Assembly: GCA_018436595.1 (NCBI GenBank)
Contig: JAHDLC010000008.1
Location: 1 to 56,335, forward strand
DNA length: 56,335 bases
Source of the DNA: Synergistaceae bacterium
GTDB lineage: Bacteria; Synergistota; Synergistia; Synergistales; Aminobacteriaceae
Direction: 5' to 3'
The notes under the pieces were generated by a model. That model worked only from the letters and a program-made list of their open reading frames with translations, was not told the DNA's origin and ran no database searches. Position 1 is the first letter of the stretch, and the number at the start of each line of letters is the position of its first letter. This document shows positions 1 through 56,335 of the stretch, in pieces. The position numbers and the translations under genes are program-made.

Positions 1-2139
1 CACCGGCGGGAACGGGGAGTTTTCCCTGAAGAGCGGAAGGGACTCCTTCACCAGGAGTTCCAGGTCAAGCTCGAAGGCGTAGACGGGAGAGCACTCGATA
101 TCCTTCTCGATGGCCGGCTTCAGCCGCAAGAGGTATCCCGCTGCACGGCCGGCATTCATGATGACGGCAGTCTGTCCTTTGTGCCCGAAGGGTTCTTCGC
201 CCTGTTCAAAGTCGAGGGAAACGCCCCTGCTCTCGGCGAGAGCCAGAATATCCCCTTTCAGGGAAAAGAGATCGTCCGCTCCGGCGGGACCGAAAGGAAG
301 GCGGGGGTCCCGGCCGCCGTAGACGAGGCCGGAGATGCGCTCCACTTCTTCATGCCCGCCTTCGTCCAGGGGGAGGAAAACCCTGCCGAGCTCAAAAATT
401 CTCACGGGAGCCTTCCATCCCGCCTGGACGGATAACTCCACGCTCCGCAGCAGCCCGGGGAGGAGCGTGGTCCTCATCTTCGACTGTTCTGCGCTCAGGG
501 GATTCGCCAGTTCCAGGGGGCGGGCTCTCCTGTCCTCAGGCGGAAGCCTGAGGAGACCCACGAAGGATGGAGCCAGGAAGCTGTAGTTCACTAGCTCCAC
601 ATATCCCCTTGAGAGGAGGATGGTCCGTATGCCGCCCTTCACCCTGGTGATCTCACCGATGTCCCCCCGGCCGAAAAGGGCCTGGGGAAACCGGGGAGCC
701 AGCGTTTCGTTATATCCCCGGATTCTGCCTACCTCTTCGATAAGATCTTCCTCGATGATGATGTCTGGACGCCATGAGGGAACAGAAAACACCCGTTTCC
801 CCTCTTCCGATGCGGTCTGCCGCAGCCCCAGCCTCCCGAGGATGGCCGCAGCGCCATCCATGTCGCCGGTAAGGAGGATTTTCCGCAGGTTCTTTTCCGA
901 CAGGACGACTTCCCTCCGGGCAGGCTCCACGGACACGGCCGTCTTGAAGACATATCCCGTTTCCGCTGCCCCCCACTCTTTCAGAAGGGAAGCGATAAAG
1001 TTCAGGGCCAGTTCCGACAGGTTCGAGTCCACCGTCCTGGCATAGCGGAAGGCCGCCTCCGAGTTGATGCCCAGCCTGCGGGACGTCCTGCTGACACGGA
1101 TCGCGTCGAAAGATGCAGATTCGATGAACACCGTTTGTGTTTCCGGAAGGATATCGCTGTTTTCGCCGCCCATGACACCGGCAAGGCCTATGGCCTCTCC
1201 GGCGCTGGTTATGAGGAGATCGGAATCTTCCAGGGCATGCCGTTTCCCGTCAAGGGTGGTTATCTCTTCTCCCGGTTTTGCCGAACGGACCGTGATTTCC
1301 GGAGCGGCAAGCCTTCCTGCATCAAAGGCGTGGGTCGGCTGGCCGAGGGTCAGCATGGCGATGTTTGTAGCGTCCACCATGCCGGAAATGGGCCGCATGC
1401 CGAGGAAGGTCAGTGCGATCCGGGTCTTCAGGGGGGACGGAACGGGTTTCAGCCCCGTCGCCAGGCCAAGACAATATTTGCTGCAGCCGTCATCCCGAAG
1501 GGAGATGCCGCCGAAGGGCACGGGCCAATCATCAGTCCTCTCGGGAGGAGCGACATCCGCAGGGTTCTTCTTCCATTCAGCCCCGGGGAACAGGGCATAC
1601 ACTTCCCTCGCCACCCCGAGGAGGCTCAGCAGATCGCCCCGGTTCGGGGTGATGGAAAGATCAAGGATGGCATCATCCAGGCCGAACAGCCTGACCACGT
1701 CGCCGCCCACGGGAGAGTCTCCGGGAAGGCGGAGAATGCCGAACTCGTCCGCAGCCTCGGGTACGCCCAGTTCCTCGGCGGAAAGCAGCATTCCCTCACT
1801 GCTGATGCTTCCGAATTCCCTGGTCCCCAGAACAGTTCCGTCAGCCAGGACGGAGCCGGGACGCCCGTAGGGAACCCTGTCGCCCTCCGAAAGGTTCGGG
1901 GCCGCGGTGACCACAACGGCGGTTCCGATGCCGTCCCGCACACTTGCGACGAACAGGTTTTCCTTTTCGGGATGGCGGCCGAGACTTTCAATTTGGGCAA
2001 CTTGGACGTCCTTCACCATGGCACAGGGCCTTTCCACCGATTCCACCTCGCACCCTGTGAGGGTGAGCCGTTCGGCCACTTCTTCAAGTGTGGCGGGAAT
2101 GGAGAGAGTTTCGTTGAGCATGTTCCAGGAAATCAGCAT
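1..2139 (-). CDS. pheT: Phenylalanyl-tRNA synthetase beta chain, 3' end outside window
   Basis: Large subunit of the alpha2-beta2 enzyme that charges tRNA-Phe in the cytoplasm. The frame is open for 713 codons from ATG 2139 to the window edge. The family is usually near 800 residues, so only the C-terminal anticodon-binding part is missing. The N-terminus (MLISWNMLNETL) and the following EMAP/OB tRNA-binding stretch around residues 40-150 are typical of bacterial PheT. B3/B4 and B5 domain sequence follows, and the visible end (FRENSPFPPV) is where the ferredoxin-fold domain begins. The start overlaps the pheS stop in ATGCTGA, so translation is probably coupled. It is the last gene visible of the infC-to-pheT run. 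Identity is secure; the missing end cannot be assessed. Confidence 0.95.
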   Translation of the reverse strand, partial: MLISWNMLNETLSIPATLEEVAERLTLTGCEVESVERPCAMVKDVQVAQIESLGRHPEKENLFVASVRDGIGTAVVVTAAPNLSEGDRVPYGRPGSVLADGTVLGTREFGSISSEGMLLSAEELGVPEAADEFGILRLPGDSPVGGDVVRLFGLDDAILDLSITPNRGDLLSLLGVAREVYALFPGAEWKKNPADVAPPERTDDWPVPFGGISLRDDGCSKYCLGLATGLKPVPSPLKTRIALTFLGMRPISGMVDATNIAMLTLGQPTHAFDAGRLAAPEITVRSAKPGEEITTLDGKRHALEDSDLLITSAGEAIGLAGVMGGENSDILPETQTVFIESASFDAIRVSRTSRRLGINSEAAFRYARTVDSNLSELALNFIASLLKEWGAAETGYVFKTAVSVEPARREVVLSEKNLRKILLTGDMDGAAAILGRLGLRQTASEEGKRVFSVPSWRPDIIIEEDLIEEVGRIRGYNETLAPRFPQALFGRGDIGEITRVKGGIRTILLSRGYVELVNYSFLAPSFVGLLRLPPEDRRARPLELANPLSAEQSKMRTTLLPGLLRSVELSVQAGWKAPVRIFELGRVFLPLDEGGHEEVERISGLVYGGRDPRLPFGPAGADDLFSLKGDILALAESRGVSLDFEQGEEPFGHKGQTAVIMNAGRAAGYLLRLKPAIEKDIECSPVYAFELDLELLVKESLPLFRENSPFPPV

Positions 2140-3179
2140 GAGAGAGTCCTCCCCGAGAGAAGATAGGGCACGTTGCCTTCAAAGAGGACGCGCAGGTCGG
2201 TGAGCCTGTATTTCAGCATGGCGATGCGGTCAAGGCCGATGCCCCACGCAAAGCCGTTGTAGACTTCAGGGTCGATTCCCCCGTACCGGAGCACATTGGG
2301 GTGCACCATGCCGAGTCCTGCCACTTCCAGCCAACCCGTTCCCTTGCAGATCCTGCAGGAAGGATTCCTGCCCGAGCATTCCACGCATTCGATATCCAGC
2401 TCCAGTGAAGGCTCCGTGAAGGGGAAATAGCTCGCCCTGTACCGGGCCTTCAGGGGACGGGCAAAAATGGCGGCCATAAGGGCCTCCAGGCAGCCCTTCA
2501 TGTCGGCCACGGAGATGTCCTTCTCCACCAGCAGGCCTTCGAGCTGGTTGAACATGGGGGAATGGGTTGGGTCGCTGTCCCTGCGATATACCTTTCCAGG
2601 GCAGACAATACGGATGGGTGCCCCGTATTTCAGCATGGACCTGACCTGCACGGGTGAGGTGTGGGTCCTGAGCAGCTTCCCTTCAGGGAAGTAGAAGGTA
2701 TCCTGCATGTCCCTCGCCGGATGGGACGCAGGAATGTTCAGGGCCTCGAAATTGTGGAAGTCGTCTTCGATCTCCGGTCCGAGTGCGACGGAAAAACCCA
2801 GGCCCGCGAGGATTTCCACCACGTCCTGGGTTAACTGGGCCACGGGATGAATCCCGCCCCATTCCCTGCCCCGGGGCGGGAGGGTGACGTCGATACGGTT
2901 CCGCCGCTCTTCTTCGGCCGACTCGGCTTCCTCAAGGGCTGTCCTTTTTTCTGCCAGGGACGACTCTATCCGGTCACGGAGAGAATTCACCGCCTCGCCG
3001 GCGGCAGGACGCTCCCCGGGAGGGAGCGATCCGAGTTTTTTCAGGAAGGAGGTCAGGATTCCCTTTTTTCCGAGAAAGGCCACCTTCACCTGCTGCAGCT
3101 CCCCGGATGTTGCCGCCCGCGAGAGCTGTCCGGCGAAGTCTTGTTCTATTGTATGAAGTTCGCTTGGGATTGATGTCAC
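2133..3179 (-). CDS. pheS: Phenylalanyl-tRNA synthetase alpha chain
   Basis: Catalytic subunit of PheRS, 348 residues, the normal length. An N-terminal coiled-coil region (about 1-90) precedes the class II core. Visible motifs are HPVAQLTQDVVEI, the motif 2 region around VYRRDSDPTHSPMF, and motif 3 GIGLDRIAML. I chose GTG 3179 because it overlaps the ktrA stop as GTGA and has AAGGAGG about 8 bases upstream; an upstream extension in the same frame would run back through ktrA. The C-terminal tail after DLRVLFEGNVPYL is LSGRTLSC rather than the usual short ending near FLRQF, a minor peculiarity. It is coupled at both ends, to ktrA upstream and pheT downstream. Confidence 0.97.
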   Translation of the reverse strand: MTSIPSELHTIEQDFAGQLSRAATSGELQQVKVAFLGKKGILTSFLKKLGSLPPGERPAAGEAVNSLRDRIESSLAEKRTALEEAESAEEERRNRIDVTLPPRGREWGGIHPVAQLTQDVVEILAGLGFSVALGPEIEDDFHNFEALNIPASHPARDMQDTFYFPEGKLLRTHTSPVQVRSMLKYGAPIRIVCPGKVYRRDSDPTHSPMFNQLEGLLVEKDISVADMKGCLEALMAAIFARPLKARYRASYFPFTEPSLELDIECVECSGRNPSCRICKGTGWLEVAGLGMVHPNVLRYGGIDPEVYNGFAWGIGLDRIAMLKYRLTDLRVLFEGNVPYLLSGRTLSC

Positions 3180-3856
3180 TTGCCGTTTTCCTCCTTGTCC
3201 TTTTTCTCCATCATTTGTGCGATGTCCTCTCCCGTTCCGGCGACAAGAAGCTTGTCCCCTTCCTGGATGACGCTGTCCGGCCGGGGCAGGAACCGGCTTC
3301 CCTTCCGGTCGAAAAGGAGGACAATGCAATTATACGTCTTCCGAAATTCGAGTTCCATCAGCGATTTTCCCACCATCCCGGCCGATGCTTCAATCTCGCC
3401 TACGAGAACGCCTCCGCCCGGAACGGCGGAAAAGGCAGAAAGCCATGGGTTGACCAGCGTTTCCGCAATATTCTTGCCTGCATCCCTTTCCGGAAAGACC
3501 ACTTTATGGGCTCCCACCCGCGAAAGTACCCTTCCGTGAATTGAAGTCTGGGCCCTCGCGATGACTTTCGGGATGTTCAACCCCTTCAGGATGGCCGTGG
3601 CAAGTATGCTTGCCTCGATGTTGTTTCCGATTGCCACGACAGCGATATCCGCCTCTCGCGCGCCAACCTTCACAAGGAGGTCTTCATCGGTGGCGTCGAG
3701 CTGGGCACAGTACTCCACAACGTCCGCAACTTCCTCGACTCTTTGTTTGTCAATGTCTACAGCGATAACATGCTGGCCGAGCTCCGCAAGTTTTTCGCAG
3801 ACGGAGACACCGAAGCGCCCGAGTCCCACTACAAGGATGGTCTGTTTGCTGTCCAT
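3176..3856 (-). CDS. ktrA: Ktr/Trk potassium uptake regulatory subunit (RCK domain)
   Basis: Cytoplasmic nucleotide-binding gating ring for the potassium channel-like subunit encoded just upstream. The 226 residues carry one RCK/TrkA-N domain with the dinucleotide-binding loop VVGLGRFGVSV near residues 9-19 and the acidic ribose-binding residue at the end of strand 2 (AVDIDKQ). A TrkA-C domain follows (about 135-218). Single-RCK length matches KtrA rather than the double-RCK TrkA of enterobacteria. The gene sits 14 bases after ktrB, and its stop overlaps the pheS start, so an ion-transport pair is embedded in a translation operon. ATP/ADP or NAD binding is the family norm and is not shown by the sequence itself. 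Confidence 0.9.
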   Translation of the reverse strand: MDSKQTILVVGLGRFGVSVCEKLAELGQHVIAVDIDKQRVEEVADVVEYCAQLDATDEDLLVKVGAREADIAVVAIGNNIEASILATAILKGLNIPKVIARAQTSIHGRVLSRVGAHKVVFPERDAGKNIAETLVNPWLSAFSAVPGGGVLVGEIEASAGMVGKSLMELEFRKTYNCIVLLFDRKGSRFLPRPDSVIQEGDKLLVAGTGEDIAQMMEKKDKEENGK

Positions 3857-3870
3857 GGTCCGCCTCCCTG

Positions 3871-5190
3871 CTATCCCACGGGAATATTCGTCTCGGCGAA
3901 GGTGATTTTCGACGATTTCCGGTCCCGGGAGATCATCCCGTACATGAATGTAAGAATACCAACCCGCCCCCAGAACATCAACAGAATGATGATCACCTTT
4001 CCCGGAGCTGAAAGGGACGGTGTAACACCCAGCGAAAGGCCCACGGTTCCCATGGCTGAAACAGCCTCGAAAGCCAGAGCCCCGAAAGAAAAGGGTTCAA
4101 TGAGACACAAAAGGATAATGCCGAGGAGAACTGTGAGAATGTACAGCACGGTGACGGCAAGAGCACGTCTGACATTGCCGTCGGAGATCTTCCTGTTCCC
4201 TATGGCCATACCTGTTCCCCGTATCTCTGAAAGGGAGGAATAAAAGAGCAGTCCCGCCGTGGTTGTTTTGATTCCCCCTCCGGTGGATCCCGGGGATGCT
4301 CCTATGATCATGAGAATGCAGAGTACGAAAAGCCCGAGGGAGGAAAACAGCGGCATGGAAATTGTATTGAATCCGGCTGTCCGTGCTGTGACGCTCTGGA
4401 AAAGGGCATTCCAGACCTTCAGGTGGAGAGGATGGCCCGAAAGCCCGTGCAGTGCGTCTGAGGCGAAGAGAAGAACAGTACCCGCCGCAATCAGGACGGC
4501 CGTCGTCCTGAGAACGAGAACGGAATGGGCCGACAGGCGGGACCGTTCCCGGAGGCGGACGAAAATGTCGCCGATGACCAGGAAGCCAAGACCTCCAGTT
4601 ACGATGAGAACCATGATCACCCCGGGAAGAAGGAACTGCCCCGAATACCCCTCCAGCCCGCCCCGCAGGGTGGAAAACCCGGCGTTGCAGAAGGCGCTGA
4701 CCGAATGGAAGAGGGCGTTGAAAAGGGCTTCTCCCGGGGGAAAAGACCGGAGAAATACGAAAAACAGGGGAAGAGAGGCCATCCCCTCCACGAGAAGGGT
4801 AAAGCCAAGCATTCTGTACAGCAGCCTGACGGCACCCGAGGGGGTCTCAACTCCAAAACCTCCGGAAAAGAGAAGTCTCTGCCGTATGCCGACCCGCCAT
4901 CCGAGAAGGACCATGATCGCGGTGGCCGCCGTCATGACGCCGAGCCCACCGAGCTGGATAAGGACAAGAACAACCCATTGTGATGCGGGAGCAAGATCCC
5001 TGCCCGTATCCGCCACCACAAGCCCCGTAACGCACACGGCAGATGTGCTTGTGAAAAGAGCGTCGAGAAAAGAAAGAGGCTTTTCGTGCCCGGAGTTGAA
5101 AGCCCAAAGAAGCAGGGTTCCCGCCGCAATCAGCGACAGGAACCCCAGGGTAATGGTCTTTTCAATCCGGAGCGAGCTGTAGGTCTTCAC
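3871..5190 (-). CDS. ktrB: Ktr/Trk potassium transporter membrane subunit
   Basis: Potassium-translocating subunit of the SKT superfamily in the inner membrane, 439 residues. Four M1-P-M2 repeats are recognisable by their pore loops: TSTSAVCVTGL (about 47-57), HSVSAFCNAGFS, QSVTARTAGFN and EAVSAMGTVGLS. Each holds the conserved filter glycine. The protein is very hydrophobic between the loops. I used GTG 5190, the first start after rplT. The Shine-Dalgarno there is weak, so expression may depend on read-through from rplT 30 bases upstream. It pairs with the RCK subunit downstream. KtrB versus TrkH naming is a judgement based on length and on the partner having one RCK domain. Confidence 0.9.
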   Translation of the reverse strand: MKTYSSLRIEKTITLGFLSLIAAGTLLLWAFNSGHEKPLSFLDALFTSTSAVCVTGLVVADTGRDLAPASQWVVLVLIQLGGLGVMTAATAIMVLLGWRVGIRQRLLFSGGFGVETPSGAVRLLYRMLGFTLLVEGMASLPLFFVFLRSFPPGEALFNALFHSVSAFCNAGFSTLRGGLEGYSGQFLLPGVIMVLIVTGGLGFLVIGDIFVRLRERSRLSAHSVLVLRTTAVLIAAGTVLLFASDALHGLSGHPLHLKVWNALFQSVTARTAGFNTISMPLFSSLGLFVLCILMIIGASPGSTGGGIKTTTAGLLFYSSLSEIRGTGMAIGNRKISDGNVRRALAVTVLYILTVLLGIILLCLIEPFSFGALAFEAVSAMGTVGLSLGVTPSLSAPGKVIIILLMFWGRVGILTFMYGMISRDRKSSKITFAETNIPVG

Positions 5191-5220
5191 TTTCAGCCGG
5201 GCCGGAACCGCCGATGGCGG

Positions 5221-5580
5221 CTATTTGCCCAGGGCGCTCCGCGCCTGCTCGGTAAGCTTGACGAAGGCAGGCATGTCGTTGATGGCCAGCTCGGAAAGCA
5301 TCTTCCGGTTGATGGAGATTCCCGCCTTCTTCAGTCCGTTCATCAGCACGCTGTAAGACAGTCCATTGGCCCGGGACGCCGCGTTGATACGGGTTATCCA
5401 CAACCGCCTGAAATCCCTTTTCTTGCGCTTCCTGTCGGCATAGGCCCTGGAGAGAGAATGAAGGTATGCTTCCCTGGCTCTTCTGTACACATTCTTTTTC
5501 CGTCCCCAGTATCCCTTGGTGATGGAAAACAGTTTCTTTCTTTTTCTATCGCTGGCGCTACCACCTTTGACGCGGGGCAT
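5221..5580 (-). CDS. rplT: 50S ribosomal protein L20
   Basis: L20 binds 23S rRNA and is needed for early 50S assembly. The 119 residues match family length. They include the basic N-terminal extension (MPRVKGG, KLFSITKGYWGRKKNVYRRA) and the conserved segment RRLWITRINAASRANGLSYS in the globular domain. It lies 46 bases after rpmI in the universal infC-rpmI-rplT order. In several bacteria L20 represses its own operon by binding the leader. The structured leader upstream of infC in this window is a candidate target, which is inference. Confidence 0.98.
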   Translation of the reverse strand: MPRVKGGSASDRKRKKLFSITKGYWGRKKNVYRRAREAYLHSLSRAYADRKRKKRDFRRLWITRINAASRANGLSYSVLMNGLKKAGISINRKMLSELAINDMPAFVKLTEQARSALGK

Positions 5581-5626
5581 CGCTCGTCACCTCTTTCATG
5601 AATATTGACTAAAAACGAAATATACC

Positions 5627-5824
5627 TCAGCTGTACGGAAGCAGCTTTCTCATGTACTCCATCTGCGTATCGTCAACGTAGCCGGTCTTGCGGAGCTTTC
5701 TGAGTCTCGAAGGGTTCTTGCAGGTGAGCAGATGTCCTCTTCCTGCCTTGCGGTAGGAGAGCTTTCCCGTCCCTGTGAAAGAAAATCTTTTTTTTGCTCC
5801 CGAATGGGATTTAAGCTTGGGCAT
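5627..5824 (-). CDS. rpmI: 50S ribosomal protein L35
   Basis: Small basic large-subunit protein, 65 residues. It begins MPKLKSHSGAKKRF, the standard L35 start, and continues with the conserved lysine/arginine-rich stretch KNPSRLRKLRKTGYV. The frame is open further upstream, but the ATG at 5824 matches the family start and is preceded by GGAGGAA, so the upstream extension is ignored. It lies between infC and rplT. Confidence 0.97.
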   Translation of the reverse strand: MPKLKSHSGAKKRFSFTGTGKLSYRKAGRGHLLTCKNPSRLRKLRKTGYVDDTQMEYMRKLLPYS

Positions 5825-5921
5825 GATGTGTTCCTCCTTCCCCGGATATTGAGTCAAGATAAAAGCCCGCCGCTGTCTGCGGCAGGCGGAAAAGCGGATC
5901 AAAATCTATGCAGTCACGGAA

Positions 5922-6566
5922 TCACTCTGCCGGTTTTTCCACGGATACCGTCGGCGTCTCTTTCGGCTTTCCGTTATTCTTTTGTTCGGTCGTCCTGGCT
6001 GTTTCTTTCTTTTCGGGCTTCGGAGCGACTTTTCCCTGGCCGGGAGGAAGGGGGGTAAGCATGATCCTCATGTACCGGCCCTCCATGCGGGGGTTCCCTT
6101 CGCTCTTTCCGAGCCCGTCGCAGTCGGCAATCACACGGGCGAGGACTTCTTCGCCCTTGTTGAGAAAGGACATCTCGCGGCCCCGGAAGAACACGGAAAC
6201 CTTGACTCTGTGTCCGTCCTCAAGGAAGCCCTTGATCGCCCTGACCTTGAAATCATAGTCGTGTTCATCGATTTTCGGGCGCATTTTCATTTCTTTGAGG
6301 GCCTGGACTTTCTGTTTCTTTCTCGCGTCCTTCTCCTTTTTCTGGAGCTGGTAGCGATACTTCCCGTAGTCCAGTATCCTGCACACCGGCGGATTGGCCT
6401 GAGGGGCAACCTCGACAAGGTCGAGCTGCCGTTCTTCTGCCAGCCGAATTCCCTCCACCGTGGGGATTACACCCATCTTGACGCCGTTCTCGTCGATAAG
6501 GAGCACTTCACGGGACGTGATTTCACGGTTGACTCTGGGATCTCCGTCTTCTTTTCTTGCTACTAT
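5922..6566 (-). CDS. infC: Translation initiation factor IF-3, apparent AUA start
   Basis: IF-3 binds the 30S subunit, blocks premature joining of 50S and proofreads start codons. The conserved N-domain begins VNREITSREVLLIDENG. This is upstream of the first in-frame ATG/GTG/TTG (GTG 6506), so that internal codon cannot be the true start. The frame is closed by TGA at 6575-6573, only two codons upstream of ATA 6566. The only start that keeps the N-domain and fits the strong GGAGGTGA (6573-6580, spacing 6) is ATA 6566, giving 214 residues. Rare start codons such as AUU in infC of E. coli allow IF-3 to repress itself. An AUA start would serve the same loop. The C-terminal 35 residues form a charged Lys/Glu/Pro tail longer than usual. 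Confidence 0.93.
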   Translation of the reverse strand: MVARKEDGDPRVNREITSREVLLIDENGVKMGVIPTVEGIRLAEERQLDLVEVAPQANPPVCRILDYGKYRYQLQKKEKDARKKQKVQALKEMKMRPKIDEHDYDFKVRAIKGFLEDGHRVKVSVFFRGREMSFLNKGEEVLARVIADCDGLGKSEGNPRMEGRYMRIMLTPLPPGQGKVAPKPEKKETARTTEQKNNGKPKETPTVSVEKPAE

Positions 6567-6715
6567 AGCCTTTCACCTCCGTGTGAAATATGAAGAGGGG
6601 CCGGTGAAGCCACCGGCCCCTCGCAAATAACCCGAGAGATTCTCCTGAACCGGAAAACGTGCCGCGCCGTCCGGTGAGAGGGTGGCCCCTCTTCTTTGTA
6701 CTTATTGTAAGAAAG
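6567..6715 (-). promoter_or_regulatory. Structured leader of the infC operon with mutually exclusive stems
   Basis: The roughly 150-base leader holds a 12-bp perfect stem (arms 6595-6606 and 6611-6622, 4-base loop) ending about 14 bases before the infC Shine-Dalgarno. Its 3' arm is also perfectly complementary over 11 bases to an element near the transcript start: GAAGAGGGGCC (6684-6694, read on the minus strand) can pair with GGCCCCTCTTC (6592-6602). The two pairings exclude each other, as in attenuators and ribosomal-protein autoregulatory leaders. No U-run follows the local stem, so control of translation is more likely than termination (inference). The ligand could be L20 or IF-3 status; the sequence does not tell. 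Confidence 0.6.
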
Positions 6716-6722
6716 CTGAATG

Positions 6723-6751
6723 AATATATCACACAGCCGGGAAAAAGGCAA
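6723..6751 (-). promoter_or_regulatory. Promoter of the infC operon
   Basis: Minus-strand TTGCCT (6746-6751), 17-base spacer, extended -10 TGA-TATATT (6723-6728). The predicted transcript start is near 6715, which leaves the 150-base structured leader before infC. Assigned from consensus only. Confidence 0.65.
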
Positions 6752-6778
6752 TATTTTCCTCCGTCCCTGAAGAATGTA

Positions 6779-8698
6779 TCAGATGGACGGCTCGCCCCTG
6801 CCTGCCCCCTCTGTGGAGAACCAGTGCCGGGCCACAAGTGCCGCGAAGAAAACGAAGCTTGAAATCCTCAGAATTCTCAGCGGATTGACCATGAGAATCC
6901 CCGCCAGGATAAACAGCGCTCTTTCCAGGAAGGACATATCCCTTTTGAACATTCCTATGATGCCGCAGGAGAGGGAAAACACACCGATAATGGCGGTGAC
7001 AACGTCAAGAAGATACTTCGGCAGAACGAAGTCTATGAAAAGAAGATCGGGGTTGTAGACGAAAAGATAGGGCAAAAGCAAGCCGGAAAGAGCCAGCCCG
7101 AGGGCGGACACGGCCACCTTGAAGGGACGGGCTCCCGCCAGCCCGGCAGCTGTATAGCTCGTGAGTGCCACGGGAGGAACCACAGCGGACATGGTGCCGT
7201 AGTAGAAGGCGAAGAAATGGGCTGCCAGGGGATGGACTCCCATCTGCTGGAGTGCCGGAGCGGCAATCGTTGCGGTAATGATGTAGCAGGGAGTTGCGGG
7301 AAGGCCCATGCCGAGGATAATTGCTGCGATCATGCACAGGATGAGGGCGGCCCAGAGTTTTCCTCCTGCGAACATAATGACGTTCATGGCAATCACCTGG
7401 CCCAACCCCGTCATCCCCACGGCACCGACGATGAAGCCCACTATGGCGCAGGAAATCCCGACCGGTGCGGCACTCCGGGTTCCGCTGTCCAGAGCCTCTA
7501 TGACCTCCCGAATACCCATTCTGGTAGACCGCTTCAGGGAAGAAACCAGAACAATGGCAAAAAGGCCGAGAAAGGCGGAATAGAGAGGGGTGTACCCTGC
7601 TACGAGAAGGTAAATGATGACCACAAGGGGAATGGTCATGTGCCCTTTGTCGAGCATGGTCGCCTTCAGGGATGGGATATCTCCGGGCTCCATGCCCTTC
7701 AGCCCCCTCTTCTTTGCTCTCAGGTCCACCATGAACATGATGGCGAGATAATACAGGAGCGCGGGAGTGAAGCCGGCGATCATGATTTTCACGTAGGGAA
7801 TTCCCAGGAAGGTGCTCATGATGAAAGCTGATGCTCCCATGATGGGCGGCATGAGAATGCCTCCTGTACTGGCAGCCGCTTCGACGGCCCCGGCGAAATG
7901 AGGCATGTACCCCACCCTCTTCATCAGGGGAATGGTGAATGCCCCCGTCGTGGCGACATTGGCCTGGGCGCTTCCGGAAATACTCCCCATGAGAGCCGAG
8001 GCTACCACTGCCACCTTTGCGGGACCTCCCCGGTATCTCCCGGCGAGAGCGAGGGAGAAGTCGTTGAAGAACTCGCTGGTCCTTGAGGCCGCCAGGAATG
8101 CTCCGAAGAGGATAAACATGAACACATAGCTGGAGGAAACCATGAGGGTAACTCCGTAAATTCCCTGGTCCGTGAGAGCCATACGGATGATGATTCTTTC
8201 CCAGTTGAATCCCCTGTGGGCGAAAAGCCCGGGGAAGTAGGGACCGAGACGGGTATAGGCAAGGAAAAGAAGGCTGAGAACCGTCAGCGGGAGGCCGACT
8301 GCCCTTCGGCTCGCTTCCACGAGGAGGGCCATGGTGACCACGGCGACCGCAAGATCGGCAAACGTTGCCTGGAGGTTCGTCTGAAGCAGCCTGTCATAGG
8401 TGATGAGCAGCCAGACCATGCACCCGAGGGAAATTCCTGCCAGAACCCAGTCGGGCATGGACGGCCGTTCCCTTGGTGATCCGGCAAAGGCCGGATAGAA
8501 AAGAAAGATGATCGCCATGAGGGTTCCGAGATGAATTGCATTCATCTTGATGGCAATGAGCAGACCGATGCTGTTCATCCAGAAATGGACAAGGGCTGTA
8601 GAAACGGTAAGGACGAGGGCCGCCCTGCCTGCAGTTCCGTTCAGTTTTCTCGTTGGGATGGATTCTCCCGGGAGAATTGCGGAAAGAAGTTTTTTCAT
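6779..8698 (-). CDS. TRAP transporter fused permease (4TM/12TM), TAXI type
   Basis: Inner-membrane translocating subunit of a TRAP carrier in which the small (DctQ-like) and large (DctM-like) subunits are one polypeptide. The 639 residues contain many hydrophobic segments, a DctM-type core with GSISGSAQANVATTGAFT and STGGILMPPIMGASAFIM, and the late motif GMGLPATPCYI. This matches the TRAP 4TM/12TM fusion family. ATG 8698 has GGAGGAG nine bases upstream and replaces a longer frame starting 13 codons earlier that has no comparable ribosome site. It follows its receptor gene and a terminator-like hairpin lies between them. Such carriers use sodium or proton gradients. Substrates are often glutamate or dicarboxylates in this family, but none can be assigned here. 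Confidence 0.93.
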   Translation of the reverse strand: MKKLLSAILPGESIPTRKLNGTAGRAALVLTVSTALVHFWMNSIGLLIAIKMNAIHLGTLMAIIFLFYPAFAGSPRERPSMPDWVLAGISLGCMVWLLITYDRLLQTNLQATFADLAVAVVTMALLVEASRRAVGLPLTVLSLLFLAYTRLGPYFPGLFAHRGFNWERIIIRMALTDQGIYGVTLMVSSSYVFMFILFGAFLAASRTSEFFNDFSLALAGRYRGGPAKVAVVASALMGSISGSAQANVATTGAFTIPLMKRVGYMPHFAGAVEAAASTGGILMPPIMGASAFIMSTFLGIPYVKIMIAGFTPALLYYLAIMFMVDLRAKKRGLKGMEPGDIPSLKATMLDKGHMTIPLVVIIYLLVAGYTPLYSAFLGLFAIVLVSSLKRSTRMGIREVIEALDSGTRSAAPVGISCAIVGFIVGAVGMTGLGQVIAMNVIMFAGGKLWAALILCMIAAIILGMGLPATPCYIITATIAAPALQQMGVHPLAAHFFAFYYGTMSAVVPPVALTSYTAAGLAGARPFKVAVSALGLALSGLLLPYLFVYNPDLLFIDFVLPKYLLDVVTAIIGVFSLSCGIIGMFKRDMSFLERALFILAGILMVNPLRILRISSFVFFAALVARHWFSTEGAGRGEPSI

Positions 8699-8715
8699 CC
8701 GGTTTCGCTCCTCCG

Positions 8716-8755
8716 AAAAAAGGGCGGCATGGGACAAAAGAAGCCCACGCCGCCC
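8716..8755 (-). terminator. Intercistronic terminator/attenuator between TAXI receptor and permease
   Basis: Minus strand: a 12-bp stem with one G-U (arms 8722-8733 and 8744-8755, 10-base loop) followed directly by six Us (8716-8721). The permease Shine-Dalgarno starts one base beyond the U-run. Partial termination here would give more receptor than permease mRNA. Confidence 0.8.
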
Positions 8756-8783
8756 GGATGGCTGGTAAAATCCTGCCCTGCAA

Positions 8784-9779
8784 TCAGGGAAGAAGTTCCT
8801 GGGGAATGGTCATCCCAATTTCCCTGAAGAACTTGACGGCACCGGGATGAAGAGGAGCACCGAAAAGGCCGTCCACGGGATTGTCGAAATCAACCTTCGT
8901 AAAGGCTGCATGCTCCTTCTTCAGATCTTCTTTCTTGCTGTACACGATCTTCAGCATGTCATAGACGAGCTCTTCGGGCACATCCTTCCCGACGAGAAGG
9001 GCGGACTTGATTCCGGCCACCCTGAGTTCCTTCTCCTGGTTTGGATAGGTTCCGGCGGGAATAAGCACCGCGGCATAAAAGGGAGCTTCCTTTTTCAGTT
9101 TCGCAATATCATCGGGAGAGAACTCGAGCATGTTCACTTCCTGTCGCCCCGCATAAAGTTCCGCCACCGCGGCAACGGGAACGCCGGCTTCGGCGTTGAA
9201 GGCGTCAAGCTGGCCGTTCTGAAGAGCCTGGGATGCTTCACTGTAGCCCACGTACTCCGCTCTGATGTCGTCGAAAGTAAGCCCCGCGAGGGCCTTCAGC
9301 AGAACCCGGCTGCTGAATTCCGTTCCGGAGGCGGCAGGACCTACGGCGACCTTCTTGCCCTTCAGGTCTGCCCATGTTTTGATGCCGGAGGAGCCGCTCA
9401 CCACGAACTGGGTCACATCAGGCCACAGCCCCATGACGTAGCGCAGGTTTTCGATCTTCTTCCCTTCGTAGCGGACCGTTCCGGTATAGGCAAAACCGGT
9501 GAGGTTCGCCATGGCAATGGCCATCTCGGCCTCGCTGCGCTGCATCATGTCCAGGTTTTCCACGGTTCCTCCTGAACTCTGGGCGGACCATTTGTACCCC
9601 TTATCCATAAGTGCCGCATTGAAGTGATTGGCGAGGATGGTGCCGATAGGATAGTATGTTCCTCCGGTGGAGCCTGTGACGATGGTGACAAACTTGCCGG
9701 AGGCGAAGGCCGAACCTGCGGCGGAGAGAAGGAAAAGCGCGAGACAGAACAGGACCAGGATCTTTTTCGTTGACTTCAT
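8784..9779 (-). CDS. TRAP transporter TAXI-family solute receptor
   Basis: Periplasmic substrate-binding protein of 331 residues. A signal peptide covers about residues 1-26 (KKILVLFCLALFLLSAAGSAFA) and has no lipobox cysteine, so the mature protein should be soluble. The TAXI hallmark TGSTGGTYYPIG follows at about 35-46, then SAQSSGGTVENLDMM and the hinge-region GKKVAVGPAASGTEFSSR. Its own extended -10 promoter lies about 80 bases upstream, and a terminator separates it from the fused permease. The family binds carboxylates such as glutamate or 2-oxoglutarate in the few studied cases; the ligand here is unknown. The arrangement receptor-then-permease is standard for TAXI systems. Confidence 0.94.
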   Translation of the reverse strand: MKSTKKILVLFCLALFLLSAAGSAFASGKFVTIVTGSTGGTYYPIGTILANHFNAALMDKGYKWSAQSSGGTVENLDMMQRSEAEMAIAMANLTGFAYTGTVRYEGKKIENLRYVMGLWPDVTQFVVSGSSGIKTWADLKGKKVAVGPAASGTEFSSRVLLKALAGLTFDDIRAEYVGYSEASQALQNGQLDAFNAEAGVPVAAVAELYAGRQEVNMLEFSPDDIAKLKKEAPFYAAVLIPAGTYPNQEKELRVAGIKSALLVGKDVPEELVYDMLKIVYSKKEDLKKEHAAFTKVDFDNPVDGLFGAPLHPGAVKFFREIGMTIPQELLP

Positions 9780-9860
9780 GCCTTTTCACCCTTTCTCTGA
9801 TTATGAGATCTCTCGTTGCTCAATGGCAGTGTTCCGGATCCTTAATGAAGAACGCATAAA

Positions 9861-9889
9861 ATTGTAGCAGTAGAAGAGGAGGGATTCAA
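9861..9889 (-). promoter_or_regulatory. Promoter of the TAXI-TRAP operon
   Basis: Minus-strand TTGAAT (9884-9889), 17-base spacer, extended -10 TGC-TACAAT (9861-9866), about 80 bases before the receptor start. No operator-like repeat is evident nearby. Confidence 0.7.
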
Positions 9890-9910
9890 CATATTCCGCT
9901 CAATGAAACA

Positions 9911-9938
9911 GGTCCCGACCATTTGTTACGCCGGGACC
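9911..9938 (-). terminator. Probable terminator after thrS
   Basis: Seven-base stem GGTCCCG/CGGGACC (9911-9917 with 9932-9938) with a 14-base loop, between thrS and the TAXI promoter. The downstream U-tract is poor (TGTTTCATT), so termination may be partial. Confidence 0.5.
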
Positions 9939-10019
9939 TTTGTATAAACGTTCTTTTATATCTGCACCCCAGATAAATTCCGGATCAGATTTGTCTCTTC
10001 CAGGATGTCTCCCCGGTTC

Positions 10020-11918
10020 TCAGGACTTGAGGGGATTGAACTCCTCCGCCAGGACCTCCCTGAACTGCTTCATGGACATGGACCCGAGATCGCCCCTGCT
10101 CCGCTCCCGGGGAGCCACGCCGCCGGATTCCCTTTCCTTCTCCCCCACCACGACCATGTAGGGAATTTTCTGGGTCTGGGCGTCCCGGATTTTTTTGCCG
10201 AGCTTCTCATCCCGTTCGTCCACTTCTACCCGTATTCCCGAAGCCCGCAGTTCCGCCGCCACGGTACCGGCATAGTCCGCAAATTCTCCGGAAACGGGAA
10301 GAATCCGCACTTGTACAGGAGCGATCCAGTAGGGGAAAGATCCAGCGAAGTTCTCCACAAGAATGCCGAAGAACCGCTCAAGGCTTCCGAGGACGGTCCT
10401 GTGGAGCATAACGGGACGGTGTTCCTTGCCGTCGGCTCCCACGTAGGAAAGGTCAAATTTCTCGGGCATCTGGAAGTCCAGCTGTATGGTGCCGCACTGC
10501 CATGTTCTCCCGATGCAGTCCTCGAGATGGAAGTCGATCTTTGGTCCGTAAAAAGCCCCGTCCCCGGCGTTCAGCCTGTATTCCGACCCGGTCTCTTCAA
10601 GGGCCTGCTTCAGGGCATTCTCAGCAATGGCCCACTGCTCCTCCGATCCCATGGAGTTCTCCGGGCGGGTGGACAGTTCCATGGTATACCTGAAGCCGAA
10701 CACATCCCTGTAGATGTAGTCGCAGAGCTTCATGATACCGATGATTTCGTCCTTTACCTGGTCCGGACGGCAGTAGAGATGGGCGTCGTCCTGGGTGAAG
10801 CACCGGACCCTCATGAGCCCGTGAAGAACACCGCTCCGTTCATGCCTGTGAACCACCCCGAGCTCCGCCATGCGCATCGGCAGGTCCCGGTAGCTCCTGA
10901 GCTGGGTCTTGTAGACAAGCATACCGCCAGGGCAGTTCATGGGCTTTATGGCGAAGGGCTGCTCGTCGATCTCGGTGAAATACATGTTCTCCCGGTAATG
11001 ATCCCAGTGGCCTGACCGTATCCAGAGATCCCGGTCCAGGATGAGAGGCGTCCGGATCTCACTGTATCCCCGCTTCGTGTGTTCTTTCTTCCAGAAGTCC
11101 ACGAGGCAGTTCATGATGACCATGCCCTTGGGATGGAAGAAGGGGAAACCGGGCCCCTCGTTCTGGAGGCTGAAAAGATCGAGTTCTCTGCCGAGGCGGC
11201 GGTGGTCCCTGCTCTTCGCCTCCTCCATCCTGCGGATATAGGCCTCCAGGGCCTCCTCTGCAGCAAAGGCGGTTCCGTACACCCTGGTGAGCATGATGTT
11301 CTTTTCGTCACCCCTCCAGTAGGCTCCGGCCACGGAGAGCAGGCGGAAATGCTTCACCCAGGATGTATTGGGCACGTGGGGTCCCCTGCAGAGATCCGCG
11401 TAATCCCCCTGGAAATACAGGGACACATGATCCTCCTCCAGCTCGGAGATGATCTCAACCTTGTAGGGGTCGTCCTTCTCCCTGAAATAGGCCAGGGCTT
11501 CCTCTCCGGTCATTTCCCGCCGCTCCACGGGAATCGCCCTTTTTGCCAGGCGGCGCATCTCCTTCTCGATTTTGGGGAGGTCTTCCTCGGTGATGCCGCC
11601 GGGAATCTCCATGTCATAGTAAAATCCGTCCTTGATGGACGGCCCTACGCCGTACCGCGTGCCGGGATAGAGTTCCGACACCGCCTGGGCCATGAGATGG
11701 GCCGCCGAGTGGCGGAGAATGTCCAGCCCCTCTTCCGAGTCGGCCGCTATGGGAGTGATGTCGCCGCTCTCCCCGATTTCTGCGGTCAGGTCCACTGCCC
11801 TTCCATTCAGCATCGCCGCTACGGCTCCGCCTTTGAGGCCGAGTTTTTCCAGTGCTTCCCCCGCCGTTCCCGACGAAAGGCACACGCTTTTTCCTCCCGG
11901 TTCCTTCAGTTCGTACAT
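10020..11918 (-). CDS. thrS: Threonyl-tRNA synthetase
   Basis: Class II synthetase charging tRNA-Thr, 632 residues from ATG 11918, which has GAGGAGGAG upstream. In-frame sequence further up belongs to the T-box leader and is not translated. The domains are TGS (about 1-60), the editing/SAD domain with HSAAH at 70-74 and the CRGPH motif, the catalytic core with zinc-ligand motif MNCPGG, and a C-terminal anticodon-binding domain (about 535-632, with VEVDERDEKLGKKIRDAQ). All elements of a full-length editing ThrRS are present. It has its own promoter whose -35 box contains the dut stop codon. Transcription is controlled by a threonine-specific T-box just upstream. Confidence 0.97.
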   Translation of the reverse strand: MYELKEPGGKSVCLSSGTAGEALEKLGLKGGAVAAMLNGRAVDLTAEIGESGDITPIAADSEEGLDILRHSAAHLMAQAVSELYPGTRYGVGPSIKDGFYYDMEIPGGITEEDLPKIEKEMRRLAKRAIPVERREMTGEEALAYFREKDDPYKVEIISELEEDHVSLYFQGDYADLCRGPHVPNTSWVKHFRLLSVAGAYWRGDEKNIMLTRVYGTAFAAEEALEAYIRRMEEAKSRDHRRLGRELDLFSLQNEGPGFPFFHPKGMVIMNCLVDFWKKEHTKRGYSEIRTPLILDRDLWIRSGHWDHYRENMYFTEIDEQPFAIKPMNCPGGMLVYKTQLRSYRDLPMRMAELGVVHRHERSGVLHGLMRVRCFTQDDAHLYCRPDQVKDEIIGIMKLCDYIYRDVFGFRYTMELSTRPENSMGSEEQWAIAENALKQALEETGSEYRLNAGDGAFYGPKIDFHLEDCIGRTWQCGTIQLDFQMPEKFDLSYVGADGKEHRPVMLHRTVLGSLERFFGILVENFAGSFPYWIAPVQVRILPVSGEFADYAGTVAAELRASGIRVEVDERDEKLGKKIRDAQTQKIPYMVVVGEKERESGGVAPRERSRGDLGSMSMKQFREVLAEEFNPLKS

Positions 11919-11942
11919 GATTCTCTCCTCCTCAAAAAAATG

Positions 11943-12190
11943 AAAAAAACCCACGCCATCTCCATCTGGAGACGGCGTGGGCATGCCGTGGTTCCACTCC
12001 AATTCCGCCCTTTCATAGTAAGGACGGCGCTCGTAGACCGCTGTAAGGGGCGAACCCCGGCGCCTTGTTCCCGAAGGTTTGTCGGCGCCCGCTCAGGGGC
12101 GGTTTTCGAAGAAGTTCCGCGGGAAACCTTCCAGCCTCGGGCTCCCCTCTCTGGTTCGGAGGGATTCTTCTACTCTCCCCGTCATCGCAT
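11943..12190 (-). promoter_or_regulatory. T-box riboswitch, threonine specifier, upstream of thrS
   Basis: Read on the minus strand, the leader has the T-box landmarks in order. These are an AGTA motif (12171-12174), an AGAGAG apical element with a GGCTGGAAGG partner, a specifier-loop context GAAAACCG with codon ACC (Thr) at 12101-12103 followed by a purine, and the T-box sequence GAGTGGAACCACGG at about 11986-11999. An intrinsic terminator follows (8+6 bp stem, arms 11950-11964 and 11967-11981, then seven Us at 11943-11949). Uncharged tRNA-Thr would pair with ACC through its anticodon and with the TGGAA bulge through its 3' end, favouring the antiterminator and thrS expression. The match to the class and to the downstream gene is strong. 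Confidence 0.92.
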
Positions 12191-12206
12191 AAACCTGTTT
12201 TTGTGT

Positions 12207-12235
12207 CTTATACCCCGAAAAGGCGTTTCTGTCAA
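12207..12235 (-). promoter_or_regulatory. Promoter of thrS
   Basis: Minus-strand TTGACA (12230-12235), 17-base spacer, TATAAG (12207-12212). The TGA inside the -35 hexamer (12232-12234) is the dut stop codon. Start of transcription is expected near 12200, just before the T-box stem I. Confidence 0.85.
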
Positions 12236-12672
12236 CTCCTGCCGGTGCTTCCGAAACCGCCTTCCCCCCGTTCCGAGCCGGCCAGGGCCTCCTCGCTCCA
12301 GGAAAACCTGGACACCGGGGCCAGGATGAGCTGGGCGATCCTGTCGCCGGCGGAGATGGTGAAGGATTCCTTTCCGTGGTTGATGAGGAGTACCCGTATC
12401 TCGCCCCTGTAATCGCTGTCGATGGTCCCTGGAGCGTTCAGCACCGTGACTCCGTGCCTGGCCGCAAGCCCGCTCCTGGGCCTGACTTGGCCTTCGTATC
12501 CCTCCGGAAGCTCGATCCTGAGCCCCGTGGGAACGGCGGTCCATTCACCGGGAAGAAGAACGCAGTCATCGGCCGCCCTCAGGTCGACGCCCGCGGAAAA
12601 AGGGGTGGCATATTCCGGGAGGGGAAGCTCCTTTGCCCTCCCTTCCCGGACGATCTTTACAGGAACCTCCAT
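12232..12672 (-). CDS. dut: Deoxyuridine 5'-triphosphate nucleotidohydrolase (dUTPase)
   Basis: Trimeric enzyme that hydrolyses dUTP to dUMP, preventing uracil incorporation and feeding dTMP synthesis. All five motifs are visible: [33 protein letters not shown] and the C-terminal arm [10 protein letters not shown]. From ATG 12672 the protein has 146 residues, the family norm. The longer frame would overlap pnp by 128 bases and add nothing family-like. The start lies 7 bases after the pnp stop, with a GGAGGAAGG inside the pnp end, so it is co-transcribed with pnp. Its stop codon doubles as part of the thrS -35 box. Confidence 0.96.
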
Positions 12673-12679
12673 GGGAGGC

Positions 12680-14962
12680 CTATTCCCTTCCTCCGGAAGA
12701 ATGACGGCGCGGGCCGCCTCCTCTCCTGTCTCCCCGGTCAGGCCTCCCGCCTCCGTGAGAAGGGCGGTCCCTGTCGGGTGAAGGATTAGCTTTTGCCGCA
12801 GCCGCAAGAGCGGCGATAGTTTCTTCCCGTTCCTTTTCTGCGGGAAGCACGTCGGAAAGGCCCTCGTCGGTGATCCGGGCTTCGTTCTCCAGGATGCGGC
12901 GCCTGGTCAGGTTCACCCTGTTCATATCGTCGATTTCCTTGACCATGACCAGTACCTTGTCCCCCACCTTGAAGACGTCGTCCACCTTGGGGATCCTGTA
13001 GGTGCTGACCTCGCTCACGTGGAGCAGCCCCTCCTTGCCGGGGAGGCATTCGATGAACACGCCGAAGGCCATGAGCCTGGTGACCGTGCCGTAATACACT
13101 TCGCCGGCCTCGAGGTCCTTCGTGAGGCCGCGGATAATTGCAAGGGCCTCGTCAACCTTGTCCTGGGAAGATCCGCCGATGTAGATTTCACCGTTGTCTT
13201 CCACGTTGATCTTCACACCGGTCTTCTGGGTGATTCCCCGGATGACCTTTCCGCCGGGGCCGATAACGTCCCGGATCTTTTCGGGATCAATGGTGGTCAT
13301 GAAGATCCTGGGGGCATTGGGAGAAAGCTGTGCCGGCGCGGGAATGGCGGCCTCCATCTTCTCGAGGATGGCCATCCGTGCCGCCTTTGCCTGCCCGAGG
13401 GCCTGCTCCAGGATACCCCTGGTGATGCCCCCGGCCTTGTTGTCCATCTGCAGGGCCGTGACTCCGTCCCTGGTTCCGGCCACCTTGAAGTCCATGTCGC
13501 CGAAGTGGTCCTCGAGGCCCTGGATATCCGTCAGGACGGCAACCTTGTCCCCTTCCTTGATGAGGCCCATGGCGATGCCGGCAACGTGTTTCTTCATGGG
13601 AACGCCGGCGTTCATAAGGGCAAGGCTTCCGCCGCAGATGGAAGCCTGGGAGCTTGAACCGTTGGATTCGAGGATGTCGGAGACAACCCGCATGACGTAA
13701 GGGAAATCGGCCTCTTCGGGGATCATGGAGCGGAGCGCCCTTTCGGCAAGGGCTCCGTGTCCGATTTCTCTTCTGCCCGGCCCCCTCATGGGACGGACTT
13801 CGCCTACGGAATAGGGTGGGAAGTTGTAATGAAGAATGAACCTCTTGGCGGGCTCGTCCTGCTTCAGCCCGTCCAGTATCTGGTCATCCACGCCCATCAT
13901 CCCGAGAGTGGTCACCACGAGGGCCTGGGTTTCGCCCCGGGTAAAGAGAGCAGAACCGTGAACCCTGGGGAGAATCCCTGTCTCGCAGGTGATGGGGCGA
14001 AGCTCGTCCATGGCCCTGCCGTCAACCCGGACCCGTTCGTCAACGATGAGAGAGCGCATGGTCTTCTTGACCATCTCGTCGATGAAGGCGGCGATATAGT
14101 CTCCGCTGTCAGGATACTCTTCCGCAAAATGCTCCTGGGCCTTGTTTCTTGCCGCGGACAGCTTGTCGCCCCGGGGTTTCTTTTCATGGGTCTGGACAGC
14201 CTCCCGGATCTCGGCGCCGAGATTGTCGGCAATCCACCGGTCGATGTCAGGGAAGGTCGGAGGCACCGGCAGAACGAGTTTTTCCCTGCCGACGGATGCC
14301 CGCATCTCGTTGAAAAGACCGACGATCTTCCTGATCTCGCTCTGGGCGAGGTCAAGAGCATCCACGAGGATCTCCTCGGAAACTTCCCTGGATCCGCACT
14401 CCACCATGGTGACGCCGTCGAGGTGTCCCGCCACGAGGAGATCGAGCTCCGAGACGAGCATCTGCTCCTCCGTGGGGTTCACCACGAGTTCTCCGTCAAC
14501 GAGGCCGATGCGGACCGCGCCCACCGGACCGCCCCAGGGAATGTCGGAAATGGAGAGAGCCGCCGATGCGGCGTTTATGGCAAGCACGTTGGGCGGGTTG
14601 ACCTGGTCGACCGCCAGCACAGTGGCCACCACGTGAACGTCGTGGCGCATGGTTTCGTCAAAAAGCGAGCGGATGGAGCGGTCAACCATCCGGCAGCTCA
14701 AAACGGCGGTTTCGGAAGGGCGCCCCTCACGCTTGATGAAGCCGCCGGGAATTTTTCCCGCCGAGTAGAATCTCTCCTCGAAATCAACAAGAAGGGGGAA
14801 GAAATCGATCCCCGTCCTCGGCTTGTCGGTAATGCACGCCGTGGCAAGAATCGTGGTCTCGCCGTGACTCGCCACCACGGCCCCATTTGCCTGCTTGGCC
14901 ACCTTGCCGGTGGCGAATACGAGAGGACGGCCTCCCACTTCAACTGAAAACTGCTTTTCCAT
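12680..14962 (-). CDS. pnp: Polyribonucleotide nucleotidyltransferase (PNPase)
   Basis: Phosphorolytic 3'-5' exoribonuclease of the RNA degradosome, 760 residues. There are two RNase PH domains (about 1-220 and 310-540) joined by an alpha-helical linker. The second holds the catalytic-site region with [14 protein letters not shown] and [18 protein letters not shown] domain follows ([12 protein letters not shown]) and then an S1 domain ([19 protein letters not shown]). The tail is rich in Gly, Arg and Asp. Start ATG 14962 has GAGGAGGAAC upstream. It follows rpsO, the classical rpsO-pnp order, with a terminator between them. Confidence 0.98.
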
Positions 14963-15038
14963 TCAATGTTCCTCCTCTATATGTCTTTTCTCTTTTTGTA
15001 TGCGGAGTAAGAATACCATAATCCGGGCCGGGAAAACC

Positions 15039-15068
15039 AAAAAAAATGCGGGGACAAACGTCCCCGCA
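15039..15068 (-). terminator. Terminator between rpsO and pnp
   Basis: Minus strand: 9-bp stem TGCGGGGAC/GTCCCCGCA (arms 15060-15068 and 15047-15055) with a 4-base loop and eight Us (15039-15046). pnp must rely on read-through or a weak promoter in the 75 bases that follow. Confidence 0.88.
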
Positions 15069-15092
15069 CCGAATTTTCTACCGGCCGGCCGA

Positions 15093-15359
15093 TCAGTGCC
15101 GAAGCCCGAGCCGCTCGATGAGCGTCTTGTACCGGTTGAAATCCTTGTCCCTGAGATACCGGAGAAGCTTTCTTCTCGTTCCGACCATCTTCAGAAGGCC
15201 GCGGCGGGAATGAAAGTCCTTCGTGTGGATCTTCAGGTGTTCCGTGAGGTCACGGATGCGCTGCGTGAGCATGGCAACCTGGACCTCGGGAGACCCCGTA
15301 TCCGCACCGTGGGTACGGTACTCCGAAATAATACCCTGTTTCTTGTCTTTCTCCAGCAT
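15093..15359 (-). CDS. rpsO: 30S ribosomal protein S15
   Basis: Primary 16S rRNA-binding protein of the platform, 88 residues. Typical motifs are GDTGSPEVQ-like [30 protein letters not shown] and RRKLLRYL. I chose ATG 15359 with GAGGTG six bases upstream; a GTG three codons earlier lies inside that Shine-Dalgarno and is rejected. It is the first gene of the rpsO-pnp-dut run. Its promoter lies beside a 12-bp minisatellite. Confidence 0.97.
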
Positions 15360-15434
15360 ATTCTTCACCTCAACAAAAAAATCCCGAAACCCAGAAAGGA
15401 GTCTTTCATCCGTATCCGAGTTTGGGTCGGAAGA

Positions 15435-15463
15435 ATAGTACCATTTTCACCGTCAGAAAGCAA
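15435..15463 (-). promoter_or_regulatory. Promoter of rpsO
   Basis: Minus-strand TTGCTT (15458-15463), 17-base spacer, extended -10 TGG-TACTAT (15435-15440). The -35 box ends three bases from the minisatellite, so repeat changes would alter its upstream flank. Confidence 0.55.
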
Positions 15464-15466
15464 ATC

Positions 15467-15526
15467 TGCGGGTGCTTCTGTGGGTGCTTCTGCGGGTGCT
15501 TCTGTGGGTGCTTCTGCGGGTGCTTC
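15467..15526. repeat. 12-bp minisatellite, five units
   Basis: Five tandem copies of TGYGGGTGCTTC in which Y alternates C,T,C,T,C, so the array is also a 24-bp higher-order repeat. A sixth degenerate copy ends near 15540. It sits in the 341-base gap between the divergent genes rpsO and the response regulator. Any translation gives low-complexity Cys-Gly-Cys-Phe or Ala-Gly-Ala-Ser repeats. The rest of the gap holds one promoter on each side and nothing else recognisable. Confidence 0.95.
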
Positions 15527-15622
15527 CCGTGTGTGCTTCCCTCAATCACCGCAGGCAGCAGGGGGCGGGAGACACATTTTTCAGCAAAATTTCAGATTCC
15601 GGGCCACCATTTCATTTTGTCC

Positions 15623-15651
15623 TCGACTTTTAAATATCTCTGTGCTTTAAT
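15623..15651 (+). promoter_or_regulatory. Promoter of the orphan response regulator
   Basis: TCGACT (15623-15628), 17-base spacer, extended -10 TGC-TTTAAT (15646-15651), ending 50 bases before the GTG start. Consensus match only. Confidence 0.5.
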
Positions 15652-15700
15652 TTCTAGAGTTAATTAACCAGTTCCCGTCACCCGAAAGGGAGGAATTTCC

Positions 15701-16381
15701 GTGCCGCTTCTCATCATCGAAGACAACAAGGATCTCGTCCAGGTTCTTTCGGAAGGGTTCGCTGAAAATGGGTTTTCCGTTGACAGCGCCTTTTCCGGAG
15801 AAGAAGGCCTGGAGAAGATCTCCAGGGGCAGCTACGGCTGCATCATCCTGGATATCATGCTCCCCGGAATCGACGGACTTCAGGTGCTTGACACCGTCAG
15901 GGCCCAGGGAAACGAAACCCCCGTCCTTCTCCTCACCGCCCGGGATACTGTGGAAGACAGGGTAGACGGACTGAACAGGGGTGCCGACGATTATCTTTCC
16001 AAACCCTTCGATTTTCGGGAACTCGTTGCGAGGATCAACGCTCTTCTCCGGCGCACCGCGGACAGGCACCATTCCGTCCTCCGCTGCGGCAGCCTGGAAC
16101 TTGATCCCGTGTCAAGGGAATGCCGGATCGGGGGAAAACCCCTTTCCCTGAGACGGCGGGAGTTCGACATACTTGAACTGCTTCTAAGAAACGAAAACCA
16201 GGTCTTTACCCGGGAAAATCTCATCTCCTCCGTGTGGCGCAAGGAATACAGCGGATCAAGCAACGTGGTGGATGTCCACGTGAAATACCTCCGGGACAAA
16301 CTGCGCCCCTTTGGATGCGACACCCTCGTGGTTACGGTACGGGGAGTGGGATACAAGATGAACTGTCCGGAATACAGCTGA
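15701..16381 (+). CDS. OmpR/PhoB-family response regulator, no adjacent kinase
   Basis: Two-domain DNA-binding response regulator of 226 residues. The receiver domain (1-115) has acidic pocket E7/D8, phosphoacceptor D51 (IILDIMLPG), the LLLTARD switch threonine and the YLSKPFD lysine. The winged-helix domain (about 125-222) contains RRREFDILELLLRN and NVVDVHVKYLRDKL, ending with VRGVGYKM. Start GTG 15701 has AGGGAGGAA at good spacing. No histidine kinase lies on either side: rpsO is divergent and a bidirectional terminator follows. It is an orphan here and its signal and regulon are unknown. Confidence 0.93.
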   Translation: MPLLIIEDNKDLVQVLSEGFAENGFSVDSAFSGEEGLEKISRGSYGCIILDIMLPGIDGLQVLDTVRAQGNETPVLLLTARDTVEDRVDGLNRGADDYLSKPFDFRELVARINALLRRTADRHHSVLRCGSLELDPVSRECRIGGKPLSLRRREFDILELLLRNENQVFTRENLISSVWRKEYSGSSNVVDVHVKYLRDKLRPFGCDTLVVTVRGVGYKMNCPEYS

Positions 16382-16393
16382 CGTTAAGGCAAG

Positions 16394-16427
16394 AAAAAAA
16401 CCCGCCCCTGCAGGGGCGGGTTTTTTT
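16394..16427. terminator. Bidirectional intrinsic terminator
   Basis: Perfect palindrome CCCGCCCCTGCAGGGGCGGG (16401-16420) flanked by seven As and seven Ts. It serves the response regulator on the plus strand and degP on the minus strand. Confidence 0.95.
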
Positions 16428-16440
16428 GTCGGGAATCCTG

Positions 16441-17868
16441 TCAGTTTCTTCCCCGTATGGAGACGAAGAAAGTTCTTCCGTCCCTCCACACAAGAAGCAC
16501 CGTTGACCTGCCTCTCCGGGATGCCACCTTTTCAAGGTCTCCGGCTTTTTTGAGGCGGATGCCGTTCACTTCGAGAAGGATATCTCCTTCACGGATTCCT
16601 CCGCGGGCGGCGTAGGACCCCTCCTCCACTGCCGTGACCGCAAGACCTTCACTGTTCTTCAGATTGTGCTTTTTCTGAATTTCCTCTGAAACCGGAGCCA
16701 CTTCCAGACCAAGGTCCTTGAGCATTTTCGCTCCGTCGGAAGATGCCGCGATGGCAGTTCCTTCATTCCCCGGCATCTCGCCGAGGGTGACTGGGACATC
16801 GCTCTTCTTTTTCTGCCTGATGATGCCCAGGGTCACTTTTTCTCCTGAAAGGCGCTGCCGGATCCTGGAAACAAACTCCTGGTGGTCCTTGATCTTCTCG
16901 CCGTTCACGGTGAGAATCACGTCACCCCGCTGAAGCCCTGCCTTTTCAGCCGGAGAGTCGGCCAGGACATCGCTTATGACGGCTCCGTTTTCTTCCTCTA
17001 TTCCATAGGCTTCAGCAAAATCCCTGGTAAGGGGCTGGATGTATACGCCAAGCCAGCCCCGCTTGACGCTGCCGTAGCGTATAAGGTCATCCATAACCTG
17101 CTTTGCCATGTTCACGGGAACGGCGAATCCAATGCCCTGGGCGTATGGAACGATGGCGGTGTTTATGCCGACCACACGTCCGCTGAGATCGATGAGGGGG
17201 CCTCCGCTGTTACCGGGGTTGATGGCCGCATCGGTCTGGAGGAAACCGTCGAAATTGACATTTCCCGCGTGGATGCTACGGTTCTTGGCGGAGATGACGC
17301 CCACGGTGACGGTGTGCTCGAGGCCGAAGGGGTTGCCGATGGCGACGACCCATTCACCTACTTCGCTTTTGTCCGAATCACCGAGTTCAAGTACGGGAAA
17401 ATCCTTCCCATTTCCGTCGATTTTCAGGACGGCCAGGTCGAAGGTGGGATCCTTTCCGAGAACCTTCGCTTCGTGCACTTTTCCGTCGGAGAAGGTGACT
17501 GTTATCTTGTCAGCTCCGTCCACCACGTGGTTGTTGGTCAGAACATGGCCGTCCTTCGAGACGATGAAGCCCGATCCCCGCCCCTTCATGGGAACGGTCC
17601 GGGAAAACCGCCTGAACTCCTCACCGAAGAACTGTTTGAAAAAAGGGTCGTCGGCAAAGGGATGGACCGGTCTGGTGACCATGGTCTCCACGTCGATGTT
17701 CACCACCGCAGGGGAAAGCTCCCGTGCGATTTTCGCAACGGGGTTGCCGGAAAAGGGGTCCTGGGCAAAGGCGGGCACCGAAGCGAAAAGGGCCGCAAAG
17801 ACCAGGAGAGCTGCTAGGAGCGCTTTGGATGTTCCGAAAAACGGTAATGCTCTGTTTGCTGGTTTCAT
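16441..17868 (-). CDS. degP: Periplasmic serine protease/chaperone DegP-HtrA
   Basis: Envelope quality-control protease of 475 residues. A signal peptide ends near AFA-QD (about residue 36). The trypsin-like domain has the complete triad H114 (TNNHVVDG), D144 (TFDLAVL) and S221 (NPGNSGGP). Two PDZ domains follow (about 270-360 and 385-470), the DegP/DegQ layout. The segment ADDPFFKQFFGEEFRRF resembles the LA loop. Start ATG 17868 has GGGGGTGA upstream. It lies 81 bases after lgt with a TACAAT-like -10 in the gap but no convincing -35. It ends at the shared bidirectional terminator. Confidence 0.96.
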   Translation of the reverse strand: MKPANRALPFFGTSKALLAALLVFAALFASVPAFAQDPFSGNPVAKIARELSPAVVNIDVETMVTRPVHPFADDPFFKQFFGEEFRRFSRTVPMKGRGSGFIVSKDGHVLTNNHVVDGADKITVTFSDGKVHEAKVLGKDPTFDLAVLKIDGNGKDFPVLELGDSDKSEVGEWVVAIGNPFGLEHTVTVGVISAKNRSIHAGNVNFDGFLQTDAAINPGNSGGPLIDLSGRVVGINTAIVPYAQGIGFAVPVNMAKQVMDDLIRYGSVKRGWLGVYIQPLTRDFAEAYGIEEENGAVISDVLADSPAEKAGLQRGDVILTVNGEKIKDHQEFVSRIRQRLSGEKVTLGIIRQKKKSDVPVTLGEMPGNEGTAIAASSDGAKMLKDLGLEVAPVSEEIQKKHNLKNSEGLAVTAVEEGSYAARGGIREGDILLEVNGIRLKKAGDLEKVASRRGRSTVLLVWRDGRTFFVSIRGRN

Positions 17869-17949
17869 GGTGATTCACCCCCAAAAACGTTTTCTCCTAT
17901 TGTATTCCGAAGGATCGGCAATACATCGTTTTTTTTACGTATCCCCGTT

Positions 17950-18729
17950 TCAGCATTTTTTTCGCTCCCTCCTGTAAAGGAGAGAGCAAGCGAGCCACAG
18001 AACTCCTGAGGCGAGTACGGCAAAGGCGATTATTCTCGCGCTCCTGAGGCCTGCTGTTCCGTATTCCGCCCTGAATGGATCGGCGGTGATCCTGAGAAGG
18101 GCATAGGATACCATGAAAAGAGGCCAGAGAACCGCTCCCCTGATGCGCCTGTCCTCGCCGAAACTGAGGAGGTTGTGTTCCGTCCACTGCAGCAGGGCGC
18201 CTATGAAGAGGGCCCCGAAGGCGTAATACAGCTGGACCGGATGACGGAGCACCCCGGCAGGATCTGCCGGAAATGTTACAGCCCAGGGAACTGATGTTTC
18301 CGTTCCTCCGCAGCATCCGTTCAGGAAACACCCCCAGCGTCCCAGGGCTACCGTAAACGCCGCGGGTACTGCTGCGCTGTCAGCGGTTGCCCACACCGGG
18401 ACCCCCAGCTTCCATGACGCGGCCACTCCGGCAACACCGGCGCCCAGAAAGGCGGGAACGGCGGAAAGTCCACCTTCCCAGAAACGGAGAAGTCTCCAGG
18501 GTTCGGCGGAGTACATTTCCCAAAACTCCACGGCAGACCCTGCCCTGGCGCCGATAAGCATCCCGGTGAAGGAAAGGGCTATTATCACCCTGGCGTTGTC
18601 GTCAGGCACGGAGTAGAGCCCCGTCATCCGTCTTCTGGTCAGGATGACCGCAAGGCACAAAGCGAAGGTCCACAGCACGTAATAGCTGTGGACCTGGATT
18701 CCGGCTAATTCTAAAAAGACGGGACGCAC
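17950..18729 (-). CDS. lgt: Prolipoprotein diacylglyceryl transferase family protein
   Basis: Inner-membrane enzyme family that attaches diacylglycerol to the lipobox cysteine of prolipoproteins. The 259 residues have about seven hydrophobic segments. Family features are IQVHSYYVLW near the N-terminus, LIGARAGSAVEFWE in the second conserved block, and GRWGCFLNGCCGG in place of the enterobacterial GRIGNFINGE. The latter form occurs in divergent members, so activity on lipoproteins is likely but not certain. Start GTG 18729 lies 2 bases after the jag stop, implying co-transcription with jag. Confidence 0.82.
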   Translation of the reverse strand: MRPVFLELAGIQVHSYYVLWTFALCLAVILTRRRMTGLYSVPDDNARVIIALSFTGMLIGARAGSAVEFWEMYSAEPWRLLRFWEGGLSAVPAFLGAGVAGVAASWKLGVPVWATADSAAVPAAFTVALGRWGCFLNGCCGGTETSVPWAVTFPADPAGVLRHPVQLYYAFGALFIGALLQWTEHNLLSFGEDRRIRGAVLWPLFMVSYALLRITADPFRAEYGTAGLRSARIIAFAVLASGVLWLACSLLYRRERKKC

Positions 18730-18731
18730 CT

Positions 18732-19397
18732 TTAGGCACGCCTCCTGCCCGGACGCCTCGCGGGACCCGATGAAGAGCGGGCAGGCGTAACGGGCCAGAC
18801 GACAACTTTCCTGGTGGGTGCCTCGCCCACGGACTTCGTTTCCACGGTGCTGTCGTCCTTGAGGGTTATATGGATCACCCTCCGCTCCCAGCTGGTCATG
18901 GGCTCGAGATAAGTGGGCTTGCCCCGCTTCACCGACTTCCGCGCCGCCGCAAGGGCGAGGCGCTGGAGGCTCAGTTCCCGGCGTTCCCGGTAGCCGTCGC
19001 TGTCAAGGAAGATCCTCTCTCCCTCGTCAACTCCCCTCGTCATGAGGTTCAGCAAAAATTCCATGGATTTGAGCGTCTCTCCGTATTTTCCGATGATGAT
19101 CCCCGCATCCTGGCCTGTAAGGTTGATCCTGTTGTCATCAGCCAGTTCCGGGGTTATGTGAAGATCCATCATATCCAGGAGACGGGCCACCAACGCTTTT
19201 CCCCTGAGTGCCGAAAGAGGGGCCACAGGGCGGACTTCCACCCGGAGTTTTCTTCCGAGGAGACCGAAGAAACTCTTTTCCTCCTCTATCACCTTGACGA
19301 CCACATCTGAGGGATCGAGCCCCCACTGGCCGGCTGCCGTTTTCTGAGCTTCTTCCACGGAGGGAACGTCGAGGACGAGAACTTCGTTATCGTTCAC
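18732..19397 (-). CDS. jag: RNA-binding protein Jag/KhpB
   Basis: Cytoplasmic RNA-binding protein linked to cell division and envelope growth, 221 residues. The layout is a Jag-N domain (about 1-50, with FFGLLGRKLRVEV), a KH domain (about 75-140, GIIIGKYGETLKSMEFLLN) and an R3H domain (about 145-205, with ARKSVKRGKPTYLEPMTSWERRVIH). The tail is a short basic low-complexity stretch. Start GTG 19397 has AAAGGAGG six bases upstream. The location after yidC is the universal arrangement. Confidence 0.95.
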   Translation of the reverse strand: MNDNEVLVLDVPSVEEAQKTAAGQWGLDPSDVVVKVIEEEKSFFGLLGRKLRVEVRPVAPLSALRGKALVARLLDMMDLHITPELADDNRINLTGQDAGIIIGKYGETLKSMEFLLNLMTRGVDEGERIFLDSDGYRERRELSLQRLALAAARKSVKRGKPTYLEPMTSWERRVIHITLKDDSTVETKSVGEAPTRKVVVWPVTPARSSSGPARRPGRRRA

Positions 19398-19437
19398 AGC
19401 AATCCTCCTTTCAGGAGAGGAAGCGGCTGATCAGTCT

Positions 19438-20232
19438 TCAGTCGCCGCTTTTCGTAGGCTTGTCCTTGAAAAGGGCCGGCTTCTGCTGCATTTCAGCCGC
19501 CGTTTTTCGTGACATGCGAAGCTGCTGGACTACTCCGAGCAGGGATGAAACACCCCAGTAGAGAAGAACTCCTCCAGGCAGGCTGAGGCATATGAACGTG
19601 AGGAAAAGAGGCATGAACCAGTTCATCATGGCCATCTGCGGATTGCCGCTGGCGGTAAGCTGCTGCTGGTACCATGTCAGGAACCCGATGCCGGCGAGCA
19701 GAAGGGTATTGGCAAGATAGACGCCGATATTCAAAAGGCCTGCGGGATTCGCCATGATGCCGTAGACCACTGCCATGATACCCAGCTGTTCCTTTTCCAC
19801 TGTCAGGCCGATGGCCCGGCCGAGGGTGGTGAGCACTGAACCGTCCAGCTGGATTCCAAGGAAGGAGACACCGGAGAAGTCATAATTCGTCAGCACCTGG
19901 TAGAGAAGAATGAACACGGGAAGCTGAACAAGGAGGGGAAGGCAGCCGGCCGCAGGGTTGACCTTGTTTTCCCTGTAGAGAGCCATCATTTCCCTGTTGA
20001 GGGATTCCTTGTCGTCCTTGTACTTTTCCTGGAGCATTTTGATGCGCGGCTGGAGCTTCTGCATCTTCTGCATGCTTGCCATCTGCTTTTGCGTCAGGGG
20101 GTGCAGAAGAAGCCTGACGATCAGCGTCAGCGTAATAATTGCAAGACCCCAGGATCCGGTAAAGCCATGGACAAGCTCCATGAGCTTCATCATCAGGTCT
20201 CCACCCATTTTCCAGATTGAACCCACTATCAA
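19438..20232 (-). CDS. yidC: Membrane protein insertase YidC
   Basis: Inserts and folds inner-membrane proteins, alone or with SecYEG. The 264 residues hold the conserved five-TM core without the large periplasmic domain found in enterobacteria. Visible features are [19 protein letters not shown] with the conserved arginine of the hydrophilic groove, the cytoplasmic coiled-coil hairpin [20 protein letters not shown], and [20 protein letters not shown] basic tail ([20 protein letters not shown]) may contact ribosomes. The start is TTG 20232, overlapping the yidD stop as TTGA, with GAGG upstream. The short form with one copy here resembles Gram-positive YidC, although the cell looks diderm. Confidence 0.95.
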
Positions 20233-20492
20233 TCACCGTCCTCGGAGATATAAGCCCCGCCTTTTTCATGCCGGGGCGGCACGGGGTCGTATCCCCCCGG
20301 ATGCCACGGGGCACATTTTCCTATCCTTTTTGCTGCCAGAAAAACGCCTTTCAGAAATCCATGCACCGCCAGGGCTTCCGCGGCATATTGCGAACAGGAG
20401 GGATAAAATCGGCAGTTGTGCCCGAGAAGGGGCGACACAAAAATCTGGTAGCCTCTAATCAGAACAATACCTGCCCGGGAGGCGATGCTCAC
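20229..20492 (-). CDS. yidD: Membrane protein insertion efficiency factor YidD
   Basis: Small protein that assists YidC-dependent insertion, 87 residues. Family motifs are [30 protein letters not shown] and HPGGYDPV. I chose GTG 20492 because it overlaps the rnpA stop as GTGA and has GGAAGGAAA at good spacing. An ATG at 20522 would add ten residues and overlap rnpA by 34 bases. It lies between rnpA and yidC in the usual order. Confidence 0.94.
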
Positions 20493-20893
20493 GGCTTTTC
20501 CTTCCTTCCCGCTTCCGTACATTCCCAGTCCGGTCCCGGCCAGCAGCCGGCCAGCATTCCCCGTCCGCCGAGCAACCGGGCGAGATCATAATACACCTCC
20601 CCGGCGCCTGCGGTCATCCCACCGCTCCTGAGCGATGCCACAACCCAAACTCCCTCTTTCATCCACGGCAAAAGGCGGCGAAAGCCTTCCTTCAGGATCC
20701 GCCGTCCCCTGTTTCTCTCGTGGGACTTCCCCTGGCGCTTCCCCACGGCAAACCCCACGCGCGTCCTCCCGTCGGGAGCCTCCAGAAACAGCAACCGCAC
20801 CAGCTGGCCTTTCAGTCGGTTGCCGGTGCGGAAGACAAGGTCATACTCCCACCCTCGTTGAAGGCGCGAAGACCGGGGAAAAGGGAATCTCAA
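20489..20893 (-). CDS. rnpA: Ribonuclease P protein component
   Basis: Basic protein subunit of RNase P, which matures tRNA 5' ends together with the RNA subunit. The 134 residues contain [20 protein letters not shown] at the N-terminus and the signature [23 protein letters not shown]. The family RNR motif is seen as ERNRGRR. The C-terminal 25 residues ([19 protein letters not shown]) extend beyond the core and look unconserved. It follows rpmH by 3 bases. Confidence 0.93.
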
Positions 20894-20896
20894 CGA

Positions 20897-21031
20897 TTAC
20901 ACGGCCAGCCGTGCGCGGCCCTTTCTCCTGCGGTTGCGAAGAACCCGCCGGCCTGTCGGGGAGCTCGATCTTGCGAGGAAGCCCATCTTTCTTTTCCTCG
21001 GTCTGTTGTGGGGCTGAAACGTCTGTTTCAC
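20897..21031 (-). CDS. rpmH: 50S ribosomal protein L34
   Basis: Very basic 44-residue large-subunit protein. The sequence (KQTFQPHNRPRKRKMGFLAR, then TGRRVLRNRRRKGRARLAV) matches the family end to end. The start is GTG 21031 with GGGAGGTG upstream. First gene of the rpmH-rnpA-yidD-yidC-jag block. In many bacteria dnaA and oriC lie just upstream; here a DinG-type helicase does. Confidence 0.97.
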   Translation of the reverse strand: MKQTFQPHNRPRKRKMGFLARSSSPTGRRVLRNRRRKGRARLAV

Positions 21032-21061
21032 GATGACACCTCCCAATGGCAATAAAAACAT

Positions 21062-21081
21062 AAGCCGCTTTTCAACGGCTT
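21062..21081. terminator. Hairpin between dinG and rpmH
   Basis: AAGCCG/CGGCTT stem (21062-21067 with 21076-21081), flanked by T-rich sequence on both strands. It may end dinG transcripts, or it may be part of the rpmH 5' leader, since the rpmH promoter lies just before it. Confidence 0.45.
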
Positions 21082-21098
21082 CTTTTTTCAGCCTTGAT

Positions 21099-21127
21099 AC
21101 TATATCACACCGGTCCGGCGGGAGCAA
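21099..21127 (-). promoter_or_regulatory. Promoter of rpmH
   Basis: Minus-strand TTGCTC (21122-21127), 17-base spacer, extended -10 TGA-TATAGT (21099-21104). The -35 lies inside the last codons of dinG. Confidence 0.6.
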
Positions 21128-23072
21128 CAGATTTCGCCGCAAGGTTCGACGAGACCACAAGACGGCGGTATTTTACCTGTGGGAGAGCCGCCGGAATGTT
21201 CCAATCCCTTCTCTGGAGTACTCTTCCGTCAATGATGGCAACCCTTCCCCTGTCCTCACGTGAGCGGATGAGCCGCCCGGCAGCCTGCTTGAGGAGCATT
21301 TTCGCCTCGGGGAGAATGGTTCTGGAAAAGGCGGCTCTGCCTTCGAGAGCATTCCGTGCCTGGACAAGGGGATCTCCTGGATGGGGGAAGGGGATCCTGT
21401 CGATTATGACCTGGGTCAGGCCGTCTCCGGGAATATCCACCCCCTCCCGGAAGGAGGCGCTCCCGATGAGGACCGATGTCCTGTCCTCTCTGAACAGCCG
21501 CAGAAGCTCCGACCGGGGCAGTTCCCCCTGGACCAGAACGGTATAGTGCCTCTCTTTCCGGCGGAGCGCCCGGGCGGCTTTCCCGAGAAGACGCAGGGAG
21601 CTGAGAAGAACGAGGGTGCTTCCGCCGTTGCTCTCAACAAGTTTTTCAATAACCGAACAGACCGTATCGTCATAGGCAGGGTTCATCACGTCCATTCCCG
21701 TGTCAACAACCAGAATTTCCATCTGGGCAGGGAGATCGAAGGGAGATCCTGCGATAAAGAACCGGGTGGGCTCGATTTTTGTTTCCCGCATCCAGTAGTC
21801 CCATTTTCCTCCTGCGGTGAGGGTGGCGGACATGAAGAAAACCGAGTCAGGGGCTCCGGAGCGGAAGCTGTCCGCCAGTTCCGCAAAGGGAGCGGCGGGA
21901 GCACTTGACAGGGAGCGGCCCTCTTTCCAGTACGCCCAGGAAGGATAGTTTTTTACCTCCGTGCACCACTGCATGGCATGACGGACCCGGCGAAGCTCCT
22001 CCGCCCACACCGCCGCGGCGGACTGCTCGGGGTCAGGTTCTTCCTGCCCGTCCACGAGAGGAGCGAAGAACCTCAGAAGCTCATGTACCTTCTCTGAAAC
22101 AACCGCCTGCTGGTGCCTGAGCTCTTCACTGGGCTCCGTGAAGGACGCCTTTTTCGCAGGCACCTTGACCTCGAGCAGGTCGAAGAAACGGACCGTTTCC
22201 TGCCGTATTTCTCCCGACAGGGCGGCGATCCTGCCGGCGGATGAACCATGCTCGAGGAGCGAAGCACCTTCCGATACGGCACGGTGCCGGAGCAGCCTGG
22301 CAAAGTCGTCGGCGGACACCGACATGGCCATGGAGGATCTAGCGGCCTCTGGGATCCTGTGGGCCTCGTCGCAGATCAGAATGTCGCAGGGGACGGGAAA
22401 GGGCTTTCCCGCCCCAAGCAGATAGGAGAAAAAAAGGTGATAGTTTGCCACGACTACAGACCAGTCCTGGGCCTCCCTGAGAGCCTTCCTGGAAAAGCAC
22501 CTGTCCTTGAAGGGGCAGCGGAAGCCGAGACAGGCCCTCGATGAGGCCGCCACTCCAGCCACCGCAGGAGAATCAGGAGGCAGGCGCAGTTCCGAGAGAT
22601 CCCCCGTTTCCGTGGTCTCGAGCCACTGGGCGATGAGCATGGATGCCGCGCCTCCGTCCCCGAAGGAAAGAAAGCCTCCCCTGCCGCTTTCCGAGGCCTC
22701 GGCTGCTCTGACCAGGCAGGCGTAGTTTCCCTTCCCCTTCAGTAGGCCGAAGGGAAGAGAAAGGCCGAGCACCCTGTTGAGTGCGGGAAGATCCTTGTGG
22801 ATGAGCTGCTCCTGGAGGGGAATGCCTGCGGTAAGGAAGAGGATTTTCTTTCCCGTGGCAGCCGCTTCTGTCATGGCCGGAATGAGCAGGGCAAAGGTTT
22901 TCCCTACTCCCGGAGGCGCCTCGGCGGCAAGAATTTCACCCGGCCCCCCGAGAAGGGTTCGTCTCGCTTCCTCGGCGAGGTCAGCCTGCTGTTTCCTGTA
23001 TTCAAACGAAGGGAATATCTCTGCTAGCCTTCCGGACAGGCCGAAGAAGTTCTCCATAGGGGGTATGTCCAT
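21105..23072 (-). CDS. dinG: DinG-family ATP-dependent helicase
   Basis: XPD/DinG-type superfamily 2 DNA helicase of 655 residues. Walker A is APPGVGKT (52-59) and the Walker B/DEAH box is ICDEAH. Between them lie four cysteines in the iron-sulfur domain arrangement: NYACLVR, then ACLGFRCPFKDRCF. The C-terminal helicase lobe has GSASFREGVDIPGDGL, IIDRIPFPHPGDP and QAAGRLIRS. I placed the start at ATG 23072 (a GTG at 23075 is also possible). The frame is open another 129 codons, but that part lies antisense to rpsT and shows no family sequence. Family members unwind D- and R-loops. No exonuclease domain is fused. Confidence 0.9.
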   Translation of the reverse strand: MDIPPMENFFGLSGRLAEIFPSFEYRKQQADLAEEARRTLLGGPGEILAAEAPPGVGKTFALLIPAMTEAAATGKKILFLTAGIPLQEQLIHKDLPALNRVLGLSLPFGLLKGKGNYACLVRAAEASESGRGGFLSFGDGGAASMLIAQWLETTETGDLSELRLPPDSPAVAGVAASSRACLGFRCPFKDRCFSRKALREAQDWSVVVANYHLFFSYLLGAGKPFPVPCDILICDEAHRIPEAARSSMAMSVSADDFARLLRHRAVSEGASLLEHGSSAGRIAALSGEIRQETVRFFDLLEVKVPAKKASFTEPSEELRHQQAVVSEKVHELLRFFAPLVDGQEEPDPEQSAAAVWAEELRRVRHAMQWCTEVKNYPSWAYWKEGRSLSSAPAAPFAELADSFRSGAPDSVFFMSATLTAGGKWDYWMRETKIEPTRFFIAGSPFDLPAQMEILVVDTGMDVMNPAYDDTVCSVIEKLVESNGGSTLVLLSSLRLLGKAARALRRKERHYTVLVQGELPRSELLRLFREDRTSVLIGSASFREGVDIPGDGLTQVIIDRIPFPHPGDPLVQARNALEGRAAFSRTILPEAKMLLKQAAGRLIRSREDRGRVAIIDGRVLQRRDWNIPAALPQVKYRRLVVSSNLAAKSVAPAGPV

Positions 23073-23116
23073 CACGATTTTCTCTCTTCCTTTTTCGGGA
23101 CATTTTTTTCCATCCC

Positions 23117-23146
23117 TTGCTAATATAACAGAAATCGTGCTAGAAT
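23117..23146 (+). promoter_or_regulatory. Promoter of rpsT
   Basis: TTGCTA (23117-23122), 18-base spacer, extended -10 TGC-TAGAAT (23141-23146), 32 bases before the rpsT ATG. It diverges from dinG across a gap of about 100 bases. Confidence 0.65.
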
Positions 23147-23177
23147 GTCGTGGTTCTGGCGGGAGGAGGTGAGGTTC

Positions 23178-23453
23178 ATGCCCAACAAGAAGTCCGCAGC
23201 AAAAAGGATGAAAACCAGCGAAAAGAATAGGCTCTACAACCGTTTCTGGACGACGCGCTGCAAGAACGCCGTGAAGAAAGTCCTTGAAGCTGTTGAAAAC
23301 AAGGATACGGCCCTCGCTGAGAAGCGTCTTGCCATCGCCCAGAGCGTCATCGACAAGGCGGTTGTCAAGGGCGTTATGCATGGAAACACCGGTTCCAGAA
23401 GAAAGTCCATGGTCACGAACAAGGTGAAGACCCTTTACACTCAGTCGGCCTGA
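23178..23453 (+). CDS. rpsT: 30S ribosomal protein S20
   Basis: Helical 16S rRNA-binding protein of 91 residues. It starts MPNKKSAAKRMKTSEKN, with the family core RFWTTRCKNAVKKVLEAVENKD and C-terminal GNTGSRRKSMVTNKVKTL. ATG 23178 follows a GGAGGTGAGG. It is a single-gene unit on the plus strand with its own promoter and terminator. Confidence 0.97.
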   Translation: MPNKKSAAKRMKTSEKNRLYNRFWTTRCKNAVKKVLEAVENKDTALAEKRLAIAQSVIDKAVVKGVMHGNTGSRRKSMVTNKVKTLYTQSA

Positions 23454-23486
23454 TTTCACACCATTACGGCACGGCGGGACTATTCA

Positions 23487-23520
23487 AGCTGAGCGGACGG
23501 ACGTCCTCTCGGCTTTTTTT
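23487..23520 (+). terminator. Terminator of rpsT
   Basis: Stem AGCTGAG/CTCGGCT (one G-U) enclosing GGAC/GTCC, followed by seven Ts (23514-23520). The T-run overlaps the stop codon of the convergent holA gene. Confidence 0.85.
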
Positions 23521-24451
23521 ATTTGCTTTCTCCGCTTTCCATGCACCGGGCCAAAAGGGCTTCGAAGCCGAACCAGCCTTCCGCCGAGGAGGTTTTCTCC
23601 TTCCAGGAAAGGGCGATGAGACCGGAAGCAAGGTCTGACAGCGCCCGGGCAGAATAGTGCCTGAGGGCTTCCCTGGACATTTTCAGGGGGTATTCCTTGA
23701 TCTGGAGGACGAGACGCACCCAGTCGCCCCCCCTGTCAGGAAAAAGTCCAAGGTAGAGAGCAGGGCGGATCCTGTTGTACAGGGCAGTGACAAGGGGAAG
23801 AATGCTGTCGTCTTTCTTGAGGTGCTCAAGGCAGGAGAAGATTTCCTCCGCTCGGCCCGTGCAGAAAGCATCCAGAAAAGAAAGCATCCTGCTCTTCCCC
23901 TCGTCGAAGGAAAGATTTTTTACCATATCCCCGGTAACCACTTCCCCGGCGGCGTACCTGCCGAGCTTGTCCACTTCCGACCGGAGTTCGCCGGGGTCAT
24001 CAAGCATCTCCGCCAGGAAGGCGGCCCCGTCATCGGACAGGCGGACATTCATCCCCTTTGCCAGGGTCATGATCCACCCCTTCCGCTCCCATGGAGCAAG
24101 AGATGTGGTTCCCGCCCGCAGGAAACCGACTTTTCTCCTTGTCTCCGGGGAAAAGAGTTTCGTCGGGGCCGATTCATAGACCAACAGAATGACTTCCGCA
24201 GCTCCCTCCTCTTCGAGAAAGGGTTCCAGGGCATCAGGGAAGGGGCCGAGAAGCTCGGCCCCTTCCACTACCGTCACCCGTTTTTCGTCGAACAGGCTGC
24301 CCGTCCTGCCGGCGGAAATAAGCGCTGACCAGTCCCCTCCTTCGGAAACCCCTGACCGGGCATACCCGTCCACCGCGAGGGCGGCGAGGGTATCCTCCAG
24401 AAGCTGCCGGCCGGCGGCACCCGACGTGGTCAGCGCCTTCAGCCTGGGCAC
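23519..24451 (-). CDS. holA: DNA polymerase III delta subunit
   Basis: Clamp-loader subunit that opens the beta sliding clamp, 310 residues. The three-domain AAA-like architecture is inferred from SLFDEKRVTVVEGAELLG (typical FFxxxRLVxVxxxE-like segment, about 52-68), a divergent central domain, and the helical C-terminal collar (DSILPLVTALYNRIRPAL). The N-terminus lacks the usual clear xLLYGDExYL segment and shows TTSGAAGRQLLED instead, so this is a divergent member. The start GTG 24451 overlaps the leuS stop as TAGTG. holA beside leuS occurs in other bacteria. Moderately high certainty. Confidence 0.82.
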   Translation of the reverse strand: MPRLKALTTSGAAGRQLLEDTLAALAVDGYARSGVSEGGDWSALISAGRTGSLFDEKRVTVVEGAELLGPFPDALEPFLEEEGAAEVILLVYESAPTKLFSPETRRKVGFLRAGTTSLAPWERKGWIMTLAKGMNVRLSDDGAAFLAEMLDDPGELRSEVDKLGRYAAGEVVTGDMVKNLSFDEGKSRMLSFLDAFCTGRAEEIFSCLEHLKKDDSILPLVTALYNRIRPALYLGLFPDRGGDWVRLVLQIKEYPLKMSREALRHYSARALSDLASGLIALSWKEKTSSAEGWFGFEALLARCMESGESK

Positions 24452-26940
24452 TACCCCTTCACCACCACGTTGACGAGCCTGTCAGGGACGGTGATGATCC
24501 TGACGATCTCCAGTCCCTCGATCCGTTTGCCAACCCCGGGGAGTTCGAGGGCCATTTTCTTAAGAGCCTCTTCACCGAGTCCAGCGGGGAACTCCGCTTT
24601 TTCCCGGACTTTGCCGTTGATCTGCACCACCACGGTGACCGTATCGGCCTCGAGTGCATCTTCCTCCGCCATAGGCCAGGGAAGTTTCGCCAGGGGCTCC
24701 CCGTGCCCCGTCATCTCCCACAACTCCTCGGTAATGTGGGGACAGAAGGGGTTCAGGCAGGAAAGAAGAACCTCCACTCCCTCGCGGATGAGCTGCTGTT
24801 CCTCGTCACTCTCCGCCTTGAAGGAGGCAAGGGCGTTCAGGAGCTCCATCAGCCGGGCTACAGCCGTGTTGAACTGTTTTTCCCGGTCGATATCCCTGGT
24901 CACGTCCCTGATGGTGGTATGGATTTTTCTCTTGAGGTCCCGAAGGCGGGGTTCCTTGAGGTCCTTCATGGATTGCGGTCCGTTCTGTCCGGCCTTCCCC
25001 AGAACCTGCATATTCTCCTCCACGAGCCTCCAGACACGGTTAAGGAACCTGTGCGCTCCTTCCACTCCCCGCTCCGACCAGTCGAGGTCATTGGCGGGAG
25101 GAGCCGCAAAAAGGATGAAGAGCCGGGCTGTGTCCGCACCGTACCTGGAGATGATTTCATCGGGATCGACCACATTCCCCAGGGATTTGGACATTTTTGC
25201 TCCGTCCTTGATGACCATGCCCTGGGTCAGAAGGTTGGTGAAGGGCTCCCGGGCGGTGCTCAGTCCAAGGTCGGCAAAAAACTTGGTGAAGAACCGGGCG
25301 TAGATCAGATGGAGACATGCGTGTTCGATGCCGCCGATGTACTGGTCCACGGGCATCCAGTAGGCTGCCTCTTCTTTCGAGAACACTTCTCCGCCGTTCC
25401 TGGGCGAACAGTACCGGAAGAAATACCAGGAGGAGCAGATAAAGGTATCCATGGTGTCCGCTTCCCGGCGCCCCGGACGGCCGCACTTCGGGCAGGGTAC
25501 GGAAAGCCATTCCCCGTCCTCGGCGAGGGGAGACTTGCCGACCTCGGTGATTTTCACGTTGTCGGGAAGCAGCACCGGGAGCTCCTCTTCGGGAACGGGG
25601 ACCACACCACAGTGATCGCAGTACACCACGGGAATGGGGGCCCCCCAGTATCTCTGCCGGGAAATCAGCCAGTCCCGGAGCCTGAAATTCACTTCCCTGG
25701 CGCAGAACCCCTTCTGAACGCCCCACTCGATCATCTCAGGGATCGCCCGGGACGTGGGATGCCCGTCGAACTGCCCCGAATTGCAGGTGATCCCGTCAGC
25801 CTCGAAAGCTTTTTCCATGGAATTTCCGTCCAGCGGCTCCCCCTCCGCCGGATTGATCACGGGCTTTACCGGGATGCCATATTTCCGGGCGAACTCGAAG
25901 TCTCTCTGGTCGTGGGCCGGCACGCCCATGATGGCTCCCGTCCCGTAATCCATGAGAATGTAATTGGCAATGAGGATGGGGAACTCCTCTCCCGTCACGG
26001 GGTTCACCGCGGAGAAGCCAGTGAAGATGCCTTCCTTTTCACCGCCAACGGCGGTGCGTTCAATGGAGCTCTGGGAGACGCACTTCTGCACGAAAGCCGA
26101 AATCCTGTCCCCTTCAGGAGAGAGGCTGATGATTTTCTGGACGAAGGGATGCTCGGGAGCAAGGGCAAGGAAGGTCACGCCGAAAATCGTGTCGAACCGG
26201 GTGGTGAAGGTTTCGATCTTTTCCCCGGTGGTCTTTTCTGTGAAGGAGAGCCGGGCGCCCTCGGAACGGCCGATCCAGTTCCTCTGCATGATCTTGACCC
26301 GTTCCGGCCATCCGGGAAGGTTGTCGAGATCGTCAAGGAGTTCCTGGGCATAGTCGGTTATTCTCAGGAACCATTGCTCGAGGTTGCGCTTCACCACCGG
26401 CGTACCGCATCTCCAGCAGTGCCCGTCGTTGATGACCTGCTCATTGGCGAGCACGGTGCTGCAGCTTGAACACCAGTTCACCGGAGCGTTTTTCCTGTAG
26501 GCAAGCCCTTTTTTGAAAAACTGGAGGAAAATCCACTGGGTCCACCGGTAATAGTCGGGATTGCATGTCTCGACCCGTCTGCGCCAGTCGTAGCTGCATC
26601 CCATGTGCTTCAGCTGCTCCGTCATGTGCTCGATGTTCCGCCAGGTCCACTCCGCCGCAGGGGTGTTGTATTTCATGGCGGCGTTTTCCGCAGGCATGCC
26701 GAAAGCATCGAAACCGATGGGATGAAGAACGTTCAGTCCCTTCTTCCAGAGGAAACGGGTCAGCATGTCGCCGATAGAGTAGTTCCTCAGGTGCCCCATG
26801 TGGAGGGCGCCGCTCGGGTAGGGGAACATTTCCAGGCAGTAGAACTTCTCCCTGCCGGGTTCCGCATCGGCGTTGAACGTGCCTTCGCTCTCCCATGTAT
26901 GCTGCCATTTTTTCTCGATGGATTGAAAATCGTAGCCCAT
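24451..26940 (-). CDS. leuS: Leucyl-tRNA synthetase
   Basis: Class Ia synthetase charging tRNA-Leu, 829 residues from ATG 26940, which has GGAGGAAGGG upstream. HIGH-type motif is HMGH (47-50, in [16 protein letters not shown]) and the KMSKS loop is present as KMSKSLGN. The CP1 editing domain lies about 220-410, with [11 protein letters not shown] and the [14 protein letters not shown] region. Cysteine pairs CSSCS and CWRCG at about 160-185 suggest a zinc site. The C-terminal domain ends [18 protein letters not shown]. It is preceded by a structured leader with no T-box signature. Confidence 0.97.
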
Positions 26941-27095
26941 TGACCCTTCCTCCTTGATGAACACTGCATTTTATCTGCAAACGCACAAACGACCAGCCGC
27001 CCTGTGCGACTGGCGGGGAAACCGTCAGCCCGGACGTCGGTCGTTGGGCTGTTCGTCCTCTTCGGAACGAACCGGCCTTTTCCGGCATTATATAC
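26941..27095 (-). promoter_or_regulatory. Structured leuS leader with -10 element
   Basis: A TATAAT (27087-27092, minus strand) begins a leader of about 140 bases with no clear -35 box. The leader contains AACGACC and its perfect complement GGTCGTT about 50 bases apart, enclosing GC-rich local stems. I find no T-box consensus. It might be an attenuator or only a stable 5' region. Confidence 0.35.
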
Positions 27096-27103
27096 CAAAG
27101 GAA

Positions 27104-27138
27104 GCCGTTCCGGGGGAGAAAAATCCACCCGGAACGGC
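27104..27138 (-). terminator. Hairpin between slipin gene and leuS
   Basis: Perfect 11-bp stem GCCGTTCCGGG/CCCGGAACGGC with a 13-base loop. Probably ends the radA-nfeD-slipin transcript, though no strong U-run follows on the minus strand. It also occupies the -35 region of leuS. Confidence 0.5.
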
Positions 27139-27165
27139 CTTCATCCCGAAAAGGTTCTTCCTGCC

Positions 27166-27957
27166 CTAAGCTTCATCCTTCTTGAAAAATCTGTCCATGA
27201 AAGGCTTCACAAGGTCAAGGGGCAGGGGGAATATGGTGGTTGAGTTCTTGTCCCCGCTGATCTCCCGAAGCGTCTGAAGATACCTCAGCTGCAGAGTGAT
27301 GGGGGACGTCTCCATCTGTTTCGCTGCCTCGCTGAGCTTCTGGGCGGCCTGCATTTCTCCCTCGGCATTGATGATCTTCGCCCGCCGCTCCCGCTCCGCC
27401 TCCGCCTGTTTCGCCATGGCCCGCTTCATGCTTTCAGGCAGCTCGAGCTCCTTCACTTCCACGGCACTGACCTTGATGCCCCAGGAATCGGTCCGCTCAT
27501 CGATGATCTTCTGAAGCTCGCTGTTGATCTTCTCCCTCGAAGACAGGACCTCGTCAAGGTCGGCCGACCCCACCACGGAACGGAGGGTCGTCTGGGAGAG
27601 AAGGCTCGTTGCCAGGATGTAGTTTTCCACTTCCACCACAGAGAAAGCCGGGTCCATGACCCGGAAATACACCACCGCATTTACCTTGATGGGAACGTTG
27701 TCCCTCGTGATAACCTCCTGGACGGGAACATCCAGGGTCACGACGCGCAGGTCTACCCTGACCACCCTGTCAATGACTGGGATGACCAGGACGATGCCGG
27801 GTCCCTTGGAACCCACGAGCCTCCCGAGACGGAAGACCACCACCCGCTGGTACTCCGGCACCACCTTCACCGCCGATGCAAGGATGAACACGGCTATGAG
27901 AAGAAATCCGAAGGACGTGCCTATGCTGAGAATCATCTCCACTGCGTCAATAATCAT
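27166..27957 (-). CDS. Slipin/stomatin-like membrane protein (SPFH domain)
   Basis: Membrane-anchored scaffold protein of 263 residues. One N-terminal transmembrane segment (about 12-33) is followed by an SPFH/band-7 domain (about 35-190, with [37 protein letters not shown] and [17 protein letters not shown]). A charged coiled coil with [20 protein letters not shown] comes next. Slipins form rings in membranes and are cleaved by the partner NfeD protease, whose gene lies 14 bases upstream. The pair is conserved across bacteria and archaea and is linked to membrane stress, but the molecular job is not settled. Confidence 0.93.
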
Positions 27958-27971
27958 GGGTTCTCCTCCTT

Positions 27972-29318
27972 TTAACCTGCTGATTTTTCCGAACTTCCCC
28001 CGGCCGGAAGAACCTTCCCGCCGTCTTCTTCGATAACCAGGGTCATCCCCCGGACTGCCGCCACTCTTCCCGTTCTTCCCTTTGCAAGGGGCGCACCGTC
28101 AGCGCTCCTTGCCCTCCAGATCTCTCCCCTGCACTTGACGAGCCCCACGGGTGCCAGGTCCTCCATCACTTCAGCCTCCATGCCGATCATCCCCTCCCTG
28201 CCGGAGGAGGTTCTGCGTTTCAGAGACCGCAGGACAAGATAGAGGGCGGCGAAAAAGAACAGCCCCAGGGCGATAGACATTCCTGCGATGAAGCTCATGG
28301 ACACGTTCAAAAGCTCACCCCCCGGAGCACGGAAGAGTATGAGCCCGCCGGTCACGAGGGCCGCGAGGCCGAACAGGCTGAGCACGCCGATTCCGCCCAC
28401 CAGCAGGTCGAGGACCAGGACGCCCACGCCTGCGGCGAGAAGGATGATGCCCGCCCAGTTGAAAGGCAGCATCCTGAGGCCGAATGCCCCGAGAAGGACC
28501 ATGACGGCCCCGGCAGTTCCGAGCACGAATCCTCCGGGAGACATGACCTCAAAGATGATGGCGAGCACCCCCGCGGTAAGGAGAAGATAGGCAATGTCGG
28601 GACTGGAGACAAACTGGAGAATTTTCTCCCTGAGGCTCATGGACACCTCGACCGGCGGCCCGGAAGGAGGATCGAGGTGCATCGTCCGGCTGCCAGCCGT
28701 GACCTCCCTTCCCCGAAGGCCGAGGAGGAGGGATTCCATATCTGAGGCCACGAGATCCACCACTCCGAGGGAAAGGGCCTCCTCAGCCGTAATGGAGAGG
28801 CTCTCGGTGACCATCTTTTCCGCCACGTCCGCGTTCCGCTTTTTCAGCTGGGCAAGGGACCTGATTTGGGCGGCGAGGTCGTTCGTTATCTTCTTTTTCA
28901 TGTCCGTGTCGGGCGCGTCCTTCCCCGACGCCATTACCGGCTGGGCCGCGCCGACGTTGGTGCCCGGCGCCATAGCCGCCACGTGGGCCGCCTGAAGGAT
29001 GAAAGCTCCTGCGGATGCCGCTCTCGCACCGCTCGGTGAAACCCACACCACCACCGGTACCTTCGATTCGAGTATCGCCGTGGTGATCCCCCTCATGGAA
29101 CTCACCAGCCCTCCCGGGGTGTCCAGCCGGAAGACCACCAGCGTCGCCTGCTCCCGGTCAGCCCTTTCCAGGACATCCCCGGCGAAACGTTCCATAGCTA
29201 TCCCCACAGTCCCCTCAAGGGGAGCAGCAAGAACAAAAGCCGCCGCCGGGACAGCCGGAAAAAACAGCAGGACCGCCGAAAGAACAACGACCGCCATCCG
29301 CCGATCACTTCGGTTCAT
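27972..29318 (-). CDS. NfeD-family membrane serine protease (long form)
   Basis: Membrane protease of 448 residues, the NfeD1b type. It has a signal peptide (about 1-28) and a ClpP/crotonase-fold protease domain (30-225). The nucleophile S102 lies in SGARAASAG and a lysine dyad partner is probably within [10 protein letters not shown]. Several transmembrane segments follow (about 240-370), then a C-terminal OB-fold NfeD domain (about 380-435, [23 protein letters not shown]). The start overlaps the radA stop as ATGA. Homologues cut the C-terminus of the stomatin-like partner, which is the next gene. Confidence 0.93.
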
Positions 29319-30658
29319 TTCATCACCGCCTTCAGGGCATCATTCAGTGTCGCCGCCCTCACAATGTCTATGGGGGCTTTCTTCCCCGCCGGTTCCTCCC
29401 TGGAGCTGACCACCGCCCTGGTAAATCCCAGCCGGGCCGCTTCATGGAGCCTTCTGGCAAGCCGTACCACCGGCCGGACTTCTCCCGCCAGACCTACCTC
29501 CCCGAGGAAAACGCACTTTTCAGGGAGGGGAACATCCCGTACCGCCGAAGCGAGAGCCGCGCAGAGCGCAAGGTCCGCCCCGGGCTCCCGGAGAGCGAGA
29601 CCTCCCGCCACGTTCACATAAATGTCGAAAAGACCGCATCCTGTTCCGCACCGCTTTTCCAGCACGGCGGTGAAGAGCTGGATCTTGTTCAGGTCGATTC
29701 CCCTGCCGGTCCTCTTCGGATAGGGAAAAGCCGTTGCGGCGGCCAAAGACTGTATTTCCGCCACAAGAGGCTGGGTACCCTCGAGAACCACTGTCATGGC
29801 CACACCGGGAACCGACTTCTCGGCCTTGTTCCAGTACAGGCCGCTCACGTCCTTCACCGGATAAAGGCCGTTTTCCCCCATTTCAAAGACACCGAGCTCG
29901 TCGGTGCTGCCGAAACGGTTCTTGCTCGCCCGGAGCATCCGGTATGGAGAATAGTCGTCCCCCGAGAAGGTCAGCACGCCGTCCACCATGTGCTCCAGCA
30001 GCATGGGGCCCGCAATTCTGCCTTCCTTGGTTATATGCCCCACCAGGACTGCGGGGATACTCCGCTCCTTGGCGGCGGCGATGCACATCTGGGCCGACGC
30101 CCGGACCTGGCCGGGGCTGCCTGCCCATCCTTCCGCTCCGTCGGCCCTCATGGCCTGTACGCTGTCCACCACAAAAAAACGGTGGCCGTCCAGACATGAA
30201 AGGGCGGCAGACAGATCGCTGTCACAGAAAAGATCCAGGCCGGCCGAGGCCGAACCCAGCCTGCGGGCCCTCAGGGCCACCTGGGATTCCGACTCTTCGC
30301 CGGAAACATAGAGAACCCTGTGTCCCGCCGAGGCCATCAAACCGCAGGTCTGCAAAAGCAGGGTGGACTTCCCGATACCGGGTTTTCCCCCGAGGAGAAA
30401 AACACCTCCGGGAACCCATCCTCCGCCCAGAACCCGGTCGAACTCATCCAGGCCCGTGGGCGTCCTTTCCGGGGGAACCACCGAGGCAACGTCAACCCTG
30501 GACGCCCGGGACGAACGAAGGGACGCCCCGGGAACGGGAGCGTCAGGCTCCTTCTCCAGGGACCCCCACTCCCCGCAGGAAGGACATTTCCCCGTCCAGA
30601 GGGAGGCAGCGGCACCGCAGGCTGAACATACATACCTCCCCTTTTCTCCTTTCGTCAC
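29315..30658 (-). CDS. radA: DNA repair protein RadA
   Basis: RecA-like branch-migration ATPase for recombinational repair, 447 residues. An N-terminal zinc finger holds C11, C14, C25 and C28. Walker A is GGKPGIGKST (about 90-99) and Walker B is FFVVDSVQAM. The RadA-specific KNRFG motif is seen in SKNRFGSTDELG. The Lon-like C-terminal domain has DIYVNVAGGLALREPGADLA and FLGEVGLAGEVRPV. The start is GTG 30658 with GGGAGGAG upstream. First gene of a radA-nfeD-slipin operon, diverging from the his operon. Confidence 0.97.
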   Translation of the reverse strand: MTKGEKGRYVCSACGAAASLWTGKCPSCGEWGSLEKEPDAPVPGASLRSSRASRVDVASVVPPERTPTGLDEFDRVLGGGWVPGGVFLLGGKPGIGKSTLLLQTCGLMASAGHRVLYVSGEESESQVALRARRLGSASAGLDLFCDSDLSAALSCLDGHRFFVVDSVQAMRADGAEGWAGSPGQVRASAQMCIAAAKERSIPAVLVGHITKEGRIAGPMLLEHMVDGVLTFSGDDYSPYRMLRASKNRFGSTDELGVFEMGENGLYPVKDVSGLYWNKAEKSVPGVAMTVVLEGTQPLVAEIQSLAAATAFPYPKRTGRGIDLNKIQLFTAVLEKRCGTGCGLFDIYVNVAGGLALREPGADLALCAALASAVRDVPLPEKCVFLGEVGLAGEVRPVVRLARRLHEAARLGFTRAVVSSREEPAGKKAPIDIVRAATLNDALKAVMK

Positions 30659-30682
30659 CGAATCTCCTCCCTTCCCCGCCGG

Positions 30683-30709
30683 GCTGCAGAAGAATGATTT
30701 TTCTGCAGC
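30683..30709 (-). promoter_or_regulatory. Hairpin in the radA 5' leader
   Basis: Perfect 9-bp inverted repeat GCTGCAGAA/TTCTGCAGC (30683-30691 with 30701-30709), about 25 bases before the radA start. It could be an operator or an RNA stem; no known site is recognised. Confidence 0.4.
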
Positions 30710-30728
30710 TTTACACCCGGTGGATATA

Positions 30729-30758
30729 ATGATACCATCCTTGAGGTCATCATCTCAA
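30729..30758 (-). promoter_or_regulatory. Promoter of radA, overlapping the his promoter
   Basis: Minus-strand TTGAGA (30753-30758), 18-base spacer, extended -10 TGG-TATCAT (30729-30734). Its -35 lies inside the spacer of the plus-strand his promoter. Confidence 0.65.
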
Positions 30759-30769
30759 CGCTCTAACAT
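30741..30769 (+). promoter_or_regulatory. Promoter of the histidine operon
   Basis: TTGAGG (30741-30746), 17-base spacer, TAACAT (30764-30769). Transcription should begin near 30776. No T-box, his leader peptide or attenuator stem is visible in the 50-base leader. Confidence 0.5.
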
Positions 30770-30796
30770 ATCATCTTAATAAAGCGAGGAAAACTC

Positions 30797-30832
30797 ATGA
30801 ACACATGCCAGCCGGGAGACGGACCATGGTGA
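30797..30832 (+). CDS. Possible 11-codon upstream ORF before hisZ
   Basis: ATG AAC with GCGAGGAAAA upstream encodes MNTCQPGDGPW and stops at TGA 30830-30832. That stop overlaps the hisZ start as ATGGTGA. It contains no histidine codon, so it is not a classical his attenuator peptide. Translational coupling to hisZ is conceivable, or it may be chance. Confidence 0.25.
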   Translation: MNTCQPGDGPW

Positions 30833-32007
30833 ACAGACTGCCCAGAGGGTGCGTCAACGTCGGGGGGGAGCTCGCCTCCGCCATGGAAGAATGCAGAAGG
30901 ATCTTTCTCTCCTTCTTCGAAAACTGGGGATATTCCCCCTTTCTTCCGTCGGGCCTCCAGCTCCTTGAATCGGCATGGGACAAGCTGCCGTCCCAGGTAC
31001 GGTCACGGCTCGTAGCCCTGACCACCCCCTATGGCGAGCCGTGCTGCCTGAGGGGTGACATCACCCTGGCAGCCGTCGCGTACCTGGCGTCCCATTACGC
31101 ACCGGAAGAACAGCCCCTGCGCATCTGCTACTGCGACAGGGTGTACATGAAATCGGCTCCTCCCAGAACCTCCATCGAATCATTCCAGATCGGGGCGGAA
31201 CTCCTCGGATGGGAAGGAGAAGGAGCGGACGCTGAAATGCTTTCCCTGCTCCTCCGGGTTCTCGACGCCCTTGGGCTTGAACGGACAACCATCGCCCTCG
31301 GCGACTCCACTTTCCTCCAGAGGGCCCTTGCATCGGCGGAATCAGCCGCTGCTGAAAGCCTCGCCGACGCTCTCCGGAAAGGAAGTCTTCCCGACTATTT
31401 CGCTGCCCTCGAGAAAGGCAACATCCCCGATTTTTACCGGACCATCCTCTCGGCCATTCCACGCCTCCGGGGCGACATCTCCGTCCTGTCCGAGGCGGAA
31501 AAACTCTGGGGCAGGGGAGCGCCCCTTTCGGCCCTCAAGACCACGGCAGCGACCCTGGAGAGCCAGGGCTACGGAAACAGAATCTCCATCGACCTTTCCC
31601 TGGCACGAGATCCGGGCTACTACAGCGGCCCTCTCTTCGAAGTCTATTCATGGGAGTCCGGCCGGTCTCTCGGGGGCGGGGGGCGCTACGACAGGCTTCT
31701 TTCGTCCTGCGGTCTCAAGGGACAGGCCATGGGGTTCGCCCTCGACCTTGAGCAGGCCGCGTCACTCTCCAGCTTCCCCTCCCGCCGCTCTCCTACAATG
31801 GCCTGGGCGGGCGGCCTTTCTCCCGAGGAAGCCCTCCGGAGAGCTGCAGATCTTTCCTCCGACGGCACCAGGATCGAAATGAACTGGAATGGTGACAGGA
31901 ACGCATCCCTCCAGGCAGCGGAAAAACGGGGCTGCCGCTCATGGGTCGACCTTGCCTCAGGAACTGCCTTTACTCTCTTCCCTGCCGGAAAGGGAGTTGC
32001 ATCATGA
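30826..32007 (+). CDS. hisZ: ATP phosphoribosyltransferase regulatory subunit
   Basis: HisRS-like paralogue needed by short-form HisG, 393 residues. Class II-like segments are seen (YSPFLPSGLQLLES, TPYGEPCCLRGDITLAAVAYLAS, GGGGRYDRLLSSCG). The anticodon-binding domain of true HisRS is absent. I chose ATG 30826 with GGGAGA upstream; ATG 30805 would add seven residues with no better ribosome site. First gene of the his operon; its stop overlaps the hisG start. HisZ and HisG form the hetero-octamer that catalyses and feedback-regulates the first step. Confidence 0.93.
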   Translation: MVNRLPRGCVNVGGELASAMEECRRIFLSFFENWGYSPFLPSGLQLLESAWDKLPSQVRSRLVALTTPYGEPCCLRGDITLAAVAYLASHYAPEEQPLRICYCDRVYMKSAPPRTSIESFQIGAELLGWEGEGADAEMLSLLLRVLDALGLERTTIALGDSTFLQRALASAESAAAESLADALRKGSLPDYFAALEKGNIPDFYRTILSAIPRLRGDISVLSEAEKLWGRGAPLSALKTTAATLESQGYGNRISIDLSLARDPGYYSGPLFEVYSWESGRSLGGGGRYDRLLSSCGLKGQAMGFALDLEQAASLSSFPSRRSPTMAWAGGLSPEEALRRAADLSSDGTRIEMNWNGDRNASLQAAEKRGCRSWVDLASGTAFTLFPAGKGVAS

Positions 32008-32651
32008 TGCTCACTATAGCCCTTCCAACAGGCAGGGTTTTTTCCGATGCCGCAGAGATGATCGCCGGAGCGGGTCTGCCCTGCGACGGACTTGCCTCCC
32101 CGGGAAGGAAGCTTGTCATCGAAGCGGGGGAATTCCGGTATATCCTTGCCAAGCCCTCTGACGTTCCACTGTATGTAAGTTATGGAACGGCGGACCTCGC
32201 CTTCGCCGGGGGGGACGTCCTTCTCGAAAGCGCCATGCCCGTGGTGGAGCTTCTGGACACGGGGGCAGGCAGATGTTCGGTGGTGGTGGCAGGTCCGAGA
32301 AGCCAGGCGGAACGCTTCCGCGGACACGCCTCGGAACTCATGGGACTGAAGGTTGCCACAAAATACCCCCGCATCGCCGACGGACACTTTTCCGCCCGGG
32401 GAGTCCAGGTGGACATCATCCACCTTCACGGCTCCATCGAGCTGGCCCCCAAGCTCGGCCTGAGCGACTGCATCCTGGACATCGTCCAGACGGGAAGCAC
32501 CCTCAGGGCAAACAGCCTTGAAGTCCTTGAGCACGTGTGCGACGTCTCCCTCAGGCTTGTGGCAAGCAGGAAAAGCACAGCGCTGCGGTGGAAGGAAGTC
32601 CAGTCGGTAATGAACAAAATATCCTCCCATGTGAAGGAGAAACGGCCATGA
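32004..32651 (+). CDS. hisG: ATP phosphoribosyltransferase catalytic subunit, short form
   Basis: Condenses ATP and PRPP in the first step of histidine synthesis. The 215 residues correspond to the short form, which lacks the C-terminal regulatory domain and needs HisZ, encoded just upstream. Conserved segments are the N-terminal LTIALPTGRVFSDA and the PRPP loop DIVQTGSTLRANSLEVLE. ATG 32004 overlaps the hisZ stop (ATGA); a second ATG follows immediately. The usual next gene, hisD, is absent and hisB follows. Confidence 0.95.
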   Translation: MMLTIALPTGRVFSDAAEMIAGAGLPCDGLASPGRKLVIEAGEFRYILAKPSDVPLYVSYGTADLAFAGGDVLLESAMPVVELLDTGAGRCSVVVAGPRSQAERFRGHASELMGLKVATKYPRIADGHFSARGVQVDIIHLHGSIELAPKLGLSDCILDIVQTGSTLRANSLEVLEHVCDVSLRLVASRKSTALRWKEVQSVMNKISSHVKEKRP

Positions 32652-33217
32652 CAGTGAAGCTGGAGCGGAAAACGAAAGAAACGGTGGTTTCCCTGGAACT
32701 GTTCCCCGAGGGCGGAGAGATCAGGATTTCGGTCTCCTGCGGTTTTCTCCGCCACATGGTGGAGCTGTTCGCCTTCCATGCCGGCGTGGGACTGGTGGCG
32801 GAGGCGAGGGGTGACGAGGAAGTGGACTGGCACCACCTTACAGAGGACCTGGGCATCGTCCTTGGACGGGCTTTCGGCATGGCGGCGGCGGAAACCCCGA
32901 GAAAACGGTACGGATGGTGCGCCCTCCCCATGGACGGCTCCCTCGTGCTGACAGCGGCAGACCTCGGCGGCAGGGGGCAGTTTGAATGGAAAGGCGCTTT
33001 CCCGGCGGAGAAATGCGGCGACTTCGACATGGAACTCATCCCTGAATTCTGGAAGGCTTTCTGCAGGGAGGGAAAGATAACTCTCCACGCCCAGGCCCTC
33101 GCCTACGACAACGCCCACCACCTGGCCGAAGCCCTCTTCAAGGGTGCGGGACGGGCCCTGAGAGATGCGTTCCTTCCTTCGGAGAACCTTCAGAGCACAA
33201 AGGGCACCCTCGTATGA
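32648..33217 (+). CDS. hisB: Imidazoleglycerol-phosphate dehydratase
   Basis: Manganese enzyme of the sixth step, 189 residues, monofunctional. Metal-site motifs are present but altered: GFLRHMVELFAFHAG for the usual GFLDHM, WHHLTEDLGIVLG for HHTVEDVGI, and NAHHLAEALFKGAG intact. The C-terminus ends STKGTLV. The change of DHM to RHM and the loss of some flanking residues make this a divergent member, but the histidine and glutamate ligands are kept. The start overlaps hisG (ATGA), and the next gene overlaps its stop. Confidence 0.93.
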   Translation: MTVKLERKTKETVVSLELFPEGGEIRISVSCGFLRHMVELFAFHAGVGLVAEARGDEEVDWHHLTEDLGIVLGRAFGMAAAETPRKRYGWCALPMDGSLVLTAADLGGRGQFEWKGAFPAEKCGDFDMELIPEFWKAFCREGKITLHAQALAYDNAHHLAEALFKGAGRALRDAFLPSENLQSTKGTLV

Positions 33218-33831
33218 TCGCCATCGTCGACTACCAGGTGGGCAATACGGGAAACGTCCGCCGTGCCTTCAGCTCCCTCGGGGAGGAAGCCCGGCTTCTC
33301 GCCTCCCCGGCGGAGCTCACGGCGGAATACACCCTGGCCGTCCTTCCCGGAGTGGGCGCCTTCGGCCCCGCCACGGCACGGCTCAGAGCCTCCGGCTGGG
33401 CCGACCGTCTTATTTCCTGGGCCTCGGAAGGTAAGCCCCTCCTCGGGATCTGTCTCGGCATGCAGCTCCTCTGCGAACGGGGCCTCGAAGACGGCGACCA
33501 CCCGGGCCTCGGCCTCATACCGGGAGAAATCCGCCTTCTGAAAGCGGAAAAAATCCCCCACATGGGCTGGAACTCGGTGGAATGGACGGGACAGCCCCCC
33601 GGATTTGTGACTGCCGTTCCCTCAGGGGAATATTTCTACTTCGTTCACAGCTACGCGCTGTTCGATTCCGCCTTTGCGGCCGGCCGCACCTCCCTCGGAG
33701 GTGCAAACTTCACCTCCATGGTTCTCAGGGGGCGGATCGCCGGGTTCCAGTTCCACCCGGAACGGAGCGGACGGGCCGGTCTGGCCCTCCTTTCAGAAGC
33801 GGCCGACTTCATACGAAAGGAGGTTCCCTGA
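33214..33831 (+). CDS. hisH: Imidazole glycerol phosphate synthase, glutaminase subunit
   Basis: Class I glutamine amidotransferase that supplies ammonia to HisF, 205 residues. The triad is visible: C80 in LLGICLGMQLL, and H181 with E183 in FQFHPERSG. The oxyanion segment LPGVGAFGPA is intact. ATG 33214 overlaps the hisB stop. The usual HisH N-terminus IAIVDYxxGN is present as IAIVDYQVGN. Confidence 0.97.
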   Translation: MIAIVDYQVGNTGNVRRAFSSLGEEARLLASPAELTAEYTLAVLPGVGAFGPATARLRASGWADRLISWASEGKPLLGICLGMQLLCERGLEDGDHPGLGLIPGEIRLLKAEKIPHMGWNSVEWTGQPPGFVTAVPSGEYFYFVHSYALFDSAFAAGRTSLGGANFTSMVLRGRIAGFQFHPERSGRAGLALLSEAADFIRKEVP

Positions 33832-34550
33832 TGGAACTTTTTCCTGCCATGGACCTTTACCAGGGTGAGATCGTCCGCCTCCGGCAAGGTCGTTTCGAAG
33901 AACGGACGGTGTTCGGCTCCGACATCGCGGGAACGGCCCGTTCATTCAGGGAAGAGGGGGCGGAATGGATCCACGTCATTGACCTCGAGGGAGCGAAAAA
34001 AGGATTCCCCTGCCACCTTTCCGCCATCGGGATGCTGCTGGACGCCGGGCTGAAAGTGCAGTACGGGGGTGGACTCCGGACGGAGGATCACCTGGAAGCA
34101 GCCTTTTCTGCGGGAGCCGAAAGAATTTACTCCGGCAGCCTGTTCGCTTCTGACCCTGCCGGAGGGAATATCCTTTTTCGGAGGTTCGGGAACAGGGTTA
34201 TTCCCGCCGTGGACATCCGGAACGGAAAGGTTGCCGTTTCCGGCTGGCAGGAAACGGCCCCATTCTCCCCCGAACAGCTTGTGGAGCGTATTGCGGCTTC
34301 GGGATTTACCCTTTTTCTCGTTACCGCCGTCCACAGGGACGGAACGGGAACGGGACCTGACCTTGAGATGTACCGCAGCCTCAGGAATTCGTTTCCCGAT
34401 CTTTCCATTATAGCCGCCGGAGGCATTTCGTCCCTAGAGAACATCCGCAGCCTGGCCGGCGCCGGAATGGCCGGGGCCGTACTGGGAAGGGCGCTGTACG
34501 AGGGAACGGTGCAACTCGGTGACGCCCTGAAGGAGGCTTCCGGATGCTGA
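33831..34550 (+). CDS. hisA: ProFAR isomerase (HisA)
   Basis: TIM-barrel Amadori isomerase of the fourth step, 239 residues. The catalytic aspartates are D8 (FPAMDLYQG) and D128 ([11 protein letters not shown]). The phosphate-binding ends YGGGLRT and [11 protein letters not shown] are clear. ATG 33831 shares one base with the hisH stop (TGATG). The long upstream extension in this frame is antisense-like sequence across hisH and is not used. Confidence 0.97.
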
Positions 34551-35305
34551 CGAAAAGAATTATCCCCTGCCTTGACGTCAAGGAGGGAAGGGTGGTCAAG
34601 GGAGTGAACTTCGTGAACCTCAGGGATGCCGGGGACCCTGCCGCAATGGCCGCGGCCTACATGGAGGAAGGAGCCGACGAGCTGGTTTTCCTCGACATCA
34701 CTGCCTCGGCGGAGCGCAGGAGGACCATGACCGCCTGGGTATCGGCCGTTGCCGACGCCCTGTTCATCCCTTTCACCGTAGGCGGCGGGATATCGTCGGT
34801 TGAACAGGCACGGGAGATTGTCGCCCTCGGGGCGGACAAAATTTCGCTGAACTCCGCCGCAGTAAGAAATCCTTCCCTCATCGGGGAATGCGCCGCCCTG
34901 CTCGGGAAACAGGCTGTGGTCCTGGCCGTGGACGCCAGGCAATGCGGAGTGGAAAAGTGGGAGGTCTTTATCGACGGCGGGAGAACCGCTACGGGGCTTG
35001 ACGCCCTGAAGTGGATCGAAGAGGGCGTCCGAAGGGGGTGCGGGGAAATCCTGCTGACATCCATGGACAGGGACGGGGTGAAAACCGGCTATGACGACGA
35101 CCTCAACGGCCTCGCATCCGGCTCGGTTCACGTGCCCCTCATCGCCTCGGGCGGCGCGGGATCCATGGAGCACATCCTGGGCACATTCCGGGCAGGAAGC
35201 GACGCCGCCCTGGCGGCCTCCATCTTCCATTTCGGGGAGATACGCATTCCCGACCTGAAACGATATCTCGCGGAACGGGGCGTTCCCGTCCGCCCGTCGA
35301 GGTGA
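34544..35305 (+). CDS. hisF: Imidazole glycerol phosphate synthase, cyclase subunit
   Basis: TIM barrel that forms imidazole glycerol phosphate and AICAR with HisH-derived ammonia. The 253 residues include catalytic D11 ([13 protein letters not shown]) and D130 (LAVDAR), VGGGISS, and [15 protein letters not shown]. The start overlaps hisA by seven bases (ATGCTGA). Full family length, no anomalies. Confidence 0.98.
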
Positions 35306-35311
35306 TAGGAC

Positions 35312-35968
35312 GTGGCATTCTCATTGGACGATGTGAAATTCGGCAGCGACGGCCTGGTTCCTGTCATCGTGCAGGACGTGCTTTCAGGGGAAGTGCTCAT
35401 GATGGCCTGGGCGAACAGGGAAGCGCTGGAAGTCAGCCTTTCCTCGGGCATGCTGACCTTCTGGAGCAGGTCCCGCGGAACGCTGTGGAAGAAGGGGGAA
35501 ACAAGCGGAAACACCCTCGCCCTCCAGGAACTCAGACTGGACTGCGACGGGGATGCTCTTCTCGCCCTTGCGGAACCTGCGGGTCCCGCCTGTCACACCG
35601 GAGAGCGGTCGTGTTTCCACAGGCTTCTCACGACTCCCTGCGAGGGGCGGGGAACTTTTCCCGGAATCCTCTGGAGATACCTTGAAAAGCGGCGTCATGA
35701 CGACCCTGCCGAAAGCTACACGGCCCGGCTTCTGTCGAGGGGGCTGCGGAGGGTGGCGCAGAAGGTCGGGGAGGAAGGGGTGGAGACCGCCCTTGCGGTT
35801 GCGGCCGGAGACAGGAAGGAGACGATTTGCGAGGCGGCGGACCTTCTCTATCATCTCGAAGCGGCCCTACTCGCTTCAGGGGTGAGCCCCAGGGAAATCT
35901 ACGCCGAACTGGAACGGCGCCACGACAAGCCGTCGCCCCAGGGGCAAAGCACCGAGCGCCCCTCCTGA
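35312..35968 (+). CDS. hisI: Bifunctional PRA-CH hydrolase/PRA-PH (HisIE)
   Basis: Catalyses the second and third steps, 218 residues. The N-terminal HisI domain (about 1-110) has WSRSRGTLWKKGETSGN, the metal motif DCDGDALL and the cysteine cluster GPACHTGERSCF. The C-terminal HisE domain (about 115-205) has RRVAQKVGEEGVETALA and EAADLLYHLEAALL. The start is GTG 35312, six bases after hisF. Last gene of the operon; its last 70 bases overlap the convergent PHP gene. Confidence 0.96.
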   Translation: MAFSLDDVKFGSDGLVPVIVQDVLSGEVLMMAWANREALEVSLSSGMLTFWSRSRGTLWKKGETSGNTLALQELRLDCDGDALLALAEPAGPACHTGERSCFHRLLTTPCEGRGTFPGILWRYLEKRRHDDPAESYTARLLSRGLRRVAQKVGEEGVETALAVAAGDRKETICEAADLLYHLEAALLASGVSPREIYAELERRHDKPSPQGQSTERPS

Positions 35969-36684
35969 CCGCAGAGAGCCAGTTTAATCTCCCGGAAGCA
36001 TGGAGATTCGAGCATCATGGCGGTACACCTGTCCCGGGATATGGTGGAAAGCCTGTGGGAATCGGAAGAACGGATGAAGACCCGGTCGGGATACCGCTCT
36101 CTCCATCCGGAAAATTTGCTGTGGGAAACGGCGGGGGAAAGCTCCAGGGCATGGCAGGGGAAATCGTCCGGCACCGGGCCGAGGACGGCCTCATAGGAGA
36201 AGGACGGCCGGTCGAGGTGGGCAAGGATAACAAGACCTCCCCTGCTCCGGGCCTCTGCCGCCGTTTCGTCGGCTGTGTAGCCCGCTCCCTGGACGAGAAG
36301 AACCTCCTGCTCGCCCGTGATGCTGTTGTTCTTGTCGATGATCAGCTGATCTCCGAATATTTCGGGACGGTTTGCCACGGGAGGCATTTTCTTCCAGAGC
36401 CAGGCCTGAAAATCCCCGGCCTCAGAAAGGCCGGGGAAAATCACGACGATATGAATGTCTTCTGCAGTCTGCACTTCCATCCCCGGGAGAACGACCGGGA
36501 TGCCTTGAGCGGCGCCGGCCACGGCCATCACGTTGTCCGAGGCGTTGTGGTCTGTCACGGCGCAGAGGGCGATACCTGCCTCCCGGTAGGCCTCCACGAT
36601 CTCCGGGGCACCCATTTCCAGCTCTCCGCAGGGAGAAAGAACTGTATGAAGATGAAGATCCACCCAAAAGGGGAAAAGGCTCAT
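35899..36684 (-). CDS. PHP-domain phosphoesterase
   Basis: Predicted metal-dependent phosphoesterase of 261 residues. The PHP metal motifs appear in order: DLHLHTVLSPCG (residues 9-20), TDHNASDN, GMEVQT, an HLDRP histidine and SSDSH. ATG 36684 overlaps the stop of the upstream DRTGG gene as ATGA; the frame's earlier part lies in that gene. Its 3' end overlaps hisIE convergently by 70 bases. In this cassette it may hydrolyse a phosphorylated or nucleotide signal (inference). The substrate is unknown. Confidence 0.88.
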   Translation of the reverse strand: MSLFPFWVDLHLHTVLSPCGELEMGAPEIVEAYREAGIALCAVTDHNASDNVMAVAGAAQGIPVVLPGMEVQTAEDIHIVVIFPGLSEAGDFQAWLWKKMPPVANRPEIFGDQLIIDKNNSITGEQEVLLVQGAGYTADETAAEARSRGGLVILAHLDRPSFSYEAVLGPVPDDFPCHALELSPAVSHSKFSGWRERYPDRVFIRSSDSHRLSTISRDRCTAMMLESPCFREIKLALCGQEGRSVLCPWGDGLSWRRSSSA

Positions 36685-37025
36685 GACGGCCTTCCCAGGC
36701 CGGCCTCCCAGAGCCTTCCGGCGGCCTCGAAGGCAGACAGACGGGTACACGCAAGGGTTATGCCTTCGGAAAGGCACCGGTCGACGAGTTCCTTTTCCGG
36801 CTTTCTCCCGGAAGCTATGAGGATAAAGGGCACATCCTTGAGGACCGCCACCGCCGCCACGTTCAGGTGGACCTGAATGGTGATCCACATCCATCCTTCT
36901 CTGGCCTCCGCCATGATAAAGCTCAGCAGATCCCCGGAGACGACGCCTCCGATCTCCCTGGCCTGGTCACCTGGTGAGCAGACGGTGAGATCCAGGCAGT
37001 CGCCTATTTCCGAAACTCTCATCAT
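36681..37025 (-). CDS. DRTGG-domain protein (downstream copy)
   Basis: Single-domain protein of 114 residues resembling the DRTGG regulatory module. Characteristic parts are VVSGDLLSFIMAEAREGWMW, ITIQVHLNVAAVAVL and the C-terminal TLACTRLSAFEAAGRLWEAG. DRTGG domains occur fused to CBS domains and to phosphotransacetylase-like proteins and are thought to bind small ligands. The start overlaps the stop of the hydrogenase-like gene (ATGATGA), and its stop overlaps the PHP start. Two ATGs in tandem (37025, 37022) are equally possible. Confidence 0.82.
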   Translation of the reverse strand: MMRVSEIGDCLDLTVCSPGDQAREIGGVVSGDLLSFIMAEAREGWMWITIQVHLNVAAVAVLKDVPFILIASGRKPEKELVDRCLSEGITLACTRLSAFEAAGRLWEAGLGRPS

Positions 37026-38338
37026 CTCTGCCTCCTTTTGCCGGAGGGGTGAAGGGTGTGGGGAAGCTTTGAGGAAAGGGCCTGGATCTCTCCGCTCAGG
37101 GAGGTGATCCGCTCTCTCAGCTTGAAGATGCAGTCCGTTACTTCTCCCTGGCCGCGGACGATGTCCTCCGCCAGGGCACGGCAGGAGGGACGGCCGCAGG
37201 AACCGCAGTCGATGTGCGGCAGTCCTGCGTAAATGGCGTCCATCTCCCTGAGCTTGGCCATGGCCTCCCCAAGATCCTGGGAAAGGGGCAGCCGCTCCTT
37301 TACCTGGATCGGATTTTCCAGGCGCCATATCCCTTTTTCATACCAGGTGCGGATTTCTTCCATCTCTTCGTGGGAGGGAAGCCACTCCGTCTCGATGTTT
37401 TCCAGGCGGAGCTGGGAGAGGAACCGGGACTCGTATGTTCCCGTTCCTCCGATACATCCAAGGTCGCAGGCCCGGCATTCGATGAAATCCACCCCTCCGA
37501 GCCGCCCGAGCTCCAGTTCGTTGAGCAGGTCCATGGTATTCCTCAGGCCGGAAACGGCTATTGAGGTAAGCCCCTTGTCCGAGAAAGAGGAAATATGTTT
37601 TGCCTCTCCCCCGGTAATGGACCAGAGAAGCCACCTCCTGCTTATGGCCTTCGTCTTCGTTCCGGTGACCTTGACATTGTAGGCGAGAAGATCGCGGATG
37701 ACCTTTTTCACGCTTACCACGTACTCGAGAGAGCTCTTCCCCCTGCCTACGGGATTCCGGACCAGGGTGGCCTTCGCGGGACAGGGGGCGACAAGGGTTA
37801 CTTTTTCCCCTCCCCCGGTGGCATCCCTCCAGATGGTGACCGCCGTCTCCAGGGGAGATTCCACCGGCAGGATTCTTCCGACCAGCTCAGGAAAATTGAT
37901 CTGGATGAGCCTGATGACGGCAGGGCAGTAGGTGGAGATGTAGGGAAGATTCTCTCCCCCTTCCCTTATAATGGCGGCCGAAGCATACGCCGCAAGGTCA
38001 AAGGCTGTGGATGCATACTCGGAAATATCCCTGAGCCCGTGATGCTCCAGGGCCTCCTTCATCAGCCGGGGGCGTGAATAGGCCCCCACCTGGACGTAGA
38101 ATGTGGGATCCGCCATAAGGATCAGCCCTTCCCTGGAACGGAGAAGATCCCATTCATCCTCGTTCACGGTGATGGCCTTGTCCCTGCAGCTTCGTATGCA
38201 TTCCCCGCAGTCAATGCAGAGATCCGGGATGATGCGTATCAGCCCGTCGATTACCCGGATCGCCTCGGTAGGGCAGGATTTGATGCAGTTGGCGCACCCC
38301 CTGCACTGGGCCTCACGAACCCTGATTCCTCCGGACAC
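37022..38338 (-). CDS. [FeFe]-hydrogenase-like iron-sulfur protein, probable sensor
   Basis: 438-residue protein built as a two-cluster ferredoxin domain, a hydrogenase H-domain and a C-terminal Fe-S motif. Ferredoxin cysteines are C12, C15, C18, C22 and C41, C44, C47, C51. H-cluster-type ligands are C138 (STYCPAV), C186 (APCPAK, with the conserved lysine) and C291/C295 (ACDLGC, matching C-x3-C). The cysteine that relays protons in catalytic enzymes (first C of TSCCP) is replaced by Tyr. IDCGSCGRPSC near the C-terminus resembles a four-iron Fes motif. These changes, and the GHKL ATPase and DRTGG neighbours, suggest a redox or hydrogen sensor. I chose GTG 38338, which AAGGAG precedes by 8 bases. 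Confidence 0.85.
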   Translation of the reverse strand: MSGGIRVREAQCRGCANCIKSCPTEAIRVIDGLIRIIPDLCIDCGECIRSCRDKAITVNEDEWDLLRSREGLILMADPTFYVQVGAYSRPRLMKEALEHHGLRDISEYASTAFDLAAYASAAIIREGGENLPYISTYCPAVIRLIQINFPELVGRILPVESPLETAVTIWRDATGGGEKVTLVAPCPAKATLVRNPVGRGKSSLEYVVSVKKVIRDLLAYNVKVTGTKTKAISRRWLLWSITGGEAKHISSFSDKGLTSIAVSGLRNTMDLLNELELGRLGGVDFIECRACDLGCIGGTGTYESRFLSQLRLENIETEWLPSHEEMEEIRTWYEKGIWRLENPIQVKERLPLSQDLGEAMAKLREMDAIYAGLPHIDCGSCGRPSCRALAEDIVRGQGEVTDCIFKLRERITSLSGEIQALSSKLPHTLHPSGKRRQR

Positions 38339-38396
38339 CTTCACCACTCCTTCGTGTCATTCCAGTACTGAATGCCGTTCATGACGGGTGGAAAGC

Positions 38397-38831
38397 TCAC
38401 TGTCCCGGAAAGTTGATTCTCGCTGTGAGAACCGTGCCGACCCCCACTTCCGTCTCAATGTTCATCCCGTCTGAATTCCGTTCAATATTCGGCAGTCCCA
38501 TGCCCGCTCCGAAACCAAGCTCCCGGATCTCGTCGGAAGCGGTGGAGTATCCTTCCTGCATGGCCAGGGCCACGTCGGGAATACCCGGCCCCTGGTCAGA
38601 AGCCAAAATCTCGAGGTGATCCGGAGCCACTGTCATGCGGATTGTTCCCCCGCCCGCATGAATCATGGCGTTCATCTCGGCCTCATAGGCCACCACCGCC
38701 GCCCTGCGGACCACTTCCGACGGAATTCCGAGCATCTTGAGGGTCGCCCGAAATTTCGTAGAGGCTTCGCCGATAGCGGTGAAATCCCCCGCCTGGATGG
38801 TGTACTCTTCGACGTACGGCTCCTGCCCCAC
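38397..38831 (-). CDS. GHKL ATPase, anti-sigma-factor kinase type
   Basis: Small stand-alone histidine-kinase-like ATPase of 144 residues, similar to RsbW/SpoIIAB proteins. The N-box is YEAEMNAMIHAGGG, G1 is DQGPGI and G2 is GFGAGMGLP. There is no dimerisation histidine, so it should act as a serine/threonine switch kinase or an ATP-dependent binding module. GTG 38831 follows GAGGGGTG and lies three bases after the upstream DRTGG stop. A partner STAS anti-anti-sigma protein is not encoded nearby. That leaves the DRTGG proteins or the hydrogenase-like protein as candidate partners (inference). Confidence 0.88.
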   Translation of the reverse strand: MGQEPYVEEYTIQAGDFTAIGEASTKFRATLKMLGIPSEVVRRAAVVAYEAEMNAMIHAGGGTIRMTVAPDHLEILASDQGPGIPDVALAMQEGYSTASDEIRELGFGAGMGLPNIERNSDGMNIETEVGVGTVLTARINFPGQ

Positions 38832-38834
38832 GCT

Positions 38835-39200
38835 CTACACCCCTCTGTCTGGAATATGACAGGGCAGAATTCCTTTCGCGAACAGAATGCCGCACGTCTC
38901 GAACATGCTCATCTGGCACAGAAGCACAGGCATCTTGATCTGGGATGCAAGCTTCACCGCCGCCTCCTGGGGCTTCTTTCCGCGGACGAAGACCACAGCG
39001 GGAAGATCGAGCATCTGGGCGGTCCTGACGATCTGGATGTTCGTCAGCCCGGTGAGGAGTAGGGATCCCGGACGGGCGAAGGCCAGCACATCGCTCATGA
39101 GGTCGGCGCCATAAGCGCACTCGATGTCGATGGAGTCAAGAAGTTCCTCTCCGTACAGCACTTCCGCCCGTATGTTCTGCACCACGTCCCGCAATTTCAT
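38835..39200 (-). CDS. DRTGG-domain protein (upstream copy)
   Basis: 121-residue protein of the DRTGG family. Recognisable parts are IECAYGADLMSDVLAF, GSLLLTGLTNIQIVRTAQMLDLPAVVFVRGK and the C-terminal MPVLLCQMSMFETCGILFAKG. ATG 39200 has GGAGGATG upstream and is chosen over an in-frame start 27 codons earlier. It is not identical to the other DRTGG copy in the cassette and keeps two cysteines (C115-type region) that the other lacks. Ligand unknown. Confidence 0.82.
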   Translation of the reverse strand: MKLRDVVQNIRAEVLYGEELLDSIDIECAYGADLMSDVLAFARPGSLLLTGLTNIQIVRTAQMLDLPAVVFVRGKKPQEAAVKLASQIKMPVLLCQMSMFETCGILFAKGILPCHIPDRGV

Positions 39201-39240
39201 ATCGTCATCCTCCTCAATGGTAAAAACAGCGACATTATTT

Positions 39241-40419
39241 TCAGGGTAAATATCCCGGGCCCGTAACCGTAAAAAAATCAATCGGTCTGAAGGCCCGGTC
39301 CTTCACCTCGAGAATGGCGACTTCCCTGGCAAAGGGCCGGTGAGTAGCAGGGTTGACAGTAAGGGGAAAAGAGCCGAGGGCAAAATCCGCGGCTGACTCC
39401 ATGGCTTTCGCCAGGAGTTCCGGTTCAGGTGAACCCGCCCTTCGGAAACCCTCAAAAATCCACCCGCAGGCAGCATACGCCCTGCCGGCGGCGCTTGCAT
39501 CCCTGACGACAGCCCTGGTGCGCCTCCAAATTTCCCGCCCCAGGGTGACAAAGGACCTGTCCCTCTCCAGGGGAACCTCCTGATCGGCGGCCAGAACTCC
39601 GTTAAAGGAGAGAAGGATCCGGCCGGGCTCCCCTCCGTACCAGATCCGAAAGGCTCCTTCTTTTCTCCGGACAGCTCTCCAGATATCCCGGACAACCATG
39701 GATCCTGCCCAAGACACAAGAACGGACACACCATCGGATATGGCCTCGTCCTCGATCATCCTGAAAGAATCCGGTCCCGCCCCCGCCAGCCAGAAATGGG
39801 TTACTGACAGGCCTGAAGATGACAGCATGTCACCGAGATTCCTTGCAAAACGTTCAAGGGAAGGGTCAAAACGGTCCCCGAGGATCGCCACCCCATTCCT
39901 CCGATCAAGGCTCCTTTTTGCATATTCGGCAAAAGCAACTATCCGAAAATCCCTGTAAAGGTCAAGGGCAAACATCATGGGAAGAGGAACTCCCCCCTCG
40001 GTGATGCCGCTTCCTTCACCGTAAGCAGACAGAAAAACCGGACCCGACCTGCCGAGCAGGGGGCGAAGAAGGGAAACATCATCCGCTCCTCCGAGGGAAA
40101 GTACTGCGGCTACCCCGTTCTCCCTCCAGCGGGTCACCCGCTCCTCCGCATTTTCTTCTGACAGGGGAGGTTCCTTCAAAAAACGGATGTCCCTCCCGGC
40201 CACTCCGTCGGGGCTGTCCTTCACCTTCCATTCGGCATACCGGACGGCCCCGAGAGCGGATATCCCGCTCTCGGTCTCCCAGCCTCCCGGAGGGGGCAGC
40301 ACCGCCACCTGCCAGATCCATCCGTCCTCTACCCCTATGGAAAGGTCCTCGGCAAAACCCGGTCGAGGGCAAAAAAAGAAGGGCAGGAGAAGGAGAAGAA
40401 TAATTTTTTTACGATCCAT
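39241..40419 (-). CDS. Periplasmic binding protein, branched-chain amino-acid type fold
   Basis: 392-residue exported protein. A signal peptide covers about 1-23 (KKIILLLLLPFFFCPRPGFA). The rest resembles type I periplasmic binding proteins (Peripla_BP_6). Supporting segments are VAAVLSLGGADDVSLLRPLLGRSGPVFLSAYGEGSG and YAKRSLDRRNGVAILGDRFDPSLERFARNLGDML. No transporter permease or ATPase lies nearby, so it may serve as a sensor or an orphan receptor. It lies 40 bases upstream of the DRTGG gene and may belong to the cassette. The Shine-Dalgarno is weak. Family assignment is from pattern only. Confidence 0.7.
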   Translation of the reverse strand: MDRKKIILLLLLPFFFCPRPGFAEDLSIGVEDGWIWQVAVLPPPGGWETESGISALGAVRYAEWKVKDSPDGVAGRDIRFLKEPPLSEENAEERVTRWRENGVAAVLSLGGADDVSLLRPLLGRSGPVFLSAYGEGSGITEGGVPLPMMFALDLYRDFRIVAFAEYAKRSLDRRNGVAILGDRFDPSLERFARNLGDMLSSSGLSVTHFWLAGAGPDSFRMIEDEAISDGVSVLVSWAGSMVVRDIWRAVRRKEGAFRIWYGGEPGRILLSFNGVLAADQEVPLERDRSFVTLGREIWRRTRAVVRDASAAGRAYAACGWIFEGFRRAGSPEPELLAKAMESAADFALGSFPLTVNPATHRPFAREVAILEVKDRAFRPIDFFTVTGPGYLP

Positions 40420-40443
40420 CAGTCAGGCCGGGGGAGGAAAGAA

Positions 40444-40941
40444 TCACCTTTTGTAGCCGATGATCGAGCGGAGCAGATTCTTTCTTTTCTCCACATCCTC
40501 ACCGGTCTCCACACCCCTGGGGACAAAGCCGTCGATAACCCCGGCAATTCCTCGTCCCTGGCCGCTCTCGCACACGATGGCCTGAATAGGGTTCGCCGTG
40601 GCGGCGAAAATACGGCAGACTTCCTGACAGTCCTTGATCCTGTTGAGAACGTTGATGGGATACCCGTTCCGGAGAACCACCACGAAAGAATGTCCGCAGG
40701 CGATTTTTTCGGCGTTCGCCGTGGCCACCGCCACCAGTTCTTCATCGTTTCCGTCCCTCCGGATGAGACAGTCTCCGGAAGCTTCGCAGAAGGCGATTCC
40801 AAAACGGAGAGACGGCGACGAGGTTACGAGGACTTCGAAAAGATCCTCCACGGTCTTGATAAAGTGGCTCTGCCCAAGGATGATATTGCAGTCCTCGGGG
40901 AACTCCAGCTGCACAAGGGACCACCTGGTGATTTCCGGCAC
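40444..40941 (-). CDS. Adenosine-specific kinase family protein (DUF355)
   Basis: 165-residue protein that matches the small adenosine-specific kinase family (PF04008), studied mainly in archaea. Segments consistent with it are [61 protein letters not shown] and the C-terminal [14 protein letters not shown] 40941 follows GAGGGG at 9 bases; in-frame sequence further upstream overlaps the HAD gene and is ignored. It precedes the binding-protein gene by 24 bases. A nucleoside role fits a signalling cassette but is not shown here. Confidence 0.8.
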
Positions 40942-41035
40942 GGTTGTTTCCCCTCCTCGTTTAGTCGTTCGCTGCATTCCGAAACCTGCTTTTACAAAAG
41001 CGTGTTTTCTTTTCATTGCAAAGGGAAAGGAGTCT

Positions 41036-41869
41036 TTATAATAATACAACAGGGGAGGCGATTTCGTAACGGCTCCCCTCCCACTCCAGGAGCCATTCCG
41101 CCAGGGAGGCGAATCCGTGCCTGTCCGCCGACGGCATGATGACACGGGCGATTTTCAGCACATCGTCGGCGGCATCTTCAGGGGCTGCGGCAATATGGGC
41201 CGAAGAGAGAAGCTCCATGTCGTTGTGATGATCTCCCGCAGCCACCACCAGCTCCGGCCGCTCGGAGAGGGTTTCGATCCAGGAAGCCAGGGCCGCTCCC
41301 TTGGACACTCCCCTGGGGAGAATATCGAGAAAGCCGTCTCCCGCCTGGACAATTTCCGCCCTTTCGGAAAACCGGCTTTTCAGTTCGTACTGGAGTGTTC
41401 GTATGCAGCCGGGAACACCATGGAAAATCACCCTGTACACTTTCGAGGGGGAAGATGGGCTTTCCATGGTGTCATCCACCGGCACGCCGGAAGCGGCAAA
41501 AAAATCCCGGGTCATCACATCGCTGTACCGGCAAAATGCTCTTTCGTCCCCGATGATCTGGAGTTCAACCGGATGATTCCACCCTGCCTCAACGATCTCA
41601 AGCGCAAGCCCGGGGTCCATGGGAGTTTCGCAGAGAGACCTGCCGCTGGATGGATCCATCACCCTGCCCCCGTCATACACTATAGCAGGAAGGGACGAAC
41701 CTATCCCCCTGATATGGGATATGGCCGTTGCGAGAATTCGTCCCGTTGCCACCATGAGGCTCCAGCCGTTCTCCCTCAGGCGGGCGCAGGCAAGTTCCAC
41801 CTCCGGGGAAACAGACTCGCCCCGGGAAAGAGTTTCGTCAATATCTGTGACAAGAAGCTTGAATGCCAT
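41036..41869 (-). CDS. HAD-superfamily phosphatase, Cof type
   Basis: 277-residue cytoplasmic phosphatase with a C2B cap. Motif I is [10 protein letters not shown], with Glu in the place of the usual Gly of DxDGT, motif II is MVATGR, and motif IV is [14 protein letters not shown]. Cof-type enzymes dephosphorylate sugar phosphates, FMN or pyridoxal phosphate; substrate is not predictable. ATG 41869 has GAGAGTGAG upstream. A terminator precedes it and the adenosine-kinase-type gene follows after about 95 bases. Confidence 0.88.
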
Positions 41870-41887
41870 AATCTCACTCTCCAATAG

Positions 41888-41941
41888 AAAAAAAGGAGGC
41901 CTGGACAACCCCCCGCGTTCTCAGGGGGGAGGCGGGCCTCC
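41888..41941 (-). terminator. Terminator after ompH
   Basis: Minus strand: outer stem GGAGGCC/GGCCTCC (41895-41901 with 41935-41941) enclosing a CCCCC/GGGGG helix, followed by seven Us (41888-41894). It separates ompH from the HAD gene. A second smaller hairpin (CCTCA...TGAGG, 41957-41982) lies between it and ompH. Confidence 0.85.
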
Positions 41942-41988
41942 GTCGCTCTCATAACCTCATGACCGCCGCAGCGGTGTGAGGCTGGACT

Positions 41989-42432
41989 CTATTTCTTCGC
42001 AGCGTTTTTCTTGAGCTCCTGGATTACGTCATCGGTAATGTCGATGCCGCCGAAGTAGACCGCCGACTTCTCGATGACCACTGTCACTTTCTTGACCTTC
42101 GCCACGGTGCGGACCGCAAGCTCGGCCTCCTTGAAAATGGGCTGCATGAGCCGCTGCTCTTCCTGGGCAAGCTCGTTCCGTTTCGTGTTGAAGATCTGGG
42201 CCTTCTTGTTCTGATCAGGTTCCTTGTCAACAGCCAGCTTCATCTCGTTTTCCTTGGTCCTGCTGATCTGCTGAAGCTGCTTTGTCACGCCCTCGAACCT
42301 CGGGTGCTGGAAGATGATCTTCTGGGAATCGATCACGCCGATCTTTTCATCGGCAGCGGCCACGACGGAAGTAAAGATGACAAACAGCACCGCCACGGAA
42401 AGAAGAACGCCCAAACGCTTAACAGAAAACAT
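41989..42432 (-). CDS. OmpH/Skp-family periplasmic chaperone
   Basis: 147-residue exported protein. A signal peptide ends near VVAAA-DEK (about 28). The mature part starts KIGVIDSQKIIFQHPRFEGV and continues as a long charged helical stretch (EMKLAVDKEPDQNKKAQIF, then QEEQRLMQPIFKEAE), typical of the Skp tentacles. It ends with VIEKSAVYFGGIDITDDVIQEL, the conserved OmpH C-terminal block. Skp escorts outer-membrane proteins, so its presence supports a diderm cell. ATG 42432 has GGGGGTAG upstream. Confidence 0.9.
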   Translation of the reverse strand: MFSVKRLGVLLSVAVLFVIFTSVVAAADEKIGVIDSQKIIFQHPRFEGVTKQLQQISRTKENEMKLAVDKEPDQNKKAQIFNTKRNELAQEEQRLMQPIFKEAELAVRTVAKVKKVTVVIEKSAVYFGGIDITDDVIQELKKNAAKK

Positions 42433-42478
42433 ACAACTACCCCCTCGATACGTCTCAGAAATATCGGACACGGTTGAA

Positions 42479-42507
42479 ATTGTAGCTGGAAACCCTACGA
42501 AAGTCCA
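42479..42507 (-). promoter_or_regulatory. Promoter of ompH
   Basis: Minus-strand TGGACT (42502-42507), 17-base spacer, TACAAT (42479-42484), about 45 bases before the ompH start. Confidence 0.6.
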
Positions 42508-42525
42508 GGTAAATTTACGGGTAAA

Positions 42526-43659
42526 TCACCCGGCATCGGCGATGCTCCGGATTTCCTCCGCCACCCTCATGACGTCGTCGTTTGACAAACCGTAGAACAT
42601 GGGAAGGCTTATCTCCCTGGAATAAAAGGCCTCAGCCTCGGGAAAATCCCCCTTCTTCCAGCCGAAATTCTTCCTGTAGTATGGGTGGAGGTGCACCGGC
42701 GGGTAATGAACCATTCCTCCGATTCCCCTCTCCTTCAGTTTCAGGATAAATTCCTTCCGCCGTTCCGCAGGAACCCTGAGCGGATAGAGATGATAGGCGT
42801 GCCCCTCGTGGCCTGGAGGAATATCAAGGCCCCGCACAGAAGAGAAAAGACCGTCATACAGAGAGGCGATCTCCTTTCTTCGGGCAACGAACCGGTCGAG
42901 CTTCTTCATCTGGCTCAGCCCCAGGGCGGCGTGGATGTCGCTCAGCCTGTAGTTGAAGCCGAGGACCTGCATTTCCGTTGACCATGGTCCATCGGGCTCC
43001 CCTTCCATTCTTGTCGGATCCTTCGTGATGCCGTGGGTCCGGAAAAGCCGCAGACGTTCGGCATATTCATCCGAGTCGGTAGTGACCATTCCTCCTTCGC
43101 CGGTGGTGATGTGCTTTACCGGATGGAAGCTGAAAGCGGTCAGGTCGGCTTCTTTTCCCACAGGGATCTTTCCCCTCTTCGCGCCGAGGGCATGGCAGGC
43201 ATCCTCGACCAGGACCGCGCCGGAGCCTTCCGCCGCTTCCCGGAAGGCGGCCAGGTCCGCCGGGTATCCCGAGTAGCTCACCGGGGCGATCACTTTTGTC
43301 CTCGTGGTTATTCCCTCTCCTGCTTTTTTCGGATCGAGGCAGAGGGTGGCCGGATCCATGTCCGCAAAGCGCACGGTTCCCCCGAGATAGAGGACGGCGT
43401 TGCTCGTGGCCGCAAAAGTCATGGGAGACGTGATCACTTCGTCTCCGGGTCCCACGCCCGCCGCGAAATAGGCCCCGTGGAGGGCTGCCGTTCCGTTGGC
43501 GAAGGCCACCGCATGTCGGGTTCCAACGTACTCCGCGAAGGCTTTCTCAAAAGCGTCCACCGACGGTCCCTGGGTAAGCCAGTCACCCCTGAGCACGTCC
43601 GCGACGGCCCGGATATCCTCTTCATCGATATACTGGTGACCATAGGACAGGAATTTCAT
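42526..43659 (-). CDS. DegT/DnrJ/EryC1 sugar aminotransferase, PseC-like
   Basis: PLP-dependent aminotransferase of 377 residues for nucleotide-linked deoxysugars. Family features are MKFLSYGHQYIDEEDI, GDWLTQGP, NGTAALHGAYFAAG, VEDACHALGA and the PLP lysine in FHPVKHITTGEGG. The HITTGEGG form and overall sequence fit PseC, which makes the pseudaminic acid precursor. No other pse or flm gene is in the window, so the pathway cannot be confirmed. ATG 43659 is preferred over GTG 43668, because AAGG-rich sequence sits better for it. It follows tadA by 15 bases. Confidence 0.88.
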   Translation of the reverse strand: MKFLSYGHQYIDEEDIRAVADVLRGDWLTQGPSVDAFEKAFAEYVGTRHAVAFANGTAALHGAYFAAGVGPGDEVITSPMTFAATSNAVLYLGGTVRFADMDPATLCLDPKKAGEGITTRTKVIAPVSYSGYPADLAAFREAAEGSGAVLVEDACHALGAKRGKIPVGKEADLTAFSFHPVKHITTGEGGMVTTDSDEYAERLRLFRTHGITKDPTRMEGEPDGPWSTEMQVLGFNYRLSDIHAALGLSQMKKLDRFVARRKEIASLYDGLFSSVRGLDIPPGHEGHAYHLYPLRVPAERRKEFILKLKERGIGGMVHYPPVHLHPYYRKNFGWKKGDFPEAEAFYSREISLPMFYGLSNDDVMRVAEEIRSIADAG

Positions 43660-43674
43660 TTCCTTCACCCTTTC

Positions 43675-44145
43675 TTACAGGCCGCTCGGGAAGCGGCTCT
43701 TTCTGCGTTCAAGAAAATAGTCGGTGAGGAGCCGGGCGCACTCCCTCTCGAGAACCCCCCTCCGTACAGCGCACCGGTGATTGAGCCTCGAATCCCTGAC
43801 GATGTCGTACAGGGTGCCGCACGCCCCGGCCCTGGGATCGGCGCATCCGTAAACGAGGCGGTCCACCCGTGCCAGAACAAGCGCACCGGCACACATGGGA
43901 CAAGGTTCAACGGTGACGTAAAGAGTACACCCCCGCAGGTTCCAGGACTCCGCTGCCTCAGCCGCTCTCCGAAGGGCGATAATTTCAGCGTGGGCGGTCG
44001 GGTCTCTTTCCTTCCGGTTGCTTCCCGCGGAAACAACCTCTCCGTCCCGCACCACCAGGGCGGCGATGGGGACATCTCCCCGCAGGGCCGCTGCCCGCGC
44101 CTCCTCCAGCGCCAGGACCATGAACCGTTCATCCCGGTCAATCAT
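43675..44145 (-). CDS. tadA: tRNA(adenine34) deaminase TadA
   Basis: Zinc deaminase that converts A34 to inosine in tRNA-Arg(ACG), 156 residues. The active site is complete: H52 and E54 in TAHAEI, and C82 and C85 in PCPMCAGA. ATG 44145 overlaps the end of the nitrilase gene; a longer frame starting at 44184 lies deeper in that gene. The predicted substrate tRNA-Arg(ACG) is encoded in this same window at 50342-50418, which supports the assignment over other deaminases. Confidence 0.94.
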   Translation of the reverse strand: MIDRDERFMVLALEEARAAALRGDVPIAALVVRDGEVVSAGSNRKERDPTAHAEIIALRRAAEAAESWNLRGCTLYVTVEPCPMCAGALVLARVDRLVYGCADPRAGACGTLYDIVRDSRLNHRCAVRRGVLERECARLLTDYFLERRKSRFPSGL

Positions 44146-45691
44146 GAGAACCGTTAGCGCCTTTTTCGCCGACAAGGCCGCCATAGGCGGAGGGCAGCCT
44201 GCCGGACACGATGTTCGTCCCCGGCACCACAGTCTTTCCGCGGCTTTCCGATCTCCGGATCATGGCCGATACAGCCTGGTCTCCTTCATCAAGAGTTTCC
44301 GCCAGCACAGCGCCGGACGGCCCTGCAACAAGGGCATCTTCACCGCCGTGGAAATACAGCAGAAAAATCCTGTTCTCCGCAGCCCTTGTCCTGGCAACTT
44401 TTACCGATATATCCCGGAGACGCTTTCCGTCCCCGTACCAGACCACCGCTTCCGATCCTCCGAGCATGAGGCAGCGGACCGGCTCCGGGTTCCAGCCTTC
44501 GTCCCCCCATACCGCCCCAATCCTTCCCGCAGGAGTGTCCAGGGGCTCGAGCACATCTCCGGAGAAACGGCCGATAACACCGTTTGCGGAAAACACGACG
44601 GTGTCCCTGCCCTCACCTGCCGGGCCGTTCAGGACGGCGACAACGTCGCTTCCCGCCAGGAGCCCCGACAGTTTTTCCGCAACTTCGGAGCATCCTTCCT
44701 CCTCCATGGGGGGCAGGCAGACAAGCCTGTTTCCCTGGTCCAGTGCACGGGCAAGAAATCGGGCCGCTTTTTCCAGATAGTCCTCCATGCCGGAGAAACT
44801 GAACCTGCATAGGGCGGAGAAAACTTCATCCTCCGCAGCGGACAGGGGATCGAACTGATTGAGGTAGGCTCCTGTGGAAACCGTGTCCGCCGTCAGAATG
44901 GAATAAAGCTTCGGGGTACGGTCAGGCATAGGCGGGCAGGGCCCGTTCAGGTCGGCCTCCGCCACAAGGATTCCTTCCGCCGATGACCCCAGGGACGCAA
45001 CCACGTTTCCCAGCGGGTCGATCAGGCGGCTGCCGCCGCAGTTGAGCACCGTTTCAGCCTCGAGCCCCACTTTGTCGGCCACGGCGATCCACACACCGTT
45101 TTCCGCCGCCCGGGCCGGCAGCATGTACTCGAGCTGGGGATTGGACAGGGTATCCCTGTTTCGCCCGGTGGAAGTAAGGTTCGTAAGGTCGAGGATCAGT
45201 TTCGCCCCCTTCAGGGCGAGAATACGGCTTATTTCGGGAATCCTTCCGTCGGCGCACACCATCATGCCCACCGGGCCGAATTCCGTATCCGCAACGGGAA
45301 AGGAGCTTCCCGGCAGGACATACCGTCCGTCGAAATGCCAGAGGTTCGACTTGAAGGTCCGCAGCAGTTCCCGTCCGTCCGGTCCCCAGAGCATTGCCCC
45401 GTTGTACAGGGCTCCCTCGTCCTCCAGCACGAGCCCCGCAGCGAGATAAATCCCCTTCCCTGCGGCGTACCCTGAAAAAACCGTCCGGGGGTCGGACTTC
45501 CGCCACGATGCTGCGGAGCCCTCCCCGCCTCCCAGGTAGTAGGCGGGGAAGAGGGCCTCCGGCAGGAGCACGAGTTCCGCACCTCCCGCCACAGCATCGT
45601 CCGCCAGTTCCAGGGCCCGATCAAGAGCTTCTTTCCACTCCGGCACGTCAAAGGCGCGGGGCTGGACACACCCGATCTTCAGGCCTTTCAC
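44138..45691 (-). CDS. Two-domain nitrilase-superfamily protein
   Basis: 517-residue protein made of two carbon-nitrogen hydrolase domains in tandem. The first (about 1-275) has the full triad E45 (LLPEALFPAYY), K114 (RTFKSNLWHF) and C146 (MMVCADGRIPE). The second (about 290-500) has the same fold order, but its glutamate region reads VCLPPMEEEG and the cysteine position reads AVWGDEGWNPE, so it appears inactive. The start GTG 45691 overlaps the YhcH-type gene stop as GTGA. Substrate unknown; an amidase or N-carbamoyl hydrolase role is likely. The degenerate second half may be structural or regulatory. Confidence 0.85.
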   Translation of the reverse strand: MKGLKIGCVQPRAFDVPEWKEALDRALELADDAVAGGAELVLLPEALFPAYYLGGGEGSAASWRKSDPRTVFSGYAAGKGIYLAAGLVLEDEGALYNGAMLWGPDGRELLRTFKSNLWHFDGRYVLPGSSFPVADTEFGPVGMMVCADGRIPEISRILALKGAKLILDLTNLTSTGRNRDTLSNPQLEYMLPARAAENGVWIAVADKVGLEAETVLNCGGSRLIDPLGNVVASLGSSAEGILVAEADLNGPCPPMPDRTPKLYSILTADTVSTGAYLNQFDPLSAAEDEVFSALCRFSFSGMEDYLEKAARFLARALDQGNRLVCLPPMEEEGCSEVAEKLSGLLAGSDVVAVLNGPAGEGRDTVVFSANGVIGRFSGDVLEPLDTPAGRIGAVWGDEGWNPEPVRCLMLGGSEAVVWYGDGKRLRDISVKVARTRAAENRIFLLYFHGGEDALVAGPSGAVLAETLDEGDQAVSAMIRRSESRGKTVVPGTNIVSGRLPSAYGGLVGEKGANGSHD

Positions 45692-46146
45692 CTTCCTTCA
45701 AGGGCAGCCTTGACCACTATTTTGCGAACCCGGCCGCCGGCTCCCATGGTTATGCACCCCTTGTGCCCGTCCCATGGAAAAAAGATGAAAAATCTGTCAG
45801 GACCTCCCCGAAAGAAAACGCCGTCCCCGGAATAAGTCAGGCAGTCTTTCTCAGCAGAATACCCGGACAGGGGTTCGAGGTCGGCCTCGGGGGCATATCC
45901 CATCCACTCCTCTCCCTCCAGGGTGATGTGGATGTCGGCGTATTTCCTGTGGGTTTCGAAAGGTTCCTCGGAAGAGGGCCGGGTATCTCTCGACTGTACG
46001 AGCAGAAACGCGTCATCCCCGTCGATGTCCGTGCGACCTTCCGGAAGGGACTCCAGGCACCTGGACGCGAGGAACTCAAGGGCCTTTCCGAGGCTGCCGC
46101 CAAGGCAAAAATACGCACCGAGCCTGTCCAGGGTGTCCGTTATCAT
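45688..46146 (-). CDS. YhcH/YjgK/YiaL-family protein (DUF386)
   Basis: Cupin-fold protein of 152 residues. Family segments are FETHRKYADIHITLEGEEWMGYAP, LTYSGDGVFFRGGPDRFFIFFPWDGHKG and the basic end VRKIVVKA. Relatives are linked to sialic-acid or other sugar metabolism and biofilm, and bind metal through a His/Glu set. The ATG start overlaps the arsA-type gene stop (ATGA) and its stop overlaps the nitrilase start. Sugar chemistry would fit with the PseC-like gene in the same run, but that link is inference. Confidence 0.88.
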   Translation of the reverse strand: MITDTLDRLGAYFCLGGSLGKALEFLASRCLESLPEGRTDIDGDDAFLLVQSRDTRPSSEEPFETHRKYADIHITLEGEEWMGYAPEADLEPLSGYSAEKDCLTYSGDGVFFRGGPDRFFIFFPWDGHKGCITMGAGGRVRKIVVKAALEGR

Positions 46147-47081
46147 GAATCCAGTCCCTCCATCATGGCGGAAATCCGCTGAAGCTGGACCATTCCCTGG
46201 ATATCGTCGTCCAGCATGGGAAGCTCGATGATGGTCATGGACGAAAAGCGGCCGCGGATCTCCCGGAGGTATCCTTCCTGGGAAAGCCGTTTTTTCTCGA
46301 GAAAAGGTCCGGCGTCAGCAGGAATAACCTTGTTCACCACCACGCCCCCCACGGCAATGCCGTGCCTGGAAAGGAGCTCCACGGCCCGGGCCGTTTCCAG
46401 GATGGGAAGCTTCTCCGGATTCAGCACGAAGTAAAAGATCGAGGCTTCAGGGTCAGTTAGGTATTTCCTCGCCAGGGCGAATTTCTCCCTTCTGGCGGTA
46501 AGGGTCTGTATGATGGGATCGTTGGCTATCCGCTCTGCCAGCGGCTTATCGTACCTGGCCGCCATCTTCATAAGGTCCATGGCTTTCCGCCGCTTCTCGA
46601 TGAGATGCTCGATCCAGGCACCGAGGATTTCGGGAAGGGTCAAAAGCCGGAGAGTATGGCCGGTGGGGGCGGTATCGAAGACAATGGCGTCATAATCCCT
46701 GCCCACCGCTTCCATGAGCTCGATGAACTTGTCGAAAATGGCCGCCTCTTCGGCCCCGGGAGACATGTAGGCAATCTCGATCTGCCGCTTGATTTCGTCC
46801 ACAATGGCGGCGCTGACCAGGTCGAGCATCTTGTCCTGGATCGATTTCATGTACTTCTTTGCTTCCACCTCGGCGTCGATCTCCAGACCCCAAAGGTTCG
46901 GGCACAGGGGCGCCGTCTGGAAGCCGATGGGCTTGTCGAAGGCATCGGCAAGGGAGTGGGCCGGGTCGGTTGATACCACCAGGGTACGCACACCCCGCGC
47001 CGCCAGCGAAAGAGCATAGGAAGCAGCGCAGGAGGTCTTTCCTGTTCCGCCCTTTCCTCCAAAGAACGTAAAGTGCCTCAT
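46143..47081 (-). CDS. ArsA/Get3-family ATPase
   Basis: Deviant-Walker-A ATPase of 312 residues, single-domain. The P-loop is GGKGGTGKTS (8-17), the switch regions include STDPAHSLADAFD, and the family signature is DTAPTGHTLRLL. It is close in size to Get3 and to unit ArsA proteins. No arsR, arsB or arsenite-related gene is nearby, so arsenic export is unlikely and protein or membrane-protein handling is more plausible (inference). ATG 47081 begins MRHFTFFGGKGG; in-frame sequence before it overlaps the small upstream gene. The start follows that gene by 13 bases. Confidence 0.9.
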   Translation of the reverse strand: MRHFTFFGGKGGTGKTSCAASYALSLAARGVRTLVVSTDPAHSLADAFDKPIGFQTAPLCPNLWGLEIDAEVEAKKYMKSIQDKMLDLVSAAIVDEIKRQIEIAYMSPGAEEAAIFDKFIELMEAVGRDYDAIVFDTAPTGHTLRLLTLPEILGAWIEHLIEKRRKAMDLMKMAARYDKPLAERIANDPIIQTLTARREKFALARKYLTDPEASIFYFVLNPEKLPILETARAVELLSRHGIAVGGVVVNKVIPADAGPFLEKKRLSQEGYLREIRGRFSSMTIIELPMLDDDIQGMVQLQRISAMMEGLDS

Positions 47082-47094
47082 TGTATGCTTCACC

Positions 47095-47385
47095 TCAGTC
47101 GAAATCGTATTGGGCCGCTTTTTCGGCAATGATGAACTTTCTGTTCTGCATCCTCCGTTCCCATGGCTCCAGGTCGTCCGCCACATAGGGAAGAAGCTCG
47201 AGCATGTAATAGGACATGGGATTCGGGATGCCGAGATAATCGCCGAACAGAAGCAGCATGAGATTGTCGTTGATGTCGAAGGCCTCTTTTCGGACGACGG
47301 CCATATTTTTATCCACGAATGTACCATGATGGAAGAGAACGAAAAACTCCCACCCCGTACGGAGCGCTTTCAGTAATTTGTTCAT
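47095..47385 (-). CDS. Small conserved-looking protein upstream of ArsA-type ATPase
   Basis: 96-residue protein I do not recognise. It has a basic amphipathic start (MNKLLKALRTGW), a hydrophobic central helix (NLMLLLFGDYLGIPNPMSYYMLELLPYV) and a charged end (EPWERRMQNRKFIIAEKAAQYDFD). There is no signal peptide or clear transmembrane span. It is directly upstream of the ArsA/Get3-type ATPase gene by 13 bases, so the two are probably co-translated and may form a complex. The coding potential is good: regular amino-acid composition, an ATG start, and a spacing consistent with an operon. Confidence 0.7.
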   Translation of the reverse strand: MNKLLKALRTGWEFFVLFHHGTFVDKNMAVVRKEAFDINDNLMLLLFGDYLGIPNPMSYYMLELLPYVADDLEPWERRMQNRKFIIAEKAAQYDFD

Positions 47386-47406
47386 GGTCTGCCTGCCCGG
47401 AAGGGT

Positions 47407-47598
47407 TTATTTCCCCTTGTCGATGTTCAGCACTCCGGCAACCGCCATATTTTCCCTGGGCATGTCGTTGATCATGATCCTGACTACCTCGGGCCCCACA
47501 TCAAGAGCCCTGCAGATCGCATCGGTCACCTCTGCGGCGAGTTTTCTTTTCTGGTCCACTGAACGTCCTTCGTACATGTAGATATTGACTATGGGCAT
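47407..47598 (-). CDS. 4-oxalocrotonate tautomerase family protein
   Basis: 63-residue enzyme of the tautomerase superfamily. After Met removal Pro1 (MPIVNIYMYEGRS) is the catalytic base. Arginines in EGRS and PEVVRIMINDMP fit the known Arg11 and Arg39 positions. The middle DQKRKLAAEVTDAICRAL is the standard helix. ATG has GGAGGCGG upstream. Substrate unknown; many small members are isomerases of keto-enol acids. It is followed after 21 bases by the small gene and ArsA-type ATPase. Confidence 0.92.
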   Translation of the reverse strand: MPIVNIYMYEGRSVDQKRKLAAEVTDAICRALDVGPEVVRIMINDMPRENMAVAGVLNIDKGK

Positions 47599-47664
47599 GG
47601 AAACCGCCTCCTCTTCTTTTATTGAAGATTACTGTATTTCCGGGCGAAACGCAACGGAAGGCAT

Positions 47665-47692
47665 AAAAAAAGCCCGGCTCGGGGCCGGGCTT
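47665..47692 (-). terminator. Terminator after the secreted 165-residue protein
   Basis: Minus strand: 9-bp stem AAGCCCGGC/GCCGGGCTT (arms 47684-47692 and 47670-47678) followed by seven Us (47665-47671, partly in the stem). Confidence 0.88.
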
Positions 47693-47706
47693 GGTCTGCG
47701 GTGAAA

Positions 47707-48204
47707 CTACTTCTTTCTGGAGGCCGCCTTCTTCGCAGGAAGTTTGCCGATAGCGTAGGGATGAGCCTTCAGAGGGATCATCCCCTTGGACATCCCGACG
47801 AATTCCCTGTCGGCGGCGGCGTATTCAGTGGACTTGATCACGTTGCCAACCATGTCGTAGTGGTTGAGGTAGGTTACTGCAAACTGCTTGCCGTCCGCGG
47901 AATAGATGTAGCCGTATTCTGTGAAGTACAGGCCGGAAGCTGCTTCCTTGTCGATGGCGAACTTTTCGACGATGAGATCGATGGTCTTCTGCTTTTCATC
48001 AGGGTTCGTGTAATACTTCCTGGTACATGCAAAGGGGCCCTCGTCGTTCTTGCCGTAGTTCACAAGGTACCACTGCATTTTGTTGGCATCCTGGCCGAAG
48101 TTCACCGGCTGGGGTGCTGCGGAGGCGAAAGCGGCGGAAATCGAGAGAACAAGGGCGAGAAGCGCGAGGACAAAAAGGGTGACGAGACGGGACTGTTTTT
48201 TCAT
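47707..48204 (-). CDS. Secreted protein of unknown function
   Basis: 165-residue exported protein with a signal peptide (1-27, LVTLFVLALLALVLSISAAFA). I recognise no family. The mature part is rich in Tyr, Asn and Lys: KMQWYLVNYGKNDEGPFACTRKYY, then FTEYGYIYSADGKQFAVTYLNHYD. It ends in a basic tail GKLPAKKAASRKK. One cysteine remains, so no disulfide is expected. Its reading-frame composition is normal. It stands alone between a terminator and the glycosidase gene. A distal AAGGAG upstream (13 bases) implies modest translation. The periplasmic or cell-surface function is open. Confidence 0.75.
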   Translation of the reverse strand: MKKQSRLVTLFVLALLALVLSISAAFASAAPQPVNFGQDANKMQWYLVNYGKNDEGPFACTRKYYTNPDEKQKTIDLIVEKFAIDKEAASGLYFTEYGYIYSADGKQFAVTYLNHYDMVGNVIKSTEYAAADREFVGMSKGMIPLKAHPYAIGKLPAKKAASRKK

Positions 48205-48319
48205 TTGACTGGTACAACTCCTTCCGTATTTTTTTCTTTTTCTTGCGTCGTGTAGTCTATCATAAAACGGCGTATTCGGTTCTTCTCCACAGGATTATTC
48301 CTATTTTCAGTTATTCCCG

Positions 48320-50119
48320 TTATTTCCCTCCCTTCGGAAAAGCCCCGACGCCGTAACTTACCGGCCTTTCCCTTCCATCGGAAAGAACGTTCATGATCCT
48401 CCCTCCCGCGTAGAGGGTTGAAGAGCCGCCGCCGTCCAGGTTCAGTGCGTAGGATACCCCGTTTTTCTTCAAGATCTCCGCCGTTTCCGCAAGGGTGAAT
48501 CCCACGCTATGGACCGCGTTGCGGCCGTCTCCGACGAAGAAAAACCACTGCCCCTTGCCGGTGAGGCCGATGACCGACCGGGGATGGCGCTTGTTCACTA
48601 TGGAATCGTTGAGGTTTTCCGTTTCCATGGAAAGAACCCCCTTCCGCACAAGGAAGGGACCTCCCTGAACCGCGTTGGTCATTGATGTCCAGTAGGGGTC
48701 GCCTCCATTGACCGTCTGGACAATCCGCACCCTGTCTCCGGGAGTGACTGATTCGGCAAACCTCGAGGGCGTACCGTAGACGGCAAGGACCCGCTTCCCC
48801 GCCGGAATGGGATTCCCTCCCTCCCGCCGGACCTCCACGCAGGTATCGCCGTCAAGGACAGCTTCCACCACGGGACCGGAAAACACGGGGGTACATTCGC
48901 CGAAGTGCCTGGTGAAGAGTATCACCCCGTCGCCCTTGACTGTTCTGTTCAGTCCGGTGACGTCCATGAAGCCCCCTCCCGGGAAATGCACTTCCGCTCT
49001 CCAGTCCATCTGGCCGAAGGCAGCCTGGTTCTTCCCGTTCCAGCCGAGAATGGTCCGTCCTTTATAAGGAGGGTTCACCATGACGCCTCTTTCGATGACA
49101 GCACCGATGGGTGCTCCACGCTCTTTGCCGCTGATGCTGAAATAGCCGCCGTTGACGGCCGCCGCAGCTCCCGTGGTCATTGAGGTGAGGGGGGCGAGGG
49201 CATAGAGGCCTTCCGGGGCAAAGACGGGCCGGATGTCGAACCGGGCGGGATCGAGTATGACCATGACCCAGAATCTTGGAGCCCCCTGTGTGTCCCAGCT
49301 CGCGGGAGAGGCAAAGACCACGCCCTTTCTTCCGAGACTTTCGCAGGCGACAAGGAATCCCCGAATGGGACCGTAGGTCTCGGAAAGAGCAGACCGGACC
49401 CGCCAGTCAAAATTCTGGCTGTCCACCGTTCCCTCCACGCCCTTTTCGGCCAGGGCGTCCCGGAAAAATTCCGCCTCCTCCCTGGAGTCGAAACCGTTGA
49501 CGGCAGCCCGCCATTTCGGGGGACGGTCATGGACCCCCTCCCTGTTCACTTGCACCGTCATCCCCTTCATCGGGGAATATTTTACGGAGAGAGACAGCCC
49601 TTTCCGGGCTGCCCGGACGATGGCGGCAATATTCCGGGCTTCCTTCGGAGTCAGCTTTTTCGAGGGACCGAAGGAGGTGACCCCTTTCCTCAGCAGGGGC
49701 GGATTCATGTTCAGGGCTGCCGCCAGGTATCCTCTTTCCAGGGGCTTGAGCCTTCCTATATCCCGGAAGGGCAGGGGCGCTCCCGAGAGAACATCGGCAA
49801 CGGAGGCAAGGCCCAGGCTGTGAACGGCAAACACGATGGCTTCCTTCATGGTGATCGGAGCATCGAGCCTTCCCTCCGGAACAGGGATCAAATCGAGCTC
49901 GAGGGCCGCCCTGACCATGTCATTTTCCCCGGCGGGAGCTGCGAAGCCCCTCGCCTGGAAAAGCTGGGTTATAAAGGCATCCTTTCGAACGGTCTGGGCT
50001 CCGAAAGCTTCCCCGGCAAACAGAAGGGCCAGGAGAAGGAGCAAAGCAAGGGGACTCTTCTTCAAAGTGCGGGACGAATAGGGACGGTGGTCGGAACATG
50101 GGGTATTTCTGAGGGTCAT
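48320..50119 (-). CDS. Exported phosphodiester glycosidase-family (NAGPA) protein
   Basis: 599-residue exported protein. A signal peptide spans about 18-42 (SPLALLLLLALLFAGEAFGA). The region about 55-160 has weak SLH-like patterning (PITMKEAIVFAVHSLGLA and PFRDIGRLKPLERGYL), followed by a short SPOR-like stretch (FDSREEAEFFRDALAEKGVEG). The C-terminal NAGPA domain (about 310-597) has AAVNGGYFSISG, RHPRSVIGL and LNLDGGGSSTLY, the family hallmarks. Such proteins cleave phosphodiester-linked sugars, often on the cell surface. ATG 50119 is preferred, since AAGGAG lies seven bases before it; ATG 50125 would be too close. Confidence 0.85.
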   Translation of the reverse strand: MTLRNTPCSDHRPYSSRTLKKSPLALLLLLALLFAGEAFGAQTVRKDAFITQLFQARGFAAPAGENDMVRAALELDLIPVPEGRLDAPITMKEAIVFAVHSLGLASVADVLSGAPLPFRDIGRLKPLERGYLAAALNMNPPLLRKGVTSFGPSKKLTPKEARNIAAIVRAARKGLSLSVKYSPMKGMTVQVNREGVHDRPPKWRAAVNGFDSREEAEFFRDALAEKGVEGTVDSQNFDWRVRSALSETYGPIRGFLVACESLGRKGVVFASPASWDTQGAPRFWVMVILDPARFDIRPVFAPEGLYALAPLTSMTTGAAAAVNGGYFSISGKERGAPIGAVIERGVMVNPPYKGRTILGWNGKNQAAFGQMDWRAEVHFPGGGFMDVTGLNRTVKGDGVILFTRHFGECTPVFSGPVVEAVLDGDTCVEVRREGGNPIPAGKRVLAVYGTPSRFAESVTPGDRVRIVQTVNGGDPYWTSMTNAVQGGPFLVRKGVLSMETENLNDSIVNKRHPRSVIGLTGKGQWFFFVGDGRNAVHSVGFTLAETAEILKKNGVSYALNLDGGGSSTLYAGGRIMNVLSDGRERPVSYGVGAFPKGGK

Positions 50120-50301
50120 GGGCATTCTCCTTGAATGAACTGCTCTCTTCAGACGGGTTCATTTCAGCCGGATTCGCAAGGAAGTATAACAGACGAAAGA
50201 AGAGGAGGGTATACGGAAAAAGGCGGATTGGAGCAATACGTTCCTTTTCATTCCGGTATGCCGGGGCATTTTCCGGCCGTGCAATAACTCGTGACGTCTA
50301 C

Positions 50302-50329
50302 AAAAAAACCCCCGCAAAGACTGCGGGGG
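50302..50329 (-). terminator. Terminator of the tRNA pair
   Basis: Minus strand: 8-bp stem CCCCCGCA/TGCGGGGG (arms 50322-50329 and 50309-50316) and seven Us (50302-50308). It lies 12 bases after tRNA-Arg. Confidence 0.9.
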
Positions 50330-50341
50330 CTGGTCTTTCAG

Positions 50342-50418
50342 TGGCGCGCCGGACAAGATTCGAACTCGTGACCTGCGGTTCCGTAGACCGCCGCTCTATC
50401 CATCTGAGCTACCGGCGC
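50342..50418 (-). tRNA. tRNA-Arg (anticodon ACG)
   Basis: 77 bases including an encoded CCA. The 7-bp acceptor stem is GCGCCGG/CCGGCGC. The D-arm is AGCTCAGATGGATAGAGC, and the anticodon stem GCGGT/ACCGC holds loop CTACGGA with anticodon ACG. The T-arm has GTTCGAATC. Position 34 is A, so this is the expected target of TadA, also encoded in the window, which would make inosine and allow reading of CGU, CGC and CGA. Confidence 0.97.
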
Positions 50419-50432
50419 CTGTAGGTTGTTTA

Positions 50433-50527
50433 TGGCGGTGGGTGAGGGATTCGAACCCTCGAGGGAGGTTTAAGCCCCCCTACTCGCTTAGCAGGCGAGT
50501 GCCTTCAGCCTACTCGGCCAACCCACC
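50433..50527 (-). tRNA. tRNA-Ser (anticodon GCT)
   Basis: 95 bases with encoded CCA and the long variable arm typical of class II tRNAs. Acceptor stem GGTGGGT pairs with ACCCACC; the anticodon stem ACTCGC/GCGAGT holds loop CTGCTAA with anticodon GCT (reads AGC/AGU). It is transcribed together with tRNA-Arg, 14 bases downstream. Confidence 0.97.
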
Positions 50528-50542
50528 ACAATCGCGGAGTCT

Positions 50543-50571
50543 ATTCTATTAAGGTGCGGAACTTATGTCAA
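50543..50571 (-). promoter_or_regulatory. Promoter of the tRNA-Ser/tRNA-Arg unit
   Basis: Minus-strand perfect -35 TTGACA (50566-50571), 17-base spacer, TAGAAT (50543-50548), ending 15 bases before the tRNA-Ser 5' end. One of the best promoters in the window. Confidence 0.88.
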
Positions 50572-50594
50572 TAGCCTCGAAAATGTCTGTCAGC

Positions 50595-51674
50595 TTACTT
50601 CTTCTCTTCTCCGTCCGCGGGAGCCTTCACGTCGCCGCTCGTTTCACCTGGGGCGACTGAGCCTTCGGTCTTTGCCTCAGTTTTGGGGAAGAGTTCGTGG
50701 TCATGGATGACGATATTCGTCCGCTCCCTGAGTCCCGTAAAGAAATTGTTCTGGGCTTCCCGGTTCTTCTCTTCCGTAAGAAGGGCCTTCACGTCACCGC
50801 TGACCTCTTCGAAGGGAGCGGTCTTCTCCTCCACCTTCTCCCGTTTCACGGCGATGAGGATGTCGTTGCTGGCGATCTCAAGGGCGGGGCTCACCTCGCC
50901 GATGGCAAGGCCGGCAAGAGGGGCCAGGGCGTCCTTGAAGCTGGACTCGGGAATGAAGACGGGCCCGCTTTCCGGGGTCTTCTCGATCACGTCGCCGGAA
51001 GTCACTGCCCCCACGGCATCTTTCCATTCCTTTCCTTCGGCGAGGACGGACTGAAGCTTATCGGCCTCATCCTTCGTCTTCAGTCGGATGAAATCCATGG
51101 AGTACCCTGCGGGAGAATGGAAGAAGAGAAGCTTCAGCTTCTCGTAAAACTCCTTCACTTCCTCTTCCTTGACATCAGTGGTGCCCACGGCTTTTTCCAT
51201 GAGCTTCATCTGGACGACCTGCTGGGCCATGCTTTCACGGAAAGCGCTCATTTTGATGCCCGAACGGTCAAGATACTGCATGAAGGCTTCCTTGGTCGGG
51301 AACTGCTCGCTGACTTCCTTTACGGCGGCGTTGATTTCCTCTTCCGTCGCTTTCAGTCCGGATTCTTCGGCCTCGGTGGCAAGCCGGGAGACAAGGGCGA
51401 TGTTCTCCAGGGCCGCCTGGTAGAGGCGGGGGACATCAGCGGAAGTGACGTCCCTGATGTTCGCCCTCTCCACGTAGTTGCGGAGCTGTTCGTCGAGCAT
51501 GGAGCGCATTACGGCCTTGCCGTCTATTTCTGCAACGATGTAGTCTTCTCCGCCGGATGATCCTCTTCGGTGACCACTGTCAAAGCCGTACATTCCAAAA
51601 ATGGACAGGACGAAAAGGACGACGATGGCTATCATAATCCAGCGAATCTGAGACCTCAGGGTTCTCATCAACAA
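50595..51674 (-). CDS. PpiD/SurA-type membrane-anchored chaperone
   Basis: 359-residue envelope chaperone. A short cytoplasmic start (MRTLRSQIRW) is followed by one transmembrane segment (about 12-30). A SurA-N chaperone region comes next (about 45-175, VAEIDGKAVMRSMLDEQLRNYVE through MAQQVVQMKLMEKAVGT). The following PPIase-like part (about 180-310) is divergent, with FIPESSFKDALAPLAGLAIGEVSPALE as its clearest block, so isomerase activity is doubtful. The tail is Glu/Lys-rich. The start is TTG 51674 with GGAAG seven bases upstream; ATG 51668 is the alternative. An extended -10 (TGG-TAAAAT) lies in the gap after polA. Confidence 0.8.
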   Translation of the reverse strand: MLMRTLRSQIRWIMIAIVVLFVLSIFGMYGFDSGHRRGSSGGEDYIVAEIDGKAVMRSMLDEQLRNYVERANIRDVTSADVPRLYQAALENIALVSRLATEAEESGLKATEEEINAAVKEVSEQFPTKEAFMQYLDRSGIKMSAFRESMAQQVVQMKLMEKAVGTTDVKEEEVKEFYEKLKLLFFHSPAGYSMDFIRLKTKDEADKLQSVLAEGKEWKDAVGAVTSGDVIEKTPESGPVFIPESSFKDALAPLAGLAIGEVSPALEIASNDILIAVKREKVEEKTAPFEEVSGDVKALLTEEKNREAQNNFFTGLRERTNIVIHDHELFPKTEAKTEGSVAPGETSGDVKAPADGEEKK

Positions 51675-51747
51675 GGGACATCTTCCTCTCTTTCTGATTT
51701 CCGGACTCCAATGGGGTATTTTACCATAGTATGATTCAAATGAGACG

Positions 51748-54291
51748 TCAGACTTCGGCGAGGCTCAGACCCGTTTTCGACTCCACCTTCAGGGGCACGG
51801 CAAGATCCGCCGCCCGCTCCATTATTTCCTCGAGGGACCGTTTGACCTCCTCCGCGTCGCCTGCAGGGCATTCGCAGACAAGAGAGTCGTGAACCTGGAG
51901 AACAAGGCGGACCGTTCCGGAAGTCGGAAAGACTGCCGCGAAGTCCACCATGGCCTTTCTCGCAATGTCGGCTGCCGTTCCCTGGATGGGCGTGTTCACC
52001 GCCACCCTCCGTAGGGCATCCCTGTCCCTGGGGCTCACGGACACTTCGCCCAGGGGGCGTATCCTCCCCGCCAGGGTCAGGGTGTATCCCCGCTTCTTCG
52101 CGTCGTCGTAGCTTTTTTCGAGGTACTCCTTCACCCCCGGCAAGGCGTCGAAATACCGGCGGATGATGTCCGAAGCCTCCTGGCGGCCGATGCCTAGTCT
52201 CTGGGCAAGGCCGAAGGAGCTCATGCCGTAAAGAAGCCCGAAGTTGATCATCTTTGCGACCCGGCGGAGTTCCGGCGTGACGAGGGACGGCTCCGTTGAG
52301 AAGACCCAGGACGCCGTCTCCGTGTGGATGTCCCTTCCCTTGGCGAAGGCGTCCAGCAGTTTCCTGTCGCCGCAGAGATGGGCCAGCACACGGAGCTCGA
52401 TCTGGGAATAGTCCGCCGCAACGAAAACATTTCCCTCACCGGTGGGGAGGAGGCCTTTTTTGATCCTCCCGGACCACTCGCCGAAGGAAGGCAGGTTCTG
52501 GAGATTCGGATCCCTGCTGCTGAGCCTTCCGGTACCGGTCACCGCGGGCTCGAACACTCCGTGGATGATTCCGTCTCCCTCCTTTGCCGCCTTCACGAGG
52601 GGCTGGACGAAGCCTGAGAGCATCTTCGACAGTTCCCTGAACTCGATGAGGAGATTGGGCACCTCGTCAAAGGGCTTTCCCATGGCGGAAAGACTTTCGA
52701 GGACGGAAATATCAGTGGAATACCCGGTTTTGGTTGTTTTTCCTGTCGGGAGCCCCAGTTTTTCAAAGAGAAGCCATGCCACCTGCTTCGGGGAATTGAG
52801 GTTGATCTTCTCCCCTCCCCTGGCGGTGATCTCCTCCTCTATGCCCTTCAGCCTTGAAGAGAGGTCCGTCTCAAGTGCGCCGAACGCGGGGATGCTGCAG
52901 CCGATGCCGTGCTTTTCCATGTCAACGAGGACAGGAACGAGGGGAAGGTCCGTCTGCTCCATGAGGGTGGAAAGCCCTTCGTGGTCCCCCATCTCGTCTG
53001 CGAGTTCTTCGAACCTGGCGGCGAGAAACCGTCCCTTTTCCGCAGGAGAAAGGGACGCGTACTCGGTGAACAGCCCTTCGGGGTGGTGGACGCCGCTGTC
53101 CGGGTGCAGAAGGTAGTGGGCGGTCTTGAAATCCAGAACGGCCGAAGAGGGAAGAAAGGAGCTTCCAAGACAGGCCGCCGCCTCTTTGTAGTCCGGAAGC
53201 AGCACTTTCCCCGTTCCCCGTCTGCCGAGGGCGGAAAGGGCGTCTTCCCTGTTTTTCCCGGCTATTTCCCCGTCCGGCCCGGTAAGGCAGAACTCCTCAA
53301 GGGCAAGGGCCACGGGGTATTTGCCGTTGATGACGGGAATAAGCACCCCGGCCGGAATGACTGCGCTTTCCCTTCCGCCCCTCCCTGAGGACTCTTCCGC
53401 CGGGGGCTCCGGTCTCTTCCGGTCCCTCAGAACTCCGGGTACCATTTTTTCTGCTATCTTCTGCAGGCCGAGGGCTTTGCACTTTTCAAGAAATCCTTCC
53501 CGGTCAGCCTCCACTGGAAGAAAATCGCCGAGGTTTTCTTTCGTGTCGCAGAGAAGCATCACAAGTTCCCTGCTCCGGAAAGCCTGTTCCCTGTTTTCCT
53601 CGAACTTTTTCCTCAACCCCGGCTTGAGGGATTCCAGTCCCCCGTAAATGCCGTCCAGGCTTCCGTACTCTGCGAGCAGGGCCTTGGCGGTTTTCTCCCC
53701 CACGCCGGGAACACCCGGTACGTTATCCGCGGTGTCGCCGAGAAGGGCAAGATAGTCGGTCATGACCGAGGGGGGAAACCCGAATTCCTCCACAAAGCTT
53801 CCCTCATCCACGAGTTTGAAGGATGTAATCCCCTTGCCGGGACGGAGAACGGAAAGGCCCGGCCCCAGGATCTGGAGTATATCCTTGTCGGACGAGAGAA
53901 TCAGAGTCTCCAGCCCTTCCCTGGCGGCCGTGCAGGCCACGGAGGCAAGAACGTCGTCCGCCTCAACCCCCTGCCGCATGACCACCGGTATGCCCAGAAG
54001 GGCAAGAAGCTCGGAAATGAGTGGGACCTGGACCTTGAACTCCGGGGGTGTGGGCTTCCTGCCGGCTTTATAGGCTTCGTAGGCTTCGTGGCGGAACGTG
54101 GGCCCGGGGGCGTCAAATATCACGCCGTACATGTCGGGTTTCCAGTCCTCCCGGACTTTCTGGAACATGTTGAAAAAGCCGACCACGGCGTTTGTGGGCG
54201 TGCCGTCCGGTGCGGTAAGCTCCGGAAGGGCATAGAAAGCCCGGAATGCAAGACCGTGACCGTCGACGAGAAGCAGTTTTTTCCCCTTCAT
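51748..54291 (-). CDS. polA: DNA polymerase I
   Basis: Repair and Okazaki-fragment polymerase of 847 residues. The 5' nuclease domain (about 1-290) has LLVDGHGLAFRAFYAL and GVEADDVLASV. The polymerase domain (about 440-847) is complete, with motif A VAADYSQIELRVLAHL, motif B RRVAKMINFGLLYGMS and motif C VLQVHDSLVCE. The middle domain (about 300-440) lacks the DxE and other metal-site motifs of the 3'-5' exonuclease, so proofreading is probably absent. ATG 54291 has GGATGTG upstream. It diverges from gltX, with a palindrome between them. Confidence 0.97.
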   Translation of the reverse strand: MKGKKLLLVDGHGLAFRAFYALPELTAPDGTPTNAVVGFFNMFQKVREDWKPDMYGVIFDAPGPTFRHEAYEAYKAGRKPTPPEFKVQVPLISELLALLGIPVVMRQGVEADDVLASVACTAAREGLETLILSSDKDILQILGPGLSVLRPGKGITSFKLVDEGSFVEEFGFPPSVMTDYLALLGDTADNVPGVPGVGEKTAKALLAEYGSLDGIYGGLESLKPGLRKKFEENREQAFRSRELVMLLCDTKENLGDFLPVEADREGFLEKCKALGLQKIAEKMVPGVLRDRKRPEPPAEESSGRGGRESAVIPAGVLIPVINGKYPVALALEEFCLTGPDGEIAGKNREDALSALGRRGTGKVLLPDYKEAAACLGSSFLPSSAVLDFKTAHYLLHPDSGVHHPEGLFTEYASLSPAEKGRFLAARFEELADEMGDHEGLSTLMEQTDLPLVPVLVDMEKHGIGCSIPAFGALETDLSSRLKGIEEEITARGGEKINLNSPKQVAWLLFEKLGLPTGKTTKTGYSTDISVLESLSAMGKPFDEVPNLLIEFRELSKMLSGFVQPLVKAAKEGDGIIHGVFEPAVTGTGRLSSRDPNLQNLPSFGEWSGRIKKGLLPTGEGNVFVAADYSQIELRVLAHLCGDRKLLDAFAKGRDIHTETASWVFSTEPSLVTPELRRVAKMINFGLLYGMSSFGLAQRLGIGRQEASDIIRRYFDALPGVKEYLEKSYDDAKKRGYTLTLAGRIRPLGEVSVSPRDRDALRRVAVNTPIQGTAADIARKAMVDFAAVFPTSGTVRLVLQVHDSLVCECPAGDAEEVKRSLEEIMERAADLAVPLKVESKTGLSLAEV

Positions 54292-54313
54292 GGGGATCAC
54301 ATCCTTTTTCTTT

Positions 54314-54344
54314 TTGGTCCTTTTCGGCCTGACTGGGTTATAAT
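54314..54344 (+). promoter_or_regulatory. Promoter of gltX
   Basis: A perfect TATAAT (54339-54344) with only a poor -35 candidate TTGGTC (54314-54319) at 19 bases. The -10 lies inside the symmetric dyad, so a regulator binding there would affect it. Confidence 0.45.
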
Positions 54345-54350
54345 AACCCA
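54334..54350. promoter_or_regulatory. 17-bp perfect dyad on the polA-gltX -10 region
   Basis: TGGGTTAT-A-ATAACCCA is a perfect palindrome with a single central base. It places -10-like sequences on both strands (TATAAT plus, TATTAT minus) between the divergent genes polA and gltX. It could be an operator or simply two back-to-back -10 boxes; no known regulator site is recognised. Confidence 0.5.
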
Positions 54351-54408
54351 TTGTCGGGATTCATGCACAAAAGAGTTCTGCACTATCCAACGTCAGGGAG
54401 GAACGAAA

Positions 54409-55734
54409 ATGACGGATACTGTAAGGGTGCGATTCGCTCCGAGCCCTACGGGGGCGCTCCATATCGGCGGAGGGCACACCGCCCTGTTCAACTGGCTGTG
54501 GGCCCGCCACATGGGCGGAAGGTTCATTCTCAGGATCGAGGACACCGACCGGGAGCGGTCCACCAAGGAATACGAGGAAACCATCATGTCGGGCATGCGC
54601 TGGCTCGGCCTCGACTGGGACGAAGGCCCCGACGCGGGGGGCGATTACGGCCCCTACAGACAGTCCGAGCGGCTTCCCCTGTACCGCAAGTATGCCGACC
54701 AGCTCGTTGATGAAGGGAAAGCATACAGGGAAGGCGACGCCGTCATCTTCAAAAACCCCGAAGGCGTGAAGCTGATCTTCGACGACGTGGTCTACGGCCA
54801 TATCGAGGTCATGAGCGAAACCCTGAAGGATACGGTGCTCATCAAAAGCGACGGCATGCCGACCTACAACTATGCGGTGGTCATCGACGACCACTGTATG
54901 GGAATCACCCACGTCATCCGGGGCGAGGACCATATCTCCAACACCCCGAAGCAGCTTCTCATCTATGATGCCCTCGGATGGGATTACCCTGCCTTCGGCC
55001 ACCTTCCCATGATTCTCGGGAAGGACAAGAAAAAACTCTCCAAGCGCCATGGGGCTACCAGCGTCTACGAGTTCCGTGACATGGGCTACATGCCGGACTC
55101 GGTCTTCAATTTCCTCGCCCTGCTCGGCTGGTCAGCCGGAGAGAACAACGAAATTTTCAGCCGGGACGAAGCCGTCTCCCTTTTCGAACTTTCCAGGGTC
55201 ACGAAGCGGGCCGCCGTGTTCGACATGGAAAAACTGAACTTCATCAACCAGGAGCACCTGAAGCGCCTCGATCCCTATACCAGGCTCGACCTTGTGGAAC
55301 CCTTCTGGAGGGAAATGGGGCTTCCCGTGGACGATCATTCACGAGAATACCTCGCCCAGTCACTCGTGGTCCTCTGCGGAAGGGGGCAGACGGCGAAGGA
55401 GGCTGCGGGGTACTCGGATTATTTCCTCACCTTCGAAGCTGTGAAGGGCAGGTACGACGGTTCTGACGTGGACGACGCGGGAAGGGGGATGCTCCGGAAA
55501 TTCTACGGGGAACTCCTCGGCCTTCCCGAATGGAAAGCGCCTCCCCTGGAAGAGTTTACCCGCACGTGGAGCGAAGGGCATTCCGTCAAAATGAAGGACA
55601 TCGCCATGCCCCTGCGGATGGCCCTCACAGGCATGAAAGTCAGCCCCGGCGTCTTCGAGGTGGCGGAACACCTCGGCAGGGACGAATGCCGGAGGCGCCT
55701 CGCCCATTTCGGCTTTGTCGGATCGGCGGAGTGA
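54409..55734 (+). CDS. gltX: Glutamyl-tRNA synthetase
   Basis: Class Ib synthetase of 441 residues, cytoplasmic. The HIGH-type motif is HIGG (18-21, in PSPTGALHIGGGHTALFN) and the KMSKS-type is KLSKR (209-213). Signature RGEDHISNTPKQ is intact. The C-terminal anticodon-binding region is shorter than in E. coli GltX, at the low end of family size. ATG 54409 with GGGAGGAAC upstream is chosen; in-frame sequence before it is antisense to polA. Whether it also mischarges tRNA-Gln cannot be told from this window. Confidence 0.95.
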   Translation: MTDTVRVRFAPSPTGALHIGGGHTALFNWLWARHMGGRFILRIEDTDRERSTKEYEETIMSGMRWLGLDWDEGPDAGGDYGPYRQSERLPLYRKYADQLVDEGKAYREGDAVIFKNPEGVKLIFDDVVYGHIEVMSETLKDTVLIKSDGMPTYNYAVVIDDHCMGITHVIRGEDHISNTPKQLLIYDALGWDYPAFGHLPMILGKDKKKLSKRHGATSVYEFRDMGYMPDSVFNFLALLGWSAGENNEIFSRDEAVSLFELSRVTKRAAVFDMEKLNFINQEHLKRLDPYTRLDLVEPFWREMGLPVDDHSREYLAQSLVVLCGRGQTAKEAAGYSDYFLTFEAVKGRYDGSDVDDAGRGMLRKFYGELLGLPEWKAPPLEEFTRTWSEGHSVKMKDIAMPLRMALTGMKVSPGVFEVAEHLGRDECRRRLAHFGFVGSAE

Positions 55735-55742
55735 AGTAGCTC

Positions 55743-55774
55743 CGAAAGGGGAAACAGGCAACACCCCCTTCGGC
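55743..55774 (+). other. Unassigned hairpin in the gltX 3' region
   Basis: CCGAAAGGGG can pair with CCCCCTTCGG (one mismatch) around a 12-base loop, between gltX and its terminator. No known riboswitch consensus is matched. The rest of this 141-base convergent gap holds only the terminator. Confidence 0.3.
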
Positions 55775-55816
55775 AAAGAAAGACTCTGTTCTTGATTCCG
55801 ACAGGTCCTAAATGAA

Positions 55817-55854
55817 CGAACGGACCGGGACATTTCCCGGTCCGTTCGCTTTTT
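55817..55854 (+). terminator. Terminator of gltX
   Basis: Perfect 14-bp stem (arms 55817-55830 and 55835-55848, loop catt) followed by five Ts. The convergent ferredoxin gene ends 22 bases beyond it and may share the stem. Confidence 0.9.
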
Positions 55855-55875
55855 CCTTCCGGTCCCGCAGGCAGA

Positions 55876-56335
55876 TTACTTTCCGTCCGCAGGAACGTCG
55901 ATTTCCACTGCCTCCACTGCATCCTTCGGGCAGACTTCAGAACATTTTCCGCACCCGATGCAGGCCGATTCGTCGATGACATGGGGCTCCTTCACCTTTC
56001 CGGAAATGCAGCCCACGGGGCAGTTCCTGGCACACTTCGTGCAGCCGATGCACTTGTCCGACATAATCCTGTAGACCGTCTTTTTTTTCGGTTCATCTGC
56101 GGTGCCGGTCTTTGCCTCGGGCTTTCCGGTATCCGTAGTGATCTGGGCCTTCCTGTCGTAGGAGGAGATAAGGTATTCCGACGACATGGTGAGGCACTTC
56201 ACCGGGCAGATCTCGGTGCACTGGGCACAGAAGCAGCAGCGGTCGTTGTGGATCTGGATCTTCTTCTCATCCGGCAGGTATTCCGTCGCGTTCGCAGGGC
56301 ACACCTTGATGCAGAGCTTGCATCCGATGCATGCG
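55876..56335 (-). CDS. Multi-cluster 4Fe-4S ferredoxin subunit, 5' end outside window
   Basis: The frame stays open to the window edge, so only the C-terminal 153 codons are seen. Four CxxCxxCxxxCP motifs are present: [12 protein letters not shown] at the edge, then [13 protein letters not shown], and after a Lys/Thr-rich linker [12 protein letters not shown] and [12 protein letters not shown]. The first pair, with [14 protein letters not shown] and [11 protein letters not shown], resembles NuoI/EchF-type subunits of membrane complexes. The second pair resembles a bacterial ferredoxin domain fused at the C-terminus. A role in hydrogenase- or complex I-like electron transfer is likely; the complex cannot be named from this fragment. 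Confidence 0.85.

Follow-up and report, generated by a model that had tools for sequence, protein, structure and literature searches.

In the genome of a Synergistaceae bacterium, infC, the gene encoding IF3, is preceded by a strongly structured leader, which raises the question of whether this leader belongs to a new class of ribosomal-protein leaders or to a known one, and which of its competing pairings may serve as the switch. The window, i.e. the whole stretch of 56,335 nucleotides that was analysed, carries the leader with all its elements on the minus strand, followed on the same strand by infC (5922–6566; IF3_N and IF3_C domains, Pfam), rpmI, encoding L35 (5627–5827; PF01632, E 5.5e-23), and rplT (5221–5580; PF00453, E 2.1e-43), which encodes L20, the proposed ligand. 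The start codon of infC is presumably AUA (6566–6564), as indicated by a survey of start codons, and a GGAGGT Shine–Dalgarno sequence is located at 6575–6580. In the relatives, the placement of leaders directly upstream was checked for infC only. In the window, thrS and infC are separated by transporter genes of the DctM-like and NMT1-like types (6779–9779, minus strand).

The sequence-only reading of this DNA described a 12-bp stem just before the infC ribosome site, whose 3′ arm is shared with an 11-base perfect complement at the start of the leader. Both elements are present on the minus strand. The stem, a presumed terminator hairpin with counterpart hairpins in relatives, spans 6595–6622 (6622–6611 paired with 6606–6595, loop 6610–6607; 10 of the 12 pairs are GC) and is followed by the tail TTCATATTTC (6585–6594), an interrupted U tract with five U in its first eight bases. 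The complementary stretches, GAAGAGGGGCC (6694–6684) and GGCCCCTCTTC (6602–6592), have exactly the end points that had been claimed, and their pairing takes eight bases of the 3′ arm and three bases behind it. The folding energy of the 153-nt leader, −61.9 kcal/mol, was equalled or bettered by a single one of 200 dinucleotide shuffles (z −3.69); since both this fold and the 11-bp duplex exceed chance expectation, the existence of two exclusive pairings is well founded, and the general logic of an attenuator or autoregulatory leader is supported, although the proposed switch between the 5′ arm and the 3′ arm of the terminator is not the conserved one.

The core of the leader (6648–6696), delimited by the covariance models R1 and R2, contains the H1/H2 junction to which L20 would bind. 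It begins with the AA dimer of an AAGN motif (6695–6696), which is followed by helix H1 (6677–6692; 6692–6687 with 6682–6677, loop 6686–6683) and helix H2 (6649–6675; 6675–6670 with 6654–6649 and 6668–6665 with 6659–6656), the latter including the paired CC (6674–6673) and GG (6651–6650). These helices are found both in the MFE structure and by covariation, and a small optional hairpin (6634–6644; 6644–6641 with 6637–6634) is seen in the MFE structure only. A promoter-like pair, GTGATA-17-TACAAT (6704–6732; 9 of 12 matches), has its −10 element at 6709–6704, which would place the transcript start near 6697, so that the transcript probably begins approximately where the 11-base stretch begins; a second promoter-like pair ends at 6723.

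At the Rfam gathering score, only two tRNAs were detected in the whole window. Below that score, cmscan of positions 6400–6900 (501 bases) aligned 6702–6586 with the L20 leader RF00558 over the full length of the model (1–127 of 127) at 37.5 bits (E 7.1e-6), with H1, H2 and the terminator all present in the order of the model. The gathering score of 58.7 bits is a curation threshold and not a structural feature, yet a match below it limits the claim to homology and like function rather than Rfam-level membership. No match at the gathering score was obtained for RF00558 in any of 185 Synergistota genomes (best score 57.5), and the threshold thereby hides a phylum. The 20 best matches in the phylum are all located just before infC (places compared by eye); most of the weaker ones lie elsewhere and resemble noise, and below-cut-off matches are also returned from unrelated control genomes. 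Taken with the place of the leader, its covarying helices and its antiterminator complementarity, the match suggests, with a probability of about 0.86, that the window leader is a diverged form, in Synergistota, of the known L20-sensing attenuator of Firmicutes.

The spread of this scaffold was assessed among 170 infC leaders, including that of the window; L202 had been dropped because tblastn found no IF3, and L064 was left out because no ribosome site was found. When diverse cores were aligned with MAFFT, gaps of the loops came out in the wrong places, so the seed was restricted to equal-length sequences of one family (alignment A4, prior to which row L189 of A3 was dropped). Choosing H2 by lowest energy had given hairpins that were too long, and that output was not used. 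The resulting model, R1, took its eight seed leaders solely from f8, a different family of the phylum, and nevertheless finds the window core (6696–6648) at 28.4 bits (E 2.1e-5). The second model, R2, built from 66 R1 matches with the window among them, recovered 130 of 171 infC loci (70 of 100 and 60 of 71 by source) with one match each, and its core is present in 57 of the 58 Synergistota genera sampled, pointing to an earlier origin of the L20 leader or to its transfer. The 41 loci missed by R2 comprise 37 in genus g10 (among them L102, which is cut short), two in family f9, and L015 and L026, in which little sequence precedes infC. Across whole genomes, R2 matched 127 of 185 with a cut-off of E ≤ 0.05; three of these carry an additional match, with an E no better than 0.017. 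In the genome of the window, which is itself in the R2 seed, it gave a single match at that cut-off (E 5.1e-7). The f9 leaders L067 and L080, which R2 misses, show a GC-rich fold near the ribosome site instead; R3, a further model described below, matched no f9 genome.

In 16 control infC loci from other phyla (L267–L282), R1 gave one match (E 0.31) and R2 three: L282 (0.0012), L274 (0.063) and L279 (0.19). On a contig titled as an Acetobacteraceae MAG, L282 carries before infC (2806–2961) an RF00558 match of 46.1 bits, again below the gathering score of 58.7; this leader could reflect a misnamed bin, a transfer or another holder of the L20 leader. RF00558 gave no match on L274, a Firmicutes MAG, in which infC is surrounded by a HEARO RNA scoring above gathering and by two T-box-like matches that fall short of it, the three places being 169–483, 5379–5632 and 5833–6178.

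Covariation in related Synergistota leaders, which had been proposed as a check, is observed for both H1 and H2. Two alignments were used, both fitted to the structure of the model, which favours that structure; one of them, A6, also takes in L282, from another phylum, as well as a short additional match in L157. In A5 (66 rows, 63 distinct), 96.1% of the cells are paired and 9 of 14 pairs are changed on both sides, and none of 500 shuffles equals the alignment on any of the five measures. In A6 (62 rows, 60 distinct), the corresponding values are 96.7% and 10 of 14; here again no shuffle out of 500 does as well on four of the measures, the remaining one being reached by 9 of 500. The covariation counts of both alignments drop sharply when the partners are slid by one column. 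The pair types in H1 are AU, GC and GU, and the R-Y pair that opens H2 occurs in the 128 rows as A-U (80), G-C (23), G-U (18), U-G (1), A.C (4) or a gap (2).

According to passages of PMC7247131, L20 leaders and 23S rRNA share two consecutive G-C pairs and an AA dimer. These recognition elements are present in the window and are strongly conserved: of the 123 leaders with a full H1, 122 have retained the AA of AAGN, and the first of the two H2 pairs is C-G in all 66 A5 rows and in 60 of the 62 A6 rows, the second in 65 and 59, respectively, the other rows being gaps except for one C.C and one gap against A. A search for 23S rRNA in the genome of the window found none. By eye, three Synergistota 23S sequences and that of E. 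coli all contain UAAGUG and GGGGCUAA beside paired strands, which are GG/CC in E. coli and GC/GC in Synergistota.

The conserved alternative pairing was absent from the sequence-only reading. In the window, the loop and 3′ strand of H1 can form a 12-bp duplex of −18.5 kcal/mol with the 5′ arm of the terminator (6608–6687; 6687–6682 with 6613–6608 and 6681–6676 with 6622–6617, with a bulge at 6616–6614). For comparison across the phylum, L282, L064, the second L157 match and L108 (390 bases from the gene, the limit being 260) were removed from the 128 rows of A5 and A6, leaving 124; omission of L180 and L157 gave 122 leaders, 116 of them distinct, for the exchanged-terminator test, and L180 alone was left out of the per-genus test. 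The terminators come from a simple scan, some of whose picks are wrong (e.g. L016 and L182; L139, L149 and L166) but were retained. The mean duplex energy in the 116 leaders is −12.19 versus −9.94 (sd 0.19) with the terminators exchanged (0 of 2000), and two control pairings give −4.28 versus −3.88 (sd 0.12) and −7.81 versus −6.75 (sd 0.17). Part of this signal reflects shared composition and kinship, as the control pairings and the 11-bp pairing also beat exchanged terminators. With composition shuffles in 55 genus representatives, the mean z of the pairing is −1.72 (se 0.17), with 26 of 55 at p ≤ 0.05, versus −0.60 and −0.98 for the two controls (6 and 7 of 55). The pairing is particularly plain in family f11, where CAUCUAUCUGCC faces the terminator arm GGGCAGAUAG, and in f8, where AUGCGCC faces GGCGCAU. 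On the basis of the exchanged-terminator and per-genus results, this conserved pairing between H1 and the terminator 5′ arm is taken as the antiterminator.

The 11-bp pairing could itself be the working alternative fold, with the 5′ strand 6694–6684 set against the 3′ arm of the terminator. In the window it is a perfect duplex, the best between the H1 5′ side and the terminator 3′ side (−25.4 kcal/mol; z −6.61 against composition shuffles of the terminator side), and no other terminator among the 116 distinct leaders pairs as well with the window strand; across those leaders, the own terminator is slightly better than exchanged ones (−9.30 versus −8.47, sd 0.21; 0 of 2000). When composition is held, however, the mean z falls to −0.40 (se 0.21), with 7 of 55 genera at p ≤ 0.05, and its counterpart in the permuted genus g10 described below, the first H1 strand with the terminator 3′ arm, shows no excess (3530 of 5000 permutations as good). 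The pairing requires the 3′ arm to have been made already, which would be late for stopping the terminator, and the similarity of the H1 and terminator arms suggests that the duplex largely follows from the other pairings. Weakly conserved elsewhere, it is thus unlikely to be the operative switch.

The same observations bear on the broader alternatives to a diverged L20 leader. If nothing in the leader were regulated, it would be a constitutive structured 5′ UTR or an upstream terminator, with infC controlled by IF3 only, through its AUA start; AUA and AUU starts are general outside g10 and the U tract of the window is weak, as such an arrangement would allow, but covarying H1 and H2 helices and a conserved antiterminator complementarity are not to be expected of a plain terminator, which makes this reading very improbable. 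The suggestion that the leader represents a new class of ribosomal-protein leaders, resembling the L20 leader without being related to it, draws on the score below Rfam gathering and on the description of the L20 leader as narrowly distributed to Firmicutes in part of PMC6097659. Against it, RF00558 aligns end to end, the order of H1, H2, spacer and terminator is identical to that of the L20 leader, AAGN and CUC-R-CC...GG are common to the leader and the Rfam consensus, the genes for L35 and L20 lie downstream, and the best RF00558 matches of the phylum sit just before infC; the suggestion of novelty therefore hardly deserves credence.

For the leader as a diverged L20 attenuator, the mechanism may be envisaged by analogy with B. 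subtilis, where L20 binds the H1/H2 junction and the terminator is stabilized (PMC6097659, in part). The transcript would begin a few bases ahead of AAGN. When free L20 is absent, the H1 loop and 3′ strand (6687–6676) would pair with the arm of the terminator that is transcribed first (6622–6617 and 6613–6608), so that the terminator would be unable to close and infC, rpmI and rplT would be transcribed. L20 in excess of its rRNA sites is predicted to bind the H1/H2 junction through the AA dimer and the two C-G pairs of H2, which would lock H1 and H2, free the terminator 5′ arm and end transcription before the infC ribosome site. In 97 of 116 leaders, the eight bases that follow the picked hairpin include at least five U, a count biased upward since the hairpin picker rewards U. 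The window, with five U in the interrupted tract, may have a leaky terminator; its weak U tract makes termination the least certain step and the weakest part of the case.

Start codons point to a possible further layer of control. The rule applied took the first eligible in-frame codon past the ribosome site; on this basis, infC in the 130 leaders outside g10 starts with AUA (101), AUU (20) or AUC (8), with none in one case, and each of the eight AUC starts has an AUU or AUA one codon on. This prevalence of rare starts suggests IF3 autoregulation through start-codon discrimination. Such autoregulation is perhaps relaxed in g10, where the starts in 40 leaders are UUG (26), AUA (10), AUU (3) or none (1), several of these leaders having UUG one codon after AUA.

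Genus g10, which belongs to the family of the window and is represented by cervid and goat gut or rumen bins, accounts for most of the loci missed by R2. Its leaders read GGCU-C-U-CC-[H2]-GG-linker-AAGN-AGCC, i.e. the H1 3′ strand, H2, and then AAGN with the H1 5′ strand, an order recognized by sequence anchors alone in 32 of 40 leaders. It is very probable that the infC L20 leader of g10 was circularly permuted in evolution, the H1 loop having been opened and the end of H2 joined to AAGN, much as GG and AAG adjoin in E. coli 23S rRNA. A strict scan for the permuted form found 25 of 40 g10 leaders; it also fired in 10 of 129 leaders from other genera and, among shuffles, in 3 of 500. The flanks forming the permuted H1 pair in 32 of 32 leaders, with the limit that pairs 1–2 of the four are fixed by the search anchors and only pairs 3–4 test the helix; the latter show one A-U for G-C change, so that covariation of the permuted H1 is thin, and the ‘further pair types’ measure of alignment A8 was reached by 146 of 500 shuffles. 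The model R3, built from 20 of the 32 permuted leaders, matched 36 of 185 genomes, comprising 34 of the 43 g10 genomes (best E 0.0021 or lower; 20 in the seed, 14 outside it) and two elsewhere at E 0.02–0.04. An Rfam search of six permuted loci at E 1 gave no match. By eye, the L20 site of E. coli 23S rRNA also has a helix strand followed directly by AAG, as in the permuted order.

The expression platform appears to have been rearranged together with the core. A −10-like hexamer begins 5–30 bases from the first strand in 31 of 32 permuted leaders, versus 7 of 31 in the next interval upstream, a position that leaves no room for a canonical H1 strand upstream in g10. The last-made H1 strand pairs with the terminator 5′ arm better than expected (−9.77 versus −7.88, sd 0.31; 0 of 5000). 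Transcription in g10 would probably start at the former H1 3′ strand, the antiterminator having moved along, and L20 binding may be retained, judging by the conserved elements and the place of the leader. In G044 and G059 (loci L292 and L293), the permuted leader lies approximately 1.45 kb and 1.3 kb from infC, respectively. A TnpB-like frame is found between the two in both genomes, in pieces in G059; that of G044 corresponds to IS605 OrfB (Pfam, G044 only).

In a tree of the IF3-N domain, computed from 81 columns and with 32 of its 79 inner branches open, a single supported clade of 37 rows unites the permuted leaders with L065, L029 and the cut-short L102, and the permuted label needs two changes rather than one. 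Leaders L065 and L029 of g10 have the canonical order (L065 by R2; L029 by eye, with no model match) but share with the permuted leaders a U in place of the R. They are possible intermediates between the canonical and permuted forms. The g10 leaders would offer a natural experiment in which a protein-recognition site and its expression platform were rewired together, with possible intermediates present.

The closest known system is the L20 leader of Firmicutes (RF00558; infC operon of B. subtilis), which the window leader resembles in its place before infC, rpmI and rplT, in its succession of H1, H2, a variable spacer and terminator, and in its AAGN, CUC-R-CC and GG elements. By eye, the RF00558 consensus also contains the complementarity of the H1 loop with the terminator 5′ arm (CACCCGC with GCGGG-c-GUG). 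The window leader differs in its score below gathering, a shorter spacer between H2 and the terminator, its occurrence in Synergistota and its weak U tract. The L20 operator of E. coli is a pseudoknot. The L20 operators of Gammaproteobacteria and the L20 candidate of Deltaproteobacteria share the AA dimer and the two consecutive G-C pairs on other scaffolds, as described in parts of PMC7247131, where ribosomal-protein leaders are portrayed as typically not widespread, with only one new motif in more than one phylum; its main text contains no word starting with synergist or permut. Among the titles and abstract openings listed by full-text literature searches, in part only the 10–15 best, no report of an L20 leader in Synergistota or of a permuted ribosomal-protein leader was found. 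Passages of PMC10085705 describe natural circular permutation for group II introns, 5S rRNA and the hammerhead and twister RNAs, along with genes in permuted form for tmRNA, rRNA, tRNA and SRP RNA; none of the permuted RNAs named there is a protein-binding mRNA leader, and the window leader itself is unpermuted. If the reading of g10 is true, its leaders are a case in which a regulatory, protein-binding leader of an mRNA was circularly permuted in nature, both forms occurring in close relatives, and they have in common with the permuted RNAs of PMC10085705 a preserved junction whose strand order has been rotated.
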